From assembly GCA_018653485.1 (NCBI GenBank), contig JABHZE010000006.1, positions 62,001-126,000 of the forward strand: a DNA stretch of 64,000 nucleotides. Direction: 5' to 3'. The notes under the pieces are model-generated. The model saw only the letters and a list, made by a program, of their open reading frames with translations, was not told the origin of the DNA and ran no database searches. The translations under genes were made by a program, and so were the position numbers. This DNA is from an archaeon. Lineage in GTDB: Archaea > Nanobdellota > Nanobdellia > Pacearchaeales > GW2011-AR1. Shown piece after piece: positions 1-64,000 of this stretch (positions within the stretch are counted from its first letter, which is position 1; every line of letters begins with the position of its first letter).

Positions 1-1085
1 TTTGGATTTTCTTTAATTGAATCTTGAATTAATGAAATTAGTTCAAAAATTTTGGGATGTTCAAGATTTTTTGCAATCAGTTCATTTAATTTTATATATG
101 CTAAATTAAAGTCTGGATCTTTTATAATTCTTTGAACTGCTTTTGATTTATTTTGTTTTGCTTGTTCAAAAATGCTCTTAACATATTGTTGAGAGGAATA
201 GAGTGTTTGAGTTTCTAATAATTCTATTAAATGAGATATTTTAATTGCTTGGGCACATACACTTACTCCTATTAGAAATTGAAAACTTTTATTTCCAGAA
301 TTTATTGTGCTCATAAGTCTTCCTTGTAATTTTATGATGTTTGTTTTTGTTGGAGGTTCAAGTAATAATCTTCTATTTTGAAGTTCTTGAATTTTTCTTT
401 CATAAATTTTTTTAATTAGTGTGGTTATTTCTTTAATTTCTTTTGGAAATTCTAATCTAATTGGTTGGAATTCTAATTCTTGTAAATATTCTTTTACATC
501 TTCACTTTCCCTTGTTCTTAATTCTATTGTTTCAATCTTAAGTGTTTCTGCTATCTGCCTTATTGTTTCTTTATCTGTTCCTGGTGAGGCTGTTAAACCT
601 AAAATTTGAGGGATTTTAGATTGTTTGTGGTATTCATTTGCAATATGGGTATAGGCATAATTTTTAAGGCATCTATGACATTCATCTTCTATTAAAAGAG
701 AAACATCTTCTAAGGAATAAAGATTATTTTTTATATCATTTCCAATGCATTGAGGTGTTGAAAAAACAATATCTGCTTTTTCCCATAATTTTTTTCTTTC
801 ATTGGCTTGTATTTTTCCTGTAAACAATGTAAGTTCTGCAAATAATTCTGGAAGGTGTTTTTGAAAATAAGCTAAGTGTTGTTCTGCTAAAGGACGGGTG
901 GGAGCAAGGAAAAGGGTTTTAGTGCCTGGATGTTTTTTTTGTCTATGAATTGTAAGCATTAATGCTATTAGTGTTTTTCCAACTCCTGTTGGGATTATGA
1001 CTAAGCAATTTTTATCTTTACAATTATCATAAATATCTTGTTGATATTTTCTCGGAGTTATTGTTGTAAGGGTTTTTTCTGGCAT
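1..1085 (-). CDS. Hef/FANCM-like DEAH-box DNA helicase, N-terminal part (cut by window edge)
   Basis: The reading frame is open from the ATG at 1085 to the window edge (about 361 codons); the C-terminus lies outside. It is a superfamily 2 helicase: Walker A PTGVGKT near residue 32, motif II DECH near residue 128, and LGLTASPG near residue 160. The order and wording fit archaeal Hef, the FANCM/Mph1 homologue that processes stalled replication forks, usually a helicase followed by an ERCC4 nuclease. The nuclease half cannot be seen, so a helicase-only protein is possible. There is no Shine-Dalgarno site before the ATG. High confidence for an SF2 DEAH helicase, moderate for Hef itself. Confidence 0.82.
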   Translation of the reverse strand, partial: MPEKTLTTITPRKYQQDIYDNCKDKNCLVIIPTGVGKTLIALMLTIHRQKKHPGTKTLFLAPTRPLAEQHLAYFQKHLPELFAELTLFTGKIQANERKKLWEKADIVFSTPQCIGNDIKNNLYSLEDVSLLIEDECHRCLKNYAYTHIANEYHKQSKIPQILGLTASPGTDKETIRQIAETLKIETIELRTRESEDVKEYLQELEFQPIRLEFPKEIKEITTLIKKIYERKIQELQNRRLLLEPPTKTNIIKLQGRLMSTINSGNKSFQFLIGVSVCAQAIKISHLIELLETQTLYSSQQYVKSIFEQAKQNKSKAVQRIIKDPDFNLAYIKLNELIAKNLEHPKIFELISLIQDSIKENP

Positions 1086-1161
1086 GGTAGGTATTTAATT
1101 TATTTTAAATTAATATGATTTTTGCATTATTAAAAATAATGTTATATTAAAGGGGAATTTG

Positions 1162-1187
1162 CTTTATCTTTTAGATAAAGTTTTTTT
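1162..1187 (+). other. Perfect hairpin followed by seven T
   Basis: CTTTATCT, a TTT loop and AGATAAAG form an 8-bp perfect stem, followed on the plus strand by seven T. It looks like an intrinsic terminator for plus-strand transcription, but both flanking genes are on the minus strand. It may stop antisense transcription or be fortuitous in AT-rich DNA. Confidence 0.3.
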
Positions 1188-1241
1188 GATTTAATTATTC
1201 TTGGAAATAAGATATATTCCCATTATAGGTAAAAACTAGAA

Positions 1242-1553
1242 TTACATTATTGGTTCTACTGGTGCTTCATCTGATAAATCCATTGTTTGTTCAACAATTT
1301 CATCACCTTCTTCTAAAGGTAGACTTGCTCTACTTATGATTAAAACATCACCTACAGCTTTAACAAATTGATGGGGAATTATAACTCCTCTTGCACCACC
1401 TAAGAAACTTCCCATAGAACTTGCAATCTTTATTCTCCAACTATCTACCTTATTTTCAGCTAGATTAGATTCTTCAACTTCTCCAAAGAAATCTCCTGTA
1501 TCAGTATAAACTTTCTTGTTAATTACCTCTGTTATTTTTTTTATCTTTAACAT
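1242..1553 (-). CDS. PRC-barrel domain protein
   Basis: A 103-aa protein. The opening (MLKIKKITEVINKKVYTDTG, then GEVEES) and the VGDVLIIS segment fit the small beta-barrel PRC domain seen in photosynthetic reaction centre H subunits, RimM and many short archaeal proteins of unknown role. The last 20 residues are acidic. A TATA-like box (tatttaaag, about 1571-1579 read on the minus strand) lies some 22-27 bp before the ATG, so the mRNA is probably leaderless. The partner and function are unknown; PRC-barrels commonly mediate protein-protein or RNA-related contacts. Domain call good, role unassigned. Confidence 0.75.
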   Translation of the reverse strand: MLKIKKITEVINKKVYTDTGDFFGEVEESNLAENKVDSWRIKIASSMGSFLGGARGVIIPHQFVKAVGDVLIISRASLPLEEGDEIVEQTMDLSDEAPVEPIM

Positions 1554-1612
1554 ATGTTAAAAGGTGGAATTTACTTTAAATACTTTTCTGTGATTTAAAG
1601 GGATGCATTAAA

Positions 1613-1623
1613 TTTATATAAAT
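1613..1623 (+). promoter_or_regulatory. TATA box for the 1642 gene
   Basis: The sequence tttatataaat is centred 24 bp before the ATG at 1642, with no Shine-Dalgarno site between. This is the usual spacing for a leaderless archaeal transcript. Confidence 0.6.
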
Positions 1624-1641
1624 AAGGAACATTATAATCGC

Positions 1642-2274
1642 ATGTTTGATAAAAAAGAGATTGCATGGATAATAATAGCATTGATACTCTTTGAGTTTAT
1701 AATTTTGTTTCCTGATGCAGGATTGCCTTCTATCTTGCTTATTTTGGTTCCTTTGATAATTTTGCCTATAAATCTTATTTCTAAGAAAATAGCTTCTAAA
1801 TATTTTGATATTTCAATTGAGTATAAAATTTGGCATTTTCAGAGATTTTGGTTTACTGAAAAAGCTAAGTTTAAGAAACCTTTTCCAATTGGAGTTTTAT
1901 TACCCTTTTTAGTTGCATTTGTTTCACTAGGTTTTCTTCGCCCATTAACCTTAATTCAATTTGATTATAAGAATAATCCTGTGACCAGGGTTTTGAAGAG
2001 AAAAGGATTTAAGAAAGAAAGAAAGACAGAGATAAATGAGTCTGATGTCTCTTATACTGTTGCATGGGGGCTTTATCCGTTGCTGTTATTAGCATTTATT
2101 TCTTGGTTAATTGGTTATGGGGAATTAGCTAGTTATTCAATTTATTATGGGTTGTGGAATTTGATTCCTTTTGGTAATTTAGATGGAGCAAGATTATTTT
2201 TTGGAAGTTTTATTAATTGGGTTTTTGTGCTGGTTCTCTTTTTAATTGCATTGCCTTTTGTTTTTTTTATGTGA
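1642..2274 (+). CDS. Multi-pass membrane protein resembling an M50 (site-2) protease that has lost HExxH
   Basis: A 210-aa integral membrane protein with about six hydrophobic segments. Near the C-terminus, NLIPFGNLDGARLF (about residues 174-187) matches the second conserved motif of site-2 proteases (N-x-x-P-x-x-x-L-D-G), which supplies the third zinc ligand and lies in a membrane helix. No HExxH motif is present; the corresponding region reads EYKIWHFQRFW. By sequence it is therefore an M50-like fold probably without metalloprotease activity. It is transcribed from its own TATA box as a leaderless mRNA. It could also be an unrelated membrane protein with a chance motif, but the match is rather specific. 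Confidence 0.6.
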   Translation: MFDKKEIAWIIIALILFEFIILFPDAGLPSILLILVPLIILPINLISKKIASKYFDISIEYKIWHFQRFWFTEKAKFKKPFPIGVLLPFLVAFVSLGFLRPLTLIQFDYKNNPVTRVLKRKGFKKERKTEINESDVSYTVAWGLYPLLLLAFISWLIGYGELASYSIYYGLWNLIPFGNLDGARLFFGSFINWVFVLVLFLIALPFVFFM

Positions 2275-2364
2275 GGGTTTTAACCTCAAGCTTTAAATAA
2301 TATTAATTCTATAATCTAAAATATAAAAGAGATTAAAATAATTTAATAATAAAAAATAAAAAAG

Positions 2365-2865
2365 ATGGTAGACCCAATATTTGTTTCACCTTTGTTTATG
2401 AATTTTATACTTCCGTTTGTATTGATTTTTACATTGATATTTGCGATATTGCAAAAGACTCAGCTTCTTGGCGAGAATAAACAACAGATTGATGCAATGA
2501 TTGGAGCTGTTGTGGGAATTATTTTAATTGCAACACCTTATGCAAGAGATATTGTTGTTTTATTAATGCCTTTCTTAGCTGTTGTAGCTTCAATATTATT
2601 AGTGTTTATGTTGCTTTATGGTTTTATGATGGGAAAAACTAATGGGGATGTGTTGGATCAAGGATGGAAATATGCGTTTGGTGCAATTCTTGCTGTTGCC
2701 TTAGGTACATTTCTTTTAATGATAACTGGTTATTGGGATTTAGTTTATAATTATTTATTTAGTCGAGAAGGAAGTCCAAATCTTTGGATTAATGTTTTAT
2801 TAATTGCAATTGCTGTTGGAGCTGTGGTTGCAGTAATTAAAGGAGGAGCTGGGAATAGTGAATAG
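2365..2865 (+). CDS. Integral membrane protein, paralogue 1 of 3
   Basis: A 166-aa protein with about five hydrophobic segments. It shares with the next two genes the pattern P-F-x(3)-F-x-F-A-I-L-x-K-T-x-x-L-G-x-N near residues 20-40, then a GAVVGIILIATPY-like second helix and a long third helix ending in a glycine-rich cytosolic turn. I do not recognise the family. Three tandem diverged copies suggest subunits of one hetero-oligomeric membrane complex (inference). The pilus-like locus begins 2 kb downstream, but no motif links it to that system. Confidence 0.75.
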   Translation: MVDPIFVSPLFMNFILPFVLIFTLIFAILQKTQLLGENKQQIDAMIGAVVGIILIATPYARDIVVLLMPFLAVVASILLVFMLLYGFMMGKTNGDVLDQGWKYAFGAILAVALGTFLLMITGYWDLVYNYLFSREGSPNLWINVLLIAIAVGAVVAVIKGGAGNSE

Positions 2866-2912
2866 AAACCTATTTAAGTAATAGTTTCTTTTTGAATTTA
2901 ATAAAGAGGAAA

Positions 2913-3422
2913 ATGGCATATATACAAACTATTGGAGATATATTGAATGCATGGGCAGATTATGGAGTATTTGCATATTTACTTCCGTTTTTAATGATTT
3001 TTGCAATTGTTTATGGGTTGTTAAATAAGAGTAATATTTTAGGAGATAATAAGGGTGTTCAAGCAACTATTGGATTGGCTATTGGTTTATTAGCCTTGCA
3101 ATTTAATTATGTTGCTAGTTTTTATGCAACTATTTTTCCTTATGCTGGAATGGGTATAGCTGTTTTGTTAGTTGCAATTATATTTATGGGATTTATTGGT
3201 TCTGGAGGTGGAAAGGAATGGGTATGGTTTGGGATTGGTGCAGTTATATTTTTAGTGGTTTTGTTTACATCATTATCTGATGTTTATTGGTTAGGTGGAA
3301 TTGGTTATGAATGGGCAGAAGCATGGCCTGCAGTTCTTGCAGGAGTTATTTTAGTTCTTTTGATAGGATTTGTTGTTTGGGGAGATAAGATGGGTGGCGG
3401 AAGTGGTGTAGGTGGAAAGTAG
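2913..3422 (+). CDS. Integral membrane protein, paralogue 2 of 3
   Basis: The chosen start is the ATG at 2913, reading MAYIQTIGDIL, instead of the TTG seven codons upstream; it follows an agagga sequence and gives an N-terminus like that of its paralogues. The 169-aa product has about five hydrophobic segments and the family pattern LPFLMIFAIVYGLLNKSNIL, followed by a GSGGGKE turn. The C-terminal tail is short and glycine-rich (GGGSGVGGK). It is followed by a copy of the TTCTCCC hairpin repeat. Function unknown. Confidence 0.75.
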   Translation: MAYIQTIGDILNAWADYGVFAYLLPFLMIFAIVYGLLNKSNILGDNKGVQATIGLAIGLLALQFNYVASFYATIFPYAGMGIAVLLVAIIFMGFIGSGGGKEWVWFGIGAVIFLVVLFTSLSDVYWLGGIGYEWAEAWPAVLAGVILVLLIGFVVWGDKMGGGSGVGGK

Positions 3423-3473
3423 TTAGGGATGTTTTTTGAGATGATGTGATTTTTGTAATAATTTTAGACGATT

Positions 3474-3540
3474 TTGATTTATTCTCCCTATTAATAGGGG
3501 GAGAAAAATAAAAATTTGAAGTTATTAAAGAAGAATTCAC
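3474..3540 (+). repeat. TTCTCCC hairpin repeat, copy 1
   Basis: Core 3474-3517: TTCTCCC, a short AT loop and GGGGGAGAA form a 7-8 bp stem, followed by AAAATAAAAATTT. It lies about 50 bp after a stop codon, in the same orientation as the gene. The region after the core (gaattcacta and flanks) also matches copy 3. The A-rich 3' flank is not that of an intrinsic terminator. Confidence 0.8.
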
Positions 3541-3559
3541 TAATGTGGGTTAAGAAAAC

Positions 3560-3569
3560 CTTTAAAAAG
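3560..3569 (+). promoter_or_regulatory. TATA box that decides the start at 3593
   Basis: The sequence ctttaaaaag lies 28 bp (centre) before the ATG at 3593 but only about 10 bp before the upstream in-frame ATG at 3575. A transcript starting about 26 bp after the box would exclude the upstream codon. Confidence 0.6.
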
Positions 3570-3592
3570 ATTGCATGACGCTTATATCTATA

Positions 3593-4105
3593 ATGGCAGT
3601 TGAAATATTAGCAGGAATTAACTTTTTTATGCCTATCATAAGTTTCTTATTTGTATTTGCAGTGATTTATGCTATATTATTAAAAACAGAGATTTTGGGT
3701 AGTGGATTTAATTTAATGATTGCATTAGTTATGGCTGCTATTTTTACTAGTTTCTCATCATTAGAATTATATGTAAGGACTATTGTTCCTTGGTTTATTG
3801 TGATGTTGATAATTGTGTTTTTAGTATTGCTTATTGCAGGTTTTTCAACTAAAAGTATAGACAAAATAATGACTCCTGCATTTGCAAGAGGGGTTGTTGT
3901 TTTATTGATAATTGTGTTTATGATTTCTGCAATTTATGTTTTTAATCCTTCGTTTCATCCTGATTTAGTCTTAGTATCTGGTGAAGGGCCTGGGATTGTT
4001 TCACAGTTAAAGGATTTCTTTAGTAGCTCTAAAGTTGGTGGAAGTCTTTTATTGATAATTACAGTAGTTGTTGTTTCTATGATAATTACTAAGAAAAGTA
4101 GTTGA
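3593..4105 (+). CDS. Integral membrane protein, paralogue 3 of 3
   Basis: The start was set at the ATG at 3593 (MAVEILAGINF), because the TATA box at 3560 is too close to the in-frame ATG at 3575. The 170-aa product has about five hydrophobic segments and the family signature ISFLFVFAVIYAILLKTEIL, although the asparagine after LG is replaced by SG. It has its own promoter, so the three copies are not strictly one operon. A TTCTCCC repeat follows 32 bp after the stop. Function unknown. Confidence 0.75.
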   Translation: MAVEILAGINFFMPIISFLFVFAVIYAILLKTEILGSGFNLMIALVMAAIFTSFSSLELYVRTIVPWFIVMLIIVFLVLLIAGFSTKSIDKIMTPAFARGVVVLLIIVFMISAIYVFNPSFHPDLVLVSGEGPGIVSQLKDFFSSSKVGGSLLLIITVVVVSMIITKKSS

Positions 4106-4136
4106 TTTTTTTAATTGGGAAGAATCTTTAACTATT

Positions 4137-4230
4137 TTGATTTGTTCTCCCTTATCTATAGGGGGAGAAAAATAAAAATTTCTGTTGATTTAAATATTGT
4201 TAAAAGGGAATTTATTAAAGTGGATATTAG
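4137..4230 (+). repeat. TTCTCCC hairpin repeat, copy 2
   Basis: Core 4137-4181: TTGATTTGTTCTCCCTTATC on the left arm, then the GGGGGAGAA arm and AAAATAAAAATTT. The following 45 bases (gttgattta, tattaaagtgg) resemble copy 3, so the repeat unit is about 90 bp. It lies between a plus-strand gene and the 3' end of a minus-strand gene. Confidence 0.8.
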
Positions 4231-4240
4231 AAATATTTTT

Positions 4241-5122
4241 TTATCTTAAATAATTTTCAAAATCTTCTTTTTGTTTTTTTGATCTGCCTTTTGTTTTAGG
4301 CTCATTAGAGTTTTGTGTTGATTCAGAGTTTGTTATTTTTTGAAGCTCTTTAATGTTTGATGCAAGAGGATCAATTACTTTTGCAAAAGAGGTTTGAGTT
4401 GTTTGCATTTCTTTTGAAATGTTTTGAATATCTTCACCATATTGTCCTATTTTTTTAAGTATGGCCATTTGAAGTTCACTGAAATTATTTTCTAATTTTG
4501 TTAATCTTTCTTTGATTTGTTGTATTTCTAAATTTGATTGTTCTTTAAATTTAGTTGCAGTTGAAACTTGGTTTCTAATTTTTGATATTTTTTCTTCAAC
4601 AATTTGTTCTGCTATGTCATTAATAGTTTCTATATCTGAATATTCTGGGGCTTGGTATTCTGGGTAATCGTATTGTAATGGTTGGTCTTCATAAGAAGGA
4701 TATTCTGAAGGAGCAGGTATTTGCGAAGGTGTTTGGGTTTGAGTTGGTGAAGGTTGCATTTCTGCTGAGGGAGCTTGTGTTTGCATTTGAGAGGGTTGCA
4801 TTTCTGGAGAAGGAGGTGTTGGAGGTTGTGCAGAAATTGAAGCTTGAGGTTCTGCTGGTTGAGCCATCATACTGGGTTGCATACTAGATTGAGGGGAAGT
4901 GGGGGGAGTAGTAGGCTGATTGCCAAGGTTAATATTGCTTGGTGTTCCAGGGATAACTTGTTCAGAAGCTTGCTCTGTATTTAATGCGTTTTTAATTTTT
5001 GATTGAGAAAGAGCTTCATTAATTTCTACAGGAGAAGTTCCTTCTTGTTTTAAACTATCCACTATTTGTGATTCTGGAATTCCTTGTTGTTTCATTTGCA
5101 TTACTTTTTCTAAAACTGCCAT
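4241..5122 (-). CDS. Coiled-coil protein with N-terminal UBA-like helical domain and Pro/Gln/Ser linker
   Basis: A 293-aa protein in three parts. Residues 1-45 (VMQMKQQGIPESQIVDSLKQ) form a small helical domain like those at the start of many archaeal coiled-coil proteins. Residues about 50-160 are a low-complexity Pro/Gln/Ser/Met-rich linker with repeated QPSQMQTQ-like units. Residues about 165-265 are a strong coiled coil. No transmembrane segment is visible. It is followed by a second coiled-coil gene (stop-to-start gap 24 bp), in the order 5533-5147 then 5122-4241 on the minus strand, so they are probably cotranscribed. Its place beside a secretion ATPase suggests an accessory or scaffold role, which is inference only. 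Confidence 0.7.
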   Translation of the reverse strand: MAVLEKVMQMKQQGIPESQIVDSLKQEGTSPVEINEALSQSKIKNALNTEQASEQVIPGTPSNINLGNQPTTPPTSPQSSMQPSMMAQPAEPQASISAQPPTPPSPEMQPSQMQTQAPSAEMQPSPTQTQTPSQIPAPSEYPSYEDQPLQYDYPEYQAPEYSDIETINDIAEQIVEEKISKIRNQVSTATKFKEQSNLEIQQIKERLTKLENNFSELQMAILKKIGQYGEDIQNISKEMQTTQTSFAKVIDPLASNIKELQKITNSESTQNSNEPKTKGRSKKQKEDFENYLR

Positions 5123-5146
5123 GGTTATTATAGGTATTTTTTATTT

Positions 5147-5533
5147 TTATTTGTTTTGTTTTTTAAGTTCTTCTTGAACTATTTTTTTTACATCATTTAT
5201 TGTTGTAAATTTTAATGGTTCAAACATTTTGAATTGTCTTTCTAATATTTCTACCTCTGATTTTCTTGCTAAATTATTTAATTCAGAGAGTATTCTTGTA
5301 TTTAATTGCTTAATAGTTCTTATCTCTGAATTTAATTCTGTTATTTGTTTTTTAAAATCAGAATACTCTTTTTCTGATTCTTCCTTTGTAGCAATAAGAT
5401 TTTCTCCTATAAGTAATACTCTGTCCTTTATTATTCTTTGTTTTTCTTCAATTTCATTTAATCTTGTTCCAAATTCAGCTAATAATGAATTAATTGGATT
5501 TTGAAAATTTTGAGGATTTTGAGTGTCAGCCAT
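5147..5533 (-). CDS. Short coiled-coil protein
   Basis: The start is the ATG at 5533 (MADTQNPQNF) and not the in-frame ATG 23 codons upstream, because a TATA-like box (about 5568-5577 on the minus strand) lies between the two and a purine-rich agagat precedes the chosen codon. The 128-aa product is an almost continuous charged coiled coil (residues about 15-125) with an Asn/Gln-rich first 20 residues. It has no membrane segment. It probably forms an operon with the downstream coiled-coil gene and is divergent from the pilus-like ATPase gene at 5646. Function unknown. Confidence 0.65.
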   Translation of the reverse strand: MADTQNPQNFQNPINSLLAEFGTRLNEIEEKQRIIKDRVLLIGENLIATKEESEKEYSDFKKQITELNSEIRTIKQLNTRILSELNNLARKSEVEILERQFKMFEPLKFTTINDVKKIVQEELKKQNK

Positions 5534-5645
5534 TTTATCTCTTTTTATGTTATAGTTAGTTAACAAGGGTTTAAAATAGTTGTGATGTAATGGGTTATAC
5601 ATAAAGTTTAATAGTAATAATTTCTTTTAAGTGAAAGGTGATAAT

Positions 5646-7934
5646 ATGTTATTTAAAACAGGAACTCCATTGTATGCTTTTGAGGTTTTAAGAGAGGCAG
5701 GACATCAAGTTATGTATGTTAATTATCTTGGGGCTAGTTTTGTTCCAAGTATTGCTGAAAATTCAGAGATAATGGCTAGAACAATGGATTTGTTGATTGA
5801 GAGTCCTAATATTTCTCGTATTGTTTTTGTTCAACAAAGGAATTATAATTATAGTTCTTCTGAAATTTTAATGCTTCAAGAAATTGCAAACTTTTATGTT
5901 TATTTGACTAAACAAGAAAAGATACTTTCTCCTTCTAAACTTTCTATAATGAATTCAGAATATCTTCCTCAAAGACATAAGGATATGAATTATTTATTGA
6001 TGATGTTAAAACGAGATCCTATTGCATGTTATGTTGAATTAAAGAAATTAATTAAAGAAGAGAGAAGGAATTTACAATCTACTGTTGAGGAATTGAAATT
6101 GGATCAGTTGAGTTATGTTAGATTATTAGAAAAATTTGAATCATTGTTAAGGGAAAGTCAATTAATAAGAAGTGCTGAAGAATATCTTTCAGATTATGTT
6201 TTTGGAGATAGGAATATTTATTTTCATTTTTTTAGGCCTGATATAATTCCTAATTTTACATTTACTAGGCTAGCAAGTATTCTTCCTGAAGATGCAGAGA
6301 TTATGGATCAGTATAGTATTGGTTCTGGAGAGGATACTTCTGTTGTAACTATTTTAAAAAAAGAATCTGATGCAAAATATATTTATCATTTAATGCCTCC
6401 TGAATATTCTTTAGGGGAGGATAAACAAGAGCTTTTGAATCTTGCAAGAAATGTTTTAATTGAGCATCAACCTAAGGCAGAAGAGTTTACAGATCCTGAA
6501 AAAACTAGGCAGGTTTTTTTTAATGTTTCTAGGGATTTATTAAGGGATTTAGCAGAAAGTAAAAATGTTAGTATGAGTTATGATGAATTAAATAAACTTG
6601 CAAATATTCTTGTTAGACATACTATTGGTTTTGGTTTAATAGAGGTTTTATTGCAGGATAAAAATTTGCAAGATGTTGTTTTGAATGCACCTATTTCTAG
6701 TAACCCTATTTTTTTAAGGCATTCTGAATTTGATGAGTGTATTACAAATATTATTCCTAGTAGGGAGGATTCTGATTCATGGGCTGCAAAGTTTAGGATG
6801 ATTTCTGGAAGACCGTTAGATGAAGCAAATCCGATTTTAGATACTGATTTAACTTTAGGAAATATTAGGGCTAGAATTGCAGTTATTCAACAACCACTTT
6901 CGCCAAAAGGATTAGCTTATGCAATTAGGAGACATAGGGAAGAACCTTGGACATTGCCTTTGTTTATTAAAAATAAAATGCTTAATAGTTTTAGTGCAGG
7001 ATTGTTTAGTTTTATTGTGGATGGTTCACGGACCATTCTTGTGGCTGGAACAAGAAGTTCTGGAAAGACTTCATTATTGGGAAGTTTAATGTTAGAGATT
7101 ATGCCCAAGTATAGGGTAATTGTTTTAGAAGACACTTTAGAGTTACCTGTTGAAGCAATAAGAAAATTGAGTTATGATATTCTTAGAATGAAAGTTAGGA
7201 GTAGTTTATTAAAGACAAGTAATGAGATTGGAGCAGATGAAGGTATAAGGACTTCATTAAGATTGGGGGATAGTAGTTTAATTGTTGGTGAGGTAAGAAG
7301 TTTGGAGGCAAAAGCATTATATGAGGCTATGAGGGTTGGTGCTTTGGCTAATGTTGTTGCAGGAACAATTCATGGTGCAAGTCCTTATGGTGTTTTTGAT
7401 AGGGTTGTAAATGATTTAGGAGTTCCTATTACAAGTTTTAAGGCAACTGATTGTGTGATTGTTGCTAATCCTGTTAAAACTGCAGATGGATTAAAAAGTA
7501 TTAAGAGAGTAATTCAATTAGCAGAAGTAAGAAAACATTGGACAAAAGATCCTGAAGAAGAGGGAGGATTTGTAGATTTATTAAAATATAATGTAGAGAA
7601 AGATGAGTTAGAAGCAACAGAGGAATTAATTAATGGAGATTCTGAAATAATTAAATCAATTGCAGGGAATGTTAAAGGTTGGGCTGGAAATTGGGATGCT
7701 GTTTATGATAATATTTTATTAAGGGGAAAAATTAAACAAGAAATTGTTAATTTTTCTGAGAAGGTTAAAATGCCTGAGTTACTTGAAGCAAGATTTAATT
7801 CATTAAGTAATAATATGTTTCATCAATTTTCTAAGGAAGTTCAAGAAGATGTTGGTTTACCTGAGGGAAATAGGGTTTTTAATAAATGGCAAGAATGGTT
7901 GAAAGAAGAAGTTAGGGGCAAAAAAATTATTTGA
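5646..7934 (+). CDS. Type II/IV secretion (TadA/VirB11-like) pilus assembly ATPase
   Basis: A 762-aa cytosolic AAA-like traffic ATPase that powers pilin extraction and polymerisation. The start is the ATG at 5646, preceded by GGTGAT; the GTG at 5631 lies before that site. The first 260 residues are a lineage-specific helical region. The catalytic half holds Walker A GTRSSGKTS (about 468-476), a conserved acidic segment VLEDTLELPVE, Walker B-like SLIVGEVRSLEA (about 541-552) and the His box GTIHGASPYGVFDRV. It lies upstream of a T2SSF platform protein, many pilin-like genes and an A24 peptidase, so it is the motor of that system. Archaeal pilus versus other secretion use cannot be settled. Confidence 0.9.
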   Translation: MLFKTGTPLYAFEVLREAGHQVMYVNYLGASFVPSIAENSEIMARTMDLLIESPNISRIVFVQQRNYNYSSSEILMLQEIANFYVYLTKQEKILSPSKLSIMNSEYLPQRHKDMNYLLMMLKRDPIACYVELKKLIKEERRNLQSTVEELKLDQLSYVRLLEKFESLLRESQLIRSAEEYLSDYVFGDRNIYFHFFRPDIIPNFTFTRLASILPEDAEIMDQYSIGSGEDTSVVTILKKESDAKYIYHLMPPEYSLGEDKQELLNLARNVLIEHQPKAEEFTDPEKTRQVFFNVSRDLLRDLAESKNVSMSYDELNKLANILVRHTIGFGLIEVLLQDKNLQDVVLNAPISSNPIFLRHSEFDECITNIIPSREDSDSWAAKFRMISGRPLDEANPILDTDLTLGNIRARIAVIQQPLSPKGLAYAIRRHREEPWTLPLFIKNKMLNSFSAGLFSFIVDGSRTILVAGTRSSGKTSLLGSLMLEIMPKYRVIVLEDTLELPVEAIRKLSYDILRMKVRSSLLKTSNEIGADEGIRTSLRLGDSSLIVGEVRSLEAKALYEAMRVGALANVVAGTIHGASPYGVFDRVVNDLGVPITSFKATDCVIVANPVKTADGLKSIKRVIQLAEVRKHWTKDPEEEGGFVDLLKYNVEKDELEATEELINGDSEIIKSIAGNVKGWAGNWDAVYDNILLRGKIKQEIVNFSEKVKMPELLEARFNSLSNNMFHQFSKEVQEDVGLPEGNRVFNKWQEWLKEEVRGKKII

Positions 7935-7992
7935 TTAATTTTTAGGCTTGTAAAAATGTAAAAATCATTTTATACAATTAAGAAGATTATTT

Positions 7993-8100
7993 GATTAATT
8001 TTATGGAAAATTAGGAAGATAAATCTAACCTAATTTTCTAATTTTTTTGAAAATGTTAAAATTGGATAATCTGTGTTGAGGATATTGCAAGAGTTTGTGA
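7993..8100 (+). ncRNA. Structured RNA element, family B copy 1
   Basis: GAAAATTAGG (8006-8015) pairs perfectly with CCTAATTTTC (8029-8038) around the core AAGATAAATCTAA. An outer helix joins 7993-8003 with 8057-8071, with a bulge. The 3' tail atattgcaagagtttgt (from 8082) recurs in copy 2. The 269-bp gap between the ATPase and the sugar isomerase holds only this element and the promoter of the next gene. Confidence 0.6.
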
Positions 8101-8172
8101 AGAATTTATTTTCTAAAAGATAATAGGTGAAGGATTATGAAATATATTTGATTATATACTTTAACCTAATAA

Positions 8173-8183
8173 TTATTATAAAC
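8173..8183 (+). promoter_or_regulatory. TATA box for the SIS-domain gene
   Basis: The sequence attattataaa is centred about 26 bp before the ATG at 8204, with no Shine-Dalgarno site. The gene therefore has its own leaderless promoter inside the pilus-like locus. Confidence 0.55.
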
Positions 8184-8203
8184 TAACTTTGATTATAGTT
8201 TGA

Positions 8204-8800
8204 ATGGATTATGAAAATGAAAAAGATGTTTTTGAGAGATATTCCTTTGAAGGAGATTTTGATGAATTGCATAGATATTATAGGGAATTAATGGCTCTTT
8301 TAGATGAATTAAATTTAAATCAGGTTAGAAGAATTTTAAATGTTTTGAGATTTGCTCTTGAAAATAAAAAGAATGTTTATATTATTGGTAATGGTGGTAG
8401 TGCTTCAACTGCTGAACATTATGAAAATGATTTAATGAAGATTGGAGGTTTAAGGGCTTTTTCTTTAACTAATACTTCTGTTCTTACAGCTTTAGGAAAT
8501 GATAATGGTTATGAGAATATTTTTGTTGATAAATTAAAAACTATGATGGATGAAGGAGATGTTGTTATTGGGATAAGTGGGAGTGGAAACTCAATGAATG
8601 TTGTTAAGGCTTTAGAATATGCTAGGGAAAATGGGGGAATTCCTATAGGAGTGTTAGGATTTAATGGTGGAAAATGTTTAGAAGTTTTGAAAGATTATCC
8701 TTATGTGTTAGTTAAATCTGAAGATTATGGATATATTGAAGATGTTCATTTGACATTGAGTCATTCTCTTTCTAGATTAGTTAGGAAAAAGAAAATTTAG
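8204..8800 (+). CDS. gmhA: SIS-domain sugar-phosphate isomerase, GmhA-like
   Basis: A 198-aa cytosolic SIS fold close to sedoheptulose-7-phosphate isomerase, which makes D-glycero-D-manno-heptose 7-phosphate for nucleotide-activated heptose. Visible motifs are the phosphate-binding IIGNGGSAST (about residues 61-70), TALGND, and GISGSGNSMNV. The C-terminal helix carries EDVHLTLSHSL; the E and H of this region are part of the GmhA active site. It lies between the pilus ATPase and platform genes and has its own promoter. A role in making sugar for pilus or surface glycans is attractive but inferred. Other SIS roles (DiaA-like) are less likely in archaea. Confidence 0.8.
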   Translation: MDYENEKDVFERYSFEGDFDELHRYYRELMALLDELNLNQVRRILNVLRFALENKKNVYIIGNGGSASTAEHYENDLMKIGGLRAFSLTNTSVLTALGNDNGYENIFVDKLKTMMDEGDVVIGISGSGNSMNVVKALEYARENGGIPIGVLGFNGGKCLEVLKDYPYVLVKSEDYGYIEDVHLTLSHSLSRLVRKKKI

Positions 8801-8858
8801 ACATATAAGAATATTTATAATATGTTTTCTCTATTGTTTAATATAGTTTGAGGTGAAA

Positions 8859-11057
8859 ATGGATGTTGATGAAGTTTTGAAAAAATATTCTAAAAAAATA
8901 GAGAAAGAAGTTCAAGGAGAAAGTAATTTGGGGCAGGGTTCTAAAGGTATGACTACTGCTGGAACTGGTTTTTCTGTAACTGGGGAAAATATTTCTCAGG
9001 ATTATTCTAGATTTAAACAAGATATGCTTCCAGAACTTTCAAGATATGAAAGATTGGTTAAAAGTTTGGGAAGTTTTATTAAAATTAAATTAGCTAAAAA
9101 AGATTCTGATAAAATTAACAAATCTCTTCAAACAGCTCACTTAAATGTTAGTGCAGGAGAGGTTGCAGGATTAGCTATTTTTAGTTTTTTAGCAATTGTT
9201 TTGATAGGTATTTTGATAAGTGTTGCTATTTGGTTAATTTGGGGAGGTTTTCCAATTTTATTTTTAGGATTAATTTTCATATTTTCAATGTTTTTGTTTT
9301 ATTATTTTTATTCAACTCCTTCGAGATTAGCTATTAAATGGAAATTAAAAGCCAGTAGTCAAATGGTTCCTGCTGTTCTTTATACTGTTATTTATATGAA
9401 GCATACAAGTAATCTTGAAAGAGCAATTAGTTTTGTTAGTAAACATGTTGAAGCACCCTTGTCATTAGATTTAAGAAAGGTCTTATGGGATGTTGAAACT
9501 GGGAAATTTTCTAGTTTGAAAGATAGTTTAGATTCTTATCTTGATTTTTGGAGAGATACTAATATGGAATTTGTAGAGAGTTTTCATTTGATTGAAAGTA
9601 GTTTATATGAGCCTGATGAAAGTAGAAGGGTTCAGATTTTAGAAAGATCTTTGAAGGTTATTTTAGATGGAGTTTATGATAAGATGTTGAGATATACTCA
9701 TTCTGTAAAGGCTCCATTAACTAATATTTACATGCTTGGAATTGTTCTTCCAACATTAGGGTTAGCTCTTTTGCCTCTTGCTTCAACATTATTGCAAGGA
9801 TTGATAAAATCAAGTCATGTTTTTATTTTGTTTAATTTAATAATTCCATTTTTTGTTTTTTATTTAACAACACAAGTAATGCTTAAACGTCCGGGAGGAT
9901 ATGGTGAATCAAGTTTGTTAGAAAAAAATCCTCTTTACCCTCAATATACTTCAAAGAGGCCTTATGTAATTGCAGGATTGATTTGTTTTCCTCTTTTGAT
10001 TTTAGGGTTATTACCTTTAATTTTTGGACTGACATTTATCCCTGATTTAATTGGATTGCAAAGTGATTACCCTCTTACAAATTTTGGATTAGGGTTTTTA
10101 GGGGATGGTGGTTTTTTTGATTTTAAAACAAATGATGAAGGAAATTTAGTTGGACCGTTTGGTATTGGTGCTTTATTATTAAGTTTGTTTATCCCTCTTT
10201 CGATTTCTATGTTTTTTTCAATATCTTTTTCCATGAGAACTAAAAATTTAATTAAAGCAAGAAATGATACTAAGGATTTAGAAAAAGAATTTAATAGTAG
10301 TTTGTTTACTCTTGGAAATAGGTTAGGAGATGGAAATCCTGCAGAAATTGCTTTTTCTAAGGTTGCAGAAAGTGTTAAAGGGCAGAAGACTGAGAATTTT
10401 TTTAGAATAGTTCATACAAATATTCAATCAATGGGGATGAGTTTAGAAGAAGCTATTTTTAATCCTCGGAGAGGTGCTTTAATTTATTATCCTTCTAATT
10501 TAATTGCAACAAGTATGAGAATTCTTATTGAGAGTGTTAAAAAAGGTTTGAAGGTTGCTGCACAAAGTTTAATGAGTATTTCAGAGTATGTTCGTAATCT
10601 GCAGAAGATTAATGAAAGATTAAGGGATTTGTTAGCTGATGTTGTTTCTGATATGAGTAGTAATATGACTTTTTTAGCTCCTTTATTGGCTGGAATTGTT
10701 GTTGGTTTAGCAAGTATGATAACTGCTATTTTAGGTAAGTTAAGTGGTTTGATTACTGGAGGGACTGATATTGAAGTTCTGGGAGGAGATATTTCTACGA
10801 TTACTACTTTGTTTGATCAATTGAAAATGGTTCCACCATATTATTTACAAATTGCAATTGGAATATATTTAATACAAATTGTATTTGTTTTAACAGGAAC
10901 TTTAGTTACTATTGATGCTGGAGAAGATAAATTAATGCAGACTTATAAGACTGCTAAGAATTTATTGAGAAGTAGTATTTTGTATTTAATAGTTGCATTG
11001 GTTTCAATTGTTGTGTTAGGTGTTTTGGCTAATATTGCATTGCCTGCTTTGGGATGA
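8859..11057 (+). CDS. Type II/IV secretion platform membrane protein (double T2SSF, TadC/FlaJ-like)
   Basis: A 732-aa polytopic protein. The start is the ATG at 8859, with GAGGTGA at 8850-8856; the GTG at 8853 overlaps that site. Two T2SSF-type halves can be seen: residues about 90-340 (helices, cytosolic helical block, helices) and about 450-730 (cytosolic block followed by three C-terminal helices). This matches archaeal FlaJ/TadC platforms, which anchor the ATPase and feed pilins into the filament. The phrase VAESVKGQKTENFFRIVHTN is a typical T2SSF cytosolic segment. It directly precedes the pilin-like genes. Confidence 0.88.
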   Translation: MDVDEVLKKYSKKIEKEVQGESNLGQGSKGMTTAGTGFSVTGENISQDYSRFKQDMLPELSRYERLVKSLGSFIKIKLAKKDSDKINKSLQTAHLNVSAGEVAGLAIFSFLAIVLIGILISVAIWLIWGGFPILFLGLIFIFSMFLFYYFYSTPSRLAIKWKLKASSQMVPAVLYTVIYMKHTSNLERAISFVSKHVEAPLSLDLRKVLWDVETGKFSSLKDSLDSYLDFWRDTNMEFVESFHLIESSLYEPDESRRVQILERSLKVILDGVYDKMLRYTHSVKAPLTNIYMLGIVLPTLGLALLPLASTLLQGLIKSSHVFILFNLIIPFFVFYLTTQVMLKRPGGYGESSLLEKNPLYPQYTSKRPYVIAGLICFPLLILGLLPLIFGLTFIPDLIGLQSDYPLTNFGLGFLGDGGFFDFKTNDEGNLVGPFGIGALLLSLFIPLSISMFFSISFSMRTKNLIKARNDTKDLEKEFNSSLFTLGNRLGDGNPAEIAFSKVAESVKGQKTENFFRIVHTNIQSMGMSLEEAIFNPRRGALIYYPSNLIATSMRILIESVKKGLKVAAQSLMSISEYVRNLQKINERLRDLLADVVSDMSSNMTFLAPLLAGIVVGLASMITAILGKLSGLITGGTDIEVLGGDISTITTLFDQLKMVPPYYLQIAIGIYLIQIVFVLTGTLVTIDAGEDKLMQTYKTAKNLLRSSILYLIVALVSIVVLGVLANIALPALG

Positions 11058-11105
11058 AGAATATAAAAGAGAATCTTTATTAATGTAGAATTTCTTTATT
11101 AATTT

Positions 11106-11456
11106 ATGAATAAAAAGGGGTTTGAACTTGTTTGGAATAATTTAGTGGTAATGGTGATAGCTATTGTGTTATTGATTTCTCTTTTGGGTTTTTTTGCATT
11201 TAGTAGTGGGAATTTTATGTCAAATATTAAAGGTTATTTTAGTTATGCTAATGTTGACTCTGTTGTGAGTGGTTGTAATCTTCTTGGGGGTTCTGGAGAG
11301 GGCTATGCTTTTTGTTGTGAGAAAAAAGATGTTAAATATTATGTTGAGGGTGAAAGAAGTGAAGGGAGTTTTAGTTGTGAGGAATTAAGGGGAATGGAAT
11401 TTTATGTTGTTGATTTTAGTTGTGAAGAGGTAAATTGTGGAGATGAGATAGTTTAA
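11106..11456 (+). CDS. Pilin-like protein, Cys-rich
   Basis: A 116-aa protein. The N-terminus MNKKGFELVWNNL followed by one 20-residue hydrophobic helix is the layout of an archaeal class III (type IV pilin) signal, with cleavage by the A24 peptidase expected after the KKG. The exposed part (about residues 40-116) has seven cysteines, including a CC pair, which suggests disulfide stabilisation outside the cell. It is the first of a string of similar genes, 48 bp after the platform gene. Whether it is a structural or a minor pilin cannot be told. Confidence 0.7.
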   Translation: MNKKGFELVWNNLVVMVIAIVLLISLLGFFAFSSGNFMSNIKGYFSYANVDSVVSGCNLLGGSGEGYAFCCEKKDVKYYVEGERSEGSFSCEELRGMEFYVVDFSCEEVNCGDEIV

Positions 11457-11476
11457 AATTAAAAATTTTAAAGATT
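11452..11476 (+). repeat. TTTAAAATT hairpin with GATT tail, family C copy 1
   Basis: TTTAAAATT (11452-11460), loop AAA, then AATTTTAAA (11464-11472) form a 9-bp perfect stem followed by GATT. It overlaps the stop codon of the preceding gene. The same motif follows RadA and the 1947-aa gene. Confidence 0.55.
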
Positions 11477-11482
11477 CAAAAA

Positions 11483-11647
11483 ATGGAAAAAACTAAAAAA
11501 GGCGCAATTGAATTAGATACTTTGGGGTGGATGATTATAGCGGTGTTAGTTTTGGTGATTGTTGTTGTAGGAATAATTGTTTTGGGTGGGAAAGGGGAGG
11601 GAATGATTGAGTTTATTAAAAATATTTTTAGATTTGGAGTTGAGTAA
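11483..11647 (+). CDS. Very short pilin-like protein
   Basis: A 54-aa open frame: ATG at 11483, TAA ending at 11647. The N-terminus MEKTKKGAIELDTLGW is followed by a single hydrophobic helix rich in Val/Ile and a short amphipathic tail. The KKG, then an acidic residue at +5 from the expected cleavage site (A-I-E-L-D), matches class III signal peptides, in which a Glu near +5 is conserved. Its stop codon is one base from the next start. It is essentially a pilin N-terminal helix with no globular domain, as in minimal archaeal pilins. Confidence 0.65.
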   Translation: MEKTKKGAIELDTLGWMIIAVLVLVIVVVGIIVLGGKGEGMIEFIKNIFRFGVE

Positions 11648-11648
11648 T

Positions 11649-13025
11649 ATGGTGAATAGAATTTTTGAGGATGAGCGAGGTGCTAAGTTGGTTAGTAATA
11701 AGTTGATTAATATTATTATACTTATTTTTGTTCTTGTCATGGTTTTGTTATTAGTTCTTTATTGGTTTTTTCCAAATGTTTTGAATGATTTGATTCCTGA
11801 TTTTATGACTAATGAAGGGAATGAAACAATTGATGAAGATTTATGTACAAAGGTTGCGTTTATAGATAAGGATGGTTATTTTTATATTAAGGGTGTGAAA
11901 ACTAATTTGTATAGTACTCTGAGGACTAATCGGATTATGTATTCTGCTCCTTGGAGAGGGGATATTCATATAGGAAATATTGAATCTGATGGTGAGGAAA
12001 GGCAGGTTATTATTTTTGATAGATATTTGGGAGATTTTGAAGAGATTAATGAGTTTGAAGGTATTGATGAAGATAAACTTCCAGATCTTGAAATTTTAGA
12101 AAGATTTAGTGAGAGTTTTAGATTAGGTGAGAGTAGTTGGTTGTGCGAAGGAGAGAGGATTTGTAAAGAGAAATGTGAATTTTTTGGAGAGTGTAGTGAA
12201 AGGGTAGATGTTGATAAGGTTCATATTGGAAGAATGGATTGTGAAAAAGGATTTTGTTTAGTTGAAAAAAGTAAAGAGATTTTAGAAGATAATGGTTTAG
12301 AGATTAAAGAATTTGGTTTTAGTAATTATGAGGGAGGAGTAGATAATCTTCTTGATAAGGATAGTTTTGAACTTACTTATGGTGTTGAGAGTGCTAAGTT
12401 GATTAAGTTTGATATTGAAGGGGATGATGTTTGTTATGTTATTAGAACTAATAAAAGATATTTGGATAAGGGTTCTGATGATTTTGATGTTGTTGGTTGG
12501 GTTGCAGAAGGTGATGATGAAACTTTAGAATTAAGTGCTTGGAGTTTAGATGGTAGAAGTGTTGTTAAGAGATTAGAAATAAAATCTAAAGAACTTCCTC
12601 AAGGTTTTGCAGAGGGAGAAGTTATTCGAGATAAGTTTTTTAGTGGAGATATTCAGGGTATTAGTGTAGGAGAAAGGGCTTATGTTTTTGGAGTTGATAT
12701 TGATATGTATGATAAGGAAAAGAAAGTAGGAATTGCTCCTAATGATTTTATGATTAAGAAAGTTGGAGGAAATGAAGTGGAAATACTTATGTATGATAAG
12801 GAAAAGAAAGTAGGAATTGCTCCTAATGATTTTATGATTAAGAAAGTTGGAGGAAATGAAGTGGAAATACTTATGTTTGGAGAGAGTGGAGGATTTAATG
12901 TTATTGATTGGAAAGAATTAGATTGTCTTTTATGGTGGAGAGGAATTAAATTGAATTTAGATAAATTGAAAGGAGAAGATTATAGTTTAAGAAAAGTGCT
13001 ATATGAATTTTGTGAATTGAATTGA
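11649..13025 (+). CDS. Large pilin-like/surface protein with an exact internal duplication
   Basis: The start is the ATG at 11649 (MVNRIFEDERGAKLVSNKL), just after the previous stop; 458 aa. One hydrophobic helix (about residues 22-40) is preceded by a charged stretch with RGAK, reminiscent of a prepilin signal. The rest is extracellular in type, acidic, with eight or so cysteines clustered between residues 170 and 210 (C-x-x-x-C pattern). An 84-bp segment (12705-12788) is repeated exactly in tandem (12789-12872) and duplicates 28 residues beginning MYDKEKKVGIAPN. It overlaps the next gene (TGATG). Confidence 0.65.
   Translation: MVNRIFEDERGAKLVSNKLINIIILIFVLVMVLLLVLYWFFPNVLNDLIPDFMTNEGNETIDEDLCTKVAFIDKDGYFYIKGVKTNLYSTLRTNRIMYSAPWRGDIHIGNIESDGEERQVIIFDRYLGDFEEINEFEGIDEDKLPDLEILERFSESFRLGESSWLCEGERICKEKCEFFGECSERVDVDKVHIGRMDCEKGFCLVEKSKEILEDNGLEIKEFGFSNYEGGVDNLLDKDSFELTYGVESAKLIKFDIEGDDVCYVIRTNKRYLDKGSDDFDVVGWVAEGDDETLELSAWSLDGRSVVKRLEIKSKELPQGFAEGEVIRDKFFSGDIQGISVGERAYVFGVDIDMYDKEKKVGIAPNDFMIKKVGGNEVEILMYDKEKKVGIAPNDFMIKKVGGNEVEILMFGESGGFNVIDWKELDCLLWWRGIKLNLDKLKGEDYSLRKVLYEFCELN
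12705..12872 (+). repeat. Exact tandem duplication, 2 x 84 bp, inside a coding region
   Basis: 12705-12788 and 12789-12872 are identical as read, and the repeat length keeps the frame. The lack of any silent difference points to a very recent event or to an assembly artefact. Confidence 0.95.
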
Positions 13026-13591
13026 TGAGAAGGAATAAAAATAAATTTATGAACAAGGATGGGTTGTTATTGGGAGAGCATACTATAAATTTAGTTATTG
13101 CTGTTTTGGTAATTTTGGTTTTGGTAGGCGGATTGTATACTATGTATAATATTAATAGAGGCAATCAAGATTTAGAAAAATCTGAAACAGCATTAGATAT
13201 AATAATTGATAGAATTAATTTTGTTAAAGATTCTGAAGAGTTAAATGAAATAAGTGTGATTATTTATCCTGTTAAGGGTTGGTATCTGAAAAGTTTTAAT
13301 AATTTTAAATCTCCTGAGGGTGAGAAAGAGTTGAAGAAAAGTTGGTTATGTATTTGTGATGGTGCTGGTTGTTTTGGTGAAAAAATTTGTAAGGGTTTTA
13401 AGGAAGAAGATGTTTTTGTTGATTCAAGTAGTACAACTTTTATTCCAACTGGAGGATATATGATGCCTGCAGGTATTGATTCAGTTAGTGAAAAAACATT
13501 AAAGTTTAAGGATGCTGTTTGGGAGATAATAATTTTTGAAGAAGAAGATAAAATTAGTATTCGAGTGGGGGAAAATGTTAAAAATGAATAA
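13025..13591 (+). CDS. Pilin-like protein
   Basis: The start is the ATG at 13025, which overlaps the preceding stop as TGATG (translational coupling likely). The 188-aa product begins with a basic stretch (MRRNKNKFMNKDG), then LLLGEHTINLVIAVLVILVL, a single hydrophobic helix with a Glu near its start as in pilins. The expected A24 cleavage is after KDG. The exposed domain of about 150 residues contains a four-cysteine cluster (CICDGAGCFGEKIC, about residues 113-126). Function within the pilus-like system is unknown. Confidence 0.68.
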   Translation: MRRNKNKFMNKDGLLLGEHTINLVIAVLVILVLVGGLYTMYNINRGNQDLEKSETALDIIIDRINFVKDSEELNEISVIIYPVKGWYLKSFNNFKSPEGEKELKKSWLCICDGAGCFGEKICKGFKEEDVFVDSSSTTFIPTGGYMMPAGIDSVSEKTLKFKDAVWEIIIFEEEDKISIRVGENVKNE

Positions 13592-13706
13592 GAGTTTTAA
13601 TAAAAAAGGGGTAATGGATCAATTTGTAAAATGGACTTTATGGATAATTGCATTTTTAATTGGATTATTTGTGGTTTATCAAATTGGAAAGGCGGTGTTT
13701 GGTTAA
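13584..13706 (+). CDS. Very short pilin-like protein
   Basis: A 40-aa frame with ATG at 13584, overlapping the end of the preceding gene by 8 bp, and TAA ending at 13706. The N-terminus MNKSFNKKGVMDQFVKWTLW continues into a hydrophobic helix (IIAFLIGLFVVYQI) and stops almost at once. The KKG plus hydrophobic helix again fits a prepilin signal, with no globular head. Codon use and tight overlap with both neighbours support a real gene. Confidence 0.6.
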   Translation: MNKSFNKKGVMDQFVKWTLWIIAFLIGLFVVYQIGKAVFG

Positions 13707-14699
13707 ATGGTAATGAGTAAAAATTTATTTATGGACAAAAGAGCAATTATGTGGAAGTTTTTTATTGCAGTCTTAGTTTTGGTTATAAGTTTAGCAGTTA
13801 TTTTACTTCTTTACTATGGTATTGATTGGAGTTCTAATTCTGATAAAAAGATTTGTCATCAATCAATTGTGTTAAGGAGTTCTGTTACTCTAGGGGATTT
13901 GCCTACTCAAGAGATTGTTCCATTGAATTGTAAAACAGAGAAGATTTGTTTGAATAGGGGAGATAAATGTAGTGAATTTGGATTTGAAGAAAAAATTCGT
14001 AGAGAAAAAATAAGTTCTAATGAAGATAAAGCTAAAGAAGATGTTTTAGAACTTTTTGCAAATGAATTATATGATTGTCATGATACTGTTGGAAGAGGAT
14101 TATTACAATTTATGCCTAAGACTTGGAGTAGTAATAGTTATTGTCTGATGTGTTCAAGAATTGCATTAGATGAGGAGAGTAAAGAATTGGTTAAGGAGAT
14201 TACTTATTTGGAATTATATGCTTATATGAAAAATAAAAAAGTTGATGGAGTTAGTTTGCTTGAAAGAACTTATGGGATTAAGCGGTTGGATGATATGGAG
14301 GAAGCTTTGAATGTTGCTTTGGAAATAAATAATAAAAAGACTAATACCCAATTAGAATCTATTGAGGATTTTAAGATTGATTTAACTCAGGAAAATGCGA
14401 TTGTTGTTCAAATGTCTCCTGATAATGTTTGGAAGAAATATACTGCAGGGACTTTAGGGGCTGTTGGTGGAGGAGCTTTAGTTGTTGGAGGAATAGTTGC
14501 TGCTCCATTTAGTTTAGGAAGTAGTTTAAGTTTAACTGCTGTTGGAATAGGGGTTGTTGCAGGGGGTGCAACAGGAGGGGTTATTTATAGTTCAAATTTT
14601 GCAGAAGATGATAGTAGATATGTTTATCCTACTGTGTATCCTTATACTATTGAATCCTTGAGGGGTTTGGAATGTTCGAGTTTTGAAACCGCTCCTTGA
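13707..14699 (+). CDS. Membrane-anchored surface protein of the pilus-like locus
   Basis: A 330-aa protein; the ATG at 13707 immediately follows the previous TAA, and an alternative ATG lies at 13713. The N-terminus (NLFMDKRAIMWKFFIAVLVL) is basic and then hydrophobic, like its neighbours. Six or seven cysteines lie between residues 45 and 155. Near the C-terminus a long Gly/Val/Ala-rich hydrophobic stretch (about residues 245-295, beginning GAVGGGALVVGG) could form one or two membrane segments or a hydrophobic hairpin. That layout is unlike a simple pilin. Family not recognised. Confidence 0.6.
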   Translation: MVMSKNLFMDKRAIMWKFFIAVLVLVISLAVILLLYYGIDWSSNSDKKICHQSIVLRSSVTLGDLPTQEIVPLNCKTEKICLNRGDKCSEFGFEEKIRREKISSNEDKAKEDVLELFANELYDCHDTVGRGLLQFMPKTWSSNSYCLMCSRIALDEESKELVKEITYLELYAYMKNKKVDGVSLLERTYGIKRLDDMEEALNVALEINNKKTNTQLESIEDFKIDLTQENAIVVQMSPDNVWKKYTAGTLGAVGGGALVVGGIVAAPFSLGSSLSLTAVGIGVVAGGATGGVIYSSNFAEDDSRYVYPTVYPYTIESLRGLECSSFETAP

Positions 14700-14710
14700 T
14701 TTTTAGTTAA

Positions 14711-14720
14711 GTTTATAATG
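14711..14720 (+). promoter_or_regulatory. TATA box for the 14741 gene
   Basis: The sequence gtttataatg lies about 25 bp before the ATG at 14741, suggesting a second, leaderless transcription start within the pilin-like gene string. Confidence 0.5.
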
Positions 14721-14740
14721 TTTTTTTGGTTGAATTATTT

Positions 14741-15178
14741 ATGGTGAATAAAAGAGGGGATAGTGTTTTAATGGATACAATTGTTCCAGTTATATTTGTG
14801 ATAATTTTTTTAGTTATAGGGGGATTGTTTATGTTAAGGGTTGGAAGTGGAGATGTTACTTCTGAACAGATTTATGCTAAACAAATTGCTTTGATTATTG
14901 ATAAAGCAGATGTTGGGATGAAAATTAATTTAGATGTTTCAAAATTACATGATATTGCCGAGGGAAATGATTATCGTGGGCAGATTATTAATATTGATAA
15001 TGAATTAAATGTTGTGAGGGTTAATTTGGTGAAAGGAAAAGGTTATGAGTTTAAGTTTTTTAATGGGCGAGACATTGTTTGGGAATTAAATGAAGAAGAG
15101 GAATTAGTTTTTGAGGTTGTGGATGGGGTGGGGATTGGAGATGGTGTGATTGAAGGAGGGGTTGTTGAAAATGAATAA
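14741..15178 (+). CDS. Pilin-like protein
   Basis: The start is the ATG at 14741 (MVNKRGDSVLMDTIVPVIF); the TTG five codons upstream would lie inside the leaderless promoter spacing. The 145-aa product has KRGDS followed by one hydrophobic helix, with cleavage expected after KRG. The exposed part of about 110 residues is acidic at its C-terminus (VVDGVGIGDGVIEGGVVENE) and lacks cysteines. The next gene overlaps its end by 8 bp and starts with the same MNKRGDS-type signal, which suggests that the pair arose by duplication. Confidence 0.66.
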   Translation: MVNKRGDSVLMDTIVPVIFVIIFLVIGGLFMLRVGSGDVTSEQIYAKQIALIIDKADVGMKINLDVSKLHDIAEGNDYRGQIINIDNELNVVRVNLVKGKGYEFKFFNGRDIVWELNEEEELVFEVVDGVGIGDGVIEGGVVENE

Positions 15179-15629
15179 GAGAGGGGATAGTAGGTTATTG
15201 TATTTCTTTTTGTTTTTTGGATTTGTAGTTGTGGGTGTTGCAATTGCTTGGGGTTTTTGGGTATTTTTTTCTAGTGAAATAGATGTTGTTGAAAAAGAAA
15301 ATGTTATTTTGAATAATCAATTGGTTAGAGTTTTGAGTAATGGGAATGAATTTAATTCTGAAAATTTTAATGAAGAGTTGATTATGGATAATGCAGGATT
15401 AGATGAAGGGGTTTTTAATGAAGGTATTTTTTATTTTAAAATAGATGTTGTTAGAGAATCAGGTGTTGAAAGTATTAGTAGGGGAAATCCTGATTTTGAA
15501 ATCCAATGTGAGTTAGAGGGGAAAGGATTTGCTAAATGTTATGAAGATAATTTGGTTTTGTTTGATAATGAAGAAGAGATTATCTTGTATATTCTAACTG
15601 GTTCAAATAATTTGGGGGTTAGTTTGTAA
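15171..15629 (+). CDS. Pilin-like protein
   Basis: The start is the ATG at 15171 (MNKRGDSRLLYFFLFFGF), overlapping the preceding stop. The 152-aa product has KRGDS, a hydrophobic helix to about residue 35 and an exposed acidic domain with two cysteines (about residues 113 and 121). The upstream in-frame GTG/TTG-type start was rejected because the MNKRGDS start aligns with the neighbouring pilin-like genes. Likely a minor pilin of the same system. Confidence 0.66.
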   Translation: MNKRGDSRLLYFFLFFGFVVVGVAIAWGFWVFFSSEIDVVEKENVILNNQLVRVLSNGNEFNSENFNEELIMDNAGLDEGVFNEGIFYFKIDVVRESGVESISRGNPDFEIQCELEGKGFAKCYEDNLVLFDNEEEIILYILTGSNNLGVSL

Positions 15630-15630
15630 G

Positions 15631-16317
15631 ATGGTTAAATTAAATAATCGTGCGCAGATAGGTTCTGGAATGAGTTTAATGTTTTTATTTTTGATATTGG
15701 TATTTATTTTATTTCTTTATGTGTTAGCTGTTTTGATTATTAGTGGGAGTGATTTTGTTGGGGATCTTGTTCAGGGAAGAGAAGATGTTTCTGAGTCCTC
15801 TCTTAAAGAAGAGGTTAATTCTTTAATTTATGAAAAAGAATTTTATAATCTTATGAATAAGGAGATTGATTTTAATGGTAAAAAAGATATTGAAAGAGCT
15901 ATATTGCATTCTTTAGAGGAGTATTCAAGTGTTTTTTCTTCTTCTGGGGAAAATAGTGGAAGGAGTGTTAGAGAGATATTTGGAATAGATAATTTACCTC
16001 AAACTGAAAGAGAATTTTTAAGGGTAGGTTTTAGTGAGGATGATTTTTTAAAAATCCAAGAAAGTAATGAGTTATTGGGGGAATTGATTTCTGAAGAGTT
16101 ATTTGCTTTTTGTTTAAGTGCAGATGATGAGGTTTTATTGGGAATTCCTCAAGGAGTTATTACTGAAAATGGATTTAAATTTTATGATGATTTTAGTGAT
16201 GAGATTTTTGTTGAAAGTAAGAAAAGTTTGGAAATAGGTACTCCGGTGATTAATCATGATATTTATTATAATAGCGACTTGATTGAAATTAAATTTAGGA
16301 TGCCTAGGGAGTGTTGA
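15631..16317 (+). CDS. Pilin-like protein
   Basis: A 228-aa protein starting one base after the previous stop. The N-terminus MVKLNNRAQIGSGMSLMFLF leads into a long hydrophobic helix (about residues 14-37). NNRAQ is close to the RGQ/RAQ cleavage contexts seen in archaeal prepilins. The exposed domain is rich in Glu/Ser, with a DNLPQTEREFLRVGFSEDDF segment and only two cysteines. The following gene is preceded by a GAGGT site near this gene's stop codon. Confidence 0.65.
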   Translation: MVKLNNRAQIGSGMSLMFLFLILVFILFLYVLAVLIISGSDFVGDLVQGREDVSESSLKEEVNSLIYEKEFYNLMNKEIDFNGKKDIERAILHSLEEYSSVFSSSGENSGRSVREIFGIDNLPQTEREFLRVGFSEDDFLKIQESNELLGELISEELFAFCLSADDEVLLGIPQGVITENGFKFYDDFSDEIFVESKKSLEIGTPVINHDIYYNSDLIEIKFRMPREC

Positions 16318-16321
16318 GGTA

Positions 16322-16807
16322 ATGGTAAGAGAATCAAAAATTAATTTAGGGAGAAATTTGGGAAAAAAAGGAATGTCATTAGCAGTGCTTATTTTCTTTT
16401 TTGTTTCTTTGATTTTATTAATTGGAAGTTTATTTTATTTTAATACTCAGAAAAATAATGTTGAAAAAACTTTAGATATTTCTGATAATATTGATAGGAT
16501 TTATTCAAAACAAACTGAATTAGATTATTATTCTTGGAAGATTTTTGATAAGGTGGTTAAGCAAGGGATTAGTAAGGGGGAGTTTGTTAATGGATTAAGG
16601 AGTGAGTTGGAATTTTATAAGGATGTTGAAAAAGGTTATGCTGTTCGAGAATTAGAGTTTCTTGAGAGGCAATTGGTTGTTGAGAATGTAGAGGTTAGTG
16701 ATGATAAGATTGTTTTGAAACTTAATTTTAATTTATACACAGATAGTTTTGGTGAGGGGTTGGTTATTGATTATAGTTATAATAGGGAATTGGTGAAAGA
16801 GTTTTGA
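16322..16807 (+). CDS. Pilin-like protein
   Basis: The start is the ATG at 16322, with GAGGT at 16316-16320; a longer in-frame reading from 16283 would place that site inside the gene. The 161-aa product begins with 20 basic residues, then GKKGMSLAVLIFFFVSLILL. The exposed part is mostly helical and charged, without cysteines. It is the last gene of the continuous string that starts at 11106, and it is followed by family B RNA copy 2. Confidence 0.66.
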   Translation: MVRESKINLGRNLGKKGMSLAVLIFFFVSLILLIGSLFYFNTQKNNVEKTLDISDNIDRIYSKQTELDYYSWKIFDKVVKQGISKGEFVNGLRSELEFYKDVEKGYAVRELEFLERQLVVENVEVSDDKIVLKLNFNLYTDSFGEGLVIDYSYNRELVKEF

Positions 16808-16814
16808 GGGATGG

Positions 16815-16942
16815 GTTTAATGAAAATTTAGGAAGATAAATCTAACCTAAATTTTCTAAAATTTTGAAAATGCATAATTTTGAGATAATATTTATGAATC
16901 TCTTAGTGGGGTAGGATAGATAATATTGCGAGAGTTTGTAAA
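16815..16942 (+). ncRNA. Structured RNA element, family B copy 2
   Basis: GAAAATTTAGG (16822-16832) pairs perfectly with CCTAAATTTTC (16846-16856) around the same 13-nt core as copy 1. Relative to copy 1 the stem has gained one A-T pair on both sides (compensatory). The 3' tail atattgcgagagtttgt (about 16923-16939) also matches. It lies between the last minor pilin and the major-pilin candidate. Confidence 0.62.
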
Positions 16943-17029
16943 AATGATTTTTCTTTTTGTTATTTTTGTTATCTAATTTAATGGTAAAATTTGGAAAAGG
17001 TTTTTAAAGGGTAATGTATTATATATTTT

Positions 17030-17395
17030 ATGAATAATAAAAAAGGGGCAGAGATGACTATTGGAACTATTATAATTATTATCTTAGCTTTAGTTGTGCT
17101 TGTTGTATTAATTTTTGGTTTCTCAACTGGATGGGGAAATTTATGGGAAAAGATTGTAGGTTATACTGGTGGAGATGTTAATGTTGAAACACATGTTTCT
17201 GCTTGTGAATTAGCTTGTGCAACATCTCAGGATTTTGAGTATTGTAAGGATAGAAGTATTGTTTTTGAAGCAGGTAAAGATGCTGAAACTATTCATTGTA
17301 AAACTTTAGAAGGTAAAGGTGTTGGATTAGATGCTTGTACAGGTATAACTTGTACTGTTGCGCCTCCTGAAGCACCTGAAGCGCCTGCGGAATAA
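17030..17395 (+). CDS. Major pilin candidate, Cys-rich
   Basis: A 121-aa protein with a textbook archaeal prepilin N-terminus: MNNKKGAEMTIGTIIIIILA, with cleavage expected after KKG and a Glu two residues later. A 20-residue hydrophobic helix follows, then a head of about 80 residues with six cysteines (CELAC, C, C, C, C) and a Pro/Ala/Glu tail (APPEAPEAPAE). It stands alone with its own promoter (ttttaaag about 25 bp before the ATG), unlike the cotranscribed minor pilins, as expected for an abundant structural subunit. The role is inferred from position and features. Confidence 0.72.
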   Translation: MNNKKGAEMTIGTIIIIILALVVLVVLIFGFSTGWGNLWEKIVGYTGGDVNVETHVSACELACATSQDFEYCKDRSIVFEAGKDAETIHCKTLEGKGVGLDACTGITCTVAPPEAPEAPAE

Positions 17396-17539
17396 TTGTA
17401 TTGTATTTTTTGAGTTTTTTTTAGGAGTTGTGTTATTGTTTTGTTGTGGTGAGGAATTTTTTTTGTTTAAAATTATTTTTTATTGAGTTAAGTTTATTAA
17501 TGATTGTTGGTTATTTGTTTTATTATTGGAGATATTAAA

Positions 17540-17695
17540 ATGGATTATGCTGTTGCTGGAAAAAGAAAGAGTAAGGGAGATAAGAAAGCTAAGTCTCGTT
17601 ATAATAGGTATAAGAAGGGTGGGGGGAGAAGGACAGGTGGAAGGACTGAGGATGATGCTGATAAAAAGATTAGGGAGAGGGTTAATCGGGAATAG
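17540..17695 (+). CDS. Small Lys/Arg/Gly-rich basic protein
   Basis: A 51-aa frame, ATG at 17540, rich in Lys, Arg and Gly (KKGGGRRTGGRTEDDADKK) with no hydrophobic segment. Codon choice (GCT, GAT, AGA/AGG, TAT) resembles neighbouring real genes. A competing frame at 17526-17717 overlaps it and looks less natural. There is no recognisable Shine-Dalgarno site. It could be a nucleic-acid-binding peptide or a chance open frame. It lies directly before the prepilin peptidase gene. Confidence 0.4.
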   Translation: MDYAVAGKRKSKGDKKAKSRYNRYKKGGGRRTGGRTEDDADKKIRERVNRE

Positions 17696-17716
17696 TTTAA
17701 TGAGGTGTGATGGTTG

Positions 17717-18565
17717 ATGTTATTAATAAATGCTGAAAATTTGGTTTTGATTTTGTTAGGATTAATTTGGTGTGTTGGAGCTGTGATGCAGGATCTTCGG
17801 CGGAGAGAAGTGGATAATCTTTGGAATTTTAGTTTGATTTTTTTTGCATTAGCTTATAGGGCGTTTGTGAGTATAGGTGTTGGAGATTATTGGTTTTTAT
17901 TAAATGGATTTATTGGGTTAGTTATATTTGTTATATTGGGAAATTTATTTTATTATGCTAGGTTATTTGCAGGGGGCGATGCTAAACTCTTAATTGCCTT
18001 AGGGGTTATTTTGCCTTTGAGTTATGATTGGATAATTAATTTTAAAATTTTCGGATTATTTATTGTATTGTTTTTAAGTTTAGGTTCTATTTGGGCAATA
18101 TTATATAGTTTTTATATGATTTATTTAAACTGGAAAAGTTTTAAGAATGCTTGGAAAAAATATTGGAAAGCTCTTAAGGCTTTAGTTTATTTATTTGTTA
18201 TTTTTGCTGTTGTATGGACTTTGATTGTATATTGGATTAGTCAGGAGTTTTTGATTTTAATTGGATTAGTTGTTTTATTATTTCCAATATTATTAATTTT
18301 TGCAAAATCTGTTGAAAAAGTTATGATTAGAAAGGTTTCTCCAAAAGATTTAACAGAAGGGGAATGGTTGAATGAGGAATTAAAAGTTGGTGGGAAAATT
18401 ATAAAACCTTGTTGGGAAGGGGTTTCAGCAAGACATCTAAAATTAATAAAAGAAAAATATCGGCGAAAGATTTCCATTAAAGTAGGGATTCCTTTTACAC
18501 CTAGTTTTTTATTTGCATTAATTGGTTTGTTAATTATGTTTTGGAAGTATAGAAGTTGGTTTTAA
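17717..18565 (+). CDS. A24-family prepilin peptidase (PibD/TadV-like)
   Basis: A 282-aa polytopic membrane aspartyl protease that should cleave the prepilin signals encoded upstream. Both catalytic Asp contexts are visible: VMQDLRRREVDN (about residues 23-34) and LFAGGDAKLL (about 87-96), the GGD of the family. Six or so hydrophobic segments and a cytosolic segment of about 65 residues precede the last helix. The start is the ATG at 17717, with GAGGTGTGA at 17702-17710. Its presence in the same locus is the best argument that the KKG/KRG proteins are real substrates. Confidence 0.87.
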   Translation: MLLINAENLVLILLGLIWCVGAVMQDLRRREVDNLWNFSLIFFALAYRAFVSIGVGDYWFLLNGFIGLVIFVILGNLFYYARLFAGGDAKLLIALGVILPLSYDWIINFKIFGLFIVLFLSLGSIWAILYSFYMIYLNWKSFKNAWKKYWKALKALVYLFVIFAVVWTLIVYWISQEFLILIGLVVLLFPILLIFAKSVEKVMIRKVSPKDLTEGEWLNEELKVGGKIIKPCWEGVSARHLKLIKEKYRRKISIKVGIPFTPSFLFALIGLLIMFWKYRSWF

Positions 18566-18582
18566 TTAATTTTACGATTCTT

Positions 18583-18672
18583 TTGATTTGTTCTCCCTCA
18601 TAAATAGGGGGAGAAAAATAAAAATTCTTGTTGATTTAGATGTTGTTAAAGATGAATTCACTAAAGCTGGTT
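18583..18672 (+). repeat. TTCTCCC hairpin repeat, copy 3
   Basis: Core 18583-18626: TTCTCCC, loop cataaat, GGGGGAGAA, then AAAATAAAAATTC. It begins 18 bp after the peptidase stop codon, in the same orientation. The downstream 45 bp match copies 1 and 2 (tgttgttaaag, gaattcacta). Confidence 0.82.
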
Positions 18673-18710
18673 TTAGACATATTTAAATAATGAAAATACT
18701 TGAATAAAAT

Positions 18711-18998
18711 ATGAAAAAAAGAAAAGAGGTTGATACAAATGGGTTTAGTAATGTTAATACTGATTTAGAATGGGGTTCAAAGGGATTAAAGATTTCACTT
18801 TTAGTTTTGACTTTGGTTGTATTAATTTTGTTTGTAGTTCTTTATGTATTTTTAGGAAGTGTTTCAGAGATTGGTGAAATCTTGTTTAGAATGCCTGAGG
18901 GACAAGAATATCTTGCTATTTTTGGAGGCGCATTATTATTTATTGCAGTTCCTTTTTTATTAGGGATAAAAGTAGGATTTCATTTGGAGAGAGAATAA
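18711..18998 (+). CDS. Small two-helix membrane protein
   Basis: A 95-aa protein with a polar N-terminus (residues 1-28) and two hydrophobic helices (about 29-50 and 68-88), probably with both ends in the cytosol. A TATA-like atttaaata at about 18680-18689 lies roughly 26 bp before the ATG, so it is probably leaderless. No family is recognised. It follows the pilus-like locus but has its own promoter and no sequence link to it. Confidence 0.65.
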   Translation: MKKRKEVDTNGFSNVNTDLEWGSKGLKISLLVLTLVVLILFVVLYVFLGSVSEIGEILFRMPEGQEYLAIFGGALLFIAVPFLLGIKVGFHLERE

Positions 18999-19023
18999 TC
19001 TTAAGAAATTAAGGTTTTTGATA

Positions 19024-19659
19024 TTAGGGGATTCTAAAACTTAATTCATTTGCATCTTTTGATAATTTGATTGTTTTTTTAGAAATTGTTTTCTTTCTTG
19101 AAGCTCTTTTTTTAACTTCCAATTTTGATTGCATTTTTTTAAGTTCGTTCTCATCCGCCTTATATTTTTGAGGTTGTTGATCTTTATATAATGGAATTAC
19201 ATTGATAAAAGCATAGTCTTGAAATGAAGCTGATTCAATTTTAATGTCTTCTGGCTTCAACTTTTTTTTAATTCTTTTTGCTATTTTTTGAGAAAGTGTT
19301 AAAGAAGATTTAGGTATTTTTTCAATAGATAATTTTTCTTTTGGTAAAATAATCACATGTCCTTTTGTTAGGGGATTTAATTCCATAATTGCCATAGCTT
19401 TTTGATTTTCATCTACTTTGTAAGATGGAATTTTTCCTTCAACTATTTGCTGAAATATGGGGGTATTATCTTGAGGTGGGGCTCCTTGGTCTCCTGCTCC
19501 TGCTTGCATTTGATTTTGTTTGAGAAAGTTATCTAATTGCTCATCATTTAATGAAAGAATTTGTTGTTTAACTTCTTCTTTATTTGGAATATTTTGAGAT
19601 TCTAATTGGGTGATTATTTGCTGTTTGATTTGATCTGATTCTTGTTTTGAAAATGCCAT
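19024..19659 (-). CDS. HIT-like protein without the catalytic histidines
   Basis: A 211-aa protein. Residues 1-60 are a Gln-rich helical region. Residues about 65-165 resemble a HIT domain: DNTPIFQQIVEGKIPSYKV is the usual opening and ELNPLTKGHVIILPKE the next conserved block. The catalytic H-x-H-x-H segment is replaced by SFQDYAFINVIPLY, so nucleotide hydrolase activity is not expected. The C-terminus is basic (KKRASRKKTISKKTIKLS), which suggests binding to nucleic acid. It lies downstream of the aEF-1-beta gene on the same strand. The HIT assignment rests on two of three motif blocks. Confidence 0.7.
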   Translation of the reverse strand: MAFSKQESDQIKQQIITQLESQNIPNKEEVKQQILSLNDEQLDNFLKQNQMQAGAGDQGAPPQDNTPIFQQIVEGKIPSYKVDENQKAMAIMELNPLTKGHVIILPKEKLSIEKIPKSSLTLSQKIAKRIKKKLKPEDIKIESASFQDYAFINVIPLYKDQQPQKYKADENELKKMQSKLEVKKRASRKKTISKKTIKLSKDANELSFRIP

Positions 19660-19704
19660 ACTATTAGTTAAGAATTAGAATTTTTATATGTATTGATTTT
19701 AAAA

Positions 19705-19782
19705 TTATCCGAATGCTCGTCTAAAATCAATAGCCAAAGACACCAAAGGTTTCTTTTGCATAATCTTCCTATTTAGATTCAT
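19705..19782 (-). pseudogene. Remnant copy of the aEF-1-beta C-terminus
   Basis: A 25-codon frame (ATG at 19782, stop at 19705) ends in AIDFRRAFG, almost the same as the true aEF-1-beta end TIDFRRAFG eight bp upstream. Codons differ silently (CGA GCA TTC against AGG GCT TTT), so it is not a recent exact duplication. It is probably the tail of a lost second copy. Confidence 0.55.
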
Positions 19783-19787
19783 TGATT

Positions 19788-20060
19788 TTATCCAAAAGCC
19801 CTTCTAAAATCAATAGTCTCTGCAGAATTAACACCTTCTATTTTAGATAGGTTTTCTTCAAAAGGATCTGTAGGAATAGATTCATCCATTGCAAAGCTAG
19901 TTATTAATGCTGTAAGTCCAAATGCAATAGGCTCTTTCTCAAATTTAGGATTTTGTCCTTGATTTTCTTCAATTACTTTTTTTGCTTGAGCTTCTAGTTC
20001 TTCTAAGTTTGTATCTGGTGATTCAGGCATAAGTTTTATTTTAAGTAGTGCTGTTCCCAT
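19788..20060 (-). CDS. Translation elongation factor aEF-1-beta
   Basis: A 90-aa protein matching the whole archaeal aEF-1-beta, the nucleotide-exchange factor that reloads aEF-1-alpha with GTP. The N-terminal LLKIKLMPESPDTNLEEL and the C-terminal IDFRRAFG are typical, as is the GLTALITSFAMDE core. Length is normal for the family. The promoter region reads tttaaatact on the minus strand about 25 bp upstream. It is followed by a duplicated tail and the inactive HIT-like gene. Confidence 0.93.
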   Translation of the reverse strand: MGTALLKIKLMPESPDTNLEELEAQAKKVIEENQGQNPKFEKEPIAFGLTALITSFAMDESIPTDPFEENLSKIEGVNSAETIDFRRAFG

Positions 20061-20207
20061 ATTAATTTTTGTTTTGATGAGTATTTAAAGATTTTGTTTG
20101 TGGTTTGTTGTTTTGGATAATCATAATTCTTATAAAGGATGATGGGTTTTTTTGATGATTGAAAATAGGATAAAATTGAGGTAAAATTGGATTAAAAAAG
20201 AAGTAAA

Positions 20208-21137
20208 ATGGAAGGAAATTATGTTGAACTTGTAGGATTTATTGCTGAAAATTCAGGGTTAGAGGTTAGTGAAATTGAGAGAAAAATAGAGGCAAAACAA
20301 GCTAAGTTAGCTGGATTGATAAGTAAAGAGGGTGCTGCTCAGGTTATTGCTGCTGAATTAAATATTAATTTTGATAAACAAGAGATTAAGATTAAACAAA
20401 TTGTTCCTGGAATGAGGAAGATTAATTTAACTGGTAAAATTGTTAATTTATTTCCAATAAGGGAGTATAATAAAAATGGTAGGAGTGGAAGGATTGGAAG
20501 TTTTATTATAGCTGATGAGACAAGTAATATTCGGGTTGTTTTATGGGATGAGAATCATATTGAATTAATAGCAAAGGGAGAGATAAAACAAGAAGGAGTT
20601 ATTGAAATTGTTAATGCAACTATAAGAAATGGAGAATTGCATTTGACTAGTTTTTCTGAGATAAAGGCTTCTGGAAAAGCTATTGATAATATTGTTATGG
20701 AAAAACCTACTTTGACTAAGAAAATCTCTGAATTTAATGCAAATGACAATGTTAGTTCAAGGGCATTTATTGTTCAAATGTTTGAGCCAAGATTTTTTTA
20801 TACATGCCCTGAATGTAGGAAAAAGGCTGTTGATAATCAATGTCAGGAACATGGGAGGGTGGTTGCAGATAAAAAAGCTTTACTAAATTTTGTAATTGAT
20901 GATGGAAGTGATTCTATGCGTTCAGTTGTTTTTTCAGAACAATTAGAAAAAATGATGACTAAAGATGAAATAGAAAATCCTGAATTGTTTGCTGTTAAGA
21001 AAAATGACTTATTGGGAAAAGAAATGATTGTTAAAGGGCAAGTAAGGGTGAATAGTTTATTTGGAAATAATGAATTTATTATTAATGGTTTAGAGGAAGT
21101 TAATATGGATAAATTAATTGAAGAGTTGGAGAAGTAG
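20208..21137 (+). CDS. Replication protein A, single-stranded DNA-binding
   Basis: A 309-aa archaeal RPA large-subunit type. Residues about 60-160 form an OB-fold (NLTGKIVNLFPIREYN, then GSFIIADETSNIRVVLWD). A zinc-binding site C-x2-C-x8-C-x3-H (CPECRKKAVDNQCQEHG, about 200-216) precedes a second OB-like domain (residues 220-300). It coats ssDNA in replication, repair and RadA-driven recombination; RadA is encoded 1.6 kb downstream. The single-subunit architecture is like methanogen or euryarchaeal RPA. Confidence 0.9.
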   Translation: MEGNYVELVGFIAENSGLEVSEIERKIEAKQAKLAGLISKEGAAQVIAAELNINFDKQEIKIKQIVPGMRKINLTGKIVNLFPIREYNKNGRSGRIGSFIIADETSNIRVVLWDENHIELIAKGEIKQEGVIEIVNATIRNGELHLTSFSEIKASGKAIDNIVMEKPTLTKKISEFNANDNVSSRAFIVQMFEPRFFYTCPECRKKAVDNQCQEHGRVVADKKALLNFVIDDGSDSMRSVVFSEQLEKMMTKDEIENPELFAVKKNDLLGKEMIVKGQVRVNSLFGNNEFIINGLEEVNMDKLIEELEK

Positions 21138-21168
21138 GGTTTATTAAGTCAAGTTTTGTTAATTATTA

Positions 21169-21540
21169 ATGGTAAATAATACTCTGATTCATATCCTTAT
21201 CCTTTTGGTGGCGGTTTTATTGGATGCTTTAATTTATTTTTTTGCAGGTAGAGGGATCGGTAAATGGTTTCAAAGAAATATTCGGTGGGGGTTATTGAGG
21301 TTAGGCTTTGTTTATAGTTTTTATGGAATTGTTACAATTGGGATGTTTTTGTTTGCTATCTTTGGAGATTATCCAAATGATTCTTACATGGAATTTATTA
21401 GAACTCAGGGATGGATATTTGGTATAAGTTTTCTTTTATTGGGAATTTTTTCTATTTATTTATATTTTAAATTTAGAAAATGGGAAGATAAAAAATATGA
21501 ACGAAAACTTAGGAATGAGATGAATATGGCTAAAGTTTGA
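21169..21540 (+). CDS. Small membrane protein
   Basis: A 123-aa protein with three hydrophobic helices (about residues 5-25, 45-68 and 82-102) and a highly charged C-terminus (KFRKWEDKKYERKLRNEMN). It starts 31 bp after the RPA stop. No family is recognised. It opens a run of four short membrane-protein genes (21169-22355) that is probably one transcription unit. Confidence 0.65.
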   Translation: MVNNTLIHILILLVAVLLDALIYFFAGRGIGKWFQRNIRWGLLRLGFVYSFYGIVTIGMFLFAIFGDYPNDSYMEFIRTQGWIFGISFLLLGIFSIYLYFKFRKWEDKKYERKLRNEMNMAKV

Positions 21541-21590
21541 TTGTTAAGTAGTTTTATAAAGTTTTTAATATTGTTATAAAAGAGGTTAAA

Positions 21591-21692
21591 ATGAATGAGA
21601 AGAATTTGAAGCTTTTATATTATATCGCATGGATAATTGGTTTTTTTGCAGTAGGAATTTTACTTTTTGGAATTATTAGAGAGTTGATGTAA
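21591..21692 (+). CDS. Single-helix micro-protein
   Basis: A 33-aa frame with ATG at 21591 and an agaggt Shine-Dalgarno-like site 8 bp before it. It has a short basic lead (MNEKNLK) and one hydrophobic helix (LLYYIAWIIGFFAVGILLF). Its stop is one base from the next start, which supports translation within an operon. Function unknown. Confidence 0.5.
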   Translation: MNEKNLKLLYYIAWIIGFFAVGILLFGIIRELM

Positions 21693-21693
21693 A

Positions 21694-21897
21694 ATGAATT
21701 TGAATATTGAATTGTTAAACTGGTTCAGTAGTTTTATAAACTTTTTAATCTTTGTTTATATAACTCTAAGCATTGTGAATACTCAATGTTTTAATGTGTT
21801 TCAGATGAGTTTATCATTGATTGGATTGCTCTCAACAATTATAATGCAGATGATTTCTGTATTTATCAAAACTAAAATAGGTAAGGATAAGAAATAA
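21694..21897 (+). CDS. Small two-helix membrane protein
   Basis: A 67-aa protein with two hydrophobic helices (about 8-30 and 37-58) and a basic tail (KTKIGKDKK). It is packed between the 33-aa micro-protein (1 bp away) and the YdjM-like gene (2 bp away), so all are probably cotranslated. Function not recognised. Confidence 0.6.
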   Translation: MNLNIELLNWFSSFINFLIFVYITLSIVNTQCFNVFQMSLSLIGLLSTIIMQMISVFIKTKIGKDKK

Positions 21898-21899
21898 AA

Positions 21900-22355
21900 A
21901 TGCTATTAAGAACTCATATTATGTTTGCAATTTTTATGATTATATTATTTATGCAACAAGTTGAAAATCAGTTTTTGTTTATATTGATGGTTTTAGTTGC
22001 AACTATTATCCCTGATTTAGATAGTGGATTTTCAAGTTATGGGAGACATATGATATTTCGTCCATTGCAGTTTTTTGTTAAGCATAGAGGGATAATTCAT
22101 AGTTTTAGTGCTGCAGTTTTACTTTCTGTTTTGTTAGCTGTTTTTTATCCTATTTTGAGTTTTGGATTTTTTATTGGATATTCTGTTCATTTAATCTGTG
22201 ATTCATTTACTAGAGAAGGGATTCAACCTTTTTGGCCATTAAAAGTTAGGAGTTCGGGGTTTATTAGGACGGGTGGGAAGATAGAAGAAAGTTTATTTTT
22301 TAGTCTTATTTTTGTAGATATAATTATGTTTTTTATCTTTGTTGTTTTGGGATGA
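21900..22355 (+). CDS. YdjM/DUF457-like membrane-bound metal-dependent hydrolase
   Basis: A 151-aa inner-membrane protein. The family's polar sites are all present: RTHIMFA at residues 4-10, IIPDLDSGF (about 37-45), HRGIIHSF (about 62-69) and SVHLICDSFTREGIQPFWP (about 95-113), between four hydrophobic helices. These His/Asp residues are thought to bind metal in the YdjM (LexA-regulated) and DUF457 families; the substrate is unknown. It is the last gene of the small membrane-protein run, followed 4 bp later by a TTCTCCC repeat. Confidence 0.85.
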   Translation: MLLRTHIMFAIFMIILFMQQVENQFLFILMVLVATIIPDLDSGFSSYGRHMIFRPLQFFVKHRGIIHSFSAAVLLSVLLAVFYPILSFGFFIGYSVHLICDSFTREGIQPFWPLKVRSSGFIRTGGKIEESLFFSLIFVDIIMFFIFVVLG

Positions 22356-22358
22356 TTT

Positions 22359-22430
22359 TTATTTGTTCTCCCTTATCCATAGGGGGAGAAAAATAAAAAT
22401 TTTGGTTAGTTGGAAGTTAGATAATATTGG
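22359..22430 (+). repeat. TTCTCCC hairpin repeat, copy 4
   Basis: Core 22359-22402, with the same TTCTCCC and GGGGGAGAA arms and an AAAATAAAAATTT flank, 4 bp after a stop codon. The downstream flank (gttggaagttaga) matches copy 5 and not copies 1-3, so two subfamilies exist. Confidence 0.8.
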
Positions 22431-22442
22431 GGCATGAGATAA

Positions 22443-22456
22443 TTATATTTATATAT
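22443..22456 (+). promoter_or_regulatory. TATA box for the 22477 gene
   Basis: The sequence ttatatttatatat is centred about 27 bp before the ATG at 22477, with no ribosome-binding site between. Confidence 0.5.
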
Positions 22457-22476
22457 TCTTTATTGTTATTAATGTT

Positions 22477-22680
22477 ATGGGTAGGTTAAAAAATTGGAGA
22501 GAGGTTATTGATACTGATTTTCCTGAAATGGGCCCAATAACTGAGGAGAGTATTGCATTTATAAGAAAATATGGGCATAGGTTTTATTGTTCTGATGTAA
22601 GAATTGCTACTGGAAGAATAATGACTGATTCTAGTTATGAAGCTCGTAGAAAAGAAATTCTTGAGACCCCTTTACCTTAG
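22477..22680 (+). CDS. Small soluble protein of unknown function
   Basis: A 67-aa protein (MGRLKNWREVIDTDFPEMGP) with no hydrophobic segment and a mix of charged and aromatic residues typical of a folded domain. It is transcribed from its own leaderless promoter, and its 92-bp spacing to radA suggests separate units. I recognise no motif. Codon use resembles neighbouring genes, and there are no internal irregularities. Confidence 0.55.
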   Translation: MGRLKNWREVIDTDFPEMGPITEESIAFIRKYGHRFYCSDVRIATGRIMTDSSYEARRKEILETPLP

Positions 22681-22772
22681 CTGTATTTCTAATATATATT
22701 ATCTGTGTCTGTAATCTTTATAAGTGAAATAGGTTTAATGAGTTTGATTAAAGGAGTGTAAATTATATTAAA

Positions 22773-23885
22773 ATGGTTAAAAAAGATGTTGAGGGAATTT
22801 CAAAATCAGAGGATTTAGAAGATTCAAATATTGCAGAAGAAGGGATTTCTAAAACAGAGGTTTTAGAAGATTCAAATATAGTTGAAGAAAAGCCTGCTAA
22901 GAAAAAGACTACTAAAAAGAAAAAAAAGGATGAAGAAAAAGAGATGAAGCTTGCAGATTTACCTGGTGTTGGGCCTGCTGCGGTTGAGAAACTTGAGGCT
23001 GCAGGGATATTTGATTTAATGGGTGTTGCTGTTTTAGGGCCTAAGGAGTTGGGGGAGACTGCAGGATTAGGTGAGGCTGTTGCAAGAAAAGTTATTCAGG
23101 CTGCTAGGAAATTAATGGATTTAGGATTTCAAGATGGATTAGAGTTTGCTCAAAAAAGAGAGGAGATTTTTAATATTACTACAGGAAGTAAAGAATTTGA
23201 TGATTTGTTAGGGGGTAAGGGTTTGGAGACAAAGGCTATAAGTGAAGCATTTGGTGCTTTTGGAAGCGGGAAAACTCAGTTAGGTTTAAGCTTAGCTGTT
23301 AATGCTCAGTTACCTATTGAACAAGGTGGTGCTGAAGGAAAGGCAGTTTATATTGATACAGAAGGAACATTTAGACCTGATAGAATAAAACAAATTGCAG
23401 AAGGAAAAGGGGCTAATCCTGAAAATGTTTTAAAAAATATTTTGGTTGCAAGAGCTTTTAATTCAGATCATCAGATATTGTTAATTGATAAGGTGGGAGA
23501 ATTAATTAAGAATGGTGAGCCAATTAGATTAGTTGTTATTGATAGTTTAACTGCACATTTTAGAGCAGAATTTGCAGGTAGAGGGCAATTGGCAGATAGG
23601 CAACAAAAGTTGAATAAGTATTTACATAATTTAATGAAAATGGCAGAGCAATTTAATTTAGCAGTTTATGTTACTAATCAAGTAATGTCAAATCCTGCAA
23701 TGATGTTTGGAGATCCAACAACTGCAATTGGTGGAAATATTGTTGGACATGCTTCAACTTATAGGGTGTATATTCGTAGAGGTAAAAAAGGAAGTAGAGT
23801 TGCGAAGTTAATTGATAGTCCGAATCTTCCAGATAATGAGTGTGTATTTTTTGTTACTGAAAAAGGTGTTGTTGATGAGGAGTGA
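22773..23885 (+). CDS. radA: DNA repair and recombination protein RadA
   Basis: A 370-aa RecA/Rad51-family recombinase that forms filaments on ssDNA and drives strand exchange. Residues 1-55 are an unusual Lys/Glu/Ser-rich extension containing two similar EDLEDSN-type repeats and KKKTTKKKKK. Residues about 60-115 are the helix-hairpin-helix DNA-binding domain (LADLPGVGPAAVEKLEAAGI). The ATPase core has Walker A GAFGSGKTQ (about 159-167) where archaeal RadA usually reads GEFGSGKTQ, Walker B LVVIDSL (about 252-258) and the L2 region with NQVMSNP. RPA is encoded nearby. Confidence 0.95.
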   Translation: MVKKDVEGISKSEDLEDSNIAEEGISKTEVLEDSNIVEEKPAKKKTTKKKKKDEEKEMKLADLPGVGPAAVEKLEAAGIFDLMGVAVLGPKELGETAGLGEAVARKVIQAARKLMDLGFQDGLEFAQKREEIFNITTGSKEFDDLLGGKGLETKAISEAFGAFGSGKTQLGLSLAVNAQLPIEQGGAEGKAVYIDTEGTFRPDRIKQIAEGKGANPENVLKNILVARAFNSDHQILLIDKVGELIKNGEPIRLVVIDSLTAHFRAEFAGRGQLADRQQKLNKYLHNLMKMAEQFNLAVYVTNQVMSNPAMMFGDPTTAIGGNIVGHASTYRVYIRRGKKGSRVAKLIDSPNLPDNECVFFVTEKGVVDEE

Positions 23886-23912
23886 GGTTTGAAGTATTTT
23901 AATAAAAGGTAT

Positions 23913-23937
23913 TTTAAAATTATAAATTTTAAAGATT
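23913..23937 (+). repeat. TTTAAAATT hairpin with GATT tail, family C copy 2
   Basis: TTTAAAATT, loop ATA, AATTTTAAA (9 perfect pairs) then GATT, 28 bp after the radA stop codon and in the same orientation. Confidence 0.5.
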
Positions 23938-24011
23938 GTAAAATATATTGTAAAATTATTAATGGAGTATCATTTAATAATTAATTTGTCGAGGGGAATA
24001 TTTAAAAGAAA

Positions 24012-24022
24012 CTTTTATATAG
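24012..24022 (+). promoter_or_regulatory. TATA box for the giant Cys-rich surface protein
   Basis: The sequence cttttatatag lies about 33 bp before the ATG at 24050, allowing a short leader of about 6 nt. Confidence 0.5.
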
Positions 24023-24049
24023 TCGAGAGACTTATGTTTTTTGTAAAAA

Positions 24050-27000
24050 ATGGGTGATGAGGTTAAACCTTGTATTGGGAAATTTTTGTTTTTGGGAGTT
24101 TTTTTAGTTTTATCTGTCTTATTTAGTTTAAATTTTGTTGTTGCTGATTTTAATAATTGTTGGGATGAGAATTCTATTAATGGGGGAACAAAAACTTCAT
24201 GTAATGCTGCGGGATGTTTATGGGCTTCTAATGATCCTTCTGAGGTTGGTAGTGTAACTGATTTTTATGATATGTTTTGTGGAGGAGATACTTATGATAG
24301 TTATTGCTGTTTTCCAAATGAATGTTGGCAACATGATGGAACAAATGCTTCTTATTGTGAAGATTCTGCTGCACGTGGTTTGAATTGTACTTGGGACCCT
24401 TTTATGAATATGTATCATCCAAATGGTAGTTTGATGTATACTGGTGGATGTATGAATGACTGGTCTGCGGGAGGAGGAGATTGGGGTGGAATGGATGATG
24501 GTTGTTGGCAATTTGATGGTGATAAAGCAACTTGTACAAGTGGTGCAAATGCAGCTAAATGTTCTTGGTCTGTTAATGGTGCTAATGAAAATCCTTGGTG
24601 TGGTGTTAAAACTTTAGGTGATGCTCAAATGAAAAATTCTTTAGCAACTCTTACAGATGTTGGTTGTTGTGAGCAAAAAGGTTGTTGGAGTTATGATAAT
24701 AATCAAACTAATTGTGAAGGTGCTTTTGAAGGTAATTGTGTTTATGATTCAAGTTGGGGAGGATGTATGACTAAATGGTGTGGAGAGATAACTGATGAAA
24801 CAAATTGTACTTATGTTCAACAACAATTATTTATGCCTTGTACATGGGATGGGGATTCTTGTGAAGATTCTTATGGGGATGGTGGTTTTGGTTTTTTTAA
24901 TACAAGTGATTCTTGTTTTGATGCTGGAGGATGGTATAATTCTAGTGGGGCCTGTGTAATGCCTTCTGGAGGAGATATTGGTGGAGGGGGAGGAGGTTTT
25001 ATGTTTGGAGGAGAGGCTCATTGTTGGTTTGCAGATAATCAATTAGATATTTGTAAAAATATTACTGGTTGTGGTTATTGTGTTGCAGGTGGTGGTCCGT
25101 TTGGTGTAGATAATTCTAGTGCTGAAAATATTTGTTATAATAAACAAATTGGATATTGTGAAGGGCATAATTCACAAGGTTCTCAAGTTTATACTAATGC
25201 AAATAATTCTTTTAATTTAAATTGTACTCATATTCAAGTAAAATCTGCTTGTAATTTTGGGCCTTTGCCTAATTGTAAATGGATAAATTCTTCATCTAAT
25301 CTGGGAGCTTATTGTAGTGTTGGAGCAAGTTCTGAAGGAAATGCTGGACCTCCTGTTGATTTTTGTGAGCATCCTGATTCAAAAAATAATTATACCTTAT
25401 GTATGCAATTAATTGAAAATTATATGATGCCTTGTAGTTGGGAGAATTCAACTTATCCTATAAAAAATTGTACATTTAATCAAAATAAAGTTTTTAAAGA
25501 TGGAGAAAAAGATTTAGGATTAATTGGTAGTGATATTGCTTGTACTTCTGCTGGAGGAACTTGGCAAACTGAATATTATGTTGAAGATAGTATTTTAAAA
25601 CAAGATTCTTGGTGTGAAATGACTGGATTTTTTGATATTGATAATGGTGGTGGCGAAGGAAATAAAGGTAATTGTGATACTAGTTGTTGGGCTTGCGAAT
25701 TTCAGTATAATGGAAGTGCTTGGAGTAATAATAGTGTTGCTAACTTAGCTTGTGAAAATTCAGAATTAGGGTATTGTCAATGGACAAATGATTCTAATGC
25801 ATTTAATGGTTTTGGATGGTGTGATTACCCTCAAGAAATGGAATATTCTGGTTCTGGAGATTGTAATACTAATTGTGAAGATTGTGATTTTATGAATTAT
25901 CCTTATGATGCTTGTGTTAATAGTGTGGCAAATAATAATAGTGGATGTAAATGGGTTAATGATAGTGCAGCAGGTGCTGGTGAGGGTTATTGTGTAGATG
26001 TTTCAAAGAAAATTTGTGATAGTGATTGTTTTTCTTGTTTTGATGAAACTGCTTGTTATGCAAGTTCTATTTCATGTGCTTGGGATAGTGGATTTGGATT
26101 ATGCAGTCCTCAAGGATATACTGGAGAAATTTGTTTTGATGGAATAGATAATGATGGAGATGTTATGATTGATTGTGCGGATCCTGATTGTGGTTATGAT
26201 AATTTTTGTGGAGGTTCTGCTGTTGGAGGTGATTGTTTTGCTCAGACAACAGAAGGAACTTGTAATCAAACTGTGGCATTTAATAATTTAAATTGTTCTT
26301 GGTTAAATGATACTTGGAATACTGATGGTTGGTGTGATATGCCTGGAATGAATTGTTGGAAATTTGATAATAATTTGAGTGCTTGTGGATTAGAATCTGG
26401 TTGTACAAATGATTCAAGTTCTATGGGCGGTGCAAGTAATATGTGTGATATGAATCAAACTAAAATGGAAAATGCTAATTGTTGGAGTTATACTAATGCT
26501 ACTTGTGATGCTCAAGCAGATTGTCAATGGAAAGAAGATAGTTGGTGTGTTGATAATCCTAGTGATTCTTGGTGTCTTAGTTCTGGAGGAGGATGGTGTG
26601 ATTATGCTCCTTTTGCTCAGTGTATGGATTTAAATTCAACTACTTGTAGTGCAAATTCAAATTGTACTTGGAATCAAGATGATTATTCTATGCAAGGAGG
26701 ATGGTGTGATGTAGCTTGTTTTAATTGGAGTATTTCTACTTCAGAGAGCTGTGAAGGAACTGGTTCTACTGGATTATGTGAATGGAGGGATATGAGTGCT
26801 ACTTGTCAGCCAGAAACATTTATGATGTTTGGAGGAAGTTCTAGTGGGGGTGGAGAGGGAGGTGGAAGTAATGGTTGTTGGCAGTATGATGGAAATGAAA
26901 CAGGATGTTGGATAAATAATATTACTTGCCAGTATAAAAATGATAGTTATGCTAATAATAATAAATCTGATTCAGAAGCATCTGGATGGTGTATGACTAA

Positions 27001-29017
27001 GGGAGAGTTTGATCATTTCGGGGTTATGGGTGGAGATGTTACTTTTTTAGCGGATGATGATGATAATATTAATGGTCTTGCAGAGGCAGGAGTTGCTGGA
27101 GAAGTAGATATAATGGGAATGGGTATGAGGATAAGTGATGAGGGATTTAATTTTGGAGCTGGATTAATTAATGCAAGTGATTCTATTGTATGTAATGGAT
27201 ATTATGTTGGAACTGGCTTTGAACAAACTCCTTCATTGGGTACTGGAAATAAACCTGGAAGTTTTTATTGGTATTTAGATACGGATGGACTTGCAACAGG
27301 GAGTTGTGTTGCTTATGGTGGTTCTAATGATGCTGGTTATGAATTTATGATTAATTATCTTGCAAGAAATACTAGTGAAGGAGTGGTAGAGACAAAACAA
27401 TTAATGAGGTGTAATAGTGGAAATTGGACTCCTACTAATGCACTTATAACAACAAGTAAGCAAATGAGTTGTGGAGAAGTTCAGGGCGTGATGATTGGAT
27501 TGAGTAAACAAGATTTAGAATCTTTTTCAGAATATAATAAAACTTCGAATATGAGGATATTTATGGCTAGTGCAAATGGGAGTGATACTAGGTTAGCTCC
27601 TTCAGATTATGTTGGTCCTGGATATTATACTCCTGGAACTATTGATTTTGGATTTGTTGATTGTAGTGATCCTACTACCAAGGATCCTAAATGTAAGAAT
27701 GTTCAAAAGTTTGGTTTTAATGTTTATGAAGAATGTATGAATGGTATTGATGATGATGAAAATGGTTTAATTGATTGTGATGATCCAATGTGTTCTTTTA
27801 CTCCTAAATGTGCTAGTGGGGATGCATTTGATTTTTCTGCAGTCAATGGTGATGTTGTCGCTCCAAATGTAATGTTTAGTGAAGTGGATACTTTAGCAGA
27901 TGGTGCTTTTGTTAGAATAGATACTAATGAACCTTCAAGTTTAAATTTAACTTTTTATCATAATGATTCTACTTGTGCAATTGCAAATCTTACTATTGAA
28001 GATAGTGGTGTAGGATATTTAGCAAATGCAAATTATAAACCATTTCATTCTGTTGATTTAATTTTTGATAGTTTAGGATATAATTTAGTTAATAATACTG
28101 TTTATTATTATAAGATAAAAGTTTGTGACCCTTCTGGTAATTGTGCAATCTCTGCTTGTTCTAATTTTACTACTAAAACTACTACTGTTGATAAATCATT
28201 TATTTTTAAAATGGATTTGCCTACAGGTTATACTGTTGACATTCCTGCATTAAATAAAACTGATTATAATTTTACAGAAGAATTTAATGATGTAGTTTAT
28301 GATGTTGGTGTTAAGACAAATACTTCTGTTACAAAGAATATGAATATGACTATTCATTGTGGAGATATGAGTATTGGTTTTTTTGGAATGAATGTTCTTG
28401 AGCCTATTAAGATTGATTTGAGTGAGGCATTTATTTGTGATGAGGTAGAGAATATGATGGGTATGAATTCAAGTTTAAAGAAATGGAATACTTTGATTAA
28501 TTCTTTGAAGATGGGTGGTGCAACTGATTATATTGAGGTTACAATGCCTGTAACTTATAGTGCAAGTAATAGTTTGATATGGGCTGATGATGTTGGAACA
28601 AGTGCTACTGGAGAAGATGTTGATGATTATGTTAATTGCTTTGCAGGAGATGTTGCAGGAACTACTGTTTGTAGAATTCCTGTATCAATGGGTTTTTCTA
28701 CCTATGCAGTAAGTGTTCCTTCTGCAGGTGGAGATAGTAGTTCTAGTGGTGGGGGTGGAGGAGGCGGAGGTATACTTACTACAACTCCAACAAGTAATGC
28801 TAGTGCTGATACAGAAAGTGTTTCAGGAAGTGAAGGAGGAGATAGTGTTGCTGGAACAGGGAATGTTGTGGGAGATAGTGGTAGTGAAGGAGGATTTGCT
28901 GTTGCTAGTGGTGGAATGGGTATGTGGGCGATTATTATAGGAGTTATTGTGTTGGTTGTGGTGGTTGGTATTGTGATTGCTGTTAAGAATAAAGGTGGGA
29001 AGAGTAAAGGAAAATAG
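24050..29017 (+). CDS. Giant Cys-rich modular surface protein
   Basis: A 1655-aa exported, membrane-anchored protein. An N-terminal hydrophobic signal (about residues 9-30, ending NFVVA) is followed by about 950 residues built from a dozen or more diverged Cys modules of the form C-W-x-(F/Y)-D, then C-x(5-9)-C-x-W, then G-W-C. N-x-S/T sequons are very frequent. Two C-x-(D/N)-GIDxD-x-(D/N)-x-x-IDC motifs (GIDNDGD near 697, GIDDDEN near 1228) look like calcium-binding loops. A Ser/Gly-rich linker leads to a C-terminal helix (about 1622-1645) and a basic tail. Probably a disulfide-rich, glycosylated adhesin or envelope protein; the role is inferred. Confidence 0.8.
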   Translation: MGDEVKPCIGKFLFLGVFLVLSVLFSLNFVVADFNNCWDENSINGGTKTSCNAAGCLWASNDPSEVGSVTDFYDMFCGGDTYDSYCCFPNECWQHDGTNASYCEDSAARGLNCTWDPFMNMYHPNGSLMYTGGCMNDWSAGGGDWGGMDDGCWQFDGDKATCTSGANAAKCSWSVNGANENPWCGVKTLGDAQMKNSLATLTDVGCCEQKGCWSYDNNQTNCEGAFEGNCVYDSSWGGCMTKWCGEITDETNCTYVQQQLFMPCTWDGDSCEDSYGDGGFGFFNTSDSCFDAGGWYNSSGACVMPSGGDIGGGGGGFMFGGEAHCWFADNQLDICKNITGCGYCVAGGGPFGVDNSSAENICYNKQIGYCEGHNSQGSQVYTNANNSFNLNCTHIQVKSACNFGPLPNCKWINSSSNLGAYCSVGASSEGNAGPPVDFCEHPDSKNNYTLCMQLIENYMMPCSWENSTYPIKNCTFNQNKVFKDGEKDLGLIGSDIACTSAGGTWQTEYYVEDSILKQDSWCEMTGFFDIDNGGGEGNKGNCDTSCWACEFQYNGSAWSNNSVANLACENSELGYCQWTNDSNAFNGFGWCDYPQEMEYSGSGDCNTNCEDCDFMNYPYDACVNSVANNNSGCKWVNDSAAGAGEGYCVDVSKKICDSDCFSCFDETACYASSISCAWDSGFGLCSPQGYTGEICFDGIDNDGDVMIDCADPDCGYDNFCGGSAVGGDCFAQTTEGTCNQTVAFNNLNCSWLNDTWNTDGWCDMPGMNCWKFDNNLSACGLESGCTNDSSSMGGASNMCDMNQTKMENANCWSYTNATCDAQADCQWKEDSWCVDNPSDSWCLSSGGGWCDYAPFAQCMDLNSTTCSANSNCTWNQDDYSMQGGWCDVACFNWSISTSESCEGTGSTGLCEWRDMSATCQPETFMMFGGSSSGGGEGGGSNGCWQYDGNETGCWINNITCQYKNDSYANNNKSDSEASGWCMTKGEFDHFGVMGGDVTFLADDDDNINGLAEAGVAGEVDIMGMGMRISDEGFNFGAGLINASDSIVCNGYYVGTGFEQTPSLGTGNKPGSFYWYLDTDGLATGSCVAYGGSNDAGYEFMINYLARNTSEGVVETKQLMRCNSGNWTPTNALITTSKQMSCGEVQGVMIGLSKQDLESFSEYNKTSNMRIFMASANGSDTRLAPSDYVGPGYYTPGTIDFGFVDCSDPTTKDPKCKNVQKFGFNVYEECMNGIDDDENGLIDCDDPMCSFTPKCASGDAFDFSAVNGDVVAPNVMFSEVDTLADGAFVRIDTNEPSSLNLTFYHNDSTCAIANLTIEDSGVGYLANANYKPFHSVDLIFDSLGYNLVNNTVYYYKIKVCDPSGNCAISACSNFTTKTTTVDKSFIFKMDLPTGYTVDIPALNKTDYNFTEEFNDVVYDVGVKTNTSVTKNMNMTIHCGDMSIGFFGMNVLEPIKIDLSEAFICDEVENMMGMNSSLKKWNTLINSLKMGGATDYIEVTMPVTYSASNSLIWADDVGTSATGEDVDDYVNCFAGDVAGTTVCRIPVSMGFSTYAVSVPSAGGDSSSSGGGGGGGGILTTTPTSNASADTESVSGSEGGDSVAGTGNVVGDSGSEGGFAVASGGMGMWAIIIGVIVLVVVVGIVIAVKNKGGKSKGK

Positions 29018-29070
29018 TTTTCAAAAGACTTATATAGTTTTTTTGTTTAGTTTTTTTATTGAGGTGTTAA

Positions 29071-29604
29071 ATGGATAGTGAAATGAAAAAAGAGTTGTGG
29101 AGAGTATTTAGTGTGGCTAGTTTTTTATTTATAACAATCTTTTTTGTATTGCCTTATTTAGTTCAAGTTTCTACTTATTATCATGAGAAAGGGCATCAAG
29201 GTGCTTTGACAAAATATGGGATAGAAAATAGTTATAGCCTGAATTTGCTTGAGACAATTCCTAATTTTTATAATCCCAAGGTAACTAAGTTGGGTGTTAC
29301 AAGATTTAATCTTGCAGATTATAAGGCTTTAGGAAAATTTGAAAGAACTCAGATTAATATTGCTGGAATTGTTTCTGATTTAAGGTTTTTATTTTTAATT
29401 GGAATTTATCTTGCGATGGTAAATATTTATATGTTTTATAAGGTGAGATTTAAGAAAGATTATGATTTAACTTGGTTATTGGCTATTAATTGGATATTAT
29501 TTATGTGGTTGTTAGCTTTGATACAGATAACTGTTTCAAATATAACTTATACTGGTGGAGATATTTTTCAGTTAGTTAGATTTTTAGAAGTTCCGTTACA
29601 ATAA
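29071..29604 (+). CDS. Membrane metalloprotease-like protein with HEKGH
   Basis: A 177-aa protein with an N-terminal hydrophobic helix (about 14-34), immediately followed by YYHEKGHQ: H38, E39 and H42 form an HExxH zinc site at the membrane face, as in M50-type proteases. Two more helices follow (about 105-127 and 132-155). A C-terminal YTGGDIFQL (about residues 162-170) could supply the third ligand. The family's NPDG motif is not obvious, so the class is uncertain. The gene follows the giant surface protein by 53 bp and ends just before a TTCTCCC repeat. Confidence 0.65.
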   Translation: MDSEMKKELWRVFSVASFLFITIFFVLPYLVQVSTYYHEKGHQGALTKYGIENSYSLNLLETIPNFYNPKVTKLGVTRFNLADYKALGKFERTQINIAGIVSDLRFLFLIGIYLAMVNIYMFYKVRFKKDYDLTWLLAINWILFMWLLALIQITVSNITYTGGDIFQLVRFLEVPLQ

Positions 29605-29633
29605 TTTATAAAATGAGTTGCGTTTAAATGATT

Positions 29634-29705
29634 TTAATTTGTTCTCCCTCATAAATAGGGGGAGAAAAATAAAATCAAGTAGTTGTAAGTTAGAGAGGAT
29701 ATTTT
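29634..29705 (+). repeat. TTCTCCC hairpin repeat, copy 5
   Basis: Core about 29634-29675 with arms TTCTCCC and GGGGGAGAA, identical in loop to copy 3 (cataaat). The 3' flank (gttgtaagttagaga) resembles copy 4. It starts 30 bp after a stop codon. Confidence 0.8.
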
Positions 29706-29725
29706 TGATTGATTGTAGAATAATA

Positions 29726-29735
29726 ATTTATAAAA
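29726..29735 (+). promoter_or_regulatory. TATA box for endoQ
   Basis: The sequence atttataaaa is centred about 28 bp before the in-frame ATG at 29758, which decides that start over the GTG at 29737. Confidence 0.6.
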
Positions 29736-29757
29736 AGTGTATTTTGTTTTATGGATT

Positions 29758-31053
29758 ATGGATGTCGAGGAAAATTTAAATGTTGATGGTGTTGAAAATA
29801 ATTTGGAATTAAATGAGGTTATTTTTGCTGATTTGCATATTCATTCTAGATTTTCAAGAGCTTGTAGTAATGCTTTGAATATTGAGAATTTAGTTAAGTG
29901 GGCTAGAATAAAGGGCTTAGGATTGCTTGGAACAGGGGATTTTAGCCATCCTGAGTGGTTGGAGGAACTTAAAAGGGAATTGGTGGGGGATGAGAAAGGA
30001 ATTTACTGGTATGAAGATGATGTTGGGAAATTTCCATTTATTTTAAGTCATGAGATTTCATTGATTTATACTCAAGATGGGAAGGGGCATAGGGTTCATT
30101 TAGTTTATTTGGTTCCTAGTTTTGAGGTTGTAGATAAGATTAATGATTGGTTAGATAGTTTAGGTAGAAGAGATTATGATGGTAGGCCTATTTTTAAGGT
30201 AAGTTGTAGGGATTTTGTTGCTAAGATGATGGAGATTGATAGGAGGATTGAAGTGATTCCTGCGCATATTTGGACACCTTATTTTGGGGTTTTTGGCAGT
30301 AAGAGTGGTTTTGATAGTTTGAAAGAAGCTTTTGGAGATATGGTTGATAATGTTCATGCTATTGAAACTGGAATTTCTTCAGATCCTGAAATGAATGTTA
30401 AGATTAAGGAATTAGGTGAGAGAAGTATTGTTAGTTTTTCAGATGCTCATAGTTTTTGGCCTTGGAGGCTTGGTCGGGAGGCTACTATTTTTAAAAAAAG
30501 TGATGAAGGTGATTTAAGTTATGATTTTATTGTGAACCAGATTAGAGAGAATAACTTTATTGGAACAATTGAAACAGATCCTGCTTATGGTAAGTATCAT
30601 TTTGATGGGCATGCTAAATGTAATTTTTCTTGTTCGTTTGAAAAAAGTAATGAGTTAAATAATAAGTGTCCTGTTTGTGGGGGTAACTTAATTATTGGTG
30701 TTGAAAATAGGGTTGAAGAATTATCTGATAATGATTCTGGAAAAGAAAAAATGTTTTTTAGAGTTTTACCTTTACATGAAATAATTTCTTTGAGTATTGG
30801 AATTGGGATGAATAGTAAGGGTTGTTGGAAGATTTATGATAAATTAATTGAAGCGTTTAAGAATGAGTTTAATATTTTGTTGAAAGTTGGGAAGGAAGAA
30901 CTTTTGAAGGTTTTGGGGGATGGGAAAATGGTTGATTTGATTATGAGGAATCGTGAAGGGGAGATAAAGGTTAAGGAGGGTTATGATGGGGTTTATGGGG
31001 TGGCTGTTTTGGATGAGGAGAATGGAGTTGAAGATTTGAAATCTAATGAGTAG
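29758..31053 (+). CDS. Endonuclease Q (PHP-domain DNA repair endonuclease)
   Basis: A 431-aa protein matching EndoQ of Thermococcales, which nicks DNA 5' of deaminated bases (uracil, hypoxanthine) and AP sites. The PHP domain shows DLHIHSRFSRACS (about residues 25-37), GTGDFSHPEW, EISLIY, IPAHIWTPYFG and FSDAHSFWPWRLG, all metal-binding or conserved blocks. A zinc site follows: YGKYHFDGHAKCNFSC and CPVCGG (about 283-312). The C-terminal 110 residues fit the EndoQ-specific domain. The start at 29758 is set by the TATA box spacing. No Shine-Dalgarno site is seen. Confidence 0.88.
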   Translation: MDVEENLNVDGVENNLELNEVIFADLHIHSRFSRACSNALNIENLVKWARIKGLGLLGTGDFSHPEWLEELKRELVGDEKGIYWYEDDVGKFPFILSHEISLIYTQDGKGHRVHLVYLVPSFEVVDKINDWLDSLGRRDYDGRPIFKVSCRDFVAKMMEIDRRIEVIPAHIWTPYFGVFGSKSGFDSLKEAFGDMVDNVHAIETGISSDPEMNVKIKELGERSIVSFSDAHSFWPWRLGREATIFKKSDEGDLSYDFIVNQIRENNFIGTIETDPAYGKYHFDGHAKCNFSCSFEKSNELNNKCPVCGGNLIIGVENRVEELSDNDSGKEKMFFRVLPLHEIISLSIGIGMNSKGCWKIYDKLIEAFKNEFNILLKVGKEELLKVLGDGKMVDLIMRNREGEIKVKEGYDGVYGVAVLDEENGVEDLKSNE

Positions 31054-31068
31054 AAAACTTTGTTTTGA

Positions 31069-31443
31069 TTACTTTTCAGCTCTTCTAAATCCTTCGTCGA
31101 ATAATAATTTTTCTAATTTAGTAGGGCCTAGCACTCCCATTGTTTTAATGTGGACATTTCTTTGATAACTTGGATTTTGGTCTTTCTTCCTAGGATTATC
31201 ATATTGAGGTTCATCAATTATCACTGAAGATAAACTATTATTTTCAAACCAGAAATATTGATTAGAATTAGATACTTGAGAACGGCTTGGAGATTCTATT
31301 TTTAATGCAATGGCATTTATTTTTGCTTCTATATCATCTTCATCTGCTTTAAAATATCTTCTTGGACTCCAATCTTCTGGATCAGGATTTCTCTCTTCTT
31401 TTACTCCATCATATTTCCTTACAAATGTTTCATATAAATTCAT
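31069..31443 (-). CDS. Small soluble protein of unknown function
   Basis: A 124-aa protein with a charged N-terminal half (RNPDPEDWSPRRYFKADEDD) and no membrane segment. Aromatic residues are spread evenly, as in a folded domain. It converges with EndoQ (15 bp between stops) and lies 53 bp downstream of aIF2-alpha, from which it may be cotranscribed, though a gttttaaac-type AT box precedes its ATG. No motif recognised. Confidence 0.6.
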   Translation of the reverse strand: MNLYETFVRKYDGVKEERNPDPEDWSPRRYFKADEDDIEAKINAIALKIESPSRSQVSNSNQYFWFENNSLSSVIIDEPQYDNPRKKDQNPSYQRNVHIKTMGVLGPTKLEKLLFDEGFRRAEK

Positions 31444-31496
31444 AATTAAAATTGTTTAAAAGGTTTTATAAATAATTAGATGATTGAAAACTACTT

Positions 31497-32222
31497 TTAT
31501 TTTTCAAGAGAGAATTCGCAATTCTTTTTTTTAGCTGATTTTTCGATTGTTCTTAATGTTTCACTTAATTCTGTTTTTAATTTTTTAAAATCTTCTCCTA
31601 CTAATGTTATTCTATATTTTCCTGCTGCTAAATATGAGGTATTACAAGAATTTTGACAAGCATTGCTTATTATTTCTTTGATTATTTTAATTCCTTCTGG
31701 TGCTTTGCTTGAAAGATTAAATATTTGTCTTAATTCTTTTGGTTTTTCTTTTTTAGTTTCAAGAATTTTTACTATTTTTTCAGAGTTTTGTTTGTCTGCA
31801 TATTTTTCAATTAATTTGGGGTTTGTTTTTAGTTCTTCAAAAAAATCAATTATTGCATACTCTTCTCTTATTTTTTGAATTATTTTTAGAGACTCTTCTT
31901 TTCCTAAAACTGTTTTTAAAATCGCTGTATAAGATTTTTCTTTGTTTATTTTATCTAGTAATTCCTTTTTTTCTGATTGTTTAACTCTTCTTAATGATAA
32001 ATGGATTTGATTTCCTCTCATTCTTATGATTTTACATACTATTTTTTTCCCTGGAACTACAAAATCTCTTAGATTTCTAATTCTTCCTGGAGATATTTCA
32101 GAAGTAGTCATTGTTCCTTCTCCGCCTCCATTTATTTTTAGAAATACAGTTGTCCCTAAGATTTTTTCAACAGTACATTGTATTATCTGCCCTTCTTCAA
32201 GTTCTTGATTTGGATTTTCCAT
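31497..32222 (-). CDS. Translation initiation factor 2 subunit alpha (aIF2-alpha)
   Basis: A 241-aa protein. Residues about 10-82 form the S1 OB-fold (EGQIIQCTVEKILGTTVFLK, then GRIRNLRDFVVPGKKIVCKI and IHLSLRRV). The middle is the helical domain and the C-terminus (about 160-235) the alpha-beta domain that contacts the gamma subunit. It acts with aIF2-beta and -gamma to bring initiator tRNA to the ribosome. The S1 segment is slightly divergent (GGGEGTMTTSEIS). The eS27 gene lies directly upstream on the same strand, a pairing conserved in archaea. Confidence 0.92.
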   Translation of the reverse strand: MENPNQELEEGQIIQCTVEKILGTTVFLKINGGGEGTMTTSEISPGRIRNLRDFVVPGKKIVCKIIRMRGNQIHLSLRRVKQSEKKELLDKINKEKSYTAILKTVLGKEESLKIIQKIREEYAIIDFFEELKTNPKLIEKYADKQNSEKIVKILETKKEKPKELRQIFNLSSKAPEGIKIIKEIISNACQNSCNTSYLAAGKYRITLVGEDFKKLKTELSETLRTIEKSAKKKNCEFSLEK

Positions 32223-32310
32223 TTGTTTTGGTTTAAATTTAATAATTTAAATATAGGATATTTTAAGATAAATATAGGATTAAAGAATTAGTTATAAAGG
32301 TTTGGGTAGA

Positions 32311-32484
32311 TTAGTTTAAAACTTCAACCACTCTTGCCTTAATATCTGCTTTTCCGCCTTTAGGCTCTGCTAAAGTTGCATCGCAAACTAAACATTTTAC
32401 CTTAGTAGTTGCTCCTTCAAAGATGTTTTGTTCGTTTTTACAACCTTGACATCTTACTTTAATGAATCTATGTGTTGGCTTCAT
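32311..32484 (-). CDS. rps27e: Ribosomal protein eS27
   Basis: A 57-aa small-subunit zinc protein that reads MKPTHRFIKVRCQGCKNEQ at the N-terminus. A four-cysteine zinc finger is visible (CQGC at residues 12-15 and CLVC at 31-34), followed by the usual GGKADIKARVVEVLN end. Length is normal. It lies upstream of aIF2-alpha on the minus strand and is preceded by an AT-rich promoter-like stretch (about 32505-32520). Confidence 0.93.
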   Translation of the reverse strand: MKPTHRFIKVRCQGCKNEQNIFEGATTKVKCLVCDATLAEPKGGKADIKARVVEVLN

Positions 32485-32541
32485 TTTTATTGTTAATTTC
32501 CTTATAAAATTATGTGTTGAATTGGGTTTTTAAAGGTTTGG

Positions 32542-33876
32542 TTAAACCTTAATTAATTCAAATTCTAGCTTCTTTTTTATTAATTCAATGAATTTGTTTT
32601 CATTTTCTTTTTTAATTGTGCATCCTGCAGCCATTTTATGTCCGCCAGATTCTCCCCCAATTGAATAAACTATTGAATCCATTAATTCTTTTAAATTTCT
32701 GTTAGTTTCTTTTCTGCCTGAAATTCTTGCAGATATTTTTATTTGTTCATTATCTGTGTATGTCATACTGATTAAGATTGTTCCATCTGGATAAGTTGAT
32801 GAAAATGAAAGAATTGAGGTTAGTGTTCCAATTATGGTGTCTTTGATTTTATCTTTTCCATGGATTATTACAAATTCTCTACCTTGTATTTTTTTACTTT
32901 TGTCAATGTATTTTAGTCCAGAAATAATTGCTTGCCTATATTTCACATAAACTTTTTCTGCTTTTTTTCTTGCAGAATTATTTCCTAAACATAACATTAA
33001 TGCAATTCCTGATTGATCCATCCTACTGCAAGCATTTATCATTGCAGAAATTTCTCTAGCATCTTCTATTTTGTTAAAGAATTTTATTAGATAGAGATTT
33101 CCAATGTAATTAGATTTTTTTTCTTTTGAAGATAATCTAAGCATTACTGCAGTAACAAGGCTTTTCATTTCCGGTTCTGATAAATCTATTAATGCCTTAT
33201 ATTTTTTGTTTATTTTTTCAATATTTGCTTCTCTTAATAATTCATAAGTTCCTTTTGAATCTCCTGTAACTCCTGGAATAAATGGGTGAGAATTATATTC
33301 TAATGCTTTATCTAAAGGTCTTGTAGATGGATAAATTAATAATCCTTTTTTTATTTTGATTTTTGTTTCTTTTAGTATTGAATTTCTTGTTTTAGTTATA
33401 TTTTTTTCCATAGTATCCCCTACCATTCCAATTACTGCTAGATATGCTAGGGATTTATTTTCTTCAGAAATGTTTTTTGAAATTAAAAAAGCTAATTCTG
33501 CACCACATAGATTTTCATATTCTTCAAATAAATGAGGGTTGAATATGTGTAGGTTATCAAATGGCTTAAAATCTATTTCATGATGGTCAATTATGAATAC
33601 CTCTGTATCTAATTTAGATAAGGGTTCTAATGAGTTAGAGCCGAGATCTAGTAGAATGATAGCTTTATCTTTTGGAAAAAGATTTATTTCTTCTTCTGTT
33701 AATTGTTTTAAGATTTTTAATGAGAATTGTTTATTTAATCTTTCAAGAGTTTTTGAGAAAATTGCTGCAGAGGTTATACCATCAGTATCAAAATGACTTA
33801 CCAAATGAATTTTTTTACCTTCTGTTTTTTCTAATAATATTTTAACGAAATTTTCAATATTTTTTAATATCATCAT
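32542..33876 (-). CDS. DHH/DHHA1 phosphoesterase, RecJ-like exonuclease
   Basis: A 444-aa member of the archaeal RecJ/GAN-type DHH family. The DHH domain shows HLVSHFDTDGITSAAI (about residues 24-39), LLDLGS, and IIDHHEIDF (about 94-102). The C-terminal DHHA1 domain carries GGESGGHKMAAGCTI (about 410-424). These nucleases bind GINS in Thermococcales and act in replication or DNA and RNA turnover; a GINS gene lies about 5 kb away. The first two codons are both ATG (33876 or 33873). A TATA-like box (about 33902-33912 on the minus strand) lies about 30 bp upstream. Confidence 0.88.
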   Translation of the reverse strand: MMILKNIENFVKILLEKTEGKKIHLVSHFDTDGITSAAIFSKTLERLNKQFSLKILKQLTEEEINLFPKDKAIILLDLGSNSLEPLSKLDTEVFIIDHHEIDFKPFDNLHIFNPHLFEEYENLCGAELAFLISKNISEENKSLAYLAVIGMVGDTMEKNITKTRNSILKETKIKIKKGLLIYPSTRPLDKALEYNSHPFIPGVTGDSKGTYELLREANIEKINKKYKALIDLSEPEMKSLVTAVMLRLSSKEKKSNYIGNLYLIKFFNKIEDAREISAMINACSRMDQSGIALMLCLGNNSARKKAEKVYVKYRQAIISGLKYIDKSKKIQGREFVIIHGKDKIKDTIIGTLTSILSFSSTYPDGTILISMTYTDNEQIKISARISGRKETNRNLKELMDSIVYSIGGESGGHKMAAGCTIKKENENKFIELIKKKLEFELIKV

Positions 33877-33929
33877 ACCCTTTTTTGTAACTAAAACCTC
33901 TATTTTAAATAATAATTTAGAAAAAATTA

Positions 33930-34032
33930 AACCTCTGCCTTTAAACAGGGGTATCTTATTTTTTCTAACTCCTCAAAACAAGAGGCTGATACAAACCTGC
34001 ACATTCATGTGCAGGTGCCTCATTGTTTTTTT
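33930..34032 (+). ncRNA. Candidate structured small RNA between recJ-like and uS15 genes
   Basis: On the plus strand, CCTCTG pairs with CAGGGG (about 33932-33951). AACAA-GAGGC (33977-33986) then pairs with GCCTC-A-TTGTT (34017-34027), enclosing the 9-bp stem ACCTGCACA/TGTGCAGGT (33995-34016), and seven T follow. A TATA-like box at 33901-33912 sits about 25 bp upstream. A TATA also fits minus-strand transcription (about 34056), so the direction is unresolved. No family recognised. Confidence 0.45.
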
Positions 34033-34112
34033 GATATCCAAATCACGAATTAACAATTTATAAAGATTATTGCTGTTATGTTAAGATAGAAAACTATATT
34101 TTAAAAAAATGC

Positions 34113-34469
34113 TTATTCTTGTTTTTTCTTCATATAATCGTCTCTTTTCTTAAGCTTTGCTTTTGTAATGATTAATGCTCTACCTGTTTTTTTATCTTGT
34201 TTATTTTTCTTAAAATGATTAATAATTTTATCTAATTTTTCTTTAAGGTTTTTATTTGTTGGTTCTACAAATAAGTTTTCTTCTTCAAGAACTTTTTTTA
34301 TTTTAATATTATATAATTTAACATTAGGAATTCCATATTGATCTCTAAGATTAAGTCCGATTTTCTCTGCAGTTAAACCTTTTTTAGCTAATTTTATGAT
34401 TATTTCCTTTACTTCTTTCTCTGTATATTTTAGCCATACTGGTTTTTCTAATTTTTGTGTGTTTGCCAT
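34113..34469 (-). CDS. rps15: Ribosomal protein uS15
   Basis: A 118-aa protein with the archaeal uS15 N-terminal extension: KPVWLKYTEKEVKEIIIKLA (residues 9-28), then KKGLTAEKIGLNLRDQYGIP. The S15 core follows, though it is shortened: the usual family length in archaea is about 150 residues, and the C-terminal helices that contact 16S h20-h22 appear trimmed (end KAKLKKRDDYMKKKQE). Such reduction is common in small-genome archaea. Its own promoter (tttaaatacc on the minus strand) lies about 25 bp upstream. Confidence 0.88.
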   Translation of the reverse strand: MANTQKLEKPVWLKYTEKEVKEIIIKLAKKGLTAEKIGLNLRDQYGIPNVKLYNIKIKKVLEEENLFVEPTNKNLKEKLDKIINHFKKNKQDKKTGRALIITKAKLKKRDDYMKKKQE

Positions 34470-34582
34470 GATATTTTATTAAAAAATAGGTATTTAAAGC
34501 TTATTGTTTGGTTTGAGTACATTACAAAGTTTTATAAATCGATTGGATTTTCTAGTTTTAGATAGTTAAAATTAATGTATTT

Positions 34583-34655
34583 AGCCCCATGGTGCAGTGG
34601 TCAAGCATTGATGCCTTTGGAGCATTAGACCCCGGTTCGAATCCGGGTGGGGCTA
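34583..34655 (+). tRNA. tRNA-Gln(TTG)
   Basis: A 73-nt cloverleaf. Acceptor AGCCCCA pairs with TGGGGCT, D-stem GTGC/GCAT, anticodon stem GATGC/GCATT with loop CTTTGGA (anticodon TTG), T-arm CCCGG-TTCGAAT-CCGGG, discriminator A. No CCA is encoded. A TATA-like tttataaatc lies about 50 bp upstream and attaatgtatt closer. It is followed by partial copies of its own 3' end. Confidence 0.95.
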
Positions 34656-34857
34656 TTAATTTTCTAAGGAGGATGAGAACCGGATGGTTCGACGAACATT
34701 TTCACTTTAAGGTTTAGAAGGGTTTAGAAAGGGGAAAGTGGAAATGAGAGCTAGGGTGGGGCTATTGGCCGAATTCGAACGTCCTTAAAAATTCTTAAGG
34801 AATTTTTGGGAACTACAAAATCCATAAAAGATTTTGAAGTAATCCGGGTGGGGCTAT
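34656..34857 (+). repeat. Two tandem hairpin cassettes, each ending in a partial tRNA-Gln 3' end
   Basis: Unit 1 (34656-34766) contains CATTTTCACTTT pairing with AAAGTGGAAATG and ends in GGGTGGGGCTATT, copied from the tRNA end plus two bases. Unit 2 (34767-34857) has a CCTTAA/TTAAGG stem, then CTACAAAATC pairing with GATTTTGAAG (one mismatch), and ends in AATCCGGGTGGGGCTAT, 17 bp identical to the tRNA. The second hairpin resembles the CTACAAAAAC stem at tRNA-Cys and tRNA-Leu. No open frame is seen. Confidence 0.75.
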
Positions 34858-34864
34858 ATTTCCT

Positions 34865-35461
34865 TCAATGCCCTTTATATCTGCCTCTTTTTTCAATTGC
34901 TGTGATTCTTTCTATTATTAGCTTGTATTTTTCTGGTTTGTAGTTTTCTAAGATGGTTTTAATTGCTTGTTCTGCTATTGTGTAATGTTTTGCATTTAAT
35001 GCTTGTTTTAGAAGATGTAAGTCAACTGCTTTATCTTCTATTTTATGTGAATGAAATGAAAGCCCGAAATCTATTAGATATACTTTGTTTTCTTTTAGGA
35101 TCATATTAGAAGTTGTTAAATCTCCATGAATAATGTCTTGATTATGGAGTTTTGCTAATGTTTCTCCTATTTGCTTGCAGATTTTTTTGTAGTCTTCTTT
35201 TTCTAAATAATCTGATAGTTTTTTCCCATCAATATATTCCATGATTATTTTTTCTTTATTATCTGTTTCAATTATTTTTGGAACTGGGATTATGTTTTGG
35301 AGTTTTGTTATTATTTTTGCCTCTGCCTTTGTTCTTGATTTTCTTAGTTTTGTGTCTAAGATTTCAAGTCTGTAAGATTTTTTTATTCTATTTTTTAGAA
35401 TTTGATTGTTTTGTAATGTGATTACTGCTTCGGCACCTGTTTGTATTATTTTAGGTTTCAT
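34865..35461 (-). CDS. bud32: Bud32/PRPK-type kinase of the KEOPS complex
   Basis: A 198-aa atypical small kinase/ATPase of KEOPS, which with Kae1 makes the t6A37 modification in tRNAs. The N-terminal GAEAVI (residues 9-14) replaces a Gly-rich loop, as in the family. EAKII is the C-helix, IMEYIDGK the hinge, IHGDLTTSNM (111-120) the catalytic loop and DFGLS (131-135) the metal site. It ends in the usual RGRYKGH-like basic tail (EKRGRYKGH). It stands alone, not fused to Kae1, and starts 8 bp after the SRP54 stop, so the two are cotranscribed. Confidence 0.94.
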   Translation of the reverse strand: MKPKIIQTGAEAVITLQNNQILKNRIKKSYRLEILDTKLRKSRTKAEAKIITKLQNIIPVPKIIETDNKEKIIMEYIDGKKLSDYLEKEDYKKICKQIGETLAKLHNQDIIHGDLTTSNMILKENKVYLIDFGLSFHSHKIEDKAVDLHLLKQALNAKHYTIAEQAIKTILENYKPEKYKLIIERITAIEKRGRYKGH

Positions 35462-35469
35462 TTGAGAAA

Positions 35470-36843
35470 TTACATCTTCATTTTTTTACCGAATTTTCTT
35501 GCTAATTTTTGCATTTGTTTTTGAGATAATCCTTCAGAGGGGTCTATGTTTGCTAAATCTCCTCCAGTAGTCATGTCTTTTAATAATTTATATTGTTTTA
35601 ATAATTGTCTTAGTTCTGTTGTTGTTGTTCCTGCTCCTTTTGCTATTCTTGATAATCTTGATGTTTCTTTTTCAATTATTTCTGGGTTTTCGATTTCTTG
35701 TTTTGTCATGGAGTCAATTAGGTGTTGCCATTTTTTCATTTTATCCTCTTGAGTTCCTAAGAGGTTATCAGGGATTTTTGCTTTTCCTAATCCTGGAATC
35801 ATTTCAGCCATTTTTGAAAGACTTCCCATTCCAGACATTTGATTTAATTGTTGTTGAAAGTCTCTTAAATCAAATTGCCCTTTATCTAATTTTGATTTTA
35901 ACTTTTTCTGGGTTTTTTCATCTATTGCTGATTGAACTTTTTCTAAAAGTCCGTCTAAATCTCCTAATCCTAAAAGTCTTGAAATAAATGAATCTGGATT
36001 AAATTGTTCAAAGTCACTTGGTTTTTCACCTGTCCCAATAAAGTAAACAGGAGCATTTGTTTCTTTACATGCTGTTAAAGCTCCTCCTGCTTTAGCAGTA
36101 GAATCCATTCTAGTAATTATAACCCCATTAACATTGCAAGCTTTTTGAAATTCTGATGCTTGTTTTTTTGCAGTTTGTCCAATATCTGCTTGAAGTGTTA
36201 AAAGTGTGTAATCTGGTTTGATTTCATTTGAAATATCTTTAATCTCTGTTATTAATTCTGAATCTAAATCATGCCTCCCTGCCGTGTCTACAATTAATAG
36301 GTCATAATCTTTTATTTCTTCTTTAAATTGATTGTAGATTTTAAGCGGGTCTTTTTCTTCTTTATTTATGAAAATTTGAACTTTAATTTGTTTACCTAAT
36401 TGTTCTAATTGATCTGTTGCAGCGGGACGATGAACATCTAGTCCTAAGATTGCTGTTTTGAATCCTCTCTTAGAGTAATAAGTTGCCAATTTTGAGGAAG
36501 TAGTTGTTTTTCCTGCACCATATAATCCTAAAAGCATTATCTTTGTTTGTTTTCCTTTTTCTAGTTTTAATTCATATTTTTTATCACCTAATAAATTTCT
36601 AACTTCATCATGAAGAATTTTTGTTAAATGTTCTTTTCTTTCAACTCCTTTGATTTTTTCATTTTCTGCTTCTTTTTTTATTTTATCTCCTAATTCCTTA
36701 ACTAAATGAATGTTTACATCTGCTTGAATTAGTGCCCTTTGTAAATCTTTAACAATCCCTTCTATTGTTTTTTTGTCAAGAAAGATAGTCCCAGCTATTT
36801 TGTCAAATCCTTTTTTAAGTGCCGAGGATAATGTGTTAAGCAT
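35470..36843 (-). CDS. Signal recognition particle protein SRP54
   Basis: A 457-aa GTPase that binds 7S RNA and signal sequences for co-translational targeting. The order is N domain (1-90), then G domain with GLYGAGKTTTSSK (about 106-118), DVHRPAATDQL, DTAGRHDLD and TRMDSTAKAGGAL, then GTGEKPSDFEQFNP. The methionine-rich M domain (about 300-430) starts with FDLRDFQQQLNQMSGMGSL. The length is close to archaeal norms. It lies downstream of FtsY (53 bp apart) and upstream of Bud32 on the minus strand. Confidence 0.96.
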   Translation of the reverse strand: MLNTLSSALKKGFDKIAGTIFLDKKTIEGIVKDLQRALIQADVNIHLVKELGDKIKKEAENEKIKGVERKEHLTKILHDEVRNLLGDKKYELKLEKGKQTKIMLLGLYGAGKTTTSSKLATYYSKRGFKTAILGLDVHRPAATDQLEQLGKQIKVQIFINKEEKDPLKIYNQFKEEIKDYDLLIVDTAGRHDLDSELITEIKDISNEIKPDYTLLTLQADIGQTAKKQASEFQKACNVNGVIITRMDSTAKAGGALTACKETNAPVYFIGTGEKPSDFEQFNPDSFISRLLGLGDLDGLLEKVQSAIDEKTQKKLKSKLDKGQFDLRDFQQQLNQMSGMGSLSKMAEMIPGLGKAKIPDNLLGTQEDKMKKWQHLIDSMTKQEIENPEIIEKETSRLSRIAKGAGTTTTELRQLLKQYKLLKDMTTGGDLANIDPSEGLSQKQMQKLARKFGKKMKM

Positions 36844-36896
36844 AGATTTAAGAGAATTTTAGGGTTTATAGGGTTTTTGATGTAGAAAAAATGATG

Positions 36897-38330
36897 TTAT
36901 AACCCTAAATTTTCAATAAATCTTTGTTTATTGAAAAGTTCTATATCTTCGTAATTTTGTCCTGTTCCTAAGTAGAAAATTGGCTTATTAGTGGTGTGAG
37001 AGACTGAGATTATTGTTCCACCTTTTTCATCAATATCTGCTTTAGTTAGGATGGAGCCATCTATTTCAATTAATTCATGAAATGCCTTTGCTTGTTCTGT
37101 TGCATCATTTCCTGCAATAGATTCTGCAACAAATATCTTTAAGTCAGGTTTAGTGACTCTTACTATTTTTTCCATTTCTGCTAAAAGGTTTTGTTTAGTG
37201 TGCATTCTTCCAGCAGTATCAATTAAAACAACATCTATTTGATGTTTTTTTGCATATTGAATTGCATCATAACCTACTGCTGAAGGGTCTGCATTATAAT
37301 CATGTTTAATTATTGGAACATCTAATTTATTTGCATGTTGGGTTAATTGTTCTATTGAAGCGGCTCTAAATGTATCTCCTGCTGCTAAAGCTACTGAAAA
37401 TCCTGCTTTTTTAAGGAAGTGAGTTAGCTTAGATATGCTGGTTGTTTTACCTGTCCCATTAATTCCAAAGAAAAGTATTGTAAATGGTTTTTCTTTTTTT
37501 AGTTTAATTGCATCAAGAGGATTATCTGGTTCAATTAAAATTTCATTTAATGTTTGTTTTAATTCATTTTGGATTTCTGCTTCTAAATTATTTCTTTTAA
37601 TTTGTTTTCCAATAAGTTTTTCAGAAAGTTTTTTTCTTATATCATCTACAACATCTAAGGCTACATTGCTTTCAAGTAAAAGCATCTCTAAATCATCAAA
37701 GATTTCATTAAATTCTTCTTCTGTAATTTTATATGCGAATGATGTTTTGAATTTTGAGAGAAATGATTTTTTTTCATCAGGTAATTTCTCCGGAATTTCA
37801 GTTTCTTCTGCAATAATCTCTTCTTTAACATCTTTTATTCTTTCACTAACTTCTGTAGCACTTTCATTTTCTCTTTCTTCAATTGTTTTAATTATTTTTT
37901 CAATAGGTTGTTCACTTAGAATTTCTGCAGGATCTTTTTTAGAATCAGGTAATTCTTTTTCTTGTTTTTTTGCTTGTTTAACTTCTTTTTTTATTGTTTC
38001 TGCTTCTTTTTTTATTTCTTCTAAATCTGGCTCTGTTTTCTTTTGAAATTCATCAAATTTTGTTGGAACTGGTTGAGAAGGCTCTGCCTTTGCTTTTTCT
38101 ATTAATTTTTCTGCTTTTTCTATTTGTTTTTCTTCTTTGGTCTTTTCTACTTTTTTCTTTTTTTCTTTTTTAGGTTTTTTGGTAGCTGGTTCAGAATCTT
38201 TTGATTCTGAAGTAAGCGGTTTTGCAGAACCTTCGGGTTCTGTTATCTCTTTCTTTTCAGCAGTTTCTTCTACTTTTTCACTAGAACCTTTAATCCAGCC
38301 TTTTAATTTTTCTTTTAATTTTCCAAACAT
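36897..38330 (-). CDS. ftsY: Signal recognition particle receptor FtsY
   Basis: A 477-aa SRP receptor. Residues 1-190 are a highly charged Lys/Glu-rich acidic-basic region, longer than in most archaea, that presumably binds the membrane. The NG domain (about 195-477) has GINGTGKTTSISKL, AAGDTFRAASIEQL, DTAGRMHTKQNL and TKADIDEKGG. In the last motif KADI replaces the usual KLDG. The C-terminus FNKQRFIENLGL is typical. It acts with SRP54, encoded directly downstream, at the inner face of the membrane. Confidence 0.95.
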   Translation of the reverse strand: MFGKLKEKLKGWIKGSSEKVEETAEKKEITEPEGSAKPLTSESKDSEPATKKPKKEKKKKVEKTKEEKQIEKAEKLIEKAKAEPSQPVPTKFDEFQKKTEPDLEEIKKEAETIKKEVKQAKKQEKELPDSKKDPAEILSEQPIEKIIKTIEERENESATEVSERIKDVKEEIIAEETEIPEKLPDEKKSFLSKFKTSFAYKITEEEFNEIFDDLEMLLLESNVALDVVDDIRKKLSEKLIGKQIKRNNLEAEIQNELKQTLNEILIEPDNPLDAIKLKKEKPFTILFFGINGTGKTTSISKLTHFLKKAGFSVALAAGDTFRAASIEQLTQHANKLDVPIIKHDYNADPSAVGYDAIQYAKKHQIDVVLIDTAGRMHTKQNLLAEMEKIVRVTKPDLKIFVAESIAGNDATEQAKAFHELIEIDGSILTKADIDEKGGTIISVSHTTNKPIFYLGTGQNYEDIELFNKQRFIENLGL

Positions 38331-38463
38331 GATTTTGTGAGGTTTTTGATATTTTTAAGGTTATTGAGTGTGGGATTAGTTAGTTTTTTATATTAAAAGT
38401 ATTTATTAATATCGTAGGTTATATTAAAAGGTGAATATAGGTGAAGAAAATTGAGGTAATACA

Positions 38464-39129
38464 ATGACAAAATTAAAAATATATCTTTTTAGGCATGGAC
38501 AAACATATTATAATAAAAATAAGGTTTTTACAGGGTGGAAGGATTCTAAATTAACACCAAAGGGAATTAAACAAGCAAAAATTATAGCTAAAAAATTAAA
38601 AGGTAAGAAATTTCAAGTAGCATTTTATACTAGATTAAGTAGGTCTAAGGATACATTAAAAGAAGTTTTAAAATATCATCCGGAATGTAAAAAATTAATA
38701 AAGGATGATAAAATGATTGAGAGGAGTTATGGGAGTCTTCAAGGAATGTCTCATAAAAAATTTATTGAATTAATGGGAAAGAGGAAACTTAATTTAATGA
38801 AAGAGGGAGATGCTGTTGAAAATCTTGATAAAGAATCAAGAAAAGAAATTGAAAAATTATTGGGAAAATCTGAGTATGATGCAGTTCATAGGGGATATAA
38901 TATTCCTCCTCCAAAAGGAGAATCATTTGAAATGGTAGAAAAAAGAGTTAAAGAATTTATTAAAGGACTAAAAAAATTTATGAAGAAAGAAAAGGTAAAT
39001 GTAGCTATTTCTGCTCATGGGAATTCAATTAGATTGTTTAGGAAAATAATGGAGAAAGCATCAAAAAAAGAAACAGTAAAATGGATAATTCCTTATGAAG
39101 ATTACTTTGAATATACTGTAGAGGCATGA
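38464..39129 (+). CDS. 2,3-bisphosphoglycerate-dependent phosphoglycerate mutase (histidine phosphatase)
   Basis: A 221-aa cytosolic histidine-phosphatase enzyme. The phospho-acceptor motif FRHGQT (residues 9-14) is followed by GWKDSKLTPKGIKQA, ERSYGSLQGMSHKK, and HRGYNIPPPKGESFEMVEKR, all diagnostic of dPGM and not of a general phosphatase. The second catalytic His is in SAHGNSIR (about 180-187). It interconverts 2- and 3-phosphoglycerate. The start has a GAGGTAAT-type site 5-12 bp upstream, and the spacing favours this ATG. Confidence 0.9.
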   Translation: MTKLKIYLFRHGQTYYNKNKVFTGWKDSKLTPKGIKQAKIIAKKLKGKKFQVAFYTRLSRSKDTLKEVLKYHPECKKLIKDDKMIERSYGSLQGMSHKKFIELMGKRKLNLMKEGDAVENLDKESRKEIEKLLGKSEYDAVHRGYNIPPPKGESFEMVEKRVKEFIKGLKKFMKKEKVNVAISAHGNSIRLFRKIMEKASKKETVKWIIPYEDYFEYTVEA

Positions 39130-39193
39130 TTAATTAAGAATAATCTTGTATGACAATAAACATTATAAACAAACTTTATTTTTCTGAATTGAG

Positions 39194-39757
39194 ATGATAA
39201 CTTATAATGAACTTTATGAGGCATTAAGAAGAGAGAGATATAGTGAGCAACTACAAGCGATTCCTAAGAATTTTATAAAAGAAGTTTCTGCTTATTTGAA
39301 TGATAAAAAAGAAATTGCAAATAAAAAGAATGATGATTTTTCAGATACAATTTTAAAGACAAAGAAACAATTTGAAAATTCAATTGCTATTTTTAAGGAA
39401 CTTATGTTAAGAAGAAAAAAGAAAATTTTAGATTTGGCATTTGTTGCTGCTGAGACTGGAATAAGTAAAAGAGATTTTGAAAATATGCTTGCAATTGAAA
39501 AAGATTGTTTTGATGAAATTATGAAAGCATTAGAAAAAGAAGATAAAAAGATAAGTGAGATGTTGAAGGGAACTGATAATGAGGAGAAATTATCTGGAAA
39601 TAAGATGGTTGCTTTTGTTGAAGATACTGATGAGTTTTTAGATTTAGAAGGGAATAAACTTGGGCCATTTAAGAAAGGAGATGTTGCGAATATTTCTGAA
39701 GAAATTGCAGAGATTCTTTTTGCAGATAAAAAATGTGAAGCAATTGATGAGGAATGA
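39194..39757 (+). CDS. GINS complex subunit (Gins51/15-type)
   Basis: A 187-aa replisome protein. The opening MITYNELYEALRRERYSEQL and LQAIPKNFIKEVSAYL match the Gins51 (Sld5/Psf1-like) A-domain of archaea; the C-terminal MVAFVEDTDEFLDLEGNKLG to the end forms the small beta-rich B-domain. GINS links MCM helicase to primase and to the RecJ-like GAN protein (see 32542). A gaattgagatgata sequence before the ATG may serve as ribosome-binding site. The stop lies one base from the 3' end of the converging tRNA-Thr gene. Confidence 0.85.
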   Translation: MITYNELYEALRRERYSEQLQAIPKNFIKEVSAYLNDKKEIANKKNDDFSDTILKTKKQFENSIAIFKELMLRRKKKILDLAFVAAETGISKRDFENMLAIEKDCFDEIMKALEKEDKKISEMLKGTDNEEKLSGNKMVAFVEDTDEFLDLEGNKLGPFKKGDVANISEEIAEILFADKKCEAIDEE

Positions 39758-39758
39758 G

Positions 39759-39830
39759 AGCTCCTAGCCGGATTTGAACCGACGACCCCCTGTTTACAAA
39801 ACAGATGCTCTACCACTGAGCTATAGGAGC
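39759..39830 (-). tRNA. tRNA-Thr(TGT)
   Basis: A 72-nt cloverleaf on the minus strand. Acceptor GCTCCTA/TAGGAGC, D-stem GCTC/GAGC, anticodon stem TCTGT/ACAGG with loop TTTGTAA (anticodon TGT), T-loop TTCAAAT and discriminator T, as usual for archaeal Thr. The 3' end abuts the GINS gene stop. No cassette follows it. Confidence 0.94.
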
Positions 39831-39952
39831 TTAAGGTGTTAATAACCTAATGATTATTAAGAGGATTTTGGGTTTAAAAGAGTTTTGGGTGTTGATTTTT
39901 ATATATTTTCAGGTATATATTAATTTAAAAATAAATTAGACATTTATTTATT

Positions 39953-40384
39953 ATGGCTAAAAAGAAAGGGAGTGTTGAAGAAAAAAGTTCTGAAGAAAGA
40001 TTTTCTGAATTAGGTGGGTTGCTTGGTAAATTGTTAGATCCTAAAATGGATGGAAAAAATATTAGTTTTAATGGCTGTTTTGTGGTTTCAAAACCTACTT
40101 CTGCAGATTCGCATCATGGGTTTAGAGAGTTAAGTAGATATGGTACTCTTGATGATGGGAAAAAATTAACTCTCACTAGGATTCCTGAATCTTCTTCTGA
40201 TTTTGATTGTTATAGGGTAAGGTCTCGAGATGATAATAGTTTTGTGTATGTGTTTGAAAGTATTAATAAATGGAGATTAGAAATTGGGAATATGGATGAT
40301 CCTAAACAACCTCCTTATGTTAGTTTGAGGTTAATTGATAAACCTATTGATAAGGAAGTAAGACTTTATCTTAGTAGGGGATAA
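39953..40384 (+). CDS. Soluble protein of unknown function
   Basis: A 143-aa protein with a Lys/Glu/Ser-rich start (residues 1-20), then a compact domain with NGCFVVSKP, GTLDDGKKLTLTRIPE and VYVFESINKWRLEIGN that looks beta-rich. There are no membrane segments or known motifs. The region from 39900 has TATA-like boxes (tttatatatt) upstream of the ATG but too far for a strictly leaderless mRNA. It converges with ndk. Function unassigned. Confidence 0.6.
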   Translation: MAKKKGSVEEKSSEERFSELGGLLGKLLDPKMDGKNISFNGCFVVSKPTSADSHHGFRELSRYGTLDDGKKLTLTRIPESSSDFDCYRVRSRDDNSFVYVFESINKWRLEIGNMDDPKQPPYVSLRLIDKPIDKEVRLYLSRG

Positions 40385-40447
40385 TAAAATCTAAGTGAAT
40401 ATTAAGTAGATTATTGTGAGAAATATTTTTGAAATTTGTTTTATTAA

Positions 40448-40927
40448 TTATAAAACATGTTCATCTTCAATTCTTTTGTAAGAATGTAATTCATCAATTG
40501 AAAACCATAATGCTATTTCTTCTTTTGCTTCTTCTTGTGTTCCAGAAGCATGGATTAAATTTTCTATTGATTTTTTTTGTGCATCTGCATGTTCAAAAGA
40601 TACATGAGCAAAATCCCCTCTAATTGTTCCAACTAAAGCATCTTTTGGGGCTGTTCCTCCAACAATTTTTCTTATAATCTCAACTGCATGTAATCCTTCT
40701 ATAACCATTGCTACAACAGGACCTGAAACAATGTATTGTTCTAAACCTTCATAAAATTCTTTATCAATGTGTGCTGCATAATGTTTTTTAGAAAAGTCAG
40801 GATCTACTTGAGATAATTTTAATCCCACAATTTTTAATCCTCTTTGTTCAAATCTTTTGATTATTGTTCCAACTAATCCTCTTTTTACACCATCTGGTTT
40901 AACTAATACTAATGTTTGTTCTATCAT
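40448..40927 (-). CDS. ndk: Nucleoside diphosphate kinase
   Basis: A 159-aa enzyme that transfers the gamma phosphate between NTPs and NDPs through a phosphohistidine. It reads QTLVLVKPDGVKRGLVG (residues 4-20) and TIRGDFA (101-107); the catalytic His126 sits in ENLIHASGTQEEAKEEI. The protein is a little longer than most NDKs because of the C-terminal FSIDELHSYKRIEDEHVL. It overlaps the eS1 stop codon (ATGA), so the two are translationally coupled at the end of the eL44-eS1-ndk operon. Confidence 0.95.
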   Translation of the reverse strand: MIEQTLVLVKPDGVKRGLVGTIIKRFEQRGLKIVGLKLSQVDPDFSKKHYAAHIDKEFYEGLEQYIVSGPVVAMVIEGLHAVEIIRKIVGGTAPKDALVGTIRGDFAHVSFEHADAQKKSIENLIHASGTQEEAKEEIALWFSIDELHSYKRIEDEHVL

Positions 40928-41787
40928 TCTTTTTTCTCCTCTGTTTTTTTCTTAGTAGTTTTTTTGGTAGTTTTCTTTTTTGGTTTTTCAGTAGTTGGTT
41001 CAGAATCGGGCGATGGTTCAGGATCAGAAGATTCTGAAGGTGTTGTTGATTCTGTTATTTCTTCTTTTTCTGATGCCTTTTCTTGAGCTTTTTTAATCTC
41101 TGCCTCAGCTTCTTTTACTTTCTTTTGTTCTTCAATTTCTGCTAATTGATCAAGACCTTCTTCGATAACTTCTTTCTTTGAAGTAGTTTCTTCAATTTCT
41201 TTTTTAGGTTTTATTTTTGGAACTTCTTCAGGTTTTAGAGGTCTTATAATTTCAAGAACTCTTATTTCACATAATGAAAGCGGATAAGTTTTCTTTAACA
41301 TTAATGAAAGTGGTTTTTGCATTCTGTTTGAAAGAATTTCATTAAATATTTCTGCATCTGTTTTTTCTGCTAAGTAATCCTCTATCCAATTTTTGGCTCT
41401 GTTTCTTAATGTTTTTCTTACAACTCTAGAAACTCTTTTTCTTGTAATTAAGAAAGGTTTTATTTTTACCATACTTTCTTGAGTTGGTGTTTCAAAAGAA
41501 TCTTCAACATAACTAATTCTTTTTCTAATCATTCTTCTAATAAAATAAGGCATTAATTTGATTTTTGTTGGTTCTGCTATTGCCTTTTCATCTTTAAGTT
41601 TGATTTTAACTGTTGCTTCAATTGATTTTCCTTTTAATTGTCTTGTTAAATCTAATTTTATTGTTCTCCCTTCTAATTCAGCTGGAGAATTTCCAATTAA
41701 TTCCATTTCTTGATTTGTTAAAGGAATTTTAACTTTTACGAATTTTCTTCTTCTTGTGATTACTTTTGCGGATTTTTGTTGTGCCAT
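40924..41787 (-). CDS. rps3ae: Ribosomal protein eS1 (S3Ae)
   Basis: A 287-aa protein. Residues 1-195 match archaeal eS1 (VPLTNQEMELIGNSPAELEG-like region, then TIKLDLTRQLKGKSIEATV, RRMIRKRISYVEDSFETP and LCEIRVLEI). Residues about 205-287 form a long low-complexity Glu/Lys/Ser/Thr/Pro tail ending in KKTTKKTTKKKTEEKKE that is not part of the usual family. Similar charged tails occur on FtsY and RadA in this window, so it seems to be a general trait of this genome. It starts 1 bp after the eL44 stop. Confidence 0.93.
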   Translation of the reverse strand: MAQQKSAKVITRRRKFVKVKIPLTNQEMELIGNSPAELEGRTIKLDLTRQLKGKSIEATVKIKLKDEKAIAEPTKIKLMPYFIRRMIRKRISYVEDSFETPTQESMVKIKPFLITRKRVSRVVRKTLRNRAKNWIEDYLAEKTDAEIFNEILSNRMQKPLSLMLKKTYPLSLCEIRVLEIIRPLKPEEVPKIKPKKEIEETTSKKEVIEEGLDQLAEIEEQKKVKEAEAEIKKAQEKASEKEEITESTTPSESSDPEPSPDSEPTTEKPKKKTTKKTTKKKTEEKKE

Positions 41788-41788
41788 T

Positions 41789-42097
41789 TTATTCTATCAT
41801 TAATTTACTTACTCTTCTTGAGTTTTTAGTATGTTTAGATTTACTACATTCAGTACATTTATAGATTATAACTTTTCTTGTAGTTGTTTTTGTTTTTCTT
41901 TTCCATGATTTAATAGCTTTTCTTGAATATTTTCCTTGATTTCCCATACCTCTATTAGCTCCTCTTAATTTAGCTCTTCCTAATGCTCCTCTTTTTAATG
42001 TTCCTCTCTTAGAACCTGTACTAACTACATCTACTTTTTGGTCTGTTCTTTTTTTACAAAAAGGACAATATCTTTTAGTTTTTTTTGGTAGTTTCAT
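41789..42097 (-). CDS. rpl44e: Ribosomal protein eL44
   Basis: A 102-aa zinc ribosomal protein. The start was set at the ATG at 42097 (MKLPKKTKRYCPFCKKRTDQ), where eL44 proteins normally begin; a longer frame to 42139 runs through one of the leader hairpins. Two zinc pairs are visible, CPFC near residues 11-14 and CTEC near 84-87, and GALGRAKLRGANRGMGNQGK lies between. It is the first gene of an operon with eS1 and ndk. The 5' leader of about 165 nt consists of consecutive hairpins. Confidence 0.93.
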   Translation of the reverse strand: MKLPKKTKRYCPFCKKRTDQKVDVVSTGSKRGTLKRGALGRAKLRGANRGMGNQGKYSRKAIKSWKRKTKTTTRKVIIYKCTECSKSKHTKNSRRVSKLMIE

Positions 42098-42103
42098 GTT
42101 CAC

Positions 42104-42265
42104 AGGAAAACTAGTTTTCCTCCAAGCAACCTTTCTCATATAGGAATTTTAAACAAGTTTAAAATTCAAACTAAAATACTTTGTATTTTAGGATTCAGAA
42201 AAATAAATTTTTCTGGCTAATCAAATCTTGATTAGCTTGGTGTCCTTGAAGTAAATTTTGTTTAC
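42104..42265 (-). repeat. Run of five perfect hairpins plus a weaker one in the eL44 leader
   Basis: Consecutive perfect inverted repeats: 42104-42121 (8 bp stem, loop TA), 42144-42167 (11 bp, loop AA), 42171-42191 (9 bp, loop TTT), 42196-42215 (9 bp, loop AA), 42216-42236 (9 bp, loop ATC), and a shorter 42251-42265 (5 bp). A TATA-like box (about 42286-42297 on the minus strand) would start transcription near 42263, so the hairpins would form the mRNA leader. Confidence 0.8.
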
Positions 42266-42332
42266 AATGATTAATAAAAAGAAGGGTTTTTAAAGGTTTT
42301 GTTGCTTATGGTGTCGGAGTAATATTAAGATA

Positions 42333-42608
42333 ATGAAACGTGTTAAATTTAAGAAAGGAGAGCAGAAAGGGTTTTTAGATTTAGTGGTAAGTAGGTTGAA
42401 TTGTATTTCTGTTAGGGGGATTTTGCAGTTTGGGTTTGAGATGAAATATTCTAGTTTAAAGAATTATTATTGTGAGAGAAGAGTGATACCTTTGGATTTT
42501 TTTAATGATTTGTGTCATTTGGCTAAGGTGGATGCTGAAGATTTAGATGTTGAATATCTTGAAGGAAATTGGGGGCAGATTAAAGGGGGGAAGAAGGGGA
42601 GGAAATGA
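42333..42608 (+). CDS. Putative helix-turn-helix DNA-binding protein
   Basis: A 91-aa basic protein. The segment YSSLKNYYCERRVIPLDFFN, followed by DLCHLAKVDAEDLDVEYLEG and NWGQIKGGKKGRK, resembles a small HTH domain common in DPANN and Lokiarchaeal-type genomes, where NWGQ-x-KGG is recurrent. That resemblance is from memory and not proven here. A TATA-like box is not obvious. It is divergent from the eL44 operon, with the hairpin run between, so it might act on that shared region (speculative). Confidence 0.5.
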   Translation: MKRVKFKKGEQKGFLDLVVSRLNCISVRGILQFGFEMKYSSLKNYYCERRVIPLDFFNDLCHLAKVDAEDLDVEYLEGNWGQIKGGKKGRK

Positions 42609-42654
42609 GATAGGTTTTTATACTTTATATTGTTTTTATTTTAAGGTGATAAAA

Positions 42655-43134
42655 GTGGTTGAAGAAAATAAAGGTGTTTTAGAACAAAGTTCTAAAGATT
42701 TGAAAAATACAAAAAAAGATATTAATTGGTTTAAATGGATTTTTATTATTTTAGGAATTGTTGTAGTGTTGTTAGTTATTGTTGTAGTGGTTATGTTTTT
42801 TAGAAGTTATTATATTAGTCAAATGGTTATTGGGGAAGATGAAGGAGAGGATAGTAAATCTTTACTTGAAAGATGTCAGGAAAGTTTTATTTCAATTGAA
42901 GGGTTGGATGCAGATATAAACCAAGTTAATATTACTCTTAATGGGGGAGAGGTTGATAAAATTGGGATTATGATTAATGGAGAGGTAGGAGATTATTTAG
43001 ATATCCATCATTTAAATCCGGGTGATTCTGAGATGATAATTAGTGATGATTTTGATAAGGGTGATGAAATAGCTGTGTTTTCTGTTATTGGAGATGATTA
43101 TGTTTGTGGAAATATTGATTTTAGAGTTGCTTAG
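42655..43134 (+). CDS. Single-pass membrane-anchored exported protein
   Basis: The start is the GTG at 42655, preceded by AAGGTGAT at 42643-42650; longer in-frame starts would overlap the previous gene heavily. The 159-aa product has a charged N-terminus (about 25 residues), one strong helix (about 29-51, rich in Val) and an exposed acidic domain with two cysteines that resembles a small beta-sandwich (VNITLNGGEVDKIGIMINGE). Such anchored Ig-like proteins are common in related genomes. Function unknown. Confidence 0.65.
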   Translation: MVEENKGVLEQSSKDLKNTKKDINWFKWIFIILGIVVVLLVIVVVVMFFRSYYISQMVIGEDEGEDSKSLLERCQESFISIEGLDADINQVNITLNGGEVDKIGIMINGEVGDYLDIHHLNPGDSEMIISDDFDKGDEIAVFSVIGDDYVCGNIDFRVA

Positions 43135-43150
43135 TTGAAGATTGGTTTGT

Positions 43151-43215
43151 TTACAATTTTATGGATTTTGAGAAGACAAGTCTAACTCAAAATCTAACTT
43201 ATTTTGAAATTGTAT
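43151..43215 (+). ncRNA. Structured RNA element, family B copy 3
   Basis: GATTTTGAG (43164-43172) pairs perfectly with CTCAAAATC (43186-43194) around the core AAGACAAGTCTAA. The core differs from copies 1 and 2 only by a T-to-C and A-to-G pair at mirror positions. An outer helix ACAATTT/AAATTGT joins 43153-43159 with 43207-43213. It follows a plus-strand gene by 16 bp. Confidence 0.6.
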
Positions 43216-43265
43216 GAATTTTAGGAGATGTTAGGGAATATAATTAAGCTTAAGAAAGTTTAGTT

Positions 43266-43679
43266 TTATTTTTTACGATAAAAGAATAATATGATTCCTG
43301 CTAAAATTGCCCCTAATGCTGCGAACCATAATGGGCCTACTATTAAAGCTATTGGCCATAACATCATAGCAACCCCTTGTTCTCCTTTTGGGATTGTAAA
43401 ATTAAATTGAATAAACCAATAAATCCAAATTAGAATAAATATTATTAGGGAGCTTATTGCTGAACTTAATGTCATTTTAAGAACTGTTTTTCCTTTTTTT
43501 CTATGTTCTAATTCTTTAAATCCAAAATAGGAAGAAATCATTAAAGGAATTGAGAATATAATTGCCCAGAGAAAGTTATCTTCACTAAATAATCTTTCGC
43601 CCCCAAAAAACATAACTGAGAAATATATTATTAAAAATAAACTAATCCCAAAAATAGAACTTTTTAATATAGCTTTCAT
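43266..43679 (-). CDS. Four-helix membrane protein
   Basis: A 137-aa protein with four hydrophobic segments (about residues 5-26, 37-55, 68-90 and 105-133) and a short charged loop EHRKKGK between helices two and three. No catalytic motif is visible. Both neighbours are on the plus strand, so it is a single-gene unit; an AT-rich stretch (tttatataac on the minus strand) lies upstream of its ATG. Function not recognised. Confidence 0.65.
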   Translation of the reverse strand: MKAILKSSIFGISLFLIIYFSVMFFGGERLFSEDNFLWAIIFSIPLMISSYFGFKELEHRKKGKTVLKMTLSSAISSLIIFILIWIYWFIQFNFTIPKGEQGVAMMLWPIALIVGPLWFAALGAILAGIILFFYRKK

Positions 43680-43762
43680 TTTAATCTAGTTATATAAATA
43701 ATTCTTAGTTTATAAATTTTGAGGAATATTCCTTATTTCATTTTAAACTTACTCTTAATAAT

Positions 43763-43773
43763 GTTTATATATG
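43763..43773 (+). promoter_or_regulatory. TATA box for the two large envelope genes
   Basis: The sequence gtttatatatg is centred 25 bp before the ATG at 43793, with no Shine-Dalgarno site. Because the next gene starts one base after the first ends, both large genes probably depend on it. Confidence 0.6.
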
Positions 43774-43792
43774 CATGATTATTATTTAATTT

Positions 43793-45676
43793 ATGTTTGG
43801 AAAAGAGGGTTTTGATAGAGGTAAAAAGGGGCAGTTAGCTATAATAATTATTGTTGCAATAATTCTTGTTTTAGCTGTGATTTTAATTTTTGTGTTTAGG
43901 GGAAGTTTTGTTGGGACAAGTATTCCTGCTGATTTAGAGCCTGTTTATTCATATTATTTAAGTTGTGTTGAGGAGAATGCGCTTGAAGGTGCAAGTATTT
44001 TAAGTCAAAAGGGAGGTTATATTAATAATCCGGATTTTTCTCCTGGAAGTATTTATATGCCTTTTTCATCTGAGTTAGATTTTTTAGGTATAGGAATTCC
44101 TTATTGGTATTATGTTTCTGGTAATGGGGTTTTGAATGAGCAAAAGCCAAGTTTGGAAAAAATGGAACAAGAGTTAGATGTTTTTTTAGAAGAGAGATTA
44201 GAATTATGTGATTTTTCTAGTTTTGAAGCACAAGGATTTATTATTGGATTGAGTGATTTAGAGGTTGAGACAGAGATTAGGGATAATGATGTTGTAGTTA
44301 ATTTGGTTCAGGAGATTAGTATAACTAGAGAAGATAGTAGTTGGAGTCAGAATAAACATAAGAAAAATGTTAAAAGTAATTTGGGAGGATTTTATGAGCT
44401 TGCTGAAAAGATTTTTTTAAATAATAAAGAGAGTATGTTTTTAGAAAATTATGGATTAGATGTTTTGAGATTGTATGCTCCTGTTGATGGAAGTGAGATA
44501 GGATGTAGTCCTAAGATTTGGTCTGTTGATGAAATCCAAGAAAATCTTTCAGATGCATTAAGTGTGAATGTTCCTGCAACTAAGATTAAAGGAAATTATT
44601 ATGATCTTGCTGAAGATGAAAATAAATATTTTGTTCAAGATATTGAGGAGAATGTGGATGTGAATATTAATTTTATGTATTCAAAAGATTGGCCAATGAG
44701 ATTAGAAGTTTGGCCTTCAGAAGATAAAATTTTAAGAGCAGACCCTGTTGGATTACAAGAAGGATTAGGTATGCTAGGATTTTGTTATGTTCCTTATCAT
44801 TTTGTTTATGATTTTGGTTATCCTGTTTTAGTTCAAATTTATAGTAATGAAGAATTATTTCAATTTCCTGTAGTGGTTTATATTAATAAAAATAAACCTA
44901 GGGAAGCATTAGATGTTGAAGGATTACCAGATGTTGTTCCAGAATTGTGTGAAAATAAAAATACTCAGTTAAGTGTTTCTACTTATAATACAAATTTAGA
45001 GCCTGTTGAAGCTCATATTAGGTATAAGTGTTTAGATACTAGTTGCAGTATTGGTGAGAGTGTTATTGAAAATAATGTTGCTAGTTTAAAGGCTGACTTT
45101 CCTCAATGTGTAAATGGTTATGTAATTGCAAGTGCAGAAGGTTATGAAACTAAAAAACAGTTAGTTTCAAGTATTGATGAAAGTTCTGTGAATGTTGTTT
45201 TAAATAAACAATATAAACTAGATTTAGAAGTTAATTCAGGAGGGAGTGATGTAGATTATGCTGTTGTTAATTTTATTAAAGAAGATAAAACAATTACTAT
45301 TTCATATCCTGAACAAAAAGAAATTGAATTAACAGAGGGACAATATGAAGTTAAGACTTATGTTTACAAAAATTCAAGTATTAATTTAGAGGGAGAGAGT
45401 GTTGAAAAATGTGTGACTGTTCCTAAATCTGGATTCTTTGGAATTTTTGGAGCTACCGATGAAAAATGTTTTACTATGGATATTCCTAGCCAGGTTGTAA
45501 GTTTTGCTGTTTCAGGTGGTGGAACTCAAAATTATTATGTTGGTGAAAAAGAATTAATGGATTATGAGAAAATAGTTATTTATGCAGATAGTTTTGGAAC
45601 TCCTAGGAAAGTAGAAGATTTACAATTAAATTATAATAAAATTGAGATTAGTGGTTTGGAGATAGACTTTATGTAA
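43793..45676 (+). CDS. Large surface protein with pilin-like N-terminus
   Basis: A 627-aa protein. The N-terminus RGKKGQLAIIIIVAIILVLA (about residues 9-28) combines the KKGQ of archaeal prepilins with a hydrophobic helix, so it may be an A24 peptidase substrate or a simple signal anchor. The rest is extracellular in character, with about nine scattered cysteines and a probable C-terminal beta-sandwich domain (residues 380-620). No enzyme motif is recognised. The 1947-aa gene begins one base after the stop, so the two products probably work together. Confidence 0.65.
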   Translation: MFGKEGFDRGKKGQLAIIIIVAIILVLAVILIFVFRGSFVGTSIPADLEPVYSYYLSCVEENALEGASILSQKGGYINNPDFSPGSIYMPFSSELDFLGIGIPYWYYVSGNGVLNEQKPSLEKMEQELDVFLEERLELCDFSSFEAQGFIIGLSDLEVETEIRDNDVVVNLVQEISITREDSSWSQNKHKKNVKSNLGGFYELAEKIFLNNKESMFLENYGLDVLRLYAPVDGSEIGCSPKIWSVDEIQENLSDALSVNVPATKIKGNYYDLAEDENKYFVQDIEENVDVNINFMYSKDWPMRLEVWPSEDKILRADPVGLQEGLGMLGFCYVPYHFVYDFGYPVLVQIYSNEELFQFPVVVYINKNKPREALDVEGLPDVVPELCENKNTQLSVSTYNTNLEPVEAHIRYKCLDTSCSIGESVIENNVASLKADFPQCVNGYVIASAEGYETKKQLVSSIDESSVNVVLNKQYKLDLEVNSGGSDVDYAVVNFIKEDKTITISYPEQKEIELTEGQYEVKTYVYKNSSINLEGESVEKCVTVPKSGFFGIFGATDEKCFTMDIPSQVVSFAVSGGGTQNYYVGEKELMDYEKIVIYADSFGTPRKVEDLQLNYNKIEISGLEIDFM

Positions 45677-45677
45677 A

Positions 45678-48600
45678 ATGGTGAAGAATAAAAATTGTAA
45701 TAAGTTTTTGAGAAAAAATGGAGTAGTAGTATTATTAATCATAGGATTAATAATTTTGGGAATGAATTTTGTTGTGGCTCAAACTTTTTCAGGAAGTGAG
45801 GGAGGTTTTCAAAATGGTAATGTGAATACCTTCTCTGGAGGTAATGGCGGATATAGGAATTTTGGGCCTGCTTATAATGCTCAATTTAGTAATCCTAATT
45901 TTGCAAGTGGTTCTGGTTATGTTTCTCCTAGTGTTTATTGGCCAAAATATAGTAGGGAAGATTGTTTAGAGAGGCAAGATTTTGTTATGCAGATTGCTCC
46001 TGGTGGATGTAGTCCAAGTGTTGTTACTTCAGATTTATTAGAAGAGCAAAATGTTCCTGTTTTTTGTAAGGTTCAGGGATTACAGGTAAATCCTTTAATT
46101 GATGTTTCAAGAATAAGAAGTTTAAGATTTACTGGAAAATATCCTCAAGGAGTTTCAAGTGTTAGTTATTATCCTGCAAGAGCTGCATTAAAAAGTCAGC
46201 AAAGTTTAGTTGGTTCTCCTTTAATAGATAATCTTGGTTATCTTGTTATTGTTTTATCAAGAAATGCTGTGGAGAATGAAATGCCTGATTTTGTTAGTGG
46301 AAATATTACTGCAGTAATTGATTATGATGCAGAAGGTGCATTTGGAATTGGACAAACTAATTTTTATCTTTCTGAAACAGATGATGTTGAATGGGGAAGA
46401 GATTATGAGGATTTTGGGTTTTGGAATGGTAAGGCATATATTAGGGCTGATTCAATAGATGCAAATAATGCAAGGATTTCTATTTATCGAGATGTAGATT
46501 CAAGAGATACTAGTGTAACCTTGAAGAAAGGAGAAACTTCAAAAGATATTTTTTTAAATGGTTTTTATTGTGCTGCTGGAATGAATATTAAAGTTGAAGA
46601 GATTGGTGCTCCTGTTGAAAGTGCTTTGTTAAAAGTTAATGATAAACAAATTTGGGTTTCTAATGGCGATGTAATTTTAGATAGTAAATGTAGGGTTTCT
46701 AATTTAGATAGTTTTGGAGGTGGTGGAAAATTAAGTGTAAGTTGTCCTGTTCAAAATGGTAAATTTGATTTAAGTTTAAATCCTGGAAAAGCTAATTTTG
46801 GAAGTGGTGAAAAAGTTGTTGGTGAAAAAATTAATGGAAATACTTATTTTGCTTATTCAAGTAGTGATAGTTTAGGAAATTATGTGGTTGTAATTAGTGA
46901 TGGATATTCTGTTACAGGAAATGAATTTAATGATAAGGGAAGTTATGAAATTATTCATAAAATAGTTTCTAATGATGATGATAAATTAGATTTTAAAGTT
47001 GATGATGTTTTAAGTAAAATTGAAGGAGAGATAAGAACACAATATAAAAAGAAAACTAATGAAAAAAATGTTGATGAAAAAGTTAGTATTAAAATTTTAA
47101 GAGCTGGAGAGAGTGAATTTGGCGTTAGTTTGGTTGAAAGTTTTTCAATTAAAGATAGGATTTGGGATTTAAATGATGAAAATGAAAGATTAACTAAGGA
47201 ATACTATGATGAGGCTATAAAAAATTACCAGGATTTATTTGATTTGTATCCTAGTGAACAAATGCCTATAAAAGAAGAAGATACTTATGCTGCATTAGGT
47301 TTGTATTATTCTGCTCAATTATCTAAGGAATTTGAATTATATGAAACTGCTCAAAAGTTTTATAGTAAATTATTAAGGGAGTATCCTAATTCAAATATTG
47401 CTGTTCAGGTTTTAAGGGAAAAAGAATTATTAACTAAATATGATTCTTCAAATTCTAAGGCAAGTGTGAATATTAATAATAAGCAATATTTTATGGATTT
47501 GTTGGATTTTAAAACCCCTGATAAAAGTGATTTAAGTGTTGTCTTATTGATTGATGGAAAGGAACAAATATTAGGTTTGAATGATGTAGTTAGTATTGAA
47601 AGTAGTGCTGATAGTTCAATAAATACTTTTAAGGTTATGAAGGTTGATGATAAATTTGTTAGTCTTCAATATTCAAAATCATTTAGTAATGCTTCAAGTT
47701 CTAAATCTTTTGAAAGAAGGGTTGAATTAAGTAATGATGTTTTATTTGAAAATGTTAATGTTAAATTAGTTGCAGTAAATCTTAGAAAGCAAGTTAAGGT
47801 AAAAATTTCTCCTAAAGCTTATGGGCCAAGAACAGAGTCTAGTTTTAGTTTTAATATAGGAATAGAAAAAAGAGCTATTAAATTAAGTCCTGAAAAAACA
47901 AGAGATATAATTAATAATCTTGAAGAAGTTATTGAAAGATGGGAGGATATTAATGAAAAATTAGGGCAGGTTATTAAGGGTTTGAAGGGTGCTTGTTTTG
48001 CAACTTCTGCTGTTTTGAATGCTAAGAGTTTATTAGCTGGATTTGGTGGAGAGTCAATGGCTAGAAATGAGATAATGACTAATACTGGAGGATGGAATGA
48101 AAAATGTGGAGAGTTAGTTAATAATGGTGATTTTAGTAGTATTGAACAATGTTTATTAGAAAATAATGATTTGATTCAGAAAGATATTGGAATTTATACA
48201 AAGGAAATTGAAGAAACAAATAAATTATTAGAAGGTATTCAGGATAAATATGATGTTGAAACAAGTGATATTCTTGATCTTCAAGGACAAGTAGATTCTA
48301 AAAAAGTTGAAGATGAATTTGCACAAGAATTTAATAAATTTATTGATGAAAATGATGGAGTAATTAAATTAAATGATGCAGATGGAACTGAAATTAATTT
48401 AAAAGATATGAAAAATTGGAGTGATATTACTCATGAACAAAGAAGAGAGTTAATGACTTTATTTAATGCAAAACAATCTGCAGATAGTTTAGAGAATGGG
48501 GGGAGTGATACTTTGAAAGATATGCTGGGTAAGAAATTAGGCAATAAGGCATTAGAAGCCAAGAATTTTTGGGATAATGAAGGGGGGAGAAAGAAAGCAT

Positions 48601-51521
48601 TAGAAGAAGCTCAGAAATATGGATTAGGAGTTAGAACTTTAACTCCTTTTGGAGACAAAGTTGTTTATGGTGATATTAAAACTATTGGAGGTTCTGAAAC
48701 AGCTAATGTTTATAAAAATTTTAAACAAAGTGATCATGTTGTAAGAGTGTTTATTCCATTTAAGAAAAGTTTTGCTGGAGGAAATTTTGATGCTCATCCT
48801 GAAGTTGCTGGAAAAGAAGTTATTGTTAAAGTTGTAAGAACTGGAAAAGATTATCTTCCTGATACAAATTCAAGTATTTTTACTATTGATGGAAATGTAT
48901 TAAGTGCTAATGCGAGTGCTTCTGTTAGAGATTATATGAGTTTAGCTGGAATGGATAAGATTAGAGAATCTGATGCTAAAGCTTATCAAAATAGGATGGT
49001 GAATCCTGAAAATTTGAAAGTTAAATATTTTGAAAGAGCTCCATATAAGGGGTTACCTGCAGAAGTTCCAATGGATGTTATTGATGGATGGTATGTTGAA
49101 TTAACTTATGTTTTAAGCGGGTTTGGAAAGCCGTATGATGATAGTGGAAGAGCTGTTAATTATTATATTTGTAATGTTGGTGAAAATGGTTTAATTGAAT
49201 TTAAGAAAAGTGCAGATGATATTTGTAGATATTATAATGCTGAAACAGGTGCTGATTTGAATTTCCCTGGTATGAGTTTATCTGATTCTAAACGTTTGAT
49301 AAGTAGGGCTCAGCAAGCTATTTCAGAAGCTGGAAGACAGTATGGGCAGAAAAGAGTTTCTGTTCTGGGGAATAGTTTTGATAGTGGAATTGCATTTGGT
49401 GGTGAAGAAGGAAGATGTTCAGACTTTATGAGCCCTCAAGATTGTAATATTATGTTTAATGTGTGTGATCCTGTTATTTGTCCTGCTTCTAGATGTGATT
49501 TAGGTGGAAAGTATAGGGTAGATAATGTTGTTCAGACAGGAGTTATTGGAAGTTTAACTCTTTGCTTACCTAATTTTAAGGAAGGTGTTTTTGTTCCAAT
49601 TTGTTTAACGGGGGTTCATGCAGGATTAGATAATTATATGAGTATATTAAGTTCAACAAGAGATTGTTTACAAGAGAGTTTAGAAACAGGAAGAAATGTT
49701 GGAATTTGTGATGAGATTAAAAGTATTTATCTTTGCGAATTTTTCTGGAAACAAGCAACACCTTTTATTAATGTTTTAATTCCAAGGGTAATTGAAAGTT
49801 TTTATAGTCAAGGGGTTAGAGGTGGGGGAGAGTATTTAACTGTTCAAAATGCTTGGGCAAATACAGAAGCTTCTATAAATTATTTTAAAAATGAATATGC
49901 TGTTAATTCTATGCAAGCATTTAATGTTCGTTCAACAGAGGAAGTTGGAGGGACTATTTGTAAGAATTTTGTTTCTTCAAGTTATCCTACTTCTGCTAAT
50001 TTGTTTGATAAATTAGTTGAACCAGATAGCCCTGTTCAATATAGTGCATGGTTTGAAGAAGATATTTTAACAAGTGCTACAATTCCTTCTACATCTCATT
50101 ACAAGGTATTCTATCATATTTATGCTGGAAAGGATCAAGGAGCTTACTATGTTGTTTATTTGAAGGATTTACCTGAATTAAATGCAGTTCATTCAATGAA
50201 TAGTTATGTTGTTGAAAGAGGTTATATTGGTAAGGGTGGAAGAAAAACAGAAGCAAGAGATTTTAGTGCTGTTTCAGGATATAAACAATTATGTGTAAGT
50301 ATTAATGGACAAGAAAAATGCGGGTTTAAGAAAGTTTCAACTTCTTATGCTTTGAATTATATGTCTGATAGATTTGTTGAAGAGCAATTAATCTTAGATA
50401 TTAAAGGTGAAGAAGAATGTATTGCAGGAACTCCTTCTGCAGGTAGTTTGATTAATCCAAATATTCAAGCAGGGGTTGAAGAAGTTATTCAACCTGAATT
50501 ATATAATTATGGAATTATTCGGGTTTGTTCTAGTCAGAATCCAGGTAAGCAGGTTGATGCTAGAGGAGATTATGATTTAACTAATTCAAGTTATGATAGA
50601 TGGAAGCAAGTTGGTTATTGTGATGATCCTAGTATTAAATGTTGGGTAGATACAAGTTCTGTTAAGGATGTAATTAAAAGTTCGGACATTGAAGAAGCTA
50701 TTTTAGATGAAATTGATTTAAGTATTTTAGGTGAAGGTATTTTAGATGAGGATTCAAGTAGGGTTGCTGCTGATTCTGCTGAGAATGAGATTAATAACTT
50801 AATTGTGAATAGGGGAGATAGTAGAAGTGTTATTGAAGGTAAAATCTCTGGAATTGTTTCTAAATTAACTGGGTTAGCAAATGCTGGTTTGAATAATCTT
50901 CATAGGGCTAGAGGAGTTTATTTGTTGGGTAGATTACATGATAAAGTTGCTAGAAGTATTCGTCCGAAGGTTAAGGTTGTTGAGGGAAGTGTTGATGCAG
51001 GTATTGTTGAAGAGATTGAAGGGGAGATTGAAGATTTGGAGAATGTTGAAAATGATTTTGAGAGTGAGGATAGTAGTTCTGAAAATGATAATTCAGAAGA
51101 TTCGAAGAATGCTGATGAAGAAGAGACATTGCCTTCGCCAAGTGATAAGAGAGATTTTGTTATGTTAGAATTTCAAGATGGAACTAGGTTAAGAAATTCA
51201 TATTATTTTTATGATTCAGAAGATGGTTGGTCTTGGACAAGAGACCCTTCTTATTTAAATTGGCTGAGTGCTAATTTGGAGGAAAGAGGAAGGCATTATG
51301 ATGAGCTTAATGAAAAGAGTAAAGCGTTTGTTCGAAGTTTGAAAGATAAAGATTGTGATGAAGGTTTGAGGTTATTAGTTTCAAGAGCAATTAATGATGA
51401 TGAAGGTGGATGGTTTGGAAATCCTGCTTTAGTTATTATTGATGCAGATAATAATAAAGATGTTTTTGATTTAAATCAAAATTTGAATGATGTTAGTTGT
51501 GAAAGTGTAGGTATAATTTAA
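45678..51521 (+). CDS. Very large exported protein of unknown function
   Basis: A 1947-aa protein, the largest in the window. A signal sequence is present (about residues 13-35, ending NFVVAQ), followed by a Gly/Asn/Ser-rich stretch. Several beta-rich segments follow, then about residues 505-600 with TPR-like helices (EAIKNYQDLFDLYP, then ETAQKFYSKLLREYPNS), a coiled-coil region (about 730-880), a Cys-rich region near 1250-1360 and an acidic Glu/Ser/Asp linker near 1780-1820. There is no C-terminal membrane anchor. It is cotranscribed with the 627-aa protein. It could be an envelope assembly or secretion component; nothing shown directly. Confidence 0.65.
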   Translation: MVKNKNCNKFLRKNGVVVLLIIGLIILGMNFVVAQTFSGSEGGFQNGNVNTFSGGNGGYRNFGPAYNAQFSNPNFASGSGYVSPSVYWPKYSREDCLERQDFVMQIAPGGCSPSVVTSDLLEEQNVPVFCKVQGLQVNPLIDVSRIRSLRFTGKYPQGVSSVSYYPARAALKSQQSLVGSPLIDNLGYLVIVLSRNAVENEMPDFVSGNITAVIDYDAEGAFGIGQTNFYLSETDDVEWGRDYEDFGFWNGKAYIRADSIDANNARISIYRDVDSRDTSVTLKKGETSKDIFLNGFYCAAGMNIKVEEIGAPVESALLKVNDKQIWVSNGDVILDSKCRVSNLDSFGGGGKLSVSCPVQNGKFDLSLNPGKANFGSGEKVVGEKINGNTYFAYSSSDSLGNYVVVISDGYSVTGNEFNDKGSYEIIHKIVSNDDDKLDFKVDDVLSKIEGEIRTQYKKKTNEKNVDEKVSIKILRAGESEFGVSLVESFSIKDRIWDLNDENERLTKEYYDEAIKNYQDLFDLYPSEQMPIKEEDTYAALGLYYSAQLSKEFELYETAQKFYSKLLREYPNSNIAVQVLREKELLTKYDSSNSKASVNINNKQYFMDLLDFKTPDKSDLSVVLLIDGKEQILGLNDVVSIESSADSSINTFKVMKVDDKFVSLQYSKSFSNASSSKSFERRVELSNDVLFENVNVKLVAVNLRKQVKVKISPKAYGPRTESSFSFNIGIEKRAIKLSPEKTRDIINNLEEVIERWEDINEKLGQVIKGLKGACFATSAVLNAKSLLAGFGGESMARNEIMTNTGGWNEKCGELVNNGDFSSIEQCLLENNDLIQKDIGIYTKEIEETNKLLEGIQDKYDVETSDILDLQGQVDSKKVEDEFAQEFNKFIDENDGVIKLNDADGTEINLKDMKNWSDITHEQRRELMTLFNAKQSADSLENGGSDTLKDMLGKKLGNKALEAKNFWDNEGGRKKALEEAQKYGLGVRTLTPFGDKVVYGDIKTIGGSETANVYKNFKQSDHVVRVFIPFKKSFAGGNFDAHPEVAGKEVIVKVVRTGKDYLPDTNSSIFTIDGNVLSANASASVRDYMSLAGMDKIRESDAKAYQNRMVNPENLKVKYFERAPYKGLPAEVPMDVIDGWYVELTYVLSGFGKPYDDSGRAVNYYICNVGENGLIEFKKSADDICRYYNAETGADLNFPGMSLSDSKRLISRAQQAISEAGRQYGQKRVSVLGNSFDSGIAFGGEEGRCSDFMSPQDCNIMFNVCDPVICPASRCDLGGKYRVDNVVQTGVIGSLTLCLPNFKEGVFVPICLTGVHAGLDNYMSILSSTRDCLQESLETGRNVGICDEIKSIYLCEFFWKQATPFINVLIPRVIESFYSQGVRGGGEYLTVQNAWANTEASINYFKNEYAVNSMQAFNVRSTEEVGGTICKNFVSSSYPTSANLFDKLVEPDSPVQYSAWFEEDILTSATIPSTSHYKVFYHIYAGKDQGAYYVVYLKDLPELNAVHSMNSYVVERGYIGKGGRKTEARDFSAVSGYKQLCVSINGQEKCGFKKVSTSYALNYMSDRFVEEQLILDIKGEEECIAGTPSAGSLINPNIQAGVEEVIQPELYNYGIIRVCSSQNPGKQVDARGDYDLTNSSYDRWKQVGYCDDPSIKCWVDTSSVKDVIKSSDIEEAILDEIDLSILGEGILDEDSSRVAADSAENEINNLIVNRGDSRSVIEGKISGIVSKLTGLANAGLNNLHRARGVYLLGRLHDKVARSIRPKVKVVEGSVDAGIVEEIEGEIEDLENVENDFESEDSSSENDNSEDSKNADEEETLPSPSDKRDFVMLEFQDGTRLRNSYYFYDSEDGWSWTRDPSYLNWLSANLEERGRHYDELNEKSKAFVRSLKDKDCDEGLRLLVSRAINDDEGGWFGNPALVIIDADNNKDVFDLNQNLNDVSCESVGII

Positions 51522-51525
51522 GAAG

Positions 51526-51551
51526 TTTAAAATTAAATAATTTTAAAGATT
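51526..51551 (+). repeat. TTTAAAATT hairpin with GATT tail, family C copy 3
   Basis: TTTAAAATT, loop AAAT, AATTTTAAA (9 perfect pairs) then GATT, starting 5 bp after the stop codon of the 1947-aa gene. Confidence 0.5.
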
Positions 51552-51590
51552 TGAAGAATGCTAAAAATTCGAAAATAAATTTTTATTCTA

Positions 51591-51707
51591 TGCGGGAACA
51601 GGATTTGAACATGTGAAAGTTCGTAAGAACTGAACAGCCAGAGAATTTAAAAAATTCTCTGGACATACAAAAACTTGTTTGTTGTTTTTGTAGGGTGAAA
51701 ATCTTAA
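51591..51707 (-). repeat. Hairpin cassette downstream of tRNA-Leu, ending in a tRNA 3' copy
   Basis: Read on the minus strand from the tRNA end: TCACCCTACAAAAAC, a TACAAAAAC/GTTTTTGTA stem, then TCCAGAGAATT pairing with AATTCTCTGG, a short AGTTC/GAACT stem, and finally TTCAAATCCTGTTCCCGCA. The last part copies the 3' end of the adjacent tRNA-Leu with one C missing. The first two hairpins match those downstream of tRNA-Cys. There is no open frame. Confidence 0.8.
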
Positions 51708-51791
51708 TGCGGGGAACAGGATTTGAACCCATGTAAGCACTAAGCTACTTGGCCCTAAACCAAGCCCGTTTGACCACTCCGGCATCCCCGC
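51708..51791 (-). tRNA. tRNA-Leu(TAG)
   Basis: An 84-nt class II tRNA on the minus strand. Acceptor GCGGGGA pairs with TCCCCGC through the full 7 bp, anticodon stem CTTGG/CCAAG with loop TTTAGGG (anticodon TAG), long variable arm TAGCTTAGTGCTTA, T-loop TTCAAAT, discriminator A. A TATA-like box lies about 27 bp upstream (about 51818-51830 on the minus strand). Confidence 0.95.
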
Positions 51792-51842
51792 TTATATAAA
51801 AATAAGGGTTGTTAAAGGTATAAAAATGTATTGGAGAGTTAT

Positions 51843-52034
51843 TTAATCTACCATGTGATGCATTGAATTTTCTATAGAACGTGCTCTAGCTTCTTCATTT
51901 CGCTCTATATCTGGTCTGACTTGTTTATCAAAAGAATCTGAAAATGCTCGATATTGTCCTGGTTTTTTGAAGAAAGGTTTTGGCTCAATTGGTTGATTGT
52001 TTGCATCATATAATGTTAAAGTTAAGCTAGGCAT
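51843..52034 (-). CDS. Small soluble protein of unknown function
   Basis: A 63-aa protein (MPSLTLTLYDANNQPIEPKP) with a beta-type beginning and a charged helical second half (about residues 36-60). There is no membrane segment and no motif. It lies between tRNA-Leu and another short unknown gene on the same strand, with 42 bp between. Codon use is ordinary. It may be a real lineage-specific gene. Confidence 0.5.
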   Translation of the reverse strand: MPSLTLTLYDANNQPIEPKPFFKKPGQYRAFSDSFDKQVRPDIERNEEARARSIENSMHHMVD

Positions 52035-52076
52035 AAAGGGTATAATCTTAATGAGTATAAAAAACTATTGATGACA

Positions 52077-52481
52077 TTAATTCATAAAATAATATATTAA
52101 AGAACCCATAATTGCCCCTGTTAACCCTAAAATTAGTGGAACTCTTTTTTCATGGGTCCAGATCCTTATTTCTCCATATCCAAGCGATTTTCCCATAATT
52201 GCTCTTACTTCTTTTATTTCATTTTTTTTATAATGTTCTCTAGCAATCTTCCTAAGTTGATTTGAATCAGATATTGAAATAAGTTTTTTTAAATGTTTAG
52301 CAGCACTTATTCTTGCTTCAGAGTCTGGAACTTCAATAGATCTTGTTAAATGATAGGTCTTACCACCACAAATAGGATCATATCCATCTTCAGAAGGAGA
52401 ATAAGGTTTAGTTTTAGTTCTTCTCGTATTCAGTTTAGAATCTAAATCTTCTATTAAAGATAGATTATCTTCAATGCTCAT
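52077..52481 (-). CDS. C-tail-anchored protein of unknown function
   Basis: A 134-aa protein. The first 110 residues are soluble and charged, with a helical middle (SEARISAAKHLKKLISISDS, then QLRKIAREHYKKNEI). The last 18 or so residues are a hydrophobic helix (LILGLTGAIMGSLIYYFMN), so the protein is probably anchored by its tail with the bulk in the cytosol. A TATA-like box precedes the ATG on the minus strand (about 52500-52510). Family not recognised. Confidence 0.6.
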   Translation of the reverse strand: MSIEDNLSLIEDLDSKLNTRRTKTKPYSPSEDGYDPICGGKTYHLTRSIEVPDSEARISAAKHLKKLISISDSNQLRKIAREHYKKNEIKEVRAIMGKSLGYGEIRIWTHEKRVPLILGLTGAIMGSLIYYFMN

Positions 52482-52567
52482 ATAAATGAGGGAATTAACT
52501 AATATTTAAAAATTTATATAATGAAAACTATTTTTTAGAATTATTTTATTAAAAATCTGTTGAAGAA

Positions 52568-53512
52568 TTAAGCAGATTGTTCTTTCTTTTTCTTAGCTTT
52601 TATTTCAGCTTCTTTAACTCTTAGTTTTTCTTCTAATCCTAATTTGTCTAGAAGCTCTTTGTATCTGTTTCTAATTGTAACTTCTGTGATTCCTGCAACA
52701 TCTGCAACTTCTCTTTGAGTCTTTTTTTCATTGTTTAATAAAGCTGCTACATATAATCCTGCTGCTGCAATTCCTGCAGGGCCTCTTCCACTTGTTAGTT
52801 CACTTCCTTCTGCTTTTCTAAGAATTTTTAATGCCTCATTTTGTGTTTTAGGTGAAAGTTTTAGAACTGATGCAAATCTGTTTATGTAATCTTTTGGTGA
52901 AGATGGAGTTACTTTGATTCCTAATTTTCTTATAATGAATCTATAAGTTCTTCCAATTTCTTTTCTTTCAACATCTGATGCTGATGAGATTTCATCAAGT
53001 GTTCTTGGGATGTCATAAGAACGACATGCTGCATAAATACAAGCTGCAATTACTGATTCCATGCTTCTTCCTCTAACTAATCCTCTTTGTAAAACAAATT
53101 GATAAATTCTTGAAGATTCATCTTTAACTACTTCAGGAAGATTTAATGAGGATGCAACTCTTCTTAATTCTGTCATTGCTAATCTTAGATTTCTTTCAAT
53201 AGATGTTGAAACTCTTTCTTGCCATTTTTTTAATCTTAAAAATTTTCTTGTTGAACTTGAATCTAATTTATAAATATCTGAAATTTCACCTACATTTGTT
53301 GTAAGTCCTTTATCGAATTTTTGCATTGATAGTGGTGCTCCTCCTCTACCTTTTTTATCTCCTGATTCAAAACTTCCTTGAAGTTCTTGAGAAGTATCTA
53401 CCATTTGTTCTTCAACAACTGTTCCGCAATCACTACAGTAAATTTCGCCTTTTTGATCGTCCCAAGTTAAATTAACACTCTGACAAACTGGACATCGTTT
53501 AACATTAGCCAT
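52568..53512 (-). CDS. tfb: Transcription initiation factor TFB (TFIIB)
   Basis: A 314-aa general transcription factor that bridges TBP-DNA and RNA polymerase. The N-terminal zinc ribbon shows CPVCQSVNLTWDDQ and CSDCG (residues 7-29). A linker (B-reader/B-linker region, GGAPLSMQKFDKGLTTNVGE) follows, then two cyclin-like repeats (about 110-200 and 210-300) with LTSGRGPAGIAAAGLYVAAL in the second. The recognition helix EVTIRNRYKEL near the end contacts the BRE element. The C-terminus is lysine-rich. Monocistronic, with its own promoter upstream. Confidence 0.96.
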   Translation of the reverse strand: MANVKRCPVCQSVNLTWDDQKGEIYCSDCGTVVEEQMVDTSQELQGSFESGDKKGRGGAPLSMQKFDKGLTTNVGEISDIYKLDSSSTRKFLRLKKWQERVSTSIERNLRLAMTELRRVASSLNLPEVVKDESSRIYQFVLQRGLVRGRSMESVIAACIYAACRSYDIPRTLDEISSASDVERKEIGRTYRFIIRKLGIKVTPSSPKDYINRFASVLKLSPKTQNEALKILRKAEGSELTSGRGPAGIAAAGLYVAALLNNEKKTQREVADVAGITEVTIRNRYKELLDKLGLEEKLRVKEAEIKAKKKKEQSA

Positions 53513-53590
53513 TTTATTTTAAAATTATAGTAAACTTTATAAATAAAAGGTAACACTTTTGATTTATAAAGGTTTTGGTTTTATTAAGAA

Positions 53591-53965
53591 TTACTTTTTC
53601 TCTGTAATAAGAATAGCCTGAATGCTTCCTTCTTGAGAAGGTCGATTTGTTACTTTGGCTTTTCCTAATTCTGTTTCAATAATTGCAGATTTATTGATTA
53701 TATTTTGTCTTGCTAAGAAACGGTTTGCAGGTGTTTCTAAAACATTTTTTATTTCTACTTTTTTTGATTTTTTAGATTTAGGGTCTAATACATTAGCAAA
53801 TTTTTCTGATAATAGAACTGTTCTTTCATTTCCGCCTCGCCCTCTAATTGTTTTTTGTTTTGTATCTCTAAGTTTGACTTTTCTCTCTATGCCTGGAAGT
53901 GAATGTTTCTTTTTTCCAGCAAATTTTTTATATTTTCCGCCTGTTATTTTTCTTCCTTTCTTCAT
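53591..53965 (-). CDS. rps8e: Ribosomal protein eS8
   Basis: A 124-aa small-subunit protein matching archaeal eS8: GRKITGGKYKKFAGKKKHSL (residues 4-23), VKLRDTKQKTIRGRGGN, then LDPKSKKSKKVEIKNVLETP and NRFLARQNIINKSAIIETEL. Length is normal for archaea. It lies upstream of TFB on the minus strand with 78 bp between and is divergent from lsm. A TATA-like tatttaaagg-type stretch on the opposite side of 53990 could serve either gene. Confidence 0.94.
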   Translation of the reverse strand: MKKGRKITGGKYKKFAGKKKHSLPGIERKVKLRDTKQKTIRGRGGNERTVLLSEKFANVLDPKSKKSKKVEIKNVLETPANRFLARQNIINKSAIIETELGKAKVTNRPSQEGSIQAILITEKK

Positions 53966-54065
53966 TGTATAATAATTGTTGAGAAAAATCGTATTTAAAG
54001 GTTTTGGTTTAATATGGAGTGTTTAGTATGAAAACATTTTTAAACTAAGTAGTTGAATTATTTTT

Positions 54066-54314
54066 ATGGTAAACGGAATTGAGAGGCCATTAGATGTGTT
54101 GAACAATGCGAAAGGAAAAGAAGTATTGGTTCAGCTAAAAAACAACAAGCAGATGGTTGGAACTCTTTTAGCGTTTGATATCCACATTAATGTGGTTTTA
54201 GACAATGCTAAGGAGATTTTCGAAGGAGAGAGTAAGCGAAGTATGGGACTTACTTTTTTGAGAGGAGATACGATTATCTTTATCTCACCTGCTAGTATGG
54301 CTAAACAAGAATAA
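54066..54314 (+). CDS. Sm-like archaeal protein (Lsm)
   Basis: An 82-aa protein with both Sm motifs: RPLDVLNNAKGKEVLVQLKN then GTLLAFDIHINVVLDNA (Sm1, about residues 7-48) and FLRGDTIIFISP (Sm2, about 65-76). These form heptameric rings that bind U-rich RNA. The gene usually precedes eL37 in archaea; no eL37 frame is seen after it here. The ATG is preceded by a TATA-like tttttaaact about 27 bp upstream, so the mRNA is probably leaderless. Confidence 0.93.
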   Translation: MVNGIERPLDVLNNAKGKEVLVQLKNNKQMVGTLLAFDIHINVVLDNAKEIFEGESKRSMGLTFLRGDTIIFISPASMAKQE

Positions 54315-54418
54315 ATAGAAATAGGACTTGAGCTTTAACCTAATTAGATTAGCACGGTTTGTGGTTCTTATGAATTGTATGAGTGTAGTTGGGACTTTGG
54401 TGTTTTGAGATATCTAAA

Positions 54419-54429
54419 TCTTTAAAAAG
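54419..54429 (+). promoter_or_regulatory. TATA box for the Tat substrate gene
   Basis: The sequence tctttaaaaag is centred about 26 bp before the ATG at 54450 and lies too close to the TTG at 54432 for that to be the start. Confidence 0.55.
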
Positions 54430-54449
54430 AATTGAGTGTTTTTTGTTTG

Positions 54450-55235
54450 ATGACAGAAGAATTTGAATTTGGTGTAAGACGGGGAGATAAAAGTTCTAGA
54501 AGAAGATTTTTAGGTTATTTTGGTGCAAGTGTTGCTGGAGGAATTGTTGGATTTGGGTTGGGAGGGATGATTGTTCCGGGGTTTCAAGATCTTAGAGAAT
54601 CTTCTGCATTAGGGCAATTTAAACCGAGATTTGCGTATAGTGTTTATAGTCCTGAATGGTTAGATAAATTAAATGATGAAACAAGAGAGTTAGTTTCAGA
54701 TAATAATACTCTTTTGAAAATAAGATTTTCTTTTCCTTGGCCTGTTTCTAAAGTTGAAGTTTACAAAGATGATGAATTAGTTTTAGAAAATTTATCTAGT
54801 GAAGGAGAATTATTTTCTAGTGATTATCGTGGGGGGTTATATCAGTTTGTGATTCATTCTCCAAAATTTAGTGCCCCTCCAATTGTTAGTTCTTATGCTG
54901 AATTTTCTGCTGGAAAGAAACTTCTTGAAAAAATTGTCAAAGCTGAAAAAGATTTTGATTTTCAAATAAAAACTTTTGATTATTTTGGATTATCTCCAGA
55001 ACATAGGGGTGTTGTTCCAGAATTGGCAGTAGTTCAATTAAAAAAAGATCCAGTTACTTATAGGATTCATGGATTAGAATCTCTTGGAGAAACTGATAAA
55101 GAAACTTTTGAGAGTTATTGGAAAAATAGAAATTCTTTTGAAGGAAATTTAGATTCTTATGTAAAATTTAGGGAAAAAGTTAAGAATGAAATAAGGGAAG
55201 GAATTACCCCTCAACCGCCAAAACCTCTTCAATAA
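54450..55235 (+). CDS. Twin-arginine (Tat) exported protein of unknown function
   Basis: A 261-aa protein, start chosen by the TATA box. Residues 15-21 read SSRRRFL, a clear Tat motif (S-R-R-x-F-L), followed by a glycine-rich hydrophobic stretch (GASVAGGIVGFGLGGMIV). The mature part, about 215 residues, is unrecognised: it includes an Ig-like KVEVYKDDELVLENLSSEG segment and lacks cysteines. Tat export implies folding, perhaps with a cofactor, before secretion. No TatA or TatC gene is in the window. The last 32 bp overlap the converging NUDIX gene. Confidence 0.75.
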   Translation: MTEEFEFGVRRGDKSSRRRFLGYFGASVAGGIVGFGLGGMIVPGFQDLRESSALGQFKPRFAYSVYSPEWLDKLNDETRELVSDNNTLLKIRFSFPWPVSKVEVYKDDELVLENLSSEGELFSSDYRGGLYQFVIHSPKFSAPPIVSSYAEFSAGKKLLEKIVKAEKDFDFQIKTFDYFGLSPEHRGVVPELAVVQLKKDPVTYRIHGLESLGETDKETFESYWKNRNSFEGNLDSYVKFREKVKNEIREGITPQPPKPLQ

Positions 55236-55695
55236 CATCCCTCATACTATAAACAAAATTCTCAGGATTCTTTTCAATAGTATTTAATAATTCTTTTTTA
55301 GTAAACCACTTAACCTTCTCAACTTCATCATTAAAATCAAATTCTTTTCTACCTTCAACTTTTAAAAGAAACCATTTAGTAAAATGATTATGAGGTTTCT
55401 TTATTCTACTTTTAAAAAATTCTTTAACCTTAATATTTTTTAGACCTAACTCTTCTTCAGCTTCTTTAATAATATTAGAATGATAACTCTCTCCTTTTTC
55501 AACAGTTCCAGCAACACCAGGCCCCCACATTCCAGGGTCTTTCTTTTTATTTAAAGCTCTTTGAGCTAATAATATTTCTCCTTTTTTATTTACCAACCAC
55601 AAAACAGAAACCCGATAAATATCTTTACTATCTAAATCCTCTCTCTCCTTAAATCCAATTTCAACATCATTATTATCAACAACAATCAGTTTCAT
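55204..55695 (-). CDS. NUDIX hydrolase, isopentenyl-diphosphate isomerase-like
   Basis: A 163-aa NUDIX protein. The box runs from about residue 63 to 85: G-T-V-E-K-G-E, then KEAEEELGL, where Lys replaces the usual Arg of REUXEEXGU. The fold around it (YRVSVLWLVNKKGEILLAQR, then KKDPGMWGPGVAGTV) resembles the Idi-1/YfcD group, which isomerise IPP or cleave nucleotide derivatives. The substrate cannot be told. The gene lies 9 bp after the RNase Z gene on the same strand and overlaps the converging Tat-substrate gene by 32 bp. Confidence 0.85.
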   Translation of the reverse strand: MKLIVVDNNDVEIGFKEREDLDSKDIYRVSVLWLVNKKGEILLAQRALNKKKDPGMWGPGVAGTVEKGESYHSNIIKEAEEELGLKNIKVKEFFKSRIKKPHNHFTKWFLLKVEGRKEFDFNDEVEKVKWFTKKELLNTIEKNPENFVYSMRDVIEEVLAVEG

Positions 55696-55704
55696 TATAA
55701 AATT

Positions 55705-56607
55705 CTAAACCTCAATCTTCATAAGATCTTTAGCTATTTGGATTTTGGGAAATGTTTTCTTTGCTTCGTCTAATATTAATTTTTCTTTGAATTCATATCT
55801 TTGAGAGATATGGGTTAAGATTGCTTGTTTTACTTTACCTTGTTTTGCTAATTCTGCTGCTTGTTTTGCAGTTAGATGGTTATATTCTTTTGCTAATTTT
55901 TCTCCTTGCCCTGAATTATCTAAGAATGTTGATTCGAAAATAGCTAGGTCTGAGTTTTCTGCAAGTTTTTTTGCATTAGCACAAACTTTAGTATCAAAAA
56001 TAAAAGCTACTTTTTTTCCTTTTTGTAAGTAGGTGTAATCTTTTGATTTTAATGTTTTATTATTTATCTTAATGTCTTTTCCTTGTATAAGTTTTTTCAA
56101 ATCTGGATGGTTTTTTATATTTAATTTTTGAATTTTGTCCTTATGGATTCTTAATTTATCTTTTTGATGAAAAATATAGCCATTAGTAGGGGTTTCGTGA
56201 GATAATGCTAATGATTTAATTTCAAAGTCTCTTGTTTTAAGAAAAGTTCCTGAAACTTCTTCGACTTCATAGTTTATTCTTTTATGAGGGATAAATGTTT
56301 TGAAAATTTCTTTTATTAATGTTTTAGTTCCTTTTGGGCCGTAGATAAATAATTTTTTTTGATAATCATTTAATGCTAATGTTTGAAATAATCCTGGAAG
56401 TCCAAATATGTGGTCTCCATGTAAATGTGTTAATAATATTCTTGTTATTTTGCAAGGATTTACTTTTGCTTTTCTAAATTGTCTTTGAGTCCCTTCTCCG
56501 CAATCAATTAATATATTTTCTTCATTGAATTTTAGATAAATTGCAGAGGTATTCCTAGATATGGTTGGTATTGCTCCACTTGTTCCTAGGAATGTTATTT
56601 CTATCAT
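55705..56607 (-). CDS. rnz: Ribonuclease Z (tRNA 3' endonuclease)
   Basis: A 300-aa metallo-beta-lactamase-fold endonuclease that cuts pre-tRNA just after the discriminator base. It reads ITFLGTSGAIPTISRNTSA (residues 4-22), ILIDCGEGTQRQF, the zinc motif LLTHLHGDHIFGLPG (58-72), and later FDTKVCANAKKLAENSDLAIFESTF and HLTAKQAAELAKQGKVKQ. The length is that of the short form. It is relevant here because tRNA-Cys, -Leu and -Gln have unusual hairpin trailers that RNase Z would have to process. Confidence 0.95.
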   Translation of the reverse strand: MIEITFLGTSGAIPTISRNTSAIYLKFNEENILIDCGEGTQRQFRKAKVNPCKITRILLTHLHGDHIFGLPGLFQTLALNDYQKKLFIYGPKGTKTLIKEIFKTFIPHKRINYEVEEVSGTFLKTRDFEIKSLALSHETPTNGYIFHQKDKLRIHKDKIQKLNIKNHPDLKKLIQGKDIKINNKTLKSKDYTYLQKGKKVAFIFDTKVCANAKKLAENSDLAIFESTFLDNSGQGEKLAKEYNHLTAKQAAELAKQGKVKQAILTHISQRYEFKEKLILDEAKKTFPKIQIAKDLMKIEV

Positions 56608-56688
56608 GTTATAATATATATTGTAGAAAATAGTTTATATTGTTTGTGTTTGCATAACTTTTAAAAATGGAAAAAGACTATTGTTTAT

Positions 56689-57447
56689 ATGAAAAGAGTG
56701 TGTATAGTCTTAAGTGTATTTTTGATGTCTGTATTTTTAATTAGTGTTATAAATGCCGAGGAGATTGGGATTAATGTTGATAATCATTATTCTATTGATG
56801 GGCAAGTTGATTTTGTTTTAAATCTTTATGATTTAGAGGGTGGTTTGATAAAAGGAGAGATTAGTTATATTATATTGAATTATTATTCTGATATTATTAA
56901 AGAGGGGGTTGTGATTTCTGGAGAAAATGTTAATTTTATTTTGCCTGAAAATGCTATTCAAGGGCCTTGGAAATTAAGTGCAAGTTATAATGGGGTTGAA
57001 ACTTCAGAGTTATTTAATGTAGGGGATTATAAACAAATTGAAATTAAATTAGATGGAGACAATTTTATTTTAAGGAATATTGGGAATGTTATTTATGATA
57101 AAAATATTTTGATTTCTATTGGTGAAAATGATGAAACAGCGAGGGTTTTTCTTGAAGTTGGACAAGTTAAAAAAATTAAATTAACTGCTCCTGAAGGTAT
57201 TTATGATGTGAAGGTTAGTGATGGAAATGAAGTTAAGGATTTAGTTTTTTCAAGTGTTGGTTTAACTGGAAATGTAGTGGGATTAGAAAGAGTAATGGAA
57301 GGAAACTTTTTTCAAAAATTTCCTTTAGTTAATTTATTTTTAATTGCATTAGTTTTAGCTGTTTTAGTTATTGTAGGTTTAAGGTTTTTTAAGAAACCAA
57401 TTAATGTTAGGGTTGTAAATAAAAGTAAAAATAAAAGTAAAAAATGA
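56689..57447 (+). CDS. Exported membrane-anchored protein
   Basis: A 252-aa protein with a signal peptide (about residues 3-22, VLSVFLMSVFLISVINA), an extracellular part of about 180 residues with beta-sandwich character (VDFVLNLYDLEGGLIKGEIS) and a C-terminal helix (about 213-233) followed by a basic tail (KSKNKSKK). It overlaps the start of the 1388-aa gene by 4 bp (ATGA), so the two are coupled. Its likely job is to support or accompany that surface protein; no domain is firmly identified. Confidence 0.7.
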   Translation: MKRVCIVLSVFLMSVFLISVINAEEIGINVDNHYSIDGQVDFVLNLYDLEGGLIKGEISYIILNYYSDIIKEGVVISGENVNFILPENAIQGPWKLSASYNGVETSELFNVGDYKQIEIKLDGDNFILRNIGNVIYDKNILISIGENDETARVFLEVGQVKKIKLTAPEGIYDVKVSDGNEVKDLVFSSVGLTGNVVGLERVMEGNFFQKFPLVNLFLIALVLAVLVIVGLRFFKKPINVRVVNKSKNKSKK

Positions 57448-60400
57448 TTGATAAAAGAGATGTGTTAAGTTATGTATTAATAGCTGGAATTTTAATTGTG
57501 TTAGTAAGTATTTTAATGGTTCTTAGGGGAGGAATGACTGGTTATGCTGTTTTTGAAGGTATAAGTGAAGATTCTGAAAAAACTCTTCCTTTAGTAGTGA
57601 ATATTACTTCTGATTTTTTAGGAGAACATTATTCATTTGCTGATTTAGATAATGATTTGATTCTTTATATGCGAATGGATGATTTGAATTCTTCTGGGCA
57701 TCCTTTAGATTTGAGTAGTTATGGGAATAATGGAACTTTAGTTAATAGTCCTATTATAAATTCTTCAAATGGTTATTGGGGGAATGGGACTTTATTTAAT
57801 GAAGCTAATTATATTGAAATTCCTGATAGTGATTCATTAGATTCTCCAGGAACAACAAATGAAATTACAATTTGTTCATGGTTTAAAGCAAATACTCATG
57901 GAACAACTTATACGGGGATAGTTGGAAAATATGATACAATAAAGGCTGGAAGTCATCGAATGTTTTTAATGGCAAGAAATGCAGGAGATAATAAATATGG
58001 TTTATTTTTAAGTTCATCAGGAACCTCTTTTAATGCAAATGTTCTTACTAATTCTGCATTGAATACAAATCAATGGTATCATCTTTGTGGAACTTCAAAT
58101 GGAACTTTAAAACTTTATTTAGATGGAGTTCAACAATCTGCGACAGCAAGTTTAGCAGGAGGAATTTATTCTTCTGCAGATACATCAACATTAATTGGAA
58201 AATTTAATCGAGCAGATAGTGAGTTTGATGGTTTAATAGATGAAGTAATGATTTTTAAAAGAGCATTAACTTATGATGAAATAAAATCAATATATAATTC
58301 AAGTGCTAATCCTTATTATCAAGAGTTTTCAAATTTAAGTTTAGGAAGTCATACATTAAAGGGATATGATATAAATAAATCAGGAGAATTAAATACTACT
58401 GGATTAATTACTTTTAATATTGTAAATGAAACTGAAAGTAGTTCAGAAGGGTCACTAAGTGTAGATTTTGATGCTTCAACATCAAGTGGAACTTATAATA
58501 GAACTTCTATTTATGTGGATTTAAATACTAATGGTTCAACACATTATTCTTTTCTTGATTTTAATAATGATTTAGTTTTTTGGATGAGGATGGATGATGT
58601 TGACGGGATTAGTGATGTTTTGGACTCTTCAAGCTATGAAAATACTGGAAGTTTAATTGGAACTGCAAAAATAAATTCTTCAAGTGGTTTTTTTGGAAAT
58701 GGATTATGGTTAGATGGAAATAGTGATTATATTAATATGCCTGATAGTGATAGTTTAGATAGTCCAGGTATAACCAATAAATTAACTGTTTGCGCATGGT
58801 TTAATGCAAGAGACCATCAATCAAGTAGCTATAGGGGAATTGTTGGAAAGTATAATTCTGGTGGAAGAGCTTATCTTTTAGCTGGAAATACTGGAGATAA
58901 TAGGTATGGACTTTTTTTAAGTGAAACAGGAGGTGCATTAGATGCAACAGTTCTTACTAACTCTGCATTAAATATTAATCAATGGTATCATCTTTGTGGT
59001 ATTTTTAATGGTTCAGTGGCTAATGTTTATTTAGATGGGGTCAAACAAAGTGCTAGTGCAAATCTTGGAGGAATTAATGCAGGGGCTAGTTCTCCACTTC
59101 AAATAGGGACCTTTTGGACAGATAATCGGTATTTTGCAGGAAATATAGATGAGGTAATGATTTTTAAGAGGGATTTAAGTGAAATAGAAATAAAATCACT
59201 TTTTAATTCAACTGTAAATCAATATATTCATAATTTTACAGGATTAAGTAATGGAGATTATTCTTTTAGAGGATATGCAGTGAATCAATCTGCTTATAAA
59301 CTTAATACTGCATTAAGGAGTGTTACTCTTTCTAGTAATTCTTCATCTTCAGAAAATTTAACTTTAACATTAGATAGTGCAACTATTTTTGAAAACGTTT
59401 TTGAAATCCCTTATATAATCACTACAAATATTAATGCAGATTCTTGTTCATTTTCAAAAGATGGTTCAGCAAATATTTCAATGCATAAAACAAATAATAC
59501 TTATTTTTGGTATGATGATGTTTTAACAACAGGAACATATAGTCTTGATTTTTATTGTAGTAATGGAAGCGAAATTGCTGATTTAAGTGAAGAATATATT
59601 TTAAGAAAAAGTAAGGTTGTAGAAGATGTTTTTTATACAAATAGCCAGGGCTTAGATATTCATTTTGATTTTTATTTTAATTCTACTAATGAAAACGGAA
59701 GAATTGTTATGATTCCTGATTCATGGAGCTCTACTAAGGATTCTTATAGGACAAGTGTTGGAGGGCATTTTTTAAATTTAGGTTTTGTTGCAGTTACATT
59801 AAATACACGTGGAAAAGGAAATTCTGAAGGAGACAGAGATGCTTTTGGTTATGAATGTTTAGATATTTATGAGGCAATAGAATATTTAAGAACAGATTCT
59901 GCATATTCAGATTATGTTAATGATAGTATTTTTTATATTTGGGGATTTTCTGCAGCAGGCGGTAAGGCAGGAGTTTGTCCTGCAAAATATCCTGATTTAT
60001 TTGCATCTTCTTTTGCAACCGGAGGTGTTTTAAATATTACAAAATGGTATACTACAAACCCTTCTTATCAAGTTTCAATTGAAGAAAGAGTTGGAGCAAG
60101 TCCAACTGAAGATTCTGAAGCATTTTTAACAAGAGATGGAGCATATCTTGGAGAAAATAGTCAAACTCCAATAAGAGTTACTCAATACACAGGAGATTCT
60201 GCAGTGAATTATTTGTTAGCAAGAAACTATAATCAATCTATGGTAGGATATGGAAAAACAATTGATTATATAGAAGTTGCTGGTGGAAGTCATACAATTT
60301 TAGGATTAGATGAATCAGATGAATTTTTTGAGACCTATTCCTCAGAATTATTTATACCTTCTTTAGGAAATTTAAAGATAGGTGGTTATCTTAGAACTAA

Positions 60401-61610
60401 AAACTTTAGTATAGAATTAGATAATGTAAGTAGGTTAGGATTAGTAGAGTATAATATTTCAGGAATTTCAAAAACTTTTAATATTACAACTTTTGAATTT
60501 AATGGAGATGCTAATTTAAGTATTTTTGATTTATCTGCTAGTACAGATTATACTATCTCTATAGCTGGAAATGAAAGTATTATTAGTTCTGATTCTAATG
60601 GGGATTTAATTATTAATTTGGTTTTAACAAATAATGCCATATTAAATATAATAATTATTCCTTTAGGCGATTATTGCGGGGATGATTCTTGTAATAATGG
60701 GGAAATTTGTTCAACTTGTTCAGAAGATTGTGGAACTTGTTCTACACCTGTAACACCGCCAGCAACAGGAGGTTCTTCTGGAGGGGGAGGAGGTAGTGGA
60801 TTTCTTCCTGTTGGAAATGAACCTAAAATTGTTGTTTCAGAAATAAATAATATTATTGCTAATGAAGGTGATAAGAAAACTTTATCTTTAAATGTTAAAA
60901 ATGATGGAAGAGTTTTTTTAAATAATTGTAAATTAATTTTTAGTGGTGAGATTGATTCTTGGATTTATTCTAATCAATTAGAGGGAATTGCTCCTGGACA
61001 AAATGTTGATTTTATTTTTGATGTTAATGTTCCTGAAGGGATTGATAAAAAAGATTATTCTGGAAATTTAGAAATTAAGTGTGATGAAGTAAGTGATTCT
61101 AAAAATTTAATTGTTACTCTTCCAAAAAGTTTGAGTATGATTGAAGTTAAAGAGGTAATTTATAATAAGGGGACTATAGATATTAATTATAGTTTTGATA
61201 ATTCTAATATTATTGGGAATGAAGTTAGTGTTGAAATTTGGTTAGTTAATGAAGAGGGTATTGAGGTTCAGAGAATTGTTGATAGTTTTTCAATAAATAG
61301 GGATTCAGGAATAATTGAAAGAAGTATTGTCATGGAATTAGAAGAAGATTTGGCTGGAATTTATTCTATTTATTTGGCTATGAGTTCTAATTTAGGGGAA
61401 TTTGTTAGACAAGGGGTTGTTCTTGGTGATTCAGGTGGAACAGGATTTACTATTTTGGATCAGCCTGGAAATAAATTAATTGGCTATGCAGTGTTTCTTT
61501 TAATGATTGCAATAGGTATATTTTTTATTTTAAAAGGGCATGGAACTTATTTTAAGAGAGGGAAAGCAAAGAAAAATAAGTGGTTAGTTAGAAAGAAAGC
61601 TAGGGCTTGA
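57444..61610 (+). CDS. Multidomain surface protein: two LamG domains, alpha/beta hydrolase, Cys motif, membrane anchor
   Basis: A 1388-aa exported protein. Order: N-terminal anchor or signal (about 8-30); two similar LamG/concanavalin-like domains (about 69-285 and 372-592), each with MRMDD, GNGTLFNE or GNGLWLDG, NQWYHLCG and IDEVMIFKR; an alpha/beta hydrolase domain (about 725-975) with LNTRGKGNSEGDRDAFG, nucleophile GFSAAGG near 833 and candidate His in GGSHTILGLDE near 947; a six-Cys segment (about 1077-1097); an Ig/NEW3-like domain (about 1120-1230); and a C-terminal helix (about 1345-1365). Probably a cell-surface esterase or peptidase that binds glycans; specificity unknown. Confidence 0.8.
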   Translation: MIDKRDVLSYVLIAGILIVLVSILMVLRGGMTGYAVFEGISEDSEKTLPLVVNITSDFLGEHYSFADLDNDLILYMRMDDLNSSGHPLDLSSYGNNGTLVNSPIINSSNGYWGNGTLFNEANYIEIPDSDSLDSPGTTNEITICSWFKANTHGTTYTGIVGKYDTIKAGSHRMFLMARNAGDNKYGLFLSSSGTSFNANVLTNSALNTNQWYHLCGTSNGTLKLYLDGVQQSATASLAGGIYSSADTSTLIGKFNRADSEFDGLIDEVMIFKRALTYDEIKSIYNSSANPYYQEFSNLSLGSHTLKGYDINKSGELNTTGLITFNIVNETESSSEGSLSVDFDASTSSGTYNRTSIYVDLNTNGSTHYSFLDFNNDLVFWMRMDDVDGISDVLDSSSYENTGSLIGTAKINSSSGFFGNGLWLDGNSDYINMPDSDSLDSPGITNKLTVCAWFNARDHQSSSYRGIVGKYNSGGRAYLLAGNTGDNRYGLFLSETGGALDATVLTNSALNINQWYHLCGIFNGSVANVYLDGVKQSASANLGGINAGASSPLQIGTFWTDNRYFAGNIDEVMIFKRDLSEIEIKSLFNSTVNQYIHNFTGLSNGDYSFRGYAVNQSAYKLNTALRSVTLSSNSSSSENLTLTLDSATIFENVFEIPYIITTNINADSCSFSKDGSANISMHKTNNTYFWYDDVLTTGTYSLDFYCSNGSEIADLSEEYILRKSKVVEDVFYTNSQGLDIHFDFYFNSTNENGRIVMIPDSWSSTKDSYRTSVGGHFLNLGFVAVTLNTRGKGNSEGDRDAFGYECLDIYEAIEYLRTDSAYSDYVNDSIFYIWGFSAAGGKAGVCPAKYPDLFASSFATGGVLNITKWYTTNPSYQVSIEERVGASPTEDSEAFLTRDGAYLGENSQTPIRVTQYTGDSAVNYLLARNYNQSMVGYGKTIDYIEVAGGSHTILGLDESDEFFETYSSELFIPSLGNLKIGGYLRTKNFSIELDNVSRLGLVEYNISGISKTFNITTFEFNGDANLSIFDLSASTDYTISIAGNESIISSDSNGDLIINLVLTNNAILNIIIIPLGDYCGDDSCNNGEICSTCSEDCGTCSTPVTPPATGGSSGGGGGSGFLPVGNEPKIVVSEINNIIANEGDKKTLSLNVKNDGRVFLNNCKLIFSGEIDSWIYSNQLEGIAPGQNVDFIFDVNVPEGIDKKDYSGNLEIKCDEVSDSKNLIVTLPKSLSMIEVKEVIYNKGTIDINYSFDNSNIIGNEVSVEIWLVNEEGIEVQRIVDSFSINRDSGIIERSIVMELEEDLAGIYSIYLAMSSNLGEFVRQGVVLGDSGGTGFTILDQPGNKLIGYAVFLLMIAIGIFFILKGHGTYFKRGKAKKNKWLVRKKARA

Positions 61611-61770
61611 TTTTGTTGTTTGGAGGTGGTTGAAATGAGGGGGAGGGTTTGTTTGTGGGCGTGTGTAAAGGGGTGAGAAGGGATTAAAAATTATTTGAGG
61701 GGTTTAGTGTTTTTGGATGTAATTGTTGAAAACAATAGTTTTAAATATTGTTTTTTGGTATTTTTTATAT

Positions 61771-61844
61771 GCCCTTGTAGCTCAATTGGATAGAGTGCTT
61801 CCCTTCTAAGGAAGAAGTTGCAGGTTCGAGTCCTGTCAGGGGCA
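61771..61844 (+). tRNA. tRNA-Arg(TCT)
   Basis: A 74-nt cloverleaf. Acceptor GCCCTTG/CAGGGGC with one G-T pair, D-stem GCTC/GAGT, anticodon stem CTTCC/GGAAG with loop CTTCTAA (anticodon TCT), T-arm GCAGG-TTCGAGT-CCTGT, discriminator A. The sequence attttttatat lies directly upstream. No hairpin cassette follows it. Confidence 0.95.
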
Positions 61845-61896
61845 TTTCTATGACTAAGTTTAAAAATGCTTTATTCTTAAGAAAATTAGATTAAAT

Positions 61897-61967
61897 GCGC
61901 GGATCGCATAGTGGTTTTGCACGGGACTGCAGATCCTGTTACGGGGGTTCGATTCCCCCTCCGCGCT
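61897..61967 (+). tRNA. tRNA-Cys(GCA)
   Basis: A 71-nt cloverleaf. Acceptor GCGCGGA/TCCGCGC, anticodon stem CGGGA/TCCTG with loop CTGCAGA (anticodon GCA), T-arm GGGGG-TTCGATT-CCCCC, discriminator T as expected for Cys. It lies 52 bp after tRNA-Arg and is followed directly by a hairpin cassette. Confidence 0.95.
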
Positions 61968-62094
61968 TTCAAATGGGAATCTCACCCTACAAAAACTATA
62001 GAAGTTTTTGTAGATCCAGAGTATTCTACAAATACTCTGGCCCTTTAATTCTTTTGTTGGTATTGAATTAAAGTCTTCGATTCCCCCTCCGCGC
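61968..62094 (+). repeat. Hairpin cassette downstream of tRNA-Cys, ending in a tRNA 3' copy
   Basis: TCACCCTACAAAAAC begins the first of three perfect stems: CTACAAAAAC/GTTTTTGTAG (61987-62013), CCAGAGTATT/AATACTCTGG (62016-62040) and CTTTAATTC/GAATTAAAG (62043-62073). The cassette ends with TTCGATTCCCCCTCCGCGC (62076-62094), 19 bp identical to the tRNA-Cys 3' end. The first two stems are shared with the tRNA-Leu cassette. Confidence 0.85.
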
Positions 62095-62171
62095 CTTTTT
62101 ATTTTTATTCTCTCTTTCGTACTTGATATTACCAATAATCTTAAATAATCATTATAATTATTAAACTAATA

Positions 62172-62354
62172 ATGGAACAAGAAACATTACCGCAAAATAA
62201 ATCTGAATTAAAAGAACTTATAGTAGAAATTATTAAAGATATTAATGAAAAGAAAATACCTGAAATATCAGAAGACGAGGAATCAGAAATAGAAGAATTA
62301 TATGCAGACAAATTAGAAGAACCACGAAATTCTGAAGATTATGAATCTCTTTAA
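62172..62354 (+). CDS. Putative antitoxin of a RelE-type pair
   Basis: A 60-aa acidic protein (MEQETLPQNKSELKELIVEI) that is mostly helical with a Glu/Asp-rich second half, as in small antitoxins that wrap a RelE toxin. It has no clear DNA-binding motif. Its stop is one base before the preferred toxin start. It lies 77 bp after the tRNA-Cys cassette. The assignment rests mainly on the neighbouring toxin. Confidence 0.6.
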   Translation: MEQETLPQNKSELKELIVEIIKDINEKKIPEISEDEESEIEELYADKLEEPRNSEDYESL

Positions 62355-62355
62355 A

Positions 62356-62613
62356 ATGTTTGAGATAATTATTAATAAAAGGGTGAATAAATTTATTGAT
62401 AGTTTGTCTAATTCTGAAAGAATCCGAGAAAAACTTAAAAGATTAATTTATTTTAAATCTAATCAAAAATTAGGTCTTGATATTGCACGTTTTAAAGGAA
62501 AACAAAAAGATAGATATAGGGTTAGAATTGGAGAAGTAAGATTTATTTTTCAAGTTATTTCTAATAAAATATTTATTGATGCAGGCGATTATAGGGGAAG
62601 AGTATATTCTTGA
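62356..62613 (+). CDS. RelE/ParE-family mRNA-interferase toxin
   Basis: An 85-aa RelE-fold protein; the start at 62356 (MFEIIINKRVNKFIDSLSNS) is preferred to the ATG five codons earlier because it follows the antitoxin stop directly and matches usual RelE N-termini. The motifs LKGKQKDRYRVRIGEVRFIF-like (here FKGKQKDRYRVRIGEVRFIF) and the C-terminal IDAGDYRGRVYS are typical of the family, which cleaves ribosome-bound mRNA. The catalytic Arg in RYRVRIGEVR is kept. It is coupled to the acidic antitoxin. Confidence 0.82.
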   Translation: MFEIIINKRVNKFIDSLSNSERIREKLKRLIYFKSNQKLGLDIARFKGKQKDRYRVRIGEVRFIFQVISNKIFIDAGDYRGRVYS

Positions 62614-62686
62614 TTTGGAATTTCTTATCCAGAAGATTATATTTTATTGTCATAGTTTTTATAAAAGAATCTGATTAGATAAAATA

Positions 62687-63514
62687 ATGAATTTACCTGT
62701 TAAAGAAGATTATGATGAATTTTTAGAAGAATTTAGTAAGGGAGTTAGAAAAAATTTTCCAAGTGTTTGCTTTTATACTTATGGTTCTGTAGAGACAGAG
62801 AGATGTGATTATGGGAGAAGTGATATTGATGGGGGATTAATTTTATCTGATGGAGTTGTTAGTGATAAGGATTGTTTATTAGGATTATCTCTTTTATTGG
62901 CAGATAGTGTTCCTAAAAATCTAGTTTCTAAAGTTCATTTAAAAGTTTTAGATAGGGCTAGTAATCATGATGGGAGATTTGTTTCTTTTTGTCAGGATTT
63001 TAGAGAACATTTTGATAAGGCATATATTAGGGTAGGATTAAATCACCTTCAAGAAATAAGTTTGTTAGATTATAAGGCAGGGATATTAGATGAAGCTGCA
63101 ACGCATTTGTCAAAAATAAGAGGACAATTATTATATTTTACATTAGATTGTGAAAATCTTGGGGGAAGTAAATTGGGAAGAAAGATTATGTTGGAGAAGA
63201 GAGTAGGAGTATTAGAAAGAGTTTCTAAATTACCAATGAAATTAGTTTATTTGCAGACAGATGAAAAAGGAGTTATTGAGGATAGAGTTAAATCAAAAAA
63301 TAGATTAGGAAGTATTTTAGAAGATTTTGATTTTGGTAAATTAGATAAAATTAATAGATTATTAAGGAATCCCCGAAAACTTTATGGTGTGTTGGAAAAT
63401 GATGAAGAGGCTTTAGGGATTTTAGAATGTTCTGTTGATTGTTTTGAAAAAATGATTCAAGCATATATTGATAAATTTCCAGAGTTTAATAAAAAGGAGA
63501 TTAAATTAGGATAA
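62687..63514 (+). CDS. Nucleotidyltransferase-fold protein
   Basis: A 275-aa protein with a polymerase-beta-like nucleotidyltransferase site: YGS (residues 32-34), then GRSDIDGG (43-50), giving G-S-x(11)-D-x-D, and a third acidic position expected in HLKVLDR (about 86-92). The C-terminal 170 residues are helical and basic. Similar proteins include aminoglycoside- and MNT-type transferases; the substrate is unknown. The gene lies 73 bp after the RelE toxin but is too long to be a simple MNT antitoxin. It precedes the glycyl-tRNA synthetase gene by 36 bp. Confidence 0.75.
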   Translation: MNLPVKEDYDEFLEEFSKGVRKNFPSVCFYTYGSVETERCDYGRSDIDGGLILSDGVVSDKDCLLGLSLLLADSVPKNLVSKVHLKVLDRASNHDGRFVSFCQDFREHFDKAYIRVGLNHLQEISLLDYKAGILDEAATHLSKIRGQLLYFTLDCENLGGSKLGRKIMLEKRVGVLERVSKLPMKLVYLQTDEKGVIEDRVKSKNRLGSILEDFDFGKLDKINRLLRNPRKLYGVLENDEEALGILECSVDCFEKMIQAYIDKFPEFNKKEIKLG

Positions 63515-63550
63515 TTTTTATAAACCCTGTTGTAGTCCCTAAAATACAAA

Positions 63551-64000
63551 ATGTTTATTGTAAAAAAGAATATCTCTGGAAAAGAATATTGTTATCTTAA
63601 TAAATCGATTAGGGAAGGGGATAGGGTTATTAGTAAATGTGTTGCTTATTTAGGAAAAGATGAGGAAGAAGCTGGAAGAAAAAAGATTGAGATTGAAGAT
63701 AGGTTGGAGAAAGGGGAGAGTATTGAGGATATTAAGAAGAGTATGAAGCTAGGTGAGCCTCTTTCTTTAGAAAAGAAAGACCTTCGGGAGAAAGAAATTA
63801 ATGAAACTAAGATTACGATAGAAGAATTAACTAATTTTTGTAAGGCAAAGGGATTTGTTTTTAGGAGTTCTGATATTTATGGAGGATTTAGTGGTTTTTG
63901 GGATTTTGGGCCTTTGGGAGTGGAATTATTTAATAATATTAAACAACATTGGTGGAGTTGGTTTATTAAAAGTAGAGATGATGTTGTTGGAATGGAGGCT
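63551..64000 (+). CDS. Glycyl-tRNA synthetase with an extra N-terminal domain (cut by window edge)
   Basis: Open from the ATG at 63551 to the edge (150 codons). Residues about 95-150 are the class II GlyRS opening: FCKAKGFVFRSSDIYGGFSG, FWDFGPLGVELFNNIK, then RDDVVGMEA. Residues 1-55 (IVKKNISGKEYCYLNKSIRE, then VAYLGKDEEEAG) resemble a small beta domain also seen at the start of some Fic proteins and transposases. It is joined to the synthetase through a helical linker. The rest lies outside the window. A TATA-like tttataaacc lies about 30 bp upstream. Confidence 0.88.
   Translation, partial: MFIVKKNISGKEYCYLNKSIREGDRVISKCVAYLGKDEEEAGRKKIEIEDRLEKGESIEDIKKSMKLGEPLSLEKKDLREKEINETKITIEELTNFCKAKGFVFRSSDIYGGFSGFWDFGPLGVELFNNIKQHWWSWFIKSRDDVVGMEA

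Follow-up and report, generated by a model that had tools for sequence, protein, structure and literature searches.

In the window, the 64,000-nt stretch of an archaeal genome analysed here, two related cassettes of three hairpins each are located directly 3' of the tRNA-Cys and tRNA-Leu genes, and each closes with the 3' end of its own tRNA (Table 1). The tRNA-Gln gene is the third cassette-bearing locus of the window, being followed by two further units (34656-34856). An initial annotation of the window had described the same hairpin series behind tRNA-Cys and tRNA-Leu; this description is sound, but it lacked the tRNA-Gln locus, with its two different units, as well as the antisense T-arm in the 5' part of the cassettes.

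Table 1. Host tRNA genes, TLR-type units and their parts in the window
Feature	Position	Strand	Remark
tRNA-Gln (TTG), host gene	34583-34655	+	
First TLR unit behind tRNA-Gln	34656-34764	+	family B
antisense GGATGAGAACCGG	34671-34683	+	
sense GGTTCGA	34686-34692	+	
hairpin		+	
3'-end copy	34754-34764	+	11 nt
Second, different TLR unit behind tRNA-Gln	34765-34856	+	family C, in tandem
antisense CCGAATTCGAAC	34769-34780	+	
two hairpins		+	
3'-end copy	34841-34856	+	16 nt
tRNA-Leu (TAG), host gene	51708-51791	-	ARAGORN and Rfam
TLR-type element behind tRNA-Leu	51590-51707	-	family A
antisense-like GATTTTCACCC	51703-51693	-	
three hairpins	51692-51666, 51662-51638, 51631-51618	-	
3'-end copy	51610-51590	-	
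tRNA-Cys (GCA), host gene	61897-61967	+	ARAGORN and Rfam
TLR-type element behind tRNA-Cys	61968-62095	+	family A
antisense T-arm-like GGGAATCTCACCC	61975-61987	+	perfect antisense, GGGAATCGAACCC
hairpin 1	61987-62013	+	11-bp stem
hairpin 2	62016-62040	+	CCAGAG stem, 10 bp
hairpin 3	62043-62073	+	CTTTAATTC/GAATTAAAG
tRNA-Cys 3'-end copy	62076-62094	+	19 nt, T-loop to acceptor

The relationship of the Cys and Leu cassettes is evident from the 15-mer TCACCCTACAAAAAC, which occurs in the window in exactly two copies, one in the Cys cassette (61982-61996, plus strand) and one in the Leu cassette (51684-51698, minus strand). Elsewhere in the 930-kb genome the 15-mer is matched with two mismatches at best, by which chance sharing of this sequence was ruled out. 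The perfect stems 1 and 2 are of 11 and 10 bp in the Cys cassette and of 9 and 11 bp in the Leu cassette; the compensatory change in stem 2, reported initially, was seen directly as T-A to A-T. Folding of both cassettes surpassed that of all 200 shuffled sequences (z of -6.9 for Cys and -4.3 for Leu), and in the minimum-energy fold of the Cys cassette the 5' sequence GGGAATC pairs with GATTCCC of the tRNA 3' copy. As had been supposed, the cassettes leave no room for a gene, and the Rfam scan of the window gave nothing above threshold except tRNA. Plain terminator hairpins unrelated to tRNA, which the initial annotation had considered as a competing reading, were ruled out from the own-tRNA copies and the antisense, both of which follow the tRNA. 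A guide RNA of C/D or H/ACA type was likewise rejected, inspection by eye finding D and C boxes absent around the antisense. The stretch between the Leu and Cys cassettes also contains, probably by coincidence, a gene for an RNase Z-like protein (metallo-beta-lactamase motif HLHGDH; 55705-56607, minus strand).

After analysis of the whole assembly, an exact copy of 10-20 nt of the gene's own 3' end was found within about 200 nt downstream of 13 of the 32 tRNA genes, together with weaker remnants, recognised by eye, at three more (Gly-TCC, Ala and Asp). These units fall into at least three sequence families: family A behind Cys, Leu, Leu and Gly, family B behind Gln, Leu-CAA, Ser, Glu, Asp and probably Lys, and family C behind Gln and Gln. 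Hairpin 1 of family A shows a two-sided change (TACAAAAAC/GTTTTTGTA versus TACAACTC/GAGTTGTA), and the Leu-AAG and Gly-GCC units add further two-sided stem changes. Since the longest stretch common to units of this genome is 19 nt, the copies are old, and recent movement in the window's genome is unsupported. Behind tRNA-Gly (GCC) (L017, G000:C2) there is a fractional repeat: after one full unit an identical second one begins, but breaks off after 46 nt.

Likeness to the tRNA-linked repeats of Escherichia coli

The tRNA-linked repeats (TLRs) of E. coli have been known since 1978, and to our knowledge neither function nor origin has been established for them in over 45 years. The initial annotation knew no such element by name; the TLR ('RtT' in RefSeq and Rfam) has the same anatomy. 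By definition, the last 18-19 bp of a TLR are the same as the 3'-terminal ones of the tRNA or rRNA gene before it, and 22 TLRs are known in E. coli, with no established function and none known for those in tRNA operons (PMC8144298). The cassettes of the window are situated immediately downstream of a tRNA gene in the same orientation. The identity of the 3' end extends over exactly 19 nt in the Cys cassette, the length given initially, and over 10-20 nt in the other units of this genome; for the Leu cassette the copy of tRNA-Leu stands, but its length, given as 18-19 bp, is 17 identical nt followed by CGCA, one C having dropped out. The cassettes are thus of the TLR kind by the published definition, with cores that are not homologous to those of E. 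coli. No match to RtT of Rfam (RF00391) was detected in the window or in the loci L017, L018, L130 and L132, core homology being outside the published definition. Also outside this definition are the antisense T-arm and the sense T-stem piece in the 5' part, which are present in the cassettes and weak in both Leu units.

The E. coli TLRs (the tyrT/tyrV repeats RtT, rttR; rrA/rrB/rrF) share with the cassettes the site directly behind a tRNA gene (in E. coli also 5S), the copy of the 3' end of that gene, the hairpin core, the tandem units, and an imperfect antisense T-arm followed by a sense piece of T-stem and T-loop (GGGGAAGGATGAGAAGCTTCGACCAAGGTTCGA behind tyrV). In detail, the tyrT/tyrV units of K-12 carry 19-nt copies, the imperfect antisense GGGGAAGGATGAGAAGCTTCGA, the sense piece AAGGTTCGA and hairpins, while the copy in the rrnB unit is of 18 nt and runs 5 nt past 5S. 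One antisense T-loop variant, GATGAGAA, is common to an E. coli TLR and a tRNA-Gln unit of the window. In contrast, the cores are unrelated in sequence, with AT-rich hairpins in the archaeon and CGTTGC..GCAACGGCCCGAAGGG in E. coli, and the archaeal host tRNAs, unlike the hosts of E. coli TLRs, lack an encoded CCA. In the archaeon, surveyed at its tRNA genes, no unit was noticed behind 5S. Core families differ between genomes. In E. coli the first tyrT unit is polymorphic, occurring in 1922 of 5426 genomes, and a comparison of strains yielded an exact empty site: the tyrT region of SK1144 has the intergenic flank of K-12 without the unit. No description of an archaeal TLR was found in the open-access literature searched, and as far as this literature shows, the units described here form the first archaeal set.

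Occurrence, shared cores and geometry of the duplicate

In seven genomes of the same genus, units were found at other tRNAs and the orthologous tRNAs were mostly empty, which agrees with the lineage-specific presence expected initially. For the order-wide search, the pattern was set as a T-loop followed by an antisense T-loop within 13-43 nt, and it was detected in 101 of 200 genomes, as compared with 4 genomes for the reversed control. A phylum-wide sample gave the pattern in 18 of 148 genomes versus about a dozen for the control, and with this count so close to the control the signal is much stronger in the order. The inspected loci with a called tRNA nearly all consisted of tRNA gene, unit and 3'-end copy. 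When a stricter pattern was applied to all GTDB species, the matches listed included many bacterial phyla and two entries labelled Nanoarchaeota, and the same anatomy was observed behind Ser, Lys, Ala, Arg, Leu and other tRNAs of many bacterial phyla. Convergent tRNA pairs were rejected as the cause of the pattern, for they account for only 4 of the 107 tRNA-associated matches listed. Behind tRNA-Lys of Lachnospiraceae type (L185, L203, L205, L289 and L294) there are one to three tandem units of 60 nt, nearly all antisense plus sense T-arm and acceptor end with almost no core. Three viral contigs carry the pattern; an autonomous viral version was rejected after inspection of two of them, L304 and L305 (IMG/VR), which have tRNA-Gly and an antisense T-arm but no 3'-end copy.

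Tyrosine integrases were detected in 155 of 180 genomes of the order, and the pattern is present in seven genomes without a detectable tyrosine recombinase (incomplete MAGs; the samples differ slightly). With respect to reverse transcriptase, 63 of the 101 pattern-bearing genomes have no detectable RVT_1 match or are outside the sample examined for it (incomplete MAGs). Within the limits of incomplete MAGs and slightly differing samples, neither enzyme is obligatory in the sampled genomes. The window's own genome holds one reverse-transcriptase domain (RVT_1; G000:C5:1368-2033).

The relative G082 carries units made of the same modules, identical over 22-59 nt, behind eight tRNA genes (L312-L320), the hosts being Leu, Leu, Lys, Lys, two Ser, one with a Gln-like 3' end (Thr according to ARAGORN) and one unassigned. 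The longest stretch shared by two of these units is 100 nt, and the median longest shared stretch is 29 nt inside G082 as against 7 nt between G082 and the window's genome. The modules are concatenated in varying order like cassettes, most of them ending in TGAGGCC, and the local C56 and tRNA tail follow directly after the terminal GAGGCC. Despite identical inner modules, each unit ends in the 3' end of its own host tRNA, by which slow co-evolution of the ends was ruled out for G082. This arrangement indicates that the inner part spreads within the genome and that the 3' end is rebuilt locally, in good agreement with the initial proposal of a homologous inserted part and a terminal part copied from the local tRNA. 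At one Leu locus of G082 (L316), spacer and antisense are present while core and copy are missing, the state that a deletion between repeats would leave.

The 5' part of the units is an antisense T-arm of the host tRNA, often followed by a sense piece of T-stem and T-loop. The order-wide and GTDB-wide loci were found via the antisense, so that the antisense score over 132 elements is partly circular; the test within the window's own genome is free of that circularity. In this test, with 32 tRNAs, the units scored higher against their own tRNA than against others for both the antisense and the sense T-arm, and none of 20,000 permutations reached the observed sum; the preference is strong in Lys, Glu, Ser and Gln units and weak in two Leu units. 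In some bacteria (L222 and L274) the local acceptor and T-stem are matched over 16-17 nt by the antisense block, which is unexpected for a block carried in and requires some re-templating or later adaptation. The antisense of two Ser units of G082 (L313 and L319) fits another T-loop or tRNA type, and the L319 unit has 60 nt, antisense included, in common with a Lys unit of G082. These units contradict a purely local re-templating of the antisense, and indicate that it travels with the core and that only the 3' copy is local.

Perfect copies in the fetched loci number 104, of which 30 begin exactly at C56; T55 is never the starting base, and 5 copies begin upstream of it. This edge was measured on the copy and not on the antisense. 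At the other end, the repeat extends at least 5 nt past the tRNA in 31% of the 132 elements, versus 0.9% in shuffled pairs, and the length of the duplication varies from about 11 to 35 nt. The duplicate has therefore one sharp edge in the T-loop and one loose edge downstream, and these edges resemble what would be left if the site were opened with a stagger and the overhang then copied.

Proposed mode of insertion and rival readings

The anatomy is a 5' antisense T-arm, one or more hairpin modules, and a duplicate of the tRNA 3' end from C56 to the gene end or a few bases past it. Units of this build are spread over the genome, the order and bacteria, are polymorphic in E. coli, grow in tandem and by modules, and share cores that have local 3' ends. 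From these comparisons, each cassette is probably an archaeal TLR in the sense of a mobile repeat that encodes no protein, measures about 60-240 bp and came to its place behind a tRNA gene by insertion. The insertion would duplicate its target: one strand would be opened at T55/C56, the opposite one at the tRNA 3' end or beyond it, and after entry of the core the overhang would be copied. The antisense T-arm would move with the core, and its probable role is to select tRNA T-arms, or to hold them, through base pairing. The host tRNA would stay intact, since its tail remains in place and the extra copy ends up on the far side of the core. For the TLR, a named but unexplained kind of element, the comparison gives a specific and testable mechanism. 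The almost coreless 60-nt Lys units of Lachnospiraceae count against a mobile repeat.

The same units might be made by replication template switching, in which the growing strand would turn back on itself at the T-arm hairpin, synthesise the antisense T-arm, and then return to the T-arm to recopy the tRNA end and its flank; no mobile element or special enzyme would be needed, and the cores would be spread later by ectopic gene conversion. This accounts for the antisense block, for a duplicate running into the flank, and for the coreless minimal units and tandem arrays (L185, L205 and L289), and it fits the wide distribution over prokaryotes of all kinds, for which none of the enzymes tested proved obligatory. 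By itself, however, it does not explain how eight tRNA genes of G082 came to be followed by identical modules, up to 100 nt long, with a fixed GAGGCC before C56, and the donor-type antisense in L313 and L319 is not copied locally. We regard template switching as unlikely on the whole, and as a serious rival for the coreless Lachnospiraceae units. Selection for structure is the essence of another reading, a host RNA module (small RNA or aid to tRNA maturation) released with the tRNA transcript. The stems of family A are kept by two-sided changes, the units lie downstream of a tRNA promoter, and related rrn units of E. coli yield small RNAs that bind Hfq and CsrA in vitro; TLRs in tRNA operons, however, are without known function (PMC8144298). 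The upkeep of hairpins may also reflect mobility, and the patchy presence between sister species and between E. coli strains, together with the use of different, unrelated cores for the same job, makes a host module quite improbable.

The integrase-type insertion favoured in the initial annotation turned out to be unsupported, and we hold it to be the least probable of these readings. Mini-integrative elements would recombine in the T-loop, with an attP that carries the replacement tRNA end, and the crossover-like edge at C56, the inverted T-arm pair reminiscent of folded attP sites and the integrases in most genomes of the order speak for it. Conservative recombination by a tyrosine recombinase would, however, join the donor's 3' end to the new tRNA body, so that the body would receive the donor's tail, whereas identical cores of G082 were seen with local ends only, both 3'-end copies being local. 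The cassettes contain no gene, the seven genomes mentioned above (incomplete MAGs) carry the pattern without a detectable tyrosine recombinase, and in E. coli the same kind of repeat is found also behind 5S rRNA. With the tRNA-targeting integrative elements of tyrosine integrases, the cassettes share the T-loop edge and the repeated tRNA 3' end, but they are gene-less and of about 60-240 bp, with one core behind many tRNAs and local ends on both sides. In the annotation of islands behind tRNA genes, the 3'-end copies of TLRs can be mistaken for integrase att sites.

Casposons and other Cas1-type insertions at tRNA 3' ends likewise duplicate a target stretch that takes in the tRNA 3' end, and leave the tRNA intact. 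The cassettes differ from these in that no conserved terminal inverted repeats other than tRNA-derived ones were seen and in that the duplication varies in length. REP/PATE and other hairpin MITEs resemble the cassettes in being short, gene-less, hairpin-based and spread within a genome, but they are intergenic and lack the copy of the host RNA gene end that the cassettes carry.

The TLRs of this archaeon (DPANN-like) and of many bacterial phyla turn a curiosity of E. coli into a general and testable question of mobile elements, since they have one anatomy, a duplicate with a sharp edge at C56, and cores built of modules that pass from one tRNA host to another. Tentatively, TLRs may even form one cross-domain class of protein-less mobile elements, guided by antisense to T-arms, inserting at C56, duplicating the tRNA tail and growing by the addition of hairpin modules, in which case tRNA genes of many bacteria and archaea would be the homes of an unrecognised transposition system; this extension we consider possible though doubtful. 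Away from tRNA genes, the window's genome contains two intergenic elements of 175 bp, 94% identical to each other (L130, G000:C3:198411; L132, G000:C6:64723), which hold the hairpin pair of family A (AGAGAATT..AATTCTCT and TTCAAC..GTTGAA) within GC stems and are possibly another home or a source of the family-A core.
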